Assembly: GCA_029933425.1 (NCBI GenBank)
Contig: JAOZOF010000009.1
Location: forward strand, 1 to 35,033
DNA length: 35,033 bases
Direction: 5' to 3'
Source: Marinilabiliaceae bacterium
GTDB taxonomy: Bacteria > Bacteroidota > Bacteroidia > Bacteroidales > Marinilabiliaceae
A model generated the notes under the pieces. The model saw only the letters and a list, made by a program, of their open reading frames with translations, ran no database searches and was not told where the DNA came from. A program made the position numbers and the translations under genes. Positions 1 through 35,033 of the stretch are shown here, one piece after another (within the stretch, counting starts at the first letter, position 1; each line of letters opens with the position of its first letter).

Positions 1-1850
1 AAAAGCCCCCAGTAATTATCAACTAAAAACCCCTCATAACCCCAGCATTCGCCATCCCAGGTTTGCCAGTCTTTAGTCATGCCATTTTCGCACTCGCCTT
101 GAAATGCTCCATTTTCTATTGCTTTTAAAAGTGGGAACATTATCATCTCAGCATCTTTCTTTCGGTCTAAACTGTACAATGCTTTTATTGTAAAATATAC
201 ATAGTTACCCGAAACCCCACCATTTTCGTAATGTTGCCAACCTTCGGTTGAATCATCGGTTAAATTACCTCCCCAACGAGAATCGAGGTGGGTATAATCT
301 TTTCTGGGAATATTTATAAGGTTACCCGGTAATCCTTTTTCAAAATTATTGTAACCAACATCTTTCATCTTGGCAAGCATGGCATCCATTATTTTATTAC
401 CCTGCTCTTTTGTTACTAAACCGTAGCTAATTGCCATTCCGCTTACAAAAGTGAAGTAGTAGTCGTGCAATTCACCATCTTCGCTTTTCCAACCTGCCAG
501 TACTCCCGTTTTGGGATTAATAAATGTGTCGTAATAATTTTTCTTCAATTTAGTAGCAAATTTAGTGTACCTTTTAATTGAATACTCATCATCCTGAATT
601 TTACAGAGTTTAATAAAATAGTTTATTGCACGGTAAGCCATTGCATTTGCATAAGCATCTTTATGTCCAAACCCGATAGTATCCCACCAGTTAGAAGGAC
701 GTTGATTTGTTTTTCCTGAATACGAACCGGAATTTCCACTAAAACCATATTCCATTAAACCGTCGCTGTCCTTGTCCCTGCTCATTATCTCTTCTGCCCA
801 ACTTACAAGTCCGTTATATTTTTCAGTCAGCCACTCTCTGTCTTCACTACCTTTATAATAATTACATGCGGCAATCAATAACGAAGGATATGTATCTAAT
901 GATGCAGACTGACCTCCCCAGCGAACATTTGGGAAAACATCAATATCTCCCCTGTAACCAAAATGTCCGTATCCTTTTTGGCCTGCCAGATATCTGTCAA
1001 CTGTCATTTTCACCAAATCAATTGCACGTAAATCATCAACCAAATTAGGTGCTGCGACTGCCAATTCGGAATAACCGTACTGAACGAAAGTACAAGAGTC
1101 GCTTGTAGTATTATTTGCCAGTACCTGCAAATGTGGGTTAACCTGGAATGTATTGATATAATTACGTTTGTAGCCATCAAACCTCGGGTCGTTTTCTATT
1201 CCGGCAACCTTCGGATATATTGCAGCTATTTCGAATGAATATTCTACAAACTTGTTTTCTTTGGTAGCCGCCGGGAACGATAGCTTAACATATTTTTTAG
1301 CATGAGCAGAATCGGCAGTTAATCTTTTCCCCGAATACTCTATTGTTTTTACCTGATTTGATCTGACTCTAAAAGACCCCATATCCGGCATATGCAAAAC
1401 TCCTGGCAAATCTATTTTATTTTCTTCGGGAACAATACCCAACATTGTTACATGATTTTTACTTTGATTGAAATCAAAAGTCCAGAGAACATTATTTTCA
1501 ACATAGTTTGAACGAAGTATAAATCCCTTTTCTGTTCTTATAAACTCCCAGGCTGGAACTTTGCTTCCCTTTAAAAAGTATTTTGCCGATTTTTTATCGA
1601 TTTCTGATGTAAATAAATTTTCATTCTTAACCTCACCTAATTTTAACGGGTTATTTTCTAACTTTCCTTTCCCCAAAGAGTCAACTGAAAAATAGTTGAA
1701 TGCGGGATACTGTTTATCTAATGAATATTTAAAAAAATTTGAGTCAACTTTACCACGTTCCTTTGCAAAAATATTACCCATTGGCACTAACGTCAGAGCG
1801 GTTCCTCCAATTGCCATTCTTTTTACCGCTTCTCTTCTGGTTATATTCAT
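1..1850 (-). CDS. Six-hairpin glycosidase-like secreted protein, 3' end truncated by the window edge
   Basis: Own translation of the minus strand from ATG at 1850 (MNITRREAVKRMAIGGTALTLVPMGNIFAKERGK...) is in frame to base 1 in the segments checked (…WDGECWGYEGFLVDNYWGL). RR-containing signal peptide; DSDGLMEYGFSGN...RPSNWWDTIGFGHKDAYANA resembles (alpha/alpha)6 glucosidase-like proteins. Not in the ORF track because no stop lies in the window. Confidence 0.8.
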   Translation of the reverse strand, partial: MNITRREAVKRMAIGGTALTLVPMGNIFAKERGKVDSNFFKYSLDKQYPAFNYFSVDSLGKGKLENNPLKLGEVKNENLFTSEIDKKSAKYFLKGSKVPAWEFIRTEKGFILRSNYVENNVLWTFDFNQSKNHVTMLGIVPEENKIDLPGVLHMPDMGSFRVRSNQVKTIEYSGKRLTADSAHAKKYVKLSFPAATKENKFVEYSFEIAAIYPKVAGIENDPRFDGYKRNYINTFQVNPHLQVLANNTTSDSCTFVQYGYSELAVAAPNLVDDLRAIDLVKMTVDRYLAGQKGYGHFGYRGDIDVFPNVRWGGQSASLDTYPSLLIAACNYYKGSEDREWLTEKYNGLVSWAEEIMSRDKDSDGLMEYGFSGNSGSYSGKTNQRPSNWWDTIGFGHKDAYANAMAYRAINYFIKLCKIQDDEYSIKRYTKFATKLKKNYYDTFINPKTGVLAGWKSEDGELHDYYFTFVSGMAISYGLVTKEQGNKIMDAMLAKMKDVGYNNFEKGLPGNLINIPRKDYTHLDSRWGGNLTDDSTEGWQHYENGGVSGNYVYFTIKALYSLDRKKDAEMIMFPLLKAIENGAFQGECENGMTKDWQTWDGECWGYEGFLVDNYWGL

Positions 1851-1877
1851 AATATATTTATTTAACGATTTAATTTT

Positions 1878-4598
1878 TTAAGACCTGGATTTATTGATTG
1901 ATTTCTGACGAATTGTAAATTTAAATTCACCCGAAGACAACTCGATTACAGAAAAACCATCCGGGCTAATAGTTTGCTTGCCGGTTTTCGCCATCTCCAA
2001 TATTTCATCTGTTTTTAAGTACAATGTAGCTGAGCTATTGGCCGGTATCTTAATAAAATAATTGACGGTGCTACCTGTTCGTTTCCATTCCGAAATAATC
2101 TCGCCATAAGGTCCTTTGTGTTTAGCTTTAAATTCATTCAAGCCATTAACAAAGTTTGGCTTCAGTATAATATGTTTAAAGCCGGGATTGTCTTCATCGA
2201 CATAAATACCCCCAAGCGCTTTGTAATACCATGCACTGATATCACCAAACATAATATGATTCATTGATAAGTCACTTTCTGACTCAATATCCCAATTTTC
2301 ATAAAGCGTAGTAGCGCCATTAACGATCCACCATCCCCACGAAGGGAATTCTCTTCGCGAAGCAAGTTTCCATGCAAGGTCAGCATAACCATTTTCGCTA
2401 AGTGCATTTAATATGGCGCGAGTGCCAAGCAGGCCAACATCAAGTTGTGTATTATTATCAATTACACTTTTTGCAAGGTTATCCGCTATCTTCTTAATCA
2501 TGTCATCAGGGACAACACCCCAAAATAATGACAAACTCATTTCTGTTTGGAAACCGGAAGCATAAATTCCTTTTTCCCTATCCAGAAATTTGTTATTAAT
2601 CGCATCTTTTACCTGATTTGCCAGTTGTAAATACTTCTCAGCATCCTTGGGCTTGTTTAACAAAGTAGCAGTTTTTGAAAGAATAAGTGCATCAACATAG
2701 AAATAGATAGACGAAGTAAGCTCTACATTTGATTTTGATTTTATAGGAATCCAATCTCCCAGCCCCCAGTCTGTAAGATGGTCAGGATTTATTTCATTTA
2801 AATGGTCAACGTATAATTTTATACTTTCGTAATTCTCCTCCAAAATACGCGTATCGCCATTGTACAGGTAAAAATACCATGGTATAACAGCAATTGTACT
2901 TGTCCAGTCGGGGCCATTTGCCCAGGTATATCCCCATCCTGATGTTGGAATAATAGCAGGGAGCACACCGTCAGACTGTTGTTCGTCGCGATGATCATCC
3001 ATCCATTTTTCAAATATTTTAATCGAGTTAAAATTGAACAGTCCCATCTCAACAGCATTTAGCGGATCACCTGTCCACCCGTTTTTTTCACGCTGCGGAC
3101 AATCTGTTGGGTAGCCAAATAAATTTGACAGATAAGAGTTATTGGCAGCTTCCCATATTTTATTAGTTATGGTATCTGAAGTATGGATAAACCCTATTTG
3201 CTCAACATCGCTGTGCATAAAATACCCGGTAATACTTTCTTTTGTGAGCTCAATTGGGTTATTTGATGTAACCTCAACATATTGAAATCCTTTGTAATTG
3301 AAGTGTGGCATAAAAACTTCTTCTCCTTCTCCTTTCAAAATATAAATATCAGTTTGAAATGGATCTTTATCGTCTGTTGGCCTGTAGTGCACTTCTAAAT
3401 CGGATAAGTCAATTCTACCATGTTCATCTAACTGCTCGCCATGTTTTACGCGAATAACAGTTCCGCGTTTCCCACTTACTTTCAATTTTGTAATCCCGGC
3501 AAAAGTACGTCCCATATCAAAGAAATAGGTATGGCCATCAATCTTCCTGACAATTTTTGCTTCAATCTTTTCAATATTTTTAATTGCCGGCATCACCTCT
3601 GCTACAATATTTTCAGTTGGTGCTTCTACTTTTATCGCATTTTTCCATTCCTTATCATTAAAACCTGTCTGATTCCATCCCTTTTGATATAATCTGTTAT
3701 CGATATGCTCGCCTGTATAAATACTGTTAAACACAACGTGGCTTAACGAAGTCTTCCATTCGGTAGATGACTGTATTATCTCTTTTGTTCCATCGCGATA
3801 TGTGATGTGCAACTCCATCATAAATTTCGGACGAGCCCGCCAGGGGGCTTTATCGAAATACCACACAGCAGTTGACTGGTGGTTGTACCATCCGTTACCT
3901 AATAAAATTCCAATTGTATTGCCATTTTGTTTGAGTAATGAAGTTACATCACGTGTAAGATACAATACCCTTTTATCGAAACGTGTATATGCAGGCGTTA
4001 AACGTTCATCTCCAACCTTTTCACCATTAATATAAAGTTCATGTAACCCGGCAGACGCTATGTATGCTCTTGCCGATGCAACTTCTTTTTCAATATTAAA
4101 CTCTTTTCTGAACCAGGGAGCCGGTTTAAGATCAACATCTTCAGAATCTGAAATCCACTCTGCCTGCCAATTATCTGCGCTCATCATTCCTGTTTCGAAC
4201 GTTGCAATTTTTAAGGCATCAACCGATTCTCCTTTTTCATTCCAAATTCGCACTGTCCAATAGTATTTTGTAAAAGGTTCAAGAGATTTGCCTTTATACA
4301 CTACCAACATATTTTCCCTATCTATTTTTCCGGTATTCCAGCAATCACCTTCTCCGTTTAAAAGACTTTCCTTATCTTTTCCTACAAGAATTTGATAAGC
4401 TATTTGCCTTGCACCCTTTGTATCATCTGCCATTTGCCAACTGAACCGGGGCGAATCTGTATCAATACCCAAAGGGTTGACCATATATTCGCATTTCATA
4501 TTTACAACTTTTAGATCTACTTTACTTCCTCCGGTACACGAAAAAAATAACTGGACAGCAACAATGCTTACAATAATTATTAATGCTTTAATATTCAT
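1878..4598 (-). CDS. Alpha-L-rhamnosidase, GH78 family, lipoprotein
   Basis: 906 aa; lipobox-like FFSCTGGS; N-terminal Fn3-like region (CEYMVNPLGIDTDSPRFSWQM) and PTDCPQREKNGWTGD motif typical of GH78. Confidence 0.92.
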   Translation of the reverse strand: MNIKALIIIVSIVAVQLFFSCTGGSKVDLKVVNMKCEYMVNPLGIDTDSPRFSWQMADDTKGARQIAYQILVGKDKESLLNGEGDCWNTGKIDRENMLVVYKGKSLEPFTKYYWTVRIWNEKGESVDALKIATFETGMMSADNWQAEWISDSEDVDLKPAPWFRKEFNIEKEVASARAYIASAGLHELYINGEKVGDERLTPAYTRFDKRVLYLTRDVTSLLKQNGNTIGILLGNGWYNHQSTAVWYFDKAPWRARPKFMMELHITYRDGTKEIIQSSTEWKTSLSHVVFNSIYTGEHIDNRLYQKGWNQTGFNDKEWKNAIKVEAPTENIVAEVMPAIKNIEKIEAKIVRKIDGHTYFFDMGRTFAGITKLKVSGKRGTVIRVKHGEQLDEHGRIDLSDLEVHYRPTDDKDPFQTDIYILKGEGEEVFMPHFNYKGFQYVEVTSNNPIELTKESITGYFMHSDVEQIGFIHTSDTITNKIWEAANNSYLSNLFGYPTDCPQREKNGWTGDPLNAVEMGLFNFNSIKIFEKWMDDHRDEQQSDGVLPAIIPTSGWGYTWANGPDWTSTIAVIPWYFYLYNGDTRILEENYESIKLYVDHLNEINPDHLTDWGLGDWIPIKSKSNVELTSSIYFYVDALILSKTATLLNKPKDAEKYLQLANQVKDAINNKFLDREKGIYASGFQTEMSLSLFWGVVPDDMIKKIADNLAKSVIDNNTQLDVGLLGTRAILNALSENGYADLAWKLASRREFPSWGWWIVNGATTLYENWDIESESDLSMNHIMFGDISAWYYKALGGIYVDEDNPGFKHIILKPNFVNGLNEFKAKHKGPYGEIISEWKRTGSTVNYFIKIPANSSATLYLKTDEILEMAKTGKQTISPDGFSVIELSSGEFKFTIRQKSINKSRS

Positions 4599-4672
4599 TC
4601 TTTTGAACTTATTTCTAATTGTATTCTTAATGTTTCTTATCTATCGAAATTTATTCACCAAACTCCAATAAT

Positions 4673-5878
4673 TTATTTCTCAATTTTTTGCAACTCTTTG
4701 TTAGCTTTTACTATTGCATCTAACATATAACTTCTGCTATTAGTAAAGGTACAGTTCCAAAAATTTCCACTGGCTTCATCCTGCTCATTAAAATCATAAA
4801 CCCACAGGGCTGATAATTGAATTTTATATTTAATAATTGAATTAATTCTGTTTTGAAACAACTCATCCATTGTTATTGTTACTTCTTTGCCATTACTTAT
4901 AAATGTATAATCTTCTTTTGCTCCAAATTCACCAATACAAATTGGTTTTCCAGCAGCTTTTGCCCAAGGTTGTATTTTGTTCAGATATTCGTCGTAATAC
5001 AAAATGCCCAATGGCATTTCTTTTTCACCAAAATTATAATAACCCCTAATTGTTATAGTATTTATCATGTCAGGATTATCACGTAATAATATTTCCCTAT
5101 GTTGTTCCTCAGAGTCATTCTTCCATGTATTTCCATGAATATTATTCCAAATATAACGACGTGGCTCAGCATTTCCGGTCATAATAATTCTATCGGTATC
5201 CAATTCTCTAATAGTTTTGGCAAAAACCTTGTATGCATTTACCAAATCCTCTCCCTTAAACATGTTCCCAATAGTATATTCCCCCGGCTTAACCCCAAAA
5301 ACATCAACCGGCATATCGGCCCAATAGTTATTCTCGTTTCCAAATTCCCAGGCCCAAATTGCCGGTGAATCCTTATATCGTTCAACCACTTCACGAGTAT
5401 AGTTTTTAACAAAAGCTATTGTTTTACTTTCATTATTTCCAAATTCGTCAAGCAATTCTTCATTGTACTTAGAAACAGATGGCATTGACCAAAAAAACGA
5501 TGGGATTAATCCTATATTTAGCCGCTCAGCTTCTGCCACTACTTTATCAAAAGCCTCATAATAACGTTCCTTATTTAACTCATATTTCTCCCAATCTTCA
5601 GCGTAAAAGCCTCCCCCCCTAAATCTCACAAATGGGATTTTTGCTTTTGATAATTTTTCTAAACTGACAATAAAAGATTTATCATCCGGGTTATCTAATA
5701 CTCGTTGAAACAAGTTATAATAATTAACACCAATGCCATAAAAATTGTTACCCCGGTACATTAAAGTTCCATTTTTATTGTAGATTCCTTTAGGATAGGA
5801 GACCCCAGATTCTTTGTTTTTCTCGCAACTAATAATTATTGTACTTAAAATAATAATCGATATAAAAATCTTTTTCAT
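4673..5878 (-). CDS. GH5-like (clan GH-A) glycoside hydrolase, lipoprotein
   Basis: ORF 4673..5917 uses a TTG start; the ATG at 5878 (MKKIFISIIILSTIIISCEKNK) gives a proper lipoprotein signal. WEFGNEN (acid/base NE) and CIGEFGA (nucleophile E) fit clan GH-A. Confidence 0.75.
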   Translation of the reverse strand: MKKIFISIIILSTIIISCEKNKESGVSYPKGIYNKNGTLMYRGNNFYGIGVNYYNLFQRVLDNPDDKSFIVSLEKLSKAKIPFVRFRGGGFYAEDWEKYELNKERYYEAFDKVVAEAERLNIGLIPSFFWSMPSVSKYNEELLDEFGNNESKTIAFVKNYTREVVERYKDSPAIWAWEFGNENNYWADMPVDVFGVKPGEYTIGNMFKGEDLVNAYKVFAKTIRELDTDRIIMTGNAEPRRYIWNNIHGNTWKNDSEEQHREILLRDNPDMINTITIRGYYNFGEKEMPLGILYYDEYLNKIQPWAKAAGKPICIGEFGAKEDYTFISNGKEVTITMDELFQNRINSIIKYKIQLSALWVYDFNEQDEASGNFWNCTFTNSRSYMLDAIVKANKELQKIEK

Positions 5879-5913
5879 TTCTGTTATTTGTATGAACATT
5901 ATATCAATGATAA

Positions 5914-7017
5914 TCAACTATATTTTCCATGTTTTTTACAAAGTTCAATAAATTTCAAGACACGTTCTGGAGTGACATCGTTTTGAATAATGTGAGCAGG
6001 TGAAATCATATAACCTCCGTCTTTCCCAAGAATATTTATTTTTTCAATAATATCTTTTTCCAACTCTTCATCTGTACCTTTGGGCAGAAGGTCTTGTTGA
6101 TCGATTGCTCCCCAGAATACAAATTTATCCCCAAATCCATCTTTCATATCTTGTGGCAAATGACCGGGCACACCGGGTTGAACAGGATTAAACACTTCAA
6201 ACCCAATATCATGAATATCGTCTAAAAGCTCGGCAACTGCTCCATCGCAATGTAGGATTGGAATAATGTCTGGTTTCACAGCCTTGAAATCTTCAATCAT
6301 TTTGGTATAAAAAGGTTTCAACTGGTCTCTGAATGTTTCGGGTGCCATAATTAAGCTGTTTTGCGTACCAAAATCATCACCAAACCAAAGAGCATCAACT
6401 CCTGCTTCAATTAAACGAAGCCCTATTTTAGTTTGAAATTCAGCACAAGCCTTAAACAATGGAATTACATATTCTGTTTCCATCATCATATCAACCAATA
6501 ACTTTTCCATTCCCACCAATTGTTGTGCAAGAGAAAAGACAGTTACTTCAATATCGCCAAATATCAAATATTCGTCGTGGTATTTTTTAACTAAAGCTTT
6601 GGCATCTCGATACCTGCCGGGTGCATCAACATCAGGGAAAGTATAATTGTCAATATCGGCCTTTGTCTCGGCATGGGCTAAAGGATATCCCACTACTTCA
6701 ACATAAATATCACCTTGCCGCATTTTCATTTTATACTCGTTTAACCAATGCCCGTTTTCATCCTTTTCAATTTTAAAATTGTCAGAAACTGAAGCTCCTG
6801 TTATTACAACATCGCTTCCCATTGCTATTCGCAATTCATTAGCACTTATCCGATAGGTTACATCTTCATATAAGTTTTCAGTATAATTCACTGGTATCCC
6901 GAGTTCTTTCCCAAAATGATCATACAATTCCCTGCAAAGATCGAATTGAACAGGTACACGATCCGGGTTGCCGGGAAGTCTTTTAAATGCCTTTAATACT
7001 CTTTCTCTTGAATTCAT
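5914..7017 (-). CDS. Uroporphyrinogen decarboxylase (URO-D) fold family protein
   Basis: 367 aa; N-terminal NSRERVLKAFKR...PDRVPV, ILHCDGAVAELLDDI and GAIDQQDLLPKGT resemble URO-D-like proteins. Confidence 0.8.
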   Translation of the reverse strand: MNSRERVLKAFKRLPGNPDRVPVQFDLCRELYDHFGKELGIPVNYTENLYEDVTYRISANELRIAMGSDVVITGASVSDNFKIEKDENGHWLNEYKMKMRQGDIYVEVVGYPLAHAETKADIDNYTFPDVDAPGRYRDAKALVKKYHDEYLIFGDIEVTVFSLAQQLVGMEKLLVDMMMETEYVIPLFKACAEFQTKIGLRLIEAGVDALWFGDDFGTQNSLIMAPETFRDQLKPFYTKMIEDFKAVKPDIIPILHCDGAVAELLDDIHDIGFEVFNPVQPGVPGHLPQDMKDGFGDKFVFWGAIDQQDLLPKGTDEELEKDIIEKINILGKDGGYMISPAHIIQNDVTPERVLKFIELCKKHGKYS

Positions 7018-7024
7018 AATTATT

Positions 7025-7336
7025 TTATTTTAAGTAAAACACCTCTTTTAATGGTTTAACTACTGGTGAATTATCAGTATTTACATCCATAATATCAGCC
7101 ATATAATTCCACCATTTTTTTACAATGTCCTTTTCAGGAAGCAAATCTGATGTATTTTTATTGTTTAGTTTATGAACTGCAAATAATGTGTTTGTCTCCT
7201 CATCAAGAAATATAGAATAGTCGTAAATACCGGCTTTTGTGAGTTCATTCGAGAGTTCTGCCCATATCTCATCGTGGCGTTTTTTATATTCTGATGCATA
7301 ACCGGGTTTCAATTTCATTTTAAATGCAATTCTCAT
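7025..7336 (-). CDS. L-rhamnose mutarotase family protein
   Basis: 103 aa; MRIAFKMKLKPGYASEYKKRHDEIWAEL...GIYDYSIFLDEETNTLFAV...WWNYMADIM is characteristic of the RhaM family. Confidence 0.85.
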   Translation of the reverse strand: MRIAFKMKLKPGYASEYKKRHDEIWAELSNELTKAGIYDYSIFLDEETNTLFAVHKLNNKNTSDLLPEKDIVKKWWNYMADIMDVNTDNSPVVKPLKEVFYLK

Positions 7337-7404
7337 ACTATTAGTTTTTTTTAGATATTTGTTTAACTAAATTTTACACTTTGTTTTTATAAGAAATCAT
7401 TTAA

Positions 7405-8829
7405 CTAACAGATTTTATTCGTCTCAATTCCTAACACAAAAGCCAGTTTCTCCAATATTCCACCAATATGTGAAAGACCGATTGCACAGTGATGCGAAGG
7501 CCCTCCATAACTCCAATCACTCATGAAATCCCTGGCTGATTTAGGAAACTTATAACGACTATTAGTATTCCCTATATTAAATACTTCTCCCTCTACCGAT
7601 TCACCTTCGGCGTATTGTAGTACAACCCCTTTTTGTTTATCCTGAACAATTGAGAACAGAGTTGCAGGTCCGGTTTGCACAGTCATTTGTATCGACAATC
7701 CTTTGCCCGGTTTACCGTGATAAATGGGCAACGGAACAAGTTTTACTTTCTCTTTTGCAATTGCGAAATGTGCAGGTCCATCGTGTCCCCAAAGTACTTC
7801 GTCGGCATCGAAATCCATAGCATAAGGTTCAGAGAACGATCCTCCTACATCTAACAAGTCCATTATTTTCATTGCGATGATATTCTTCACTTCATACTCT
7901 CCTGCAACCGGTACTCCATGTGCAGTAAGCAATGAGTTACCCGCAATTAACGAAGTGACAATATTTTCGTATGCGTTTCCATCATAGCCTTCGTAATAAT
8001 ATGCCATTGCCCCCAAGTTATTGGTTGCTACAAGTTTATCGAGCGCTACTGATGTATGAGAAGCTCGTTTTATCTCATCTGCTTCACATTCGTCTGTTAC
8101 TTCGAACTCTTTATAAAACTGTTCAATCTTTTTTTCTAACTCATTGTTTGTTACTGAATTTCGCAAAGCATCGAGTTCGCACATTTCCAACATTTTAAAA
8201 TTCACCCCAAAAGTCTGTGCCAGGTCGGTTATATCGGTATAAACATCCAGCATTCCGTCGTAATAATGCCCCATTAAACCAACAGTTGTTGTTTTCAGTT
8301 CTTTCTGAACCTTCAATGCTTTTATCCATTCGGTAATTTCCTGCTCAACTATTTGTTCACCTAAATATCCGGTAATTAACCTGTATTCTATTTTTGATCG
8401 ATTAAATACATTGGCAATTTCAGGTGCAGAGCAGGCCTGGCAGCCCGCCAACCACTCTCCTGTCCTATCACCCCTGTCGGGCATTGATTCTATTAACGCA
8501 TAGTCTGGTTTACTGGTTGGCTGTATGTTCAGTACAATTACCGGAACACCCAAGTCGTTTACAACAGGTAATACAGTTGAGCTTAAAGCGTAAGTTGTTA
8601 TGTAAACAAATACAGCATCGACTTTGTCTTTTTTGAATTGCTTGTTTGCGTCCCATGATTTTTCTACAGAATCAACTAACCCGGCATCAACAATATTTAC
8701 CCCTTCCTGATTTACATAGCCTGTAACAATATTCAGGTATCCTTCCAGTCTTTCTTTTAACCCTTTAAACTGTGGCCAGTAAGTATCTAATCCTACACCA
8801 AATAATCCGATATTTAGATTTTCTTTCAT
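7405..8829 (-). CDS. L-fucose/L-arabinose isomerase family protein
   Basis: 474 aa without signal peptide; Rossmann-like N-terminal region and C-terminal GEYEVKN...GGPSHHCAIGLSHIGG resemble sugar isomerases of the FucI/AraA superfamily. Confidence 0.75.
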   Translation of the reverse strand: MKENLNIGLFGVGLDTYWPQFKGLKERLEGYLNIVTGYVNQEGVNIVDAGLVDSVEKSWDANKQFKKDKVDAVFVYITTYALSSTVLPVVNDLGVPVIVLNIQPTSKPDYALIESMPDRGDRTGEWLAGCQACSAPEIANVFNRSKIEYRLITGYLGEQIVEQEITEWIKALKVQKELKTTTVGLMGHYYDGMLDVYTDITDLAQTFGVNFKMLEMCELDALRNSVTNNELEKKIEQFYKEFEVTDECEADEIKRASHTSVALDKLVATNNLGAMAYYYEGYDGNAYENIVTSLIAGNSLLTAHGVPVAGEYEVKNIIAMKIMDLLDVGGSFSEPYAMDFDADEVLWGHDGPAHFAIAKEKVKLVPLPIYHGKPGKGLSIQMTVQTGPATLFSIVQDKQKGVVLQYAEGESVEGEVFNIGNTNSRYKFPKSARDFMSDWSYGGPSHHCAIGLSHIGGILEKLAFVLGIETNKIC

Positions 8830-8964
8830 AATAGCAATTGTTAAATGATAAATAATTGAGAAGTGAGCTTATAAAATTATCTGACTATCCAAAAAATATA
8901 TTTCTATAAATACAAGAATCAGTTAATCACGAATATAAAATCCCAGAACATCCTCATTAATAAA

Positions 8965-8994
8965 ATGGCACATAGAATAGAATAAACCCCTATA
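8965..8994 (-). promoter_or_regulatory. Bipartite motif copy 1 (TATAGGGG-N13-ATGTGCCAT on minus), candidate ECF promoter of the isomerase operon
   Basis: Plus strand reads ATGGCACAT AGAATAGAATAAA CCCCTATA; same half-sites and spacing as two other sites; 135 nt upstream of ATG at 8829. Confidence 0.6.
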
Positions 8995-9182
8995 TAAATA
9001 GATAGAATTTTAAACCAAATCGCAAAACATAATTGAGAAATTAATTTTTGTCATATCACCAATGTAAAAATCCAAAATATCATTGGTAGGTATGGTTGTA
9101 CATATCCTATCAATTATCCCTTTCCCCCGGCTATCGAAAATAACCAGTGTTGAATTTGTAAATTGCTTTAACCCTTATTAAT

Positions 9183-11240
9183 TCATTTAATCTTTATCAA
9201 TTCAATATCATCAAACATCAACCATTCATTAGCAGGAGAATCTGTGTAAAACCCTAAAACACTTTCATTACTTTTAATTTGAATGTTTTCTATTGATATT
9301 TTTCTCCACGTATCAATCTTCTTAATATCATAAGTTAACTTTTCCCCCTCATTTATTTCAATAAATATCTGTGCAACATTTTGATTTCCACTGCTTTTTA
9401 CATATGCGGAAAAATTATACGTACCCTCATGGATATTTGAAATTTTCTGATATGCAGTTACTTCATAGTCAACACTGAAAGACAAAATACCACATAAATC
9501 ACTATTGTCCCCCCCCTCTTTTGACACAAAAGCATAGTACATATTAATATCATTGTTATCGTTAATTGTGGTGTGCCAACCTATCGGCCGGTGTCTTTTG
9601 GTTTGATTTATTTCAAACCCAGGATTAAAGACCAGATTATCACCCATATCAACTCTTGTCTTTTCATAATCAACGTGTTTTCCCGTTACAAGTACTTCTT
9701 TAAAAACATCTAGTCTCACTCTTTCTACAGAACCATCATCAGCCAAGCTAGGGCAAAGCCATCCAGACTCGGTCTGCGAATCCCAGTCAAATACAGTTAA
9801 AATTTGTGCTTCACATGATTCTGGATTGTCTATCACATAATCAAGAGCTTCTTGCAAGCCTTTTCTCATCTCGTCAGGTTTCAATAAGGGTTTATCAACA
9901 CCCCAAACTGCTGCGGTTCTCTCGGAAGCAGCAATACAACCGTCATTTGCTCCTCGCTCGCCGCCAAAATAAGGTGGGTTATCAAGTCTGGTAGAATCAT
10001 TCATTCCTGTTCCAAAGTTTGGCACAATCTTTAATTTATCATTATTTGCATAATAATCCCAAATATCTGCAATAAAACCATTCGTACCATTGTATTCTGA
10101 TCTGGCATCGGCACCTAATGTTGCTGGTTTTCCCCAGAATGCATCAATAATGTAAGGATTGTTAAAACCCGCATCAATAACTGTCTTGCGAAGTATTTCT
10201 AAATTAGCTTCACTAATAGTATTAATAGTATAAAACACAGGTCTGTTATCAAACACTGTTACATAATTTGGTTTCGCCATATATGTAGTTAAACGCTGAC
10301 AATACTCTTCCCACGTTTCAACAAGCGAAGTTTCTCCAGGTTTTCTAAATTTTGTTGGATGCCACAGTTCTAAACAAAATCCAATATCTGTATAATTTGA
10401 CAAGGTGAAATACTGATCAATAGCCCATGTATGTGGACTGTCTTTTTCTCCCATTAGCCAGATAAAGAAATCAATTCCACCATCTATGGCATACTCAATT
10501 TCCTGTTCAAGTGCTTCATTATCGGCATAAACAATTATAGAACGATGATTTTCGGGGCTGTCTGAATTTATCTGTAGATTCTCAGAATGACTTTCTGTTT
10601 TGCTGAAATCAATACATTCATCAATAAACATATTTTTCCATCCGTCATAAGGAGAATTAGAATAATTTATTTCAACTCTGTTAATTTGTGGTGAAGCAGC
10701 AACGTTCTCTTCATTATTCCATTGAATTTTCAAATAATTACCTCCTATATCAAAGAAACCAAAATATTGTACATTAACCCATTCTGGGTCATTGGGTTGC
10801 TTAATTTCATATACTGCTTTCCTTAAAACTTCGGTATCGTTCTCAGGTGGGGAACCAATAAGATTCCAATCTTTTCCGTTCTCTGACACATATAAAATAA
10901 GATCATTGCAAATATCATGTTCAACTTCAGGATCATAAGTGGTATAAATACAATAACCCTGTATGTTTTCGTCAACTTTATAAATTATCTCCTCTTTGGT
11001 ATTTGTTGTTCTAACAAAACGGTCTTGATCATTTTTCTTTTCTGTAAAAAAAGGTCTTAGATGTTTCCACTTTTCAGGAATAAATGCAGCTTGATCATAA
11101 ATCCTCTTGGCTCCAACTCCAAAAGGAGAATATTTACTTACACCAACTTTTACTCCTTTTTTGTTATCATTCACTAATTTTTCTTGTCCGTTACACGCAA
11201 AAACGAGTAGTGTTAATAAAAATACTAATATTTTATTCAT
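9183..11240 (-). CDS. GH99-like/WbsX-like putative glycosidase with N-terminal discoidin-like region and C-terminal CBM-like domain, lipoprotein
   Basis: 685 aa; lipobox LLVFACNGQ; YDGWKNMFIDECIDF...GIDFFIWLMGE...YVTVFDNRPVFYT resembles GH99-like proteins; NPGFEINQTKRHRPIGW...YNFSAYVKSS...WLMFDDIELIKI resembles a beta-sandwich CBM. Confidence 0.5.
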   Translation of the reverse strand: MNKILVFLLTLLVFACNGQEKLVNDNKKGVKVGVSKYSPFGVGAKRIYDQAAFIPEKWKHLRPFFTEKKNDQDRFVRTTNTKEEIIYKVDENIQGYCIYTTYDPEVEHDICNDLILYVSENGKDWNLIGSPPENDTEVLRKAVYEIKQPNDPEWVNVQYFGFFDIGGNYLKIQWNNEENVAASPQINRVEINYSNSPYDGWKNMFIDECIDFSKTESHSENLQINSDSPENHRSIIVYADNEALEQEIEYAIDGGIDFFIWLMGEKDSPHTWAIDQYFTLSNYTDIGFCLELWHPTKFRKPGETSLVETWEEYCQRLTTYMAKPNYVTVFDNRPVFYTINTISEANLEILRKTVIDAGFNNPYIIDAFWGKPATLGADARSEYNGTNGFIADIWDYYANNDKLKIVPNFGTGMNDSTRLDNPPYFGGERGANDGCIAASERTAAVWGVDKPLLKPDEMRKGLQEALDYVIDNPESCEAQILTVFDWDSQTESGWLCPSLADDGSVERVRLDVFKEVLVTGKHVDYEKTRVDMGDNLVFNPGFEINQTKRHRPIGWHTTINDNNDINMYYAFVSKEGGDNSDLCGILSFSVDYEVTAYQKISNIHEGTYNFSAYVKSSGNQNVAQIFIEINEGEKLTYDIKKIDTWRKISIENIQIKSNESVLGFYTDSPANEWLMFDDIELIKIK

Positions 11241-11317
11241 TGTTTGTATGTTATTATTTAAGAAATATTCTTTTTCGTATTAATAATTCCTAAGTCTTTT
11301 AATTTAATTTATTGAGT

Positions 11318-12622
11318 TTAATTTTCTTTTGCAATTTCCAAAATAACAGATCCTCCCGGTTTTAACACCCATTCATCACCAGCATTCCCTCCTTGTATTG
11401 ACGTAGCGTCAATCAATGTAAAAATTTCTTTGACCTTCATATCAGAAGATAGCTTAACTGCAAACTCGGTTGTTTTATCCCAGTTGCTGTTAGATATAAC
11501 AACACGGCTAAGGTTATCTTTCGAAAATGTTCCGATAACAAGATTGGCATTTTTTCCAATTGGTGTAACTAATGGAGAGTTGCCTCCTTCAAGCATTTCT
11601 CCATTCTCATAACGGGCTACATTGGTATTCTTCCAGCCATCGAGCCCGCGCCCTGCTTTGCGCAAGTATAAATTTGCCTCGCGTACATAATCATAAACTT
11701 TAGTACGGTTACCATCTTTATCAATCATTGCATTATAATGTTGCTCTATAAATGGAGCAGCAGCTCCATCTTCCTGAGGCAGTCCCTGATCGGGTGCCGG
11801 AGTCCAGCAACTAAACCAACCATACCCTCGTGCACCATAAGCTAATGCAGTATTTACCTGCCAAAGAATTTCTGCCCTGTTTGGTACACGCAAATAATTT
11901 TTTATTCCTTCGCTTTGAATAAATAACATAAAAGGGATTTTTGCATTTTTTGACTCTTCCCGAACAATTTTTAAATCGTTGAACCAACCGTCTTTTCTTG
12001 TTAACTCTTCTTTAAACGGGTAATAATCATAAGAAAGAAAAGTTGGTTTAACAATGTTAATATATGCTTGAACATATTTTCTGAAACCATCGATGCCTAG
12101 TTGTTCATTGTTTGCAAAAGATGGGAAGATATTAATTAGTGGCTCGTGTTTTGGATCTTCGGATCTGAAAACTTCACAAAAATCTCTTAACGTAGGGAAC
12201 AATTCAGCACTTGGTTCATCCTTTATTAAATATGCTGCCAAGGCCGTATGATCTTTATAATCACTTACAATCTCTTTTATAACAGCAGTATCAACAGGTA
12301 TGTCTGATTTTAATACAAACGGGTTAAGACGTAAATCGATTGGAATGATTTTTATTCCAACTTTTTGTGCAAGATTTAATGCTTTGAAATGTTGTTCAGC
12401 AGTGAAGGTTCCGTTGGCGGGAGCCAGAACATCAATACCTGCATCAGCAATTTCCTTGTAACGTTGTTCATTTACTTCATCAAGTGGTGGTCCACAATAG
12501 GCAAAAATTTTGAATTCGTCTAATAATCCGGTTTTCTCTTGTTTCCTTTTTTCCGACGTACAACTTATACTAAGTATAATAAGAATTAAAGGTATAAAAA
12601 ACTTCTCTTTACTTTTCATCAT
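11318..12622 (-). CDS. Putative (beta/alpha)8-barrel glycoside hydrolase-like lipoprotein
   Basis: 434 aa; lipobox ILSISCTSEK; AAYLIKDEPSAELFPTL (KDEP) and periodic barrel-like segments, ending in a beta-rich C-terminus. Confidence 0.5.
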   Translation of the reverse strand: MMKSKEKFFIPLILIILSISCTSEKRKQEKTGLLDEFKIFAYCGPPLDEVNEQRYKEIADAGIDVLAPANGTFTAEQHFKALNLAQKVGIKIIPIDLRLNPFVLKSDIPVDTAVIKEIVSDYKDHTALAAYLIKDEPSAELFPTLRDFCEVFRSEDPKHEPLINIFPSFANNEQLGIDGFRKYVQAYINIVKPTFLSYDYYPFKEELTRKDGWFNDLKIVREESKNAKIPFMLFIQSEGIKNYLRVPNRAEILWQVNTALAYGARGYGWFSCWTPAPDQGLPQEDGAAAPFIEQHYNAMIDKDGNRTKVYDYVREANLYLRKAGRGLDGWKNTNVARYENGEMLEGGNSPLVTPIGKNANLVIGTFSKDNLSRVVISNSNWDKTTEFAVKLSSDMKVKEIFTLIDATSIQGGNAGDEWVLKPGGSVILEIAKEN

Positions 12623-12643
12623 ATATTTATTTATTATTCACAG

Positions 12644-13522
12644 TTAGTCATCCCAACCATATTTCAGGCCTCCTTCAATTTTCTCGTTCTGATAATCATG
12701 TAATCCCCATGCAAACCAACCACCATCACCCCACCATTGTGCACGGCCATATTTGATATTTTCACCATTAGGTTCTTCGGTTTCAGCGTCCATATCTCCA
12801 CTTCCGTGAACCCAACCAGAATTGTCATCCCACCATACTTCTTCCTGCTTAACAGTTAAACGTTTTTTAGGTCCATCTCCCTGCCACATCGGATTTTCTT
12901 TTTCAACAAAAGGAGTAACAGTATGCTCCCAATAGGCTCTGTTCATAACAATTCCTGTAAAAGGATGAATAATGTCATGCCAAACTTTCAAAACGTATTC
13001 TTCATCATAAAGGTCATATAACATGTATGGGTGTCCTCCTTCAGCACAAACATAGGTAATATCGAACTCTTGGCCTTTATTGTTAATAAGTATAACTTTT
13101 GTACCTTTTAATTTCGCTGTAATTTTACCATTATTATCACCATATCCATATAACCAAACAAAGTTATACCCGCTAACGCTATCGTGTTTTACTCCCCAAA
13201 CTTCCGTGCCTAACTGTTTAGAAAAAATATCCTTTGGTGCACCGGGATATCCCCATTGAACTCCAATTTCTTCTGTATTCTCCCGAAGGTTTGGGATTGT
13301 CTTCCACTGGGAATATAGTTCACCGGTTTTTATATTGGCTACCTGCCCGTTTTTCGCTTTATCTAAAGGGATAAAACGAGTTATATTGCCAAGTTTTTCG
13401 GTTCTCATCATTTTTGAATAATCGACTCCAACCGTAGGTTTATAATCCGGTGTTGTTTTATTATTCTTACATGCAATATTTACAATGATAAGTAATAATA
13501 ATAAGCTATAAGTTCTTTTCAT
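12644..13522 (-). CDS. Trp-rich lipoprotein of unknown family immediately downstream of SusD
   Basis: The ORF track starts at 13567, but ATG at 13522 (MKRTYSLLLLLIIVNIACKNNK) gives a lipoprotein signal. No family recognised. Confidence 0.7.
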   Translation of the reverse strand: MKRTYSLLLLLIIVNIACKNNKTTPDYKPTVGVDYSKMMRTEKLGNITRFIPLDKAKNGQVANIKTGELYSQWKTIPNLRENTEEIGVQWGYPGAPKDIFSKQLGTEVWGVKHDSVSGYNFVWLYGYGDNNGKITAKLKGTKVILINNKGQEFDITYVCAEGGHPYMLYDLYDEEYVLKVWHDIIHPFTGIVMNRAYWEHTVTPFVEKENPMWQGDGPKKRLTVKQEEVWWDDNSGWVHGSGDMDAETEEPNGENIKYGRAQWWGDGGWFAWGLHDYQNEKIEGGLKYGWDD

Positions 13523-13646
13523 TAGATTACTGATTATAAACAAGATTACAAATAAAGCTGTAACCAAATTATTTAAGAATAAGTTAAATTCAAGAATTGA
13601 ATCAAAAGAAAAAAAGAGGAAAGAATTTTAAGAAAAGAAATAAATT

Positions 13647-13722
13647 ATGCAAACCCTAAGTCGAAACAGATGAATAGGGAAGTTAACCCTAAAACACCTT
13701 TTTCGACTTTGAGATTTTGCAT
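13647..13722 (-). other. Long imperfect intercistronic stem-loop downstream of susD
   Basis: Arms ATGCAAACCCTAAGTCGAAA (13647-13666) and TTTCGACTTTGAGATTTTGCAT (13701-13722) are complementary apart from a mismatch and small bulge; inner TAGGG/CCCTA hairpin. Confidence 0.6.
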
Positions 13723-13764
13723 TACAGACTAACCTATGCGACTAGTTTTAGTTATCCATTAATA

Positions 13765-15447
13765 TTACTTCCATAAATCATGCTGTACAAGATTTTCATT
13801 ACGATCCAATTCGGTAGTTGGAATTGGGAATACCTCTAAACGAGGAGCATAAATATGTTCTCTAACAATACTTGGGAATTTAGGGAGGTCAATTTCGTTT
13901 ACTTTATTGTAAGCTTCTTCAAGTTGTCCCCAACGCACAACATTAAAATACCTCCAACCTTCAAAAGCAGTTTCCACTCGCCATTCGTGACGAATTATAT
14001 CAATGTATTCCTGTTGTCCCAATGCACCTTCGGCACCTTCAGCTTCTTCGATGCTTGGCATTCCTACACGTGCACGAACTGCATTAATTGAAGCATTAAC
14101 ATCCGGATCGGTATAATTACCACTCATTATCAGTGCTTCAGCTCTCATTAGTAATACATGTGCATATCTGAATACATAAAAGTCCATAGGTGAATCAAAC
14201 CTGTCATCTGAAGTGTTTGCTTCCTCTCTCCATTTTCTTACTGCATACCCTGTTGGTTCTGCCGCCATATCTGCTGCAGTAATAACCTGATCTATCCATA
14301 AAGCTCCCTCACCACAGACAGTCCCAACTAATCGTGGATCACGGTTTTCCCAAATATTATCAGGGTTATACAATGGATTCATAACTCCTGTTACCGGATC
14401 TTTAATTGGTTTCCCATCAGTGCAATAATAATCATCAACAAGGTTAGAGAGAGGATACAACCAGTAATTTCCAACCTGAGGTCCCCATGTTCCTACAAAA
14501 CTTGATCCATCGTCCTCAGGTCCACGAACAAAAGTAACCGGAAATATAACCTCATAGTTAATTTCACTTTCGGGCTTAAATAATTTCTCATAATTCCCAT
14601 GAAGAGCGAATGTGCCAATTTCCATTACATCTTCAGCATATTCTGCTGCTTTTTCGTAGGTTCCTCCATTGTCGATGTTAAACAAATTTGTTCTTGCCAA
14701 CAGAGCATATGCCGCACCTTGTGTTGCTCTTCCCCAGCCTTCTATTGAATTTGAACGCGGTAAATCATCAACACAATCCAGCAGATCACTTTGTATAAAG
14801 TCAACAATCTCTTTTCTTGAAGTTTTTTCAGGCATGTCTGTAGCTTCCTGTATCTCGGTTACCAGTGGAATATCATGAAACATGCTAACCATATCGGCAT
14901 AAAGTAAGGCTCTTACAAATTTTGCTTCTGCTATTAATCGTTTTGAAACTTCAGGAGATATTTGCTCCTCTGTCATTTCGCCAATCCTAAAAATTGTTTC
15001 ATTGCATCGGGCTATTCCTTTGTAAAACGCAATCCATGTCATTTGAAAATACCAGGTATCAGGAGCCACATTGTTCCTTACAAACCATTCATATTGTTGC
15101 CAATTCCAACGATATACAGCATTATCTGCAATTCCATCCAGATGTATTCCTAAACTTGCAGTCCAATGGGGGCCATTATAAACAAAGTTTTTTTGCAAAA
15201 TATCATAGCACCCCATAACACCCATTGTAGCATCCTTTTCTGTTTTCCAGAAATTACCTGAAGCTAATGAATTTAATTGCTGCTTATCCAGAAAATCATC
15301 TGAACAACTAAACGAGATAAGAAGTAAAAGAGCAATTAAAGAGTTGACTATAGTTCTCCCGTAGTTAATCTTTTTAAGAGAACTAATACGCTGCACAAAT
15401 TTACTTTTGTACAACTCAATATTTTTAAAACGAGATATATTATTCAT
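13765..15447 (-). CDS. susD: SusD/RagB family glycan-binding outer membrane lipoprotein
   Basis: 560 aa; FSCSDDFLDKQ, WKTEKDATMGVMGCYDIL, RAEALIMSGNY, IRHEWRVETAFEGWRYFNVVRWGQ are typical of SusD. Confidence 0.97.
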   Translation of the reverse strand: MNNISRFKNIELYKSKFVQRISSLKKINYGRTIVNSLIALLLLISFSCSDDFLDKQQLNSLASGNFWKTEKDATMGVMGCYDILQKNFVYNGPHWTASLGIHLDGIADNAVYRWNWQQYEWFVRNNVAPDTWYFQMTWIAFYKGIARCNETIFRIGEMTEEQISPEVSKRLIAEAKFVRALLYADMVSMFHDIPLVTEIQEATDMPEKTSRKEIVDFIQSDLLDCVDDLPRSNSIEGWGRATQGAAYALLARTNLFNIDNGGTYEKAAEYAEDVMEIGTFALHGNYEKLFKPESEINYEVIFPVTFVRGPEDDGSSFVGTWGPQVGNYWLYPLSNLVDDYYCTDGKPIKDPVTGVMNPLYNPDNIWENRDPRLVGTVCGEGALWIDQVITAADMAAEPTGYAVRKWREEANTSDDRFDSPMDFYVFRYAHVLLMRAEALIMSGNYTDPDVNASINAVRARVGMPSIEEAEGAEGALGQQEYIDIIRHEWRVETAFEGWRYFNVVRWGQLEEAYNKVNEIDLPKFPSIVREHIYAPRLEVFPIPTTELDRNENLVQHDLWK

Positions 15448-15458
15448 ATTCTTATTTT

Positions 15459-18400
15459 TTAAAAGTTTAGATTAATGCCTAATGAATATACTTTTGTTTG
15501 TGGAAAACTACGTTCCCTCATATCTACAGTAGGCTTCTCCGGATCAAAATCAACTACCTTAGTAAAAGTAAGAAGATTTGTTCCTGAAAAATACAACCTT
15601 ACTGACTTGAGCCCAATATCTGAAATTATTCGTTCAGGAAAAGTATAACCCAGCTCTAAATTCTTCAAACGCAAATATGAGCCGTCTTCAATCCAAAACG
15701 AGGACCAACCATTCCATAAGTTATTAGCCAAATTACCCCATCTAGGCCACGAGCCATCGGTATAAGTTGCAGTATTTACATCTAACACTCTGGTGGTAAA
15801 ATTCATATTGGTTTCGAGAACGTCGGTATTCATAGAATTAAATGTGGTAACATCTGAAACACCTTGCCAAAAACATGAGAAATCAATGCCCCTCCAATCA
15901 AACGATATGTTAAATGAATAGGTAAGCTCAGGGAACGGACTGCCAAGATGAGTTCGGTCATATTGAGTATCAATTACACCATCAGGAACTCCATCAGGCC
16001 CGCTAATGTCTTTATATTTAATATCTCCTGGACGGGCATAAACTCCAAACTGCATCTGACTTTGTGCATCGGCTTCATCTTTAAAAAATCCATCAGCAAT
16101 CAAGCCATAGAAATCATTCATGGGATAACCCAATTCATTAATTGAATGACCACTTATTGATGGCTCTAATCCGCCAAAATCGGTTATCTTATTTGCTATT
16201 TTAGAGATATTACCTGAGATTGAATAATTGAATTCCCCTACATTGTCAACAAAACTTAAGCTAACCTCAAATCCTTTATTTTCAACAGCTCCAACATTTT
16301 GCAATGGACCTACTTCGAAACCCGATGTATACGGAACCGGTAATCGCATTAGAATGTCTTTAGTTGTTTTGTTAAATGCATCAACTGTTAATGCCAGTTT
16401 ATTTTTAAAGAAATTGATATCTAACCCAACATTAGCTATCGTCGTTGTTTCCCATCCAATGTTTGGATTGGTAAGGGAACTAACTGATACTCCCGGCATT
16501 AGTACATTCCCTACAGTATAATCAGCTCCCGTAGATAAAGTTGACTGGAATGCATAATCTCCAATCTCCTGATTACCAAGCACACCCCAGCTACCTCTTA
16601 ATTTAATTACTGATACAGGTCCTATATTTTGCATAAAAGATTCATTTGAAAGTATCCATGCGCCTGAAAATGCAGGGAAAACTCCATAACGGCTTGACTT
16701 TGGGAATCGTGAAGAACCATCAGCCCTAACATTTGCCTCTAACAAATACCTGTCGTAAAGAGAATAGTTTAACCTTCCGAAAAATGATTGCAAACTTGAT
16801 TCTACAGAATATCCTGTAACATCTTTGTCGTTAACACCGGCACTAAGTACATAAATCTCGTCATTGGGAAAATCTTTTACACTACCTGAAAAATCATCGT
16901 GCCTATATGTTTTAATTGAGTGACCGGCAAGAAATTTAAATTTGTTATTTTCGTTAAGATCAAATTTATAAGTAAAAATATTTTCATTTTGAAAAGCTTT
17001 ATCAAGTCCGGAAGCATTCATTGCCTGATTATGGTCGTTTTTCAAAAGTAAAATGTCTTCAGGTGTATACAATGCCCATGATGAAATAAATAATTCATGT
17101 CGATAAAAGGAAATTGTTCCTGATACTGTCGTCTTAAATGTCAGATTCTTTGCTAAATCAAATTCGGCATATCCTCTACTTGTACAAGTATATCCATCAC
17201 TGAAATTATGATTAAGGTCAAAAGAATAATCCGGATTTGGTGCAGGATTCATATTACGAAAAACAGACCCATCTGCAGCTCCATATTTTCCTGTAGTAGA
17301 GTATCTTACAGGAACAGTAGGTTTATAATGAATAACTCCGTCATATTGATTAACAGGAGTATAATTTACATGTTTATTAACAAAACTCATATTTAAGCCG
17401 GCTCTAAACCAGTCAGTAACATCTGCATCAACATTAGCCCTTGTGTTTATTTGCCTGTTCGAAGCTTCATGTATCACTCCCTGCTGATCTAAAAACTGTG
17501 AGGAGATTAAATACTTTACTTTTTTGGTACCTCCACTTAACGAAACATATGCTTTATGCATAGGGGCAATACGGTAAACTTCCTTTAGCCAATCAGTATT
17601 TGCCCAATGGTCAGGATCGGAACCATCTCTCATTTTAGCGATCTCATCAGGATAGTAATAGTAATCTTTGCCTTTCCCCGACTCTTCGCCGATTAAATTC
17701 CATGTTTCTGCCCAAGTGGGAGAATCAAGTAGATCAAGCTTGAGCACACGATCCTGCATTCCATAATTATATTGAACAGAAACTGTAGGTGCACCTGTTT
17801 TACCACGCTTAGTAGTAACAAGTATCACACCGTTAGCTGCCCTTACTCCATAAATAGATGCCGAAGCTGCATCCTTCAAAACAGAAACACTTTCAATATC
17901 GCTTGGAGATAACAAAGCCAGATTGCCTTCAACCCCATCTATTAAAACTAAAGGATTATTATTATTAAATGACCCTAATCCACGTATTGTAATTCTCACA
18001 TCTTCAGAGCCTGGTGCTGGAGAAAGGGACCGTACCGTAACCCCGGCCATTTCCCCTTGCAAAAGGGATGCTGTATTGGCTGCTGGTCTCGTACTTAGTT
18101 TGTCAAATTTAACAGAAGAAACGGAACCTGTTAAATTGGCTTTTTTCTGACTACCATAACCAATAGATACAACTTCATCAAGCCCAATATTTTCCATTTG
18201 CATAGTCACATTAATTGTTGTTTGATTACCAACAACGATCTCCTGAGTTCTCATTCCGATAAACGAATATCGCAAAACTGCTCCATCCGGAATATTAGAT
18301 AAGGAATATTTGCCATTAACATCTGTTATTGTTCCGTTTGTTGTGCCAACAATTACAACAGTAACACCAGGAATAGGGTTTCCCGCCTCATCGGTTACAA

Positions 18401-18827
18401 CCCCTACAACTACCTTTTGCTGGGCAATCATTTTGCTTACTACTTCCCTGTTTGAAAGGACAATTTGCCGGTTATAAACCGTGTATGCAATATCCTTTCC
18501 TCTAAGTAGCTTGTCAAGAATTGAACTAATAGACTCATTTTCAACATTAACATCTACCTTTTGTTCAACATTTACTTGATCTTTACTGTAAATGAAGAAA
18601 AATTCTGATTCAGATTCAATCTTCTCCAATACATTTTCTAGTCGTTTGTTGTTCATGTTCAAAGAAAGCCTGGCAGACTGAGAATACAAATCAACTGCCA
18701 TAACTTGTACTATGCCAACAAATAAGAAAAAAGCAGTAATCCGTGCCATTCTAAATAGTTTTTTTAAGGCAGAACTTTCCTTAGCGGAAAAATTTCGTTG
18801 TGCCTTCATTTTACGATTTTTTTTCAT
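15459..18827 (-). CDS. susC: SusC/RagA TonB-dependent transporter with N-terminal STN signalling domain
   Basis: 1122 aa; STN region (LENVLEKIESESEFFFIYSKDQV...), carboxypeptidase-like GVVTDEAGNPIPGVTVVIVGTTNGTITDVNGKYSL, plug LVLIDGVEGNL...YGVRAANGVILVTTKRG. Confidence 0.97.
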   Translation of the reverse strand: MKKNRKMKAQRNFSAKESSALKKLFRMARITAFFLFVGIVQVMAVDLYSQSARLSLNMNNKRLENVLEKIESESEFFFIYSKDQVNVEQKVDVNVENESISSILDKLLRGKDIAYTVYNRQIVLSNREVVSKMIAQQKVVVGVVTDEAGNPIPGVTVVIVGTTNGTITDVNGKYSLSNIPDGAVLRYSFIGMRTQEIVVGNQTTINVTMQMENIGLDEVVSIGYGSQKKANLTGSVSSVKFDKLSTRPAANTASLLQGEMAGVTVRSLSPAPGSEDVRITIRGLGSFNNNNPLVLIDGVEGNLALLSPSDIESVSVLKDAASASIYGVRAANGVILVTTKRGKTGAPTVSVQYNYGMQDRVLKLDLLDSPTWAETWNLIGEESGKGKDYYYYPDEIAKMRDGSDPDHWANTDWLKEVYRIAPMHKAYVSLSGGTKKVKYLISSQFLDQQGVIHEASNRQINTRANVDADVTDWFRAGLNMSFVNKHVNYTPVNQYDGVIHYKPTVPVRYSTTGKYGAADGSVFRNMNPAPNPDYSFDLNHNFSDGYTCTSRGYAEFDLAKNLTFKTTVSGTISFYRHELFISSWALYTPEDILLLKNDHNQAMNASGLDKAFQNENIFTYKFDLNENNKFKFLAGHSIKTYRHDDFSGSVKDFPNDEIYVLSAGVNDKDVTGYSVESSLQSFFGRLNYSLYDRYLLEANVRADGSSRFPKSSRYGVFPAFSGAWILSNESFMQNIGPVSVIKLRGSWGVLGNQEIGDYAFQSTLSTGADYTVGNVLMPGVSVSSLTNPNIGWETTTIANVGLDINFFKNKLALTVDAFNKTTKDILMRLPVPYTSGFEVGPLQNVGAVENKGFEVSLSFVDNVGEFNYSISGNISKIANKITDFGGLEPSISGHSINELGYPMNDFYGLIADGFFKDEADAQSQMQFGVYARPGDIKYKDISGPDGVPDGVIDTQYDRTHLGSPFPELTYSFNISFDWRGIDFSCFWQGVSDVTTFNSMNTDVLETNMNFTTRVLDVNTATYTDGSWPRWGNLANNLWNGWSSFWIEDGSYLRLKNLELGYTFPERIISDIGLKSVRLYFSGTNLLTFTKVVDFDPEKPTVDMRERSFPQTKVYSLGINLNF

Positions 18828-18882
18828 AAATTTACCGTGTTTGAGTGAATAAATAGTTTAATTGTCTCGCTCTGCAATTATG

Positions 18883-18909
18883 CAGGAAAGTGCTGGTACC
18901 ACTTTCCTG
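18883..18909 (-). other. Perfect 10-bp stem hairpin in the fecR-susC intergenic region
   Basis: CAGGAAAGTG-ctggtac-CACTTTCCTG (plus strand), flanked by ATGC/GCAT. Confidence 0.65.
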
Positions 18910-18932
18910 TTTTGCATTTTTTCAGAGTATTT

Positions 18933-19964
18933 TTATTTTAATTTCATTATTATTTTTTTCTGTTTTACAACTCCTTTTGAATCCGCAACACGTTTTTCTA
19001 TATTATATTTCATAGGAATGGTTATAGCCAACAATTTCAATACTTCTTCTATTGGTTCATCTTTAAAAGTAGCTCTGATACGGAAATCGTTTAACTCCTT
19101 ATCTTCGATAACAATTTTTATATTATACCATCGTTCAATACGGCCAACAACTTCTCCCAAACGTTCATTCTCGATAATCAGATAACCATCTTTCCATGCT
19201 GAATAACGGCTTGCATTAACCTTGCTCAAATTCAACGTTTTCGATTCGTGATTAAATAGTATCTTTTCATTTGGTAATAGTCGTTGATTAAACACCCCTG
19301 TTTTTCCATCAACCTCTATACTACCTTCCTCTAAAACAACAAATGTATATGGAGCATTATCATAAGCTGAAACATTAAACTTAGTTCCTATAACTTTTAT
19401 ATCCATGTCAGGAACACTTACTGTAAAATCTGATTGTTTTTTATGTTTAACACAAAAATACGCCTCACCAGTTAGTTCAACTTTTCTATGTTTACCAAAA
19501 ACTACCGGATATTTTAGTGTAGCCCCACTGTTTAGCCAACCAGATGAACTATCAGGAAGTAAAAATTCAATTCGAGCTCCATCAGGAACATCAATTTTCA
19601 CCCAACCATTAGCAATTGGTTGCTCCGATAAGTACAAATAAAACCATATAGAAGTAGCTAAAACCGGAATCAAAAAGATAGCTGCTACCGATGCTAAACT
19701 GAAACTATACTTTTTCTTAAAATACTTACGTTTGATGCGAGGAATTATAATAGCTGAAAGGATGTTACTCCAAGCCTTAGCTTTATCCGGGTGGAAATCT
19801 GAAGGAATAACCCCGGTTGATTCCCATTCCTCCTTTAAAGCAAGAAAAATACTATGATTTCTTTTGGATAATTGTATCCATCGTTCAAAAGATTCTTTTT
19901 CTTCAGAAGTTATTGTTCCTTTAAAGTATTTATCTATTAACCCCCAAGGTATTCTTTTTGTCAT
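18933..19964 (-). CDS. fecR: FecR family anti-sigma factor
   Basis: 343 aa; single central TM segment; GWVKIDVPDGARIEFLLPDSSSGWLNSGATLKYP...RKVELTGEAYFCVKH and C-terminal secretin/TonB-like end. Confidence 0.95.
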   Translation of the reverse strand: MTKRIPWGLIDKYFKGTITSEEKESFERWIQLSKRNHSIFLALKEEWESTGVIPSDFHPDKAKAWSNILSAIIIPRIKRKYFKKKYSFSLASVAAIFLIPVLATSIWFYLYLSEQPIANGWVKIDVPDGARIEFLLPDSSSGWLNSGATLKYPVVFGKHRKVELTGEAYFCVKHKKQSDFTVSVPDMDIKVIGTKFNVSAYDNAPYTFVVLEEGSIEVDGKTGVFNQRLLPNEKILFNHESKTLNLSKVNASRYSAWKDGYLIIENERLGEVVGRIERWYNIKIVIEDKELNDFRIRATFKDEPIEEVLKLLAITIPMKYNIEKRVADSKGVVKQKKIIMKLK

Positions 19965-19985
19965 CTTTTCTTAATTTTCATTAAT

Positions 19986-20015
19986 ATGGCACATGAAAAT
20001 GCTTTTACCCCTATA
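19986..20015 (-). promoter_or_regulatory. Bipartite motif copy 2, candidate autoregulatory ECF promoter of fecR-susCD
   Basis: Plus strand ATGGCACAT GAAAATGCTTTTA CCCCTATA; 21 nt upstream of the fecR ATG at 19964. Confidence 0.65.
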
Positions 20016-20078
20016 AGAAATTTAAATTTATTTACAACATAAGAAGGAATACATTATATTGCTTATTGCCAATGAAAT

Positions 20079-20657
20079 TTAAATAGTTAATAATGCTGCG
20101 AACACAGATGGATGATAAGGCCGAAGATATATCCGTAGTTTTTTCAGGGCAGTACCTATTTGATTTTCAACAGTTTTTACAGAAATATTAAGTAAGCTCG
20201 CAATCTCTTTGTTACTTAGGTTATCTTCTCGACTTAATCGAAATATTTCCTGACATCTATCAGGCAATAGATTTATTGCATCTTCAATAATCTGTTTCAG
20301 TTCCTCGGCTTCAATAATCTCTTCACTCAAATTTGCAGATATAGCCTGTTGTTTTGTAACTTTTTCTCTAATCTCTTTTTGTTTTTTTTCGTTTCTAAGA
20401 TAATTCAATGCTTTGTATTTAGAGGCATTGTACAGGTAAGACTCAATTGAAGTATGAATATGAAGTTGTTCACGCTTTTCCCAAATATAAATAAATAGTT
20501 CCTGAACAATGCCTTCAACTACCATAATATTATTTATATACAACAATAAATACCGGCAAATGTCAGTATAATAGCTATCGAAGATATGTTCCAAAGCTGA
20601 AACATCTCCTTGTTTTAATTTTTGCAATAAGAATTTATCATTAATAGATGTATGCAC
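20079..20657 (-). CDS. ECF RNA polymerase sigma factor (sigma-70 family, FecI-like)
   Basis: 192 aa; ALEHIFDSYYTDICRYLLLYI (region 2), LPDRCQEIFRLSREDNLSNKEIASLLNISVKTVENQIGTALKKLR (region 4). Confidence 0.95.
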   Translation of the reverse strand: MHTSINDKFLLQKLKQGDVSALEHIFDSYYTDICRYLLLYINNIMVVEGIVQELFIYIWEKREQLHIHTSIESYLYNASKYKALNYLRNEKKQKEIREKVTKQQAISANLSEEIIEAEELKQIIEDAINLLPDRCQEIFRLSREDNLSNKEIASLLNISVKTVENQIGTALKKLRIYLRPYHPSVFAALLTI

Positions 20658-20701
20658 AACAATAATAAATTTTAGTTAGTTAAATGTACAAATATTTTAA
20701 A

Positions 20702-20733
20702 TATGAAATGAAAACAATACATTTCATTTCATA
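20702..20733 (-). terminator. Perfect 12-bp inverted repeat 3' of the GH78 gene; possible operon terminator
   Basis: TATGAAATGAAA-acaataca-TTTCATTTCATA, starting 8 nt after the GH78 stop on the minus strand and followed there by TTTAAAATATTT. All-A/T-rich stem, so termination strength is uncertain. Confidence 0.4.
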
Positions 20734-20741
20734 GCTATTTT

Positions 20742-23495
20742 TTATTCTAACCTACTTAAAACATGATACATTCCTGCTGACAAATCAACTTTTATAATAC
20801 CATTCTCATTCGATGAGTCGAAATAATTAAATACTTTGCCATCTTCTCTTATCACCGGCTTGTCTTTCGCAGGAATAAAAATAGTTGCAGTAGTGTTAAC
20901 AGGAATACATAGATTCCATTCAAATTCATTATTTGTTACTTTCCATTCACTTTTAATATTTCCGAACACTGATTTGTACGATGCTTTCACAAAGCTTAAA
21001 CCATCAATCAATGTTGGTTTCATTATTAGATGTTTAAAACTTGTAGTTTCAACATCCGGTTTTATTCCGGCCAAATCTTCATACAACCAGGTAATAAAAT
21101 CACCAAGCATCATTACATGGTTTCTCGAATTCATGGCCGGACCAATTAGATTACTGTTCCACAATTCCCAGATTGTTGTTGCACCATTTTCAATCATATA
21201 CCCAAAACTTGGAAAATCAGTTTTTGTATTTATCGTATAAGCCAAATCAGCCCTTCCGTATTTAGTGAGTACCTGATTAACAAACTGCTGACCTATTACA
21301 CCTGTTGAAACATGTGAATTATTATCTATTTCAATCTTTTTAATTAGGTTATTAAAAACTTCCCGCTCATTCTCTGGTTTCACAAGATCAAATGCCAAAG
21401 CCAGAATATTAGCAGTTGGCGAATTGTTACTATACTGTTTAGTTGCAGGATTAAAAAACTTTTTATTAATAGCTTTTTTCATTCTATCAGCTAAGTTTCC
21501 GAAATACTTCACATCGGACTGGTTATTTAATATTGTGGCATAATACTGCATTAATCGCAGATTATGATAGAAATAAACAGACCCAATGTACTCGCCGGGA
21601 GTAATGCGAGCGGGATTGTCAACAAGTGTATTTCGATACGGATCAATAGGAGGTACACACCAATCTCCGTACTGATCTCTTGGCATCAAGTCCTGTTCTA
21701 AATAATTTTTAATCATATAATCAACCCATCTTTTCATGGGTACATACCTGTTTCTGACTGCATCTATATCACCATATTGGTCATAAAGCATCTTAACAAT
21801 CTGAATGGGAGTTCCTGCCCAGGTAACATTATCTCCATAAAAAGACCAGTAGACAGGACTAACATCCGGAATGCTACCATTAGCTTTCTGAGAATCAAAA
21901 ATATCGACAAGCCATTTTTTATAAAAATTACGAACATCAAACATATAAGACTCTCCCTTTGAACCGGCAGAACGATCCCCCAACCAACCTTGTCTCTCGT
22001 CTCTTTGCGGACAATCGACCGGAATACTTCTGTAGTTCCCCCTTATTCCCCAATAAGCATTTTTATAAATTTTATTGATTAACTCATTTGAACATTCGAA
22101 ACTACCAACTAATTCAAGGTCATCATGAACAACCTTGCCTTCAATTGTAGAGAGATTGGGAACGCCGGGATATCCGGTTAATTCTACATACCTAAATCCA
22201 TGGATAACAAAGCGCGGTTCAAAAATTTCGTTATTTTCTCCTTTTAAAATATATGTATCAGTTGCCTGAGCAGAACGAAGATTTTCCATATACAAAGTAC
22301 TATCTTCTTTTAAAATTTCTGCAAAACGTTGTTTTACAACAGTACCTTTTCCCCCCTTCACATTCAGCTTGGTCCAGCCAACCATATTCTGCCCCATGTC
22401 AAAAATATAAACTCCATTTTTGGGGCTGAAAATGGCAACCGGTTTAATCGTTTCTATAACTCTGATGGGTTCATTCATTTGTGAAGAGATCACTTTAGAC
22501 GGCTTCTCTACAATTTCTGCCTGTTCCCATGCTAAATCATCGAATCCATTCTTGCTCCAACCGGGCATCTCTTTTCTGGCATCGTAATACTCTCCGTCAT
22601 ATTCATTGTTTTCAACAATAGGCCCATTTGTCGTGATTTTCCAACTAATATCGCTTACCACTATTTCGGTTGATCCATCTTCATATTCTAAAGAAATATG
22701 TGCTAGCATTTTGGGGTAACCATAAGTTACAGTATTTGTTGGTTTCGTAATACGCGGGGCAAAGAACCTGCCATTTCCAAGTATTACTCCAATAGTGTTT
22801 TCTCCCAAACGAATCATATCCGAGATATCATAAGTTACATAAAGAGAACGCTTTAAAAATTCGGTAAGTCCCGGCGACAAAACATGGTCTCCAACTTTTT
22901 TGCCATTCAAATACATTTCATACACCCCGAGACCGACAATGTATGCCATTGCTCTTTTTACCGGCTTAACAGTTTTAAACTCCTTTCTAAGATATCTTGC
23001 TGACAGAACCCTATGCTCCTGCTCCGGGTTATCGTTCCCAACCGCCTTGTCGAGACCAATCCACTCGGCTTTCCAATCCGATTCATTAAGCAAACCCATG
23101 CTCCATTTTGCAATGTGGCTCCATTCCGAATCGCGGTCATCACTGTTCCATACTTTTACTTTCCAAAAAACTTCCGTTCCCGATTCAAGTTTTTCACCTT
23201 CATAAGGTACAGATGTAGAATTTTCATCTTCAACCTTTTGTGTATCCCACAAATCTCCAATATTTTCTTTAAGCTTTTGCTTACTACTTGCAACCAATAT
23301 ATGATAGGCAGTTTGTTTCTCTCCTCTTTTTCCCGATTCAATAATCCAGCTAAGACGCGGAGTTTTAATATCGATGCCTAACGGATTAATCCGGCTTTCA
23401 GTTTTTAATTCTGAGACTCGAAAACCGGAAGGATTTGAACACCCCAATAAAGTAACTATTAATGCTATTGCAATTAACAGATTCTTGATTTTCAT
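20742..23495 (-). CDS. Alpha-L-rhamnosidase, GH78 family, lipoprotein
   Basis: 917 aa; lipobox VTLLGCSNPS; TESRINPLGIDIKTPRLSWIIES; VDCPQRDERQGWLGDRSAG catalytic-region motif. Confidence 0.94.
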   Translation of the reverse strand: MKIKNLLIAIALIVTLLGCSNPSGFRVSELKTESRINPLGIDIKTPRLSWIIESGKRGEKQTAYHILVASSKQKLKENIGDLWDTQKVEDENSTSVPYEGEKLESGTEVFWKVKVWNSDDRDSEWSHIAKWSMGLLNESDWKAEWIGLDKAVGNDNPEQEHRVLSARYLRKEFKTVKPVKRAMAYIVGLGVYEMYLNGKKVGDHVLSPGLTEFLKRSLYVTYDISDMIRLGENTIGVILGNGRFFAPRITKPTNTVTYGYPKMLAHISLEYEDGSTEIVVSDISWKITTNGPIVENNEYDGEYYDARKEMPGWSKNGFDDLAWEQAEIVEKPSKVISSQMNEPIRVIETIKPVAIFSPKNGVYIFDMGQNMVGWTKLNVKGGKGTVVKQRFAEILKEDSTLYMENLRSAQATDTYILKGENNEIFEPRFVIHGFRYVELTGYPGVPNLSTIEGKVVHDDLELVGSFECSNELINKIYKNAYWGIRGNYRSIPVDCPQRDERQGWLGDRSAGSKGESYMFDVRNFYKKWLVDIFDSQKANGSIPDVSPVYWSFYGDNVTWAGTPIQIVKMLYDQYGDIDAVRNRYVPMKRWVDYMIKNYLEQDLMPRDQYGDWCVPPIDPYRNTLVDNPARITPGEYIGSVYFYHNLRLMQYYATILNNQSDVKYFGNLADRMKKAINKKFFNPATKQYSNNSPTANILALAFDLVKPENEREVFNNLIKKIEIDNNSHVSTGVIGQQFVNQVLTKYGRADLAYTINTKTDFPSFGYMIENGATTIWELWNSNLIGPAMNSRNHVMMLGDFITWLYEDLAGIKPDVETTSFKHLIMKPTLIDGLSFVKASYKSVFGNIKSEWKVTNNEFEWNLCIPVNTTATIFIPAKDKPVIREDGKVFNYFDSSNENGIIKVDLSAGMYHVLSRLE

Positions 23496-23501
23496 AATTT
23501 C

Positions 23502-24716
23502 TTATTTTTGTTCAGGTGTTGGTTCATTGCCCCAAAGCTTAGGATCGGATCCCATATTCTTTCTCCACTCATGTCTCCAACGGTGCATATCAATATAATT
23601 TATAACCGGCTTTAGTTTTCGTTCCTCCTTTGTTGGGATTGGATCTAATCTCCCCGGTTTATCCAGGTACCAGTAAGCAACACTTGCCAATTGCATTGTT
23701 AAGTAATTGTTATGGCCATGCTCAATAGAAAAACGGAGCGATTTTTCAAAGAATACAGGATCTTCAATATGAAACCGATAGACATGAGTCCGTCCCAGCC
23801 AACCAATATCGTCTGGTACACGAGCATAACCAAAATAAGCATGCTCATATCGTTCATTGGGACACCATGCACTATTAAAATAGTCTTCTGTTCCTGTACC
23901 ATTAAGGGAAGGAGTTTCTTCATCATCAATAAAAAACATGTCATCTCCCTCACCATACCAAATTGGAGTTGGGGTGTTTACATAGTAATTTACACCCACA
24001 TAATGTCCTTTCCCCTTAGTGTTCAGTATCGTATAATTTTTTTCACCCTTAAGATTTTCACCAATAAATCCACCGAGTTTAGCTGTAAGCATCTTTCCTT
24101 CATTTTCTCCTTCGGGGGCAGTCTCGGTAATTTCCTGATTATACCATGCGTGAAAGTATCCTATATCTTTTGGAGATTCTTCCATTTCAACATAATCGAT
24201 ATAATAGTAAAATGCTGCAATTGGCACATCTGCCTGATTTTCAATCTCTATTTTAGCACCTTTTGCAAAGGGCATCTTGAAATACGAAATTAAAGCATTT
24301 CCTTTTACCGGAGATGCAGCCAACGGCAAGGAAGTCATTGGATAGGATTCGTCCCATCCCTGCCCAAAGAAAGGGCCTAATGGACTTTCTACTGAAGGAT
24401 ATTCCTTCCCATCCCAATACATTCTAATTATTATATCTGAGCGATTCAATGTTGGAGCTTCAGGTGCTGTTGTTATCCAGATATGATTGATAACTCCCGC
24501 TCCTTTAATTTCAGCGATAGTTATAGTTTCTCCCGACATAATATTTTCAAACCTGTCATTATTTCCGCCGGTACGATCATAACTACTTATTCGTCTTGAC
24601 TTTACCCGCTGTTTTATGGTTGCAATATTATCGAGAGAAGTTTGAGATTCGGCATTACCAAAAAAGAATAACGCAGCAATAAAGAATAAGAATCTAACTG
24701 TTATTAATCTTGTCAT
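23502..24716 (-). CDS. GH172 (DUF2961) family protein
   Basis: Start corrected to ATG 24716 (MTRLITVRFLFFIAALFFFGNAESQ signal peptide) from 24773. RTGGNNDRFENIMSGETITIAEIKGAGVINHIWIT, LNGTGTEDYFNSAWCP and HVYRFHIEDPVFFEKSLRFSIEHG are typical of DUF2961. Confidence 0.88.
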   Translation of the reverse strand: MTRLITVRFLFFIAALFFFGNAESQTSLDNIATIKQRVKSRRISSYDRTGGNNDRFENIMSGETITIAEIKGAGVINHIWITTAPEAPTLNRSDIIIRMYWDGKEYPSVESPLGPFFGQGWDESYPMTSLPLAASPVKGNALISYFKMPFAKGAKIEIENQADVPIAAFYYYIDYVEMEESPKDIGYFHAWYNQEITETAPEGENEGKMLTAKLGGFIGENLKGEKNYTILNTKGKGHYVGVNYYVNTPTPIWYGEGDDMFFIDDEETPSLNGTGTEDYFNSAWCPNERYEHAYFGYARVPDDIGWLGRTHVYRFHIEDPVFFEKSLRFSIEHGHNNYLTMQLASVAYWYLDKPGRLDPIPTKEERKLKPVINYIDMHRWRHEWRKNMGSDPKLWGNEPTPEQK

Positions 24717-24742
24717 AATTATATTTTTATCTTTTATAAAGA

Positions 24743-25675
24743 TTAGTAAATAAGGCTTTGAATTTCTTTCCACGTAATAAGATAAATATTATTTTTTCTA
24801 ATGAGTTTTTTAAATTCATCATTGACCATTGTATTATAATCGTTTTGTCTCCAGACAGCCCCATAGTTAGGATGTCCTATTGTAATTCCCTGCATCTCCT
24901 CGTTATTTAAAGACGGGTGAACAATAAGTTCGTTCAATCCCGGTTTTATATCTTCAATCATTTGTTTATATCGGTCGAACCATGAAGTTTGAAAAGAATC
25001 AGGCAAAATCATATAAAAACGATCTACGGTAATACATCCGGGTTCTAACAAATCAATCATTTCAGGGGTAATTCTTTCATAATTTAAAGGAATTACTATA
25101 GGTAGTTTGTATTTCTTTCCTGCTTTTATATACTCTTTAAAAATATCAGTGGTTGCTGCCATACAACCCATGTGCGGATCTAAATGAGTAGGATTGACCC
25201 CAAATGCAACAGCTCTGTCAATTTGTGCATTAATTTCCTTTTCAACTTCCCGGAAGTCTGCATTCTTTGCCAGTTTTTCAACTGATGAATAAAAGTAACC
25301 ATCTTTATCAAGAAGGCTTGGAATCTCATTAGAAGGCAATACTCCACCCCATCTGTAATATTTCCACTCAGACGTTAATGTTAAATGAACTCCAACATCT
25401 AATTGCTGATGTGTTTTCGCATAATCTGCAAATTCAGAAAACCAGGGACAAGGTACCATGATACTACCCGAATTAATTCCCTTTTTTTCGAAGGCGCTGA
25501 TTGAAGCAAGGTTTTCGGCATGACACAAACCAAGATCATCTGCATGAATAATAAGTAGTTTTGCGTTTTCAGGGTATCCTAAACGAGTGGCTAAAGATTC
25601 TTTTTTCTGAGCATTCATAAACAAAGGATAAGTTATTAATAGAAACAGAATTATTATTTGTTTAAGGTTCTTCAT
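24743..25675 (-). CDS. YdjC/ChbG-like carbohydrate deacetylase with signal peptide
   Basis: 310 aa; LLIIHADDLGLCHAENLASI, VGVHLTLTSEW, THLDPHMGCM; N-terminal MKNLKQIIILFLLITYPLFMNAQ signal peptide. Confidence 0.85.
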   Translation of the reverse strand: MKNLKQIIILFLLITYPLFMNAQKKESLATRLGYPENAKLLIIHADDLGLCHAENLASISAFEKKGINSGSIMVPCPWFSEFADYAKTHQQLDVGVHLTLTSEWKYYRWGGVLPSNEIPSLLDKDGYFYSSVEKLAKNADFREVEKEINAQIDRAVAFGVNPTHLDPHMGCMAATTDIFKEYIKAGKKYKLPIVIPLNYERITPEMIDLLEPGCITVDRFYMILPDSFQTSWFDRYKQMIEDIKPGLNELIVHPSLNNEEMQGITIGHPNYGAVWRQNDYNTMVNDEFKKLIRKNNIYLITWKEIQSLIY

Positions 25676-25715
25676 CTTGTATTATATTTAATGTTTGTAT
25701 TCATTATAAAATAAT

Positions 25716-28700
25716 TTAGTTATCACAATTTACTATTGTTTCAAGTACCACAGGGCCTAATAACCCGGATGTCTGCAACTGCCCGTCAGCTTTAAACTGA
25801 TTTAACGACAGCCAGGTTTTTCGTTCGGTCTTTTCTAAAATGGCATCACCGGTTAATCGATTCACCCAATTATTTGCAACTTCTATTTCGAGAATATTTT
25901 CTCCTTTCTGTATGAAGTCAGTTACTTTTAACCTCCAGGGATTTGTCCATACTCCTCCAACCGCTTTCCCGTTTAATTTAACTTTTGCAATCACCATTAC
26001 ATTGCCAAGATTTAGCCATAAATCTTGCTTTCCAGACACTTCTTCTGCTGTGAAAATAGTTTTATATCTCGCACTCCCCGAGAAGTACTTTATTCTTTTA
26101 TCTTCGCTTTTGCTCCAATCTGTAAGTTCAGTAAACTTTACGTTGAATTTCTCTCCAAATGGGTCAGAGAACAATACATCCCATTTATTTTCAATTTTTG
26201 CAACAACCTTAAATTCCGGGAAATTCTGTTTAAAGGTTTTATTTTTTGCTCTCTTTTTAAAAACAACAAATCCACTTTGAAGCGGGGATAAGTTTATCGG
26301 TATAGAAATTCCTGTGTGAGTTTCTTTAAATTTGGGTAATGCACGTACCGAACCATCAATGGCACTCCACCATTCCGGCTCCATATTTTTCACCCTGAAT
26401 AATCCGTCGAATGATACCTTTTTATTACTCTGATTGGTTATAAAATAGATTTCCATATCTTTTGCCGATCGATGAGTCCAGAGTACCGGGACTTTTGCAT
26501 TTGTTACAAAATCAGGATGTAAATCCAAAGTTTCAAATACTTTCTCTAAACTGACATTTTGAAAAACCTGCCCCTGACCAAAAACTCTATGGTTTATTCC
26601 TTTCCCTTCAATATTTCCCCATAATTTTTCAGAAATATGCTGAACTTCGGTATCACATTTCGGATAATTTTTCAGGCTCGGGGACTTTAGTGGTGGGGCA
26701 CCAAGAATAACTCCCCCTTTTTCAACAAGACTACTTATTTTTGCAATAAGTTCTGGTCGCATTGTTTGGCGATCGGGTAACACCATTATTTTATATGACA
26801 TACCACCGGGTAAAACAAATCGGCCGGCTTTAACATCCAAACGATTCATTATTACATCATAATTTATAAAATCAAAAGAATAGCCTTGTGGTAACGATGG
26901 TTTTTGCACACCATTCGATTTTGGAGCATCCTCTCCAAAGAAATAACATACGTCTGCAACATAATTACCTTGCTGTAACAAATAATTACTTCTTCGTTGA
27001 TAATCTATCCAGGGTTTTGCTTTATCGAACCAAGTATTATGCCTGTTTATTTCAGAACCAAACCACGCATTTACTCCGGGCTTTTTATCTTCGAACGGCT
27101 GATGAATAAACAGAGTTAATACTACTTGATTTATACCCTGAGTATATGACCAATCTCCACGTTTTTTAAAACTCAATGGAGCTCGCTGAAATGCCAGGCC
27201 TGCTGTTGTAAACGATTCTGCTGAAACAATATTCTTCCCATATATGTGTGATGTAGAAGAAGCAATTTTACATTCCCAGTCACCCAAAGGGCCCTCATTC
27301 CAGAATTCACCGGCAACATAATCGGAGTATCCGCCATAAATTAATGATTCGCCTGCAAAACCCCAATGACCGTAATTTTCCAGCCAAAGTTTTGCCCCAA
27401 CTTCATTTGCGGATTTTTTTAATTCAAAAATATATTTCTTGGCAATTAAATCGGAAATCAACCTTCTTACATCCCATAAAAAACGGTCTGATTTTTCTGC
27501 TGTTTCAACTACTTTCCCCGAATAAACCGGGAGCCAGGGAATTGGATTATAACCATAAGCCTTTATAAACTCAGATACAAATCCATCTGTCCAATTCTGT
27601 GACCCGGTTTCATAGCTGTCAACAATAACATACTTAAATGCTTTTTTTTCTGCAGGAGTTAATCCTTCTAAAATTTTACCAATGTAGCTATTAAAATGAA
27701 ACCTAACAGCCGATGTGTCGAGCCTGTCAACTTCTAAACCCGTTGCATGCGGTAAAGCAGGATGGTTTGTAACATTTACCGGAGTCATTCCTATTCGCTG
27801 AATTATCCACTCTCCATCAGGAACATCCCATTCCAGAATTCCCTCATTATTAATCTTATCGCTGATGTTTATTATTTTATCAATATCGACAGTTGTATTA
27901 TCTCCGGGGATTTCTGCTTGTGTTTGCCATAAATATTCGTTACCTGAATATATTGGAGTTTGATGCAGTTTCGCCAGTTGTTTTTCAATATAACTATCTA
28001 AAACCTGACAATCCGAAATTTCAATTTCTTTAATGCCGCCTACATACATTTCATTTGCGCCATTATTTTTGAATGAAATATCTAACCTGAATTTTGATGA
28101 TTTTATTCCGGACAAAGCTACTGCAACCGGTGCAAAAGGCATCGCTCCTACATTTAAGCTTCTATTGTGCCTGTCCAGTTTAAATTGCTTTATCTCAACA
28201 AAATCATTTTTTATTTCTGCATACAGTGTACAATTTGCCAATATTTCCTTCTCGGCAGGATAGATAACAATTCTCTTTGCCTCAATTTCTTTATTCAACC
28301 AAAATTCAAACGAATAGCTTTTTTTACTCCCTGAATCGGCAGGAAACATTAATGAAGTAGTTAGATCGCCATCAGAAATAAATTCGGTATTTTTTAGTTT
28401 TGGAGTGCTTTTTATCTGTTTTTTATTATTTGATAAAGTATTAGTAACCAATGGCGCGGGAAAAGCTAAAACAACAACATCCTGAAATGATTCCGCAGGC
28501 TCAGGAAGTTTAGTTTTTAACCTGCGAGCCCCATTTGTTTTTATTTCGGAATGTACGATATATCGCATCGACTTTTCTGGAGTAATCCACGGCCCTCCTG
28601 ACTGGCTCCAGCCCGGGCAATTAAAAACACCTATTTCCACCCCTGTCCGGTTACCTTCTTTTATCGCCCACCGCATCAATTCCCACCACTCATCACTTAG

Positions 28701-28970
28701 CATTGGCAAATCTCCGCTCCCCATATTTATACGGTCTCCAACATTACCAATAAAAGCTTTTGCAATTCCTAACTTTGCCATCGACTCCAAATCTTTCGAG
28801 ATACCTTCTTTCGAGACAAAATCATTCATCCAATACCAATATGTCCACGGTTTAATCGAATCAGGAACCTGACAAAATGCTTGTTCAATATCTGATGTTT
28901 TATCTGAAACATTTCTGTTACAAGCAAGCAGAAAAAACAAACCCAAAATTAATGTCAGATACTTTAGCAT
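25716..28970 (-). CDS. GH106-like (alpha-L-rhamnosidase type) glycoside hydrolase, lipoprotein
   Basis: 1084 aa; lipobox FFLLACNRN; PWTYWYWMNDFVSKEGISKDLESMAKLGI and EIGVFNCPGWSQSGGPWITPEKSMRY match the GH106-type N-terminal pattern; C-terminal galactose-binding-like domain. Confidence 0.85.
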   Translation of the reverse strand: MLKYLTLILGLFFLLACNRNVSDKTSDIEQAFCQVPDSIKPWTYWYWMNDFVSKEGISKDLESMAKLGIAKAFIGNVGDRINMGSGDLPMLSDEWWELMRWAIKEGNRTGVEIGVFNCPGWSQSGGPWITPEKSMRYIVHSEIKTNGARRLKTKLPEPAESFQDVVVLAFPAPLVTNTLSNNKKQIKSTPKLKNTEFISDGDLTTSLMFPADSGSKKSYSFEFWLNKEIEAKRIVIYPAEKEILANCTLYAEIKNDFVEIKQFKLDRHNRSLNVGAMPFAPVAVALSGIKSSKFRLDISFKNNGANEMYVGGIKEIEISDCQVLDSYIEKQLAKLHQTPIYSGNEYLWQTQAEIPGDNTTVDIDKIINISDKINNEGILEWDVPDGEWIIQRIGMTPVNVTNHPALPHATGLEVDRLDTSAVRFHFNSYIGKILEGLTPAEKKAFKYVIVDSYETGSQNWTDGFVSEFIKAYGYNPIPWLPVYSGKVVETAEKSDRFLWDVRRLISDLIAKKYIFELKKSANEVGAKLWLENYGHWGFAGESLIYGGYSDYVAGEFWNEGPLGDWECKIASSTSHIYGKNIVSAESFTTAGLAFQRAPLSFKKRGDWSYTQGINQVVLTLFIHQPFEDKKPGVNAWFGSEINRHNTWFDKAKPWIDYQRRSNYLLQQGNYVADVCYFFGEDAPKSNGVQKPSLPQGYSFDFINYDVIMNRLDVKAGRFVLPGGMSYKIMVLPDRQTMRPELIAKISSLVEKGGVILGAPPLKSPSLKNYPKCDTEVQHISEKLWGNIEGKGINHRVFGQGQVFQNVSLEKVFETLDLHPDFVTNAKVPVLWTHRSAKDMEIYFITNQSNKKVSFDGLFRVKNMEPEWWSAIDGSVRALPKFKETHTGISIPINLSPLQSGFVVFKKRAKNKTFKQNFPEFKVVAKIENKWDVLFSDPFGEKFNVKFTELTDWSKSEDKRIKYFSGSARYKTIFTAEEVSGKQDLWLNLGNVMVIAKVKLNGKAVGGVWTNPWRLKVTDFIQKGENILEIEVANNWVNRLTGDAILEKTERKTWLSLNQFKADGQLQTSGLLGPVVLETIVNCDN

Positions 28971-28977
28971 TGCTTTG

Positions 28978-31725
28978 TTATTGTTTATTTACTTTAAAAT
29001 TATAGTCTCCACTACCTGTTTTAAACACAGCATATCCGTTCTCATAACCAAGATATTCCAAGCCCGATACTTTATCATATTTTTCCCCTCCTTCAGAAAT
29101 ACTATCTTCAATTTGAGCCGGAACATAAATTGTAGCCCAACTATTTACAGGAACAGTAACATTCATGGCAAATGTTGTTTCTCTATTGCTCCATGATATT
29201 CCTGCCTTCCCGTAAGGTGTAATATTAGAATACATTACTTCATTAATTTGATTAACAGGTTGGGGGCGATAAACAATATGCTTGTATCCGGGCAAATCCG
29301 GGTCGGCTTGCATACCTGCAAGATTACTGTAAAACCAGACTAAACCTCCTCCAAACATTGGATGATTGTGTGAACCACGTTCATCCCAACTCTCGCGAGT
29401 TGTTGTTGATCCCAATTCAACCCAATGCCCAAAGCCCGGTTCAGTGCGCTTATTTAATGCCTCATACGCAAGATCCTGCATTCCGTATTCGGCAAGTATT
29501 TCGAAAAAAAAACGCGAGCCGAAAATCCCCGTATAAATATGCCCGTTACTGGCTTTAAGATTCGATTTTATCGCTCCAACAACTCTTTCTGTTTGTTCGT
29601 CGGGGACTCCCATTTTTAGTGCAAGAATATTACCTCCTCCATATCCATAAGTTCCTTTCTCATTGTCAAAATACTTCTTACGAAAAGCTTCCTTTGTATA
29701 TTTGGCAAGGGCTTCATATTTTTTTGCTTCGTCATTAAGTTCTAATATTTTTGCTGTTTGAGCAGTAATATTTGCGCAGTACCAGAAATAAAATGTATGC
29801 ATCATATCATCCGAAACCGTCTCACCGGGTGCTATCCATTCTCCCAGGTTTAACCATTGTAGCGGTTTCCCATCTTTGCCTGTACGTTGCGAGTACATAA
29901 TTCCTTCTTCATCAATCCATTTTTGCATGTACCGCACATATTCTTTCATTCCATCATAGTTATCTTCGAGCATATCTTTGGCACCATATTGTACATAAAA
30001 CTCCCAGGGGATAACACAGATTGCTGCCCCCCACGCAACACCTCCTCCACATCCGGGCTGCCAGGGAGCACAGTTTGGAACATAACCCGTTTCAATATTT
30101 TGTGCCCCACGAATATCCTTGGTCCATTTTTGATAAAAACTTTTGGCATCGAAATTGTGCATTACAGTATTACACACTACCTGGCCGTCGCCAGTATAGG
30201 CAGATCGTTCTCTGTGCGGACAATCACTGGCAATACCTCCATGCATATTATCAATTTGGCTCCTTCTCCAAATCTCATTTATTTTATTAAATAAAGGATT
30301 TGAAGTATGGAACACGGCAGATGTTTCAATGTCGGTATTAACAGCCTCAGCAGTAAGGTGCTTCTTTTTCAATTCACCGGGCCAGTTCTCAATCTCTACA
30401 CTACTAAACACAAACCAATTGAACCGGGGAGCATAAGACTCATAGCCTTTACCACTAAATACATAAGTATTCTCTCCCGAATATTGATTGCTGTTAAATG
30501 TAATTTTTATCTTGTGTCCTTCTAGTCCTGTCACACGGTTTAACCGTAACCAACCCGAAATTTCAACACCAAAATCCACGATATAGTTCCCGTTATCTTT
30601 CTTTTTTATTGAAACCGGAACAAACTGCTCAGTAACCTTATCAGTTGGCGATGTATGTGCTACAAGCTTTCCTTCTGGAGCCTTCCTAATTGCTACTTTT
30701 TCCCAAGATGAATCGTTAAACTCAGCAGTGCACCACCCCAATTGTTCTCTTCTGGCATCGTACCACTCTCCGTAATAAACCATATCCATTAAAATCGGAC
30801 TTTTTGATGCCTTCCAGGAATCATCACTTATAATTACCTCTTCTGTACCATCAGTGTATGTAATATGGACCTGACATAAAAATCTGGGAGATCCATAACC
30901 TTCAGCCCAGTATTTGGCAGGGTTATAGAAACCGTTACCCAGAATACTTCCAATTACATTATCTCCTTGTTTAAGCTGCTCCTTTACATCATAGGCTAAA
31001 TACATTACTCTGTATTCACGAAAATTGTCTTCGATAGGTAAAGGCGCATCAATCAATTTAGGTCGTTTACCATAATTTGTTTGATTAGGAACGAGAAAAT
31101 CATCTCCAACTTTTTCCCCGTTTAAATAAAGTTCAAAATAACCTAACCCGGTAACAAACACTACTGCCCGGGACACTTTCTTGTTTACAACGAATGATTT
31201 TCTCAAACAGGGTGCAGGAGGACCAAATTTTTCAGGCTTTGCATCCGGTCCACCCTTAGGTTTGGACAATGCATCCTCTCCCTGCCAGGGAGCACCAAGC
31301 CATTTTGCTTTCCAATCATCTTTTTGAAGCAATCCCATTCTCCACATTGCGGGCTCGCTCCAATCCGACACAATATCATTCCCATTCCAAACACGCACCT
31401 GCCACCAGCACTCCTGTTTCGAAACCAATGAATTTCCCTCATATTTTACACGGGTTGACTGATCAGACAATATCTTTCCTGAATCCCAAAGATTAGGCTG
31501 ATCCAAATTTTCTTCTGAATCGGCCACCCGAATCTGCCATGCAGTTTGTACTTCTCCCCGAGCACCTTCTTCTGCAATGTTAATCCATGATAATCGGGGT
31601 TGAATAATATCAACCACTGCCGGATTTTTAATGTACTCACATGTAAGATGAACAGGATTAATCTGCGCATTAACTGAAACAGAAGTAAATGCAAAAGTGA
31701 TAAGAAGAAAAAATAGTTTTTTCAT
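28978..31725 (-). CDS. Alpha-L-rhamnosidase, GH78 family
   Basis: Start corrected to ATG 31725 (MKKLFFLLITFAFTSVSVNAQ). LTCEYIKNPAVVDIIQPRLSWI and SDCPHRERSAYTGDGQV; divergent GH78 subtype. Confidence 0.92.
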   Translation of the reverse strand: MKKLFFLLITFAFTSVSVNAQINPVHLTCEYIKNPAVVDIIQPRLSWINIAEEGARGEVQTAWQIRVADSEENLDQPNLWDSGKILSDQSTRVKYEGNSLVSKQECWWQVRVWNGNDIVSDWSEPAMWRMGLLQKDDWKAKWLGAPWQGEDALSKPKGGPDAKPEKFGPPAPCLRKSFVVNKKVSRAVVFVTGLGYFELYLNGEKVGDDFLVPNQTNYGKRPKLIDAPLPIEDNFREYRVMYLAYDVKEQLKQGDNVIGSILGNGFYNPAKYWAEGYGSPRFLCQVHITYTDGTEEVIISDDSWKASKSPILMDMVYYGEWYDARREQLGWCTAEFNDSSWEKVAIRKAPEGKLVAHTSPTDKVTEQFVPVSIKKKDNGNYIVDFGVEISGWLRLNRVTGLEGHKIKITFNSNQYSGENTYVFSGKGYESYAPRFNWFVFSSVEIENWPGELKKKHLTAEAVNTDIETSAVFHTSNPLFNKINEIWRRSQIDNMHGGIASDCPHRERSAYTGDGQVVCNTVMHNFDAKSFYQKWTKDIRGAQNIETGYVPNCAPWQPGCGGGVAWGAAICVIPWEFYVQYGAKDMLEDNYDGMKEYVRYMQKWIDEEGIMYSQRTGKDGKPLQWLNLGEWIAPGETVSDDMMHTFYFWYCANITAQTAKILELNDEAKKYEALAKYTKEAFRKKYFDNEKGTYGYGGGNILALKMGVPDEQTERVVGAIKSNLKASNGHIYTGIFGSRFFFEILAEYGMQDLAYEALNKRTEPGFGHWVELGSTTTRESWDERGSHNHPMFGGGLVWFYSNLAGMQADPDLPGYKHIVYRPQPVNQINEVMYSNITPYGKAGISWSNRETTFAMNVTVPVNSWATIYVPAQIEDSISEGGEKYDKVSGLEYLGYENGYAVFKTGSGDYNFKVNKQ

Positions 31726-31759
31726 TTTTTTAACAATACTACCGTATATCAAAATAAAT

Positions 31760-33235
31760 TTAATGACCTTTATTTATTTGCAAACTATCAGACAGGGTTT
31801 TTAAATGGTCTATAGTCAATATTTCCCCAAATGGTTTTATTGAAGAAGCGTCATACAGTTTTATTAAGTTTTTTTCGTAAGCCGGACTTATATTAGCATA
31901 GTCCAATAATCCTGTAACAACATCTAATTTTTCGAGCCTGTCAAAATTTAGCCGGTTTGCAGGTTTACCATTTGCAAGCAATGCAACTTCAGAAAGTTTC
32001 CCCGAATATCGTTCTAATAGTCGTTTGAGCTTTGCTGCATTTAGTTGCTCTACATCTATTTCCCTATTTAAATAATATTTCACAAATGATTGAGCTGAAG
32101 TATTCCAAAGATATCGATTGTGCCCGATATAGGGTAATGGTGCACCTTCATTTAAAATTACAATATTCCATTGCTTATCCTTTGACCATGGCCGGTCAAT
32201 CTCTTTGGGCAATGTTATGTTATAACTCTTATCATCAAGAATTTTGGGATCGTTTTCAGAAAATTGATATTGCCCTTCTTGTACATCAATAATATGAATT
32301 GCCAGTTTGCTTTCAGGTATTGATTCTTCAAGTGTTACCTGGCCCAGGGTTCCAGATGTTAGCTTTTTTAAATCGCGCACATAACTGTCAGGAAATTCAT
32401 CCTTATTTAATGTAAAAAACTTTTTTGATGTAATCATATCAATTGTACACAACATATCTCCTGTCGCCGACGTAACCATTGTAGGGGCAGTTATCCGGTC
32501 AACATAAGAAATTGGGCTTAAGGTGTACCATGTTTTTGATGTTAGATCCTTTTCAAAAATAGTCATAGCCAGGTCAGCACCCGGAGCTAATAGTGCAAGG
32601 ACCGGTAGTGGTCGCGGTTTATCTTTTGGAAGATAACAACCTGAAGACTCCTGATTTTTGAGTAGGTAATTTGTTCCATAAATCCAATTCGGACATGGTA
32701 AATTAGAGACTAATGCACCCAAAGGAAAAAATTCCGCACCCATTGCCAGGGTCATATAACCTCCACCGCTAGATCCGCCAAGAACAAATTTTGACCGATC
32801 CACAAAAGGCAGCCTTCTGGCCCATTGAATCATGGCTTTCGAAAAGTTAATACTATTACCGAATGGAAATTCTATTGGTATTTCGCCGAAATACGGTGTA
32901 ACCACTGCCATTCCCATATCCATATATTTGTTTACCGTTTCTTCAGAAGCTTCGTAGTGAACTCCACAATATACAGGTATTTTGTTTTCAGAACTCAGAA
33001 GTTCAGAGCGATAATAAAACCGTGCTTGTCCGTTTAATGTATCACCATTCATGCCAAGATATGGAATAGTTACGGTAACAAAATTTACATCATTATCTTG
33101 ATGGGAATTTTCTACAAGGACAGCGCCATCAAACCCTTTTTCTGATGTAATAAATTGTGTTTGCCCAAAAATGGATTGCCTCTGAACAATAGCTAATGCA
33201 ATAATTATTATTAATGTAAAAAAAGTATTTTTCAT
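31760..33235 (-). CDS. Secreted alpha/beta hydrolase (putative esterase/peptidase-like)
   Basis: 491 aa; signal peptide; SKFVLGGSSGGGYMTLAMGAEF has a GxSxG nucleophile elbow; KIPVYCGVHYEASEETVNKYMDMGMAVVTPYFG. Confidence 0.7.
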   Translation of the reverse strand: MKNTFFTLIIIIALAIVQRQSIFGQTQFITSEKGFDGAVLVENSHQDNDVNFVTVTIPYLGMNGDTLNGQARFYYRSELLSSENKIPVYCGVHYEASEETVNKYMDMGMAVVTPYFGEIPIEFPFGNSINFSKAMIQWARRLPFVDRSKFVLGGSSGGGYMTLAMGAEFFPLGALVSNLPCPNWIYGTNYLLKNQESSGCYLPKDKPRPLPVLALLAPGADLAMTIFEKDLTSKTWYTLSPISYVDRITAPTMVTSATGDMLCTIDMITSKKFFTLNKDEFPDSYVRDLKKLTSGTLGQVTLEESIPESKLAIHIIDVQEGQYQFSENDPKILDDKSYNITLPKEIDRPWSKDKQWNIVILNEGAPLPYIGHNRYLWNTSAQSFVKYYLNREIDVEQLNAAKLKRLLERYSGKLSEVALLANGKPANRLNFDRLEKLDVVTGLLDYANISPAYEKNLIKLYDASSIKPFGEILTIDHLKTLSDSLQINKGH

Positions 33236-33274
33236 TCGAAATTATATTTGTTAAACACTCTATATTTTATAACT

Positions 33275-34726
33275 CTAATTTTTAAAATAGAAATCGTAAC
33301 CCATTTTTTCAACCGCAGTTTCTTCTTCCGATATTCCGGGATTAGAAAGATTTTCAGCCCATTTTTCCAGCCTCTTTTTCATCCTTTTCGCCTTGTTCGG
33401 ATGTTGCAATATTAGATTAACTTTTTCGTGGTCATCTGTTTCAACATTAAACAAAAATTCTCTTTTGCCGGACTTCAAAAACTTCCAGTCTCCCATTCTA
33501 ATTGCTGACTGATCCCAGAAACGCCAATATAGAACTTCGTGAGGATCTCCCTTTTTATCACCTTTCAAATAAGGTATAATATTAACACCATCAAGTTCTT
33601 TTATTGGGTTAAGCCCTGCCAGTGCAATTGATGTCGCAGCCACATCCAATGATGAAACAGCTTTATCGTAAACAATACCTTTGGGTAATTCATTTGGCCA
33701 CGAAACAATAAAAGGCACTCTGATTCCACCTTCTGACAGCATTCCTTTTTCACCGACATAGGGATCGTTTAAAGATCCGTCCCAGGCGCCTCCTTTAAAT
33801 GATATTGGCTTATCCTCTTTTGTAAAATATAACGGGGCACCGTTGTCGCTGATAAAGAAAATCAGAGTATTGTCGTAAATATCATATTCTCTGAGCGTAT
33901 TTACAATTCGGCCAACACCATCATCAATAGCTGAAAGCATAGCCAAACAATAGCGTCGTCGTTCCGGCATTTCTCCCGGGAAACGGCTGAGGTATTTTTC
34001 AGTTGCTTCGAGAGGTACATGAGGACCGAAATAAGCTAGGTAAAAGAAAAAAGGTTTGTCGTGGTTTCGTTTAATAAAAGTAACCGCTGCATCACTCTGG
34101 ACATCTAAACGAAAACGCTTGTCTGTTATAAATTGTTTTTTTATGGAGTTACCTTGCAAATCATAGTTTACCCAATAATTTATCATCTCACCGTAAAAGG
34201 TGTCATCAAAACCACGTTCTGACGGAAGATATGGTAACTGTTTAGAGAAAGGGATATCGCCGGGTTTTAGTTCCTTACCTGCAAGTTCCGGCATATTTTT
34301 TTCTATCCAGTCTTTCCCTTCTAAATAGTTAAGATGCCATTTACCGGTCATTCCCGTAACATAACCCGCATTTTTTAATCTTTGTGGAATAATTTTCTCT
34401 TCGAGAGGAAGTGGAATAGTTCCATTTTCATCCAACCCAAATTCTTGCTGATAACGGCCGGTTAATAGTCCTGCACGCGACGGAGTACACTGGGGAGCTG
34501 TAATGTATCCCGAAGTCATTCGTATACCTTCTTTAGCTAATTGATCAATATGTGGAGTTTTCATATCAAAAAACTGTCCCTGAATACTTAGGTCAGCAAA
34601 TCCGTGATCATCAGTAAAAATTACAATTATATTTGGTTTTTCTTGAGCAAAACCTTTAATCCCATTAAACATAGCTAATGCAAAACAAATTACAGCGAAC
34701 AAATATTTAGTTTCGATAAGGTTCAT
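33275..34726 (-). CDS. Sulfatase, S1 (formylglycine-dependent) family
   Basis: 483 aa; NIIVIFTDDHGFADLS, CTPSRAGLLTGRY (C-x-P-S-R maturation motif), GKWHLNYL, FFFYLAYFGPHVPLE. Confidence 0.95.
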   Translation of the reverse strand: MNLIETKYLFAVICFALAMFNGIKGFAQEKPNIIVIFTDDHGFADLSIQGQFFDMKTPHIDQLAKEGIRMTSGYITAPQCTPSRAGLLTGRYQQEFGLDENGTIPLPLEEKIIPQRLKNAGYVTGMTGKWHLNYLEGKDWIEKNMPELAGKELKPGDIPFSKQLPYLPSERGFDDTFYGEMINYWVNYDLQGNSIKKQFITDKRFRLDVQSDAAVTFIKRNHDKPFFFYLAYFGPHVPLEATEKYLSRFPGEMPERRRYCLAMLSAIDDGVGRIVNTLREYDIYDNTLIFFISDNGAPLYFTKEDKPISFKGGAWDGSLNDPYVGEKGMLSEGGIRVPFIVSWPNELPKGIVYDKAVSSLDVAATSIALAGLNPIKELDGVNIIPYLKGDKKGDPHEVLYWRFWDQSAIRMGDWKFLKSGKREFLFNVETDDHEKVNLILQHPNKAKRMKKRLEKWAENLSNPGISEEETAVEKMGYDFYFKN

Positions 34727-34780
34727 ATTGTAACTTCTTCTATTCTCATATAATATCTAATTTTTAATACCACGTATAGA

Positions 34781-34810
34781 ATGGCACATGAGAATGAATT
34801 TCCCCCTATA
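34781..34810 (-). promoter_or_regulatory. Bipartite motif copy 3, candidate ECF promoter of the sulfatase-led operon
   Basis: Plus strand ATGGCACAT GAGAATGAATTTC CCCCTATA; 54 nt upstream of the sulfatase ATG at 34726. Confidence 0.6.
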
Positions 34811-34828
34811 AAAATTACTAAAATGATT

Positions 34829-34863
34829 GAAAAAAAGGAAACTATTAAAACAGCTGTTTCCTT
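34829..34863 (-). terminator. Intrinsic terminator-like hairpin for upstream (off-window) minus-strand transcription
   Basis: Minus strand AAGGAAAC-agctgttttaata-GTTTCCTT followed by a T run; located just upstream of motif copy 3. Confidence 0.5.
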
Positions 34864-35033
34864 AGTCAATATTATGCTTTTAAAAGTCATATTGTAATCA
34901 TGAGTTTCAATACGCATTGCGGTGCAGGGGCTGTGGATTTATTTTTATACGTGAGGCTTTTATAAATTTTGTTCGGTGCTAGTGTCATGTCAAACAATAA
35001 TTGACGGATAAAGCCTTTTTAATTTCACTCTTG

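Follow-up and report, generated by a model that had tools for sequence, protein, structure and literature searches.

What reads the two-part element that occurs three times in this stretch of DNA (the window, 35,033 nt in length), and which genes does it control? The window holds a rhamnose-targeting polysaccharide utilisation locus (PUL), with its genes arranged in three colinear blocks on the minus strand. The first block encodes a sulfatase, an S9-like protein, GH78, GH106, YdjC, DUF2961 and a second GH78 protein and, after a gap of 84 nt, an ECF sigma factor. The second contains fecR, susC and susD, followed by three genes whose products (685, 434 and 307 aa; positions 9183-13567, minus strand) have no Pfam match and, judging by their position, could be surface glycan-binding proteins. 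The third encodes an isomerase-like protein, RhaM, URO-D, GH5 and GH78. The fecR gene lies directly downstream of the sigma gene, which belongs to the TIGR02985 family, and the STN domain of SusC (PF07660) spans residues 78-125. The main features are collected in Table 1. From the evidence presented below, we consider it very probable, on sequence grounds, that the element is a promoter recognised by the adjoining FecI-type ECF sigma factor and that it drives three operons.

Table 1. Coordinates of the regulatory genes and of the predicted promoter elements in the window.
Feature	Positions	Strand	Evidence or composition
ECF sigma factor, FecI-type, 192 aa	20079..20657	-	TIGR02985, 156 bits vs cut-off 126.4
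FecR anti-sigma factor	18933..19964	-	PF04773 + PF16344
SusC-type TonB-dependent transporter with STN signalling domain	15459..18827	-	PF07660, PF07715, TIGR04056
SusD lipoprotein	13765..15447	-	PF07980, PF14322
Predicted ECF promoter of fecR-susC-susD	19983..20012	-	-35 AGGGGTA (20006-20012), spacer 14 nt, -10 TGCCATATT (19983-19991); rank 1, 14.2 bits, window-blind model
Second copy	8962..8991	-	-35 AGGGGTT, spacer 14 nt, -10 TGCCATTTT; rank 2, 12.6 bits
Third copy	34778..34807	-	-35 AGGGGGA, spacer 14 nt, -10 TGCCATTCT; rank 3, 11.2 bits
Motif copies (original register)	8965-8994; 19986-20015; 34781-34810	-	exact match
Gap before sigma gene, 84 nt	20658..20741	-	no ECF box; AU-rich 12-bp hairpin, then AATATTTG

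A first-pass annotation of this DNA had described three copies of a motif with 13 nt between its half-sites, all intergenic and facing a minus-strand gene, and scanning the window returned the same picture: TATAGGGG-N13-ATGTGCCAT is matched perfectly at three sites only, each on the minus strand. Only 0.09 matches with up to three mismatches would be expected by chance in the window, and none of 100 shuffled sequences reached three. One copy stands at the head of each gene block, in gaps of 114, 307 and 353 nt. The copy at 19986-20015 lies, as annotated, between the sigma gene and fecR and ends 21 nt before the fecR ATG, while the one at 34781-34810 precedes the sulfatase gene by 54 nt and the one at 8965-8994 the isomerase-like gene by 135 nt. 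The genome-wide scan that had been proposed along with the motif (4.04 Mb in 504 contigs, 86% complete) gave these three places as the only exact matches, all of them within the rhamnose PUL, and allowing two mismatches yielded no further copies in the 4.04 Mb. One could argue that the copies are recent duplications of a single promoter segment, with boxes under no constraint, as all 17 motif letters are identical among them. However, the spacers and flanks differ, and the same boxes at the same spacing precede fecR in unrelated genomes (see below). We thus find a recent duplication hardly credible and agree with the initial view that the conservation is functional.

To place the element among comparable loci, we gathered the regions upstream of fecR from 10 other loci of the same genome, from loci of 393 genomes of the order and from 80 loci of named genomes. 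A two-box model with free spacing was trained on 53 Bacteroidota regions in which the gap between the sigma gene and fecR was at least 25 nt, leaving the window out. The model converged on (T/A/G)G(G/T)GG(T)A-N14-(T/C)GTC.TATT, placing 80% of the weight on a single spacing, and had a likelihood gain of 154.9, compared to 46-58 for four shuffled sets. When both strands of the window were scanned with it, the top three sites were the three copies (scores in Table 1), and the next site scored 11.0 bits. A model built without any locus of this genome ranked the copies 1, 2 and 4, and one derived from a disjoint set ranked them 2, 3 and 4, in shifted registers with the same physical spacing. Among 43 held-out regions, 53% had a site of at least 8 bits (antisense strand 0%, shuffled sequences 4.4%) and 28% one of at least 13 bits (0% in both controls); in a third set (n=38), 34% reached 8 bits, compared to 3% for the antisense strand. 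Regarding the remainder, the model finds no good site between the sigma gene and fecR in about half of the comparable loci, which may rely on different boxes or lack a promoter there, and in Dyadobacter-type loci, where both genes nearly overlap, no promoter between the two was found.

Comparison with the other loci also fixed the register of the element. The conserved unit is AGGGG(T/G)(A/T)-N14-TGCCATNNT; all three copies also share a TAT further upstream and an ATG ahead of TGCCAT, both of which fall outside the family-wide boxes. The 3' half-site was hence originally drawn slightly out of register, and its ATG belongs to the spacer. A -10 read as TGTG with a 12-nt spacer was rejected, as the model favours the 14-nt register. 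The interpretation of the half-sites as the -35 and -10 of an ECF promoter is strongly backed by the blind model, by the covariation between promoter bases and sigma residues and by the rarity of ECF sites before the sigma genes of such loci, the latter two described below; of the specific assignment proposed at first (GGGG as -35 and GTGCC as -10), the two-box reading stands, and the -10 has to be moved to TGCCATNNT. Measured against the class, the window copies have the G-rich -35, the 14-nt spacer and the intergenic position before fecR, and their -10, the counterpart of the family TGTC, is one base off (TGCC).

What is shared with relatives is limited to these boxes. In 60 relatives, matches to the full 17-letter word with up to two mismatches were no more numerous than those to a reversed-pattern control, so the extended word is specific to this locus. 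The relaxed core AGGGG-N16-TGCCAT has five exact matches in the genome, three of them in this locus; with one mismatch it has 57, and since this is little above the 40 of the control, we do not claim a wider regulon. Scanning four related PULs for extra intergenic copies revealed the fecR promoter only, which makes the three-operon regulon particular to this locus.

Several variants of the architecture were seen on the way. Elsewhere in this genome, two further fecR genes are preceded by TAGGGTA-N14-TGTCTTATT (L205, 4327-4356, plus strand) and GGCGGTA-N14-TGTCTTTAA (L209, 7138-7167, plus strand), each the top site of its stretch, both loci being members of the training set. Besides, a clade comprising L052, L054, L058 and L313 has AGGCCTA or AGGTCTA as -35 upstream of fecR, with unchanged spacing and a TGTC -10.

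Two half-sites at fixed spacing could also form an operator for a transcription factor of the HTCS, SusR or Crp-like type, with no promoter read by a sigma factor, and HTCS or SusR proteins are common regulators of PULs. Yet HTCS and SusR sites are direct repeats and Crp-like sites are palindromes (PMC3878776), while TATAGGGG and ATGTGCCAT are unlike each other. Among the 19 window genes that were scanned, no match to the HTCS or AraC families was obtained, and the promoter bases track residues of the sigma factor, as detailed next. An operator is therefore a very unlikely account of the element.

If a sigma factor reads these boxes, its residues and their bases should vary together. Across 55 sigma/promoter pairs, the strongest association linked the column of N85 (region 2.4) to the first -10 base (z = 20), and the second linked K161 (region 4.2) to the third -35 base (z = 18.7). 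At residue 161, K goes with G in 41 of 42 cases and R with T in 17 of 20. In the held-out set C, N85 was paired with T in nine of nine cases and D85 with C in three of three; no R161 sigma of this set had a site, which places the K/R part of the -35 rule outside its reach. We then masked the tested columns and counted changes on a tree of 77 sigmas: there were 11 at residue 85, 12 at the first -10 base and only 12 in their joint state, and the corresponding values for residue 161, the third -35 base and their joint state were 9, 9 and 10. As joint changes barely exceed single ones, residue 85 and the -10 base switch together repeatedly, about a dozen times.

The deviating -10 of this locus has a counterpart in its sigma factor. 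Of 135 sigmas, 124 have N at residue 81; the window sigma and that of L279 have Y, and TGCC occurs in two of 71 sites, those belonging to the same two sigmas: here the near-invariant Asn of region 2.4 has become Tyr, and the -10 has gone from TGTC to TGCC. The five closest sigma homologues (46-52% identity) all have Y81, and a TGCC promoter precedes fecR in four of their five loci (one of them that of L279), although this Y81/TGCC link rests on one clade. In the locus of the fifth homologue (L304/L336) we found GGTGGTA-N14-GGCCTTTTA. Two of the closest homologues have N161 and a GTGG -35, as the code demands. The window sigma combines Y81 and N85 in region 2.4 with K161 in region 4.2, and its promoter bases fit all three rules. 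The PULs of two close sigma relatives encode enzymes of uronate-lyase or host-glycan type and no rhamnosidases, so the promoter follows the sigma factor and not the substrate. Searching by sigma was also the reliable route, searching by FecR being misleading: the nearest FecR (G301, 54% identity) goes with a different sigma and has no such site. Upstream of this fecR gene (L142, 16800-16849, plus strand) there is an inverted repeat, GGGG-TAATAATA-CCCC, with no clear match to the boxes.

Residues 81, 85 and 161 align with N80, N84 and G168 of RpoE (RpoE numbering by our own count). From structural work on an ECF initiation complex it was proposed that the last helix of sigma region 2, at its C-terminal end, might recognise bases immediately upstream of the -10 (PMC6372665), which agrees with the role of residue 85. 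On balance, we think it probable that the FecI-type sigmas of Bacteroidota sugar loci have a single promoter architecture in common, along with a simple residue-to-base code, in which N or D at position 85 goes with T or C and N or Y at position 81 with T or C in the -10, while K as opposed to R or N at position 161 goes with G as opposed to T in the -35.

These data also bear on whether a different ECF sigma encoded in the genome, and not the neighbour, could be the main reader of the promoter. There are at least 10 other FecR loci in this genome, and part of a PUL in B. thetaiotaomicron is under the control of SigW-1, a distant sigma (PMC12596196). However, it is the neighbouring sigma that has Y81, N85 and K161, which match these bases elsewhere, Y81 being rare, and the exact motif is confined to this PUL. 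We consequently give a different sigma only a small chance and take the adjoining one as the most likely reader of the promoter.

Under the preferred reading, AGGGG(T/G)(A/T) would be the -35, contacted by sigma region 4.2, and TGCCATNNT, 14 nt downstream of it, would be the -10, contacted by region 2.4. Release of the sigma factor through FecR following a signal from the transporter is established for FecI/FecR systems. By analogy, the sigma factor would be held by FecR until the STN domain of SusC signals the import of a ligand, whereupon FecR would release or activate it. The free sigma factor could then initiate transcription at three promoters, serving fecR-susC-susD and two enzyme blocks with rhamnosidases, a sulfatase and an isomerase, with starts predicted near 19977, 34772 and 8956. 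With fecR in the regulon, the circuit would raise the transducer (SusC) and the anti-sigma factor together. The idea of positive feedback through FecR-SusC-SusD, put forward in the first-pass annotation, told only half the story, FecR itself being the anti-sigma factor.

Regarding the expression of the sigma gene itself, its lack of the motif was noted at the outset, and indeed there is no copy directly upstream of it, in the 84-nt gap. The gap contains AATATTTG, one mismatch away from the housekeeping -7 box TAnnTTTG. Before the sigma genes of sigma/FecR loci, TAnnTTTG is present in 32 of 58 cases, compared to 9.6 expected, and a strong ECF site (at least 12 bits) in three of 58 only, so separate expression of the sigma factor is the rule in such loci. 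Separate expression has also been stated for FecI-like systems (PMC8103513). At the same time, the sigma gene closes the block that begins with the 34781 copy, which makes autoregulation by read-through possible. The suggestion that the sigma factor is expressed separately therefore agrees with what is usual in such loci, with the proviso that read-through from the 34781 block may replace or accompany it. In a published case, growth was not lost when the PUL24 sigma BT1877 was deleted (PMC11501099), indicating that basal transcription can come from elsewhere. In L133, L095 and L109 an ECF-type site (AGGGGGA or AGGGGTA with TGTCTTNNT) is located before the sigma gene and not before fecR, so the sigma factor there would be directly autoregulated; the apparent sites upstream of fecR in these loci are probably due to chance, the strong site being the one before the sigma gene.

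In order to contextualize these results, we compared the locus with known systems. The FecI/FecR/FecA arrangement for ferric citrate in E. coli resembles it in encoding the sigma factor, FecR and an STN TonB-dependent transporter together, with the sigma gene not behind its own promoter. Here, unlike in E. coli, the transporter is of the SusC/SusD sugar type, there are three operons, and the promoter lies between the sigma gene and fecR, which brings the anti-sigma gene into the regulon. Classical ECF promoters, hallmarked by AAC in the -35 (PMC8103513) and having CGT at the -10 (E. coli RpoE type), likewise consist of two boxes at fixed spacing, and the family (T/C)GTC is the counterpart of CGTC. 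Their -35 differs from that of this class, in which G predominates (GGGG or GTGG), and the -10 of this locus has TGCC and not GTC. Having AGGGG and no AAC, the window element is not filed as a classical ECF promoter. In Bacteroides PUL24, the BT1877/BT1876 sigma/FecR pair is also found beside SusC/SusD; the starts mapped in that system include ones that lack a housekeeping box, and no recognition sequence was given (PMC11501099), whereas the present locus has defined boxes in three copies. Promoters with a CGT box at the -10 in Flavobacterium psychrophilum SM6 bear a likeness and were attributed to ECF sigmas, but they are linked to type IX secretion genes and not to sugar loci (PMC9723704).

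B. thetaiotaomicron has 50 ECF sigmas, nearly half of them located in PULs (PMC12596196), yet according to a transcriptome study from 2020 none of the alternative ECFs of this species had a known recognition motif (PMC7366714). In regulon reconstruction, predicting ECF promoters has been called a challenging task (PMC3878776). Three concordant copies, together with a residue-to-base code in which the -10 rule also applied to unseen loci, suggest that such regulons are predictable and lend themselves to direct swap experiments; if the code is true, the regulons of ECF-governed sugar loci could be predicted from the sigma sequence alone. Going by its citation in PMC8103513, a general ECF residue/base code has already been published (Todor 2020), so the approach is not new, and part of this promoter class may already be listed there or in the ECF reclassification.

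Finally, an Rfam search gave no match, and this includes the strong hairpin that we noticed in the gap between fecR and susC (18828-18932, minus strand). It has a GC-rich stem of 10 bp (CAGGAAAGTG/CACTTTCCTG), with -22.6 kcal/mol for the gap, and is possibly an attenuator or an RNA-stability element that separates the expression of the anti-sigma factor from that of the transporter.
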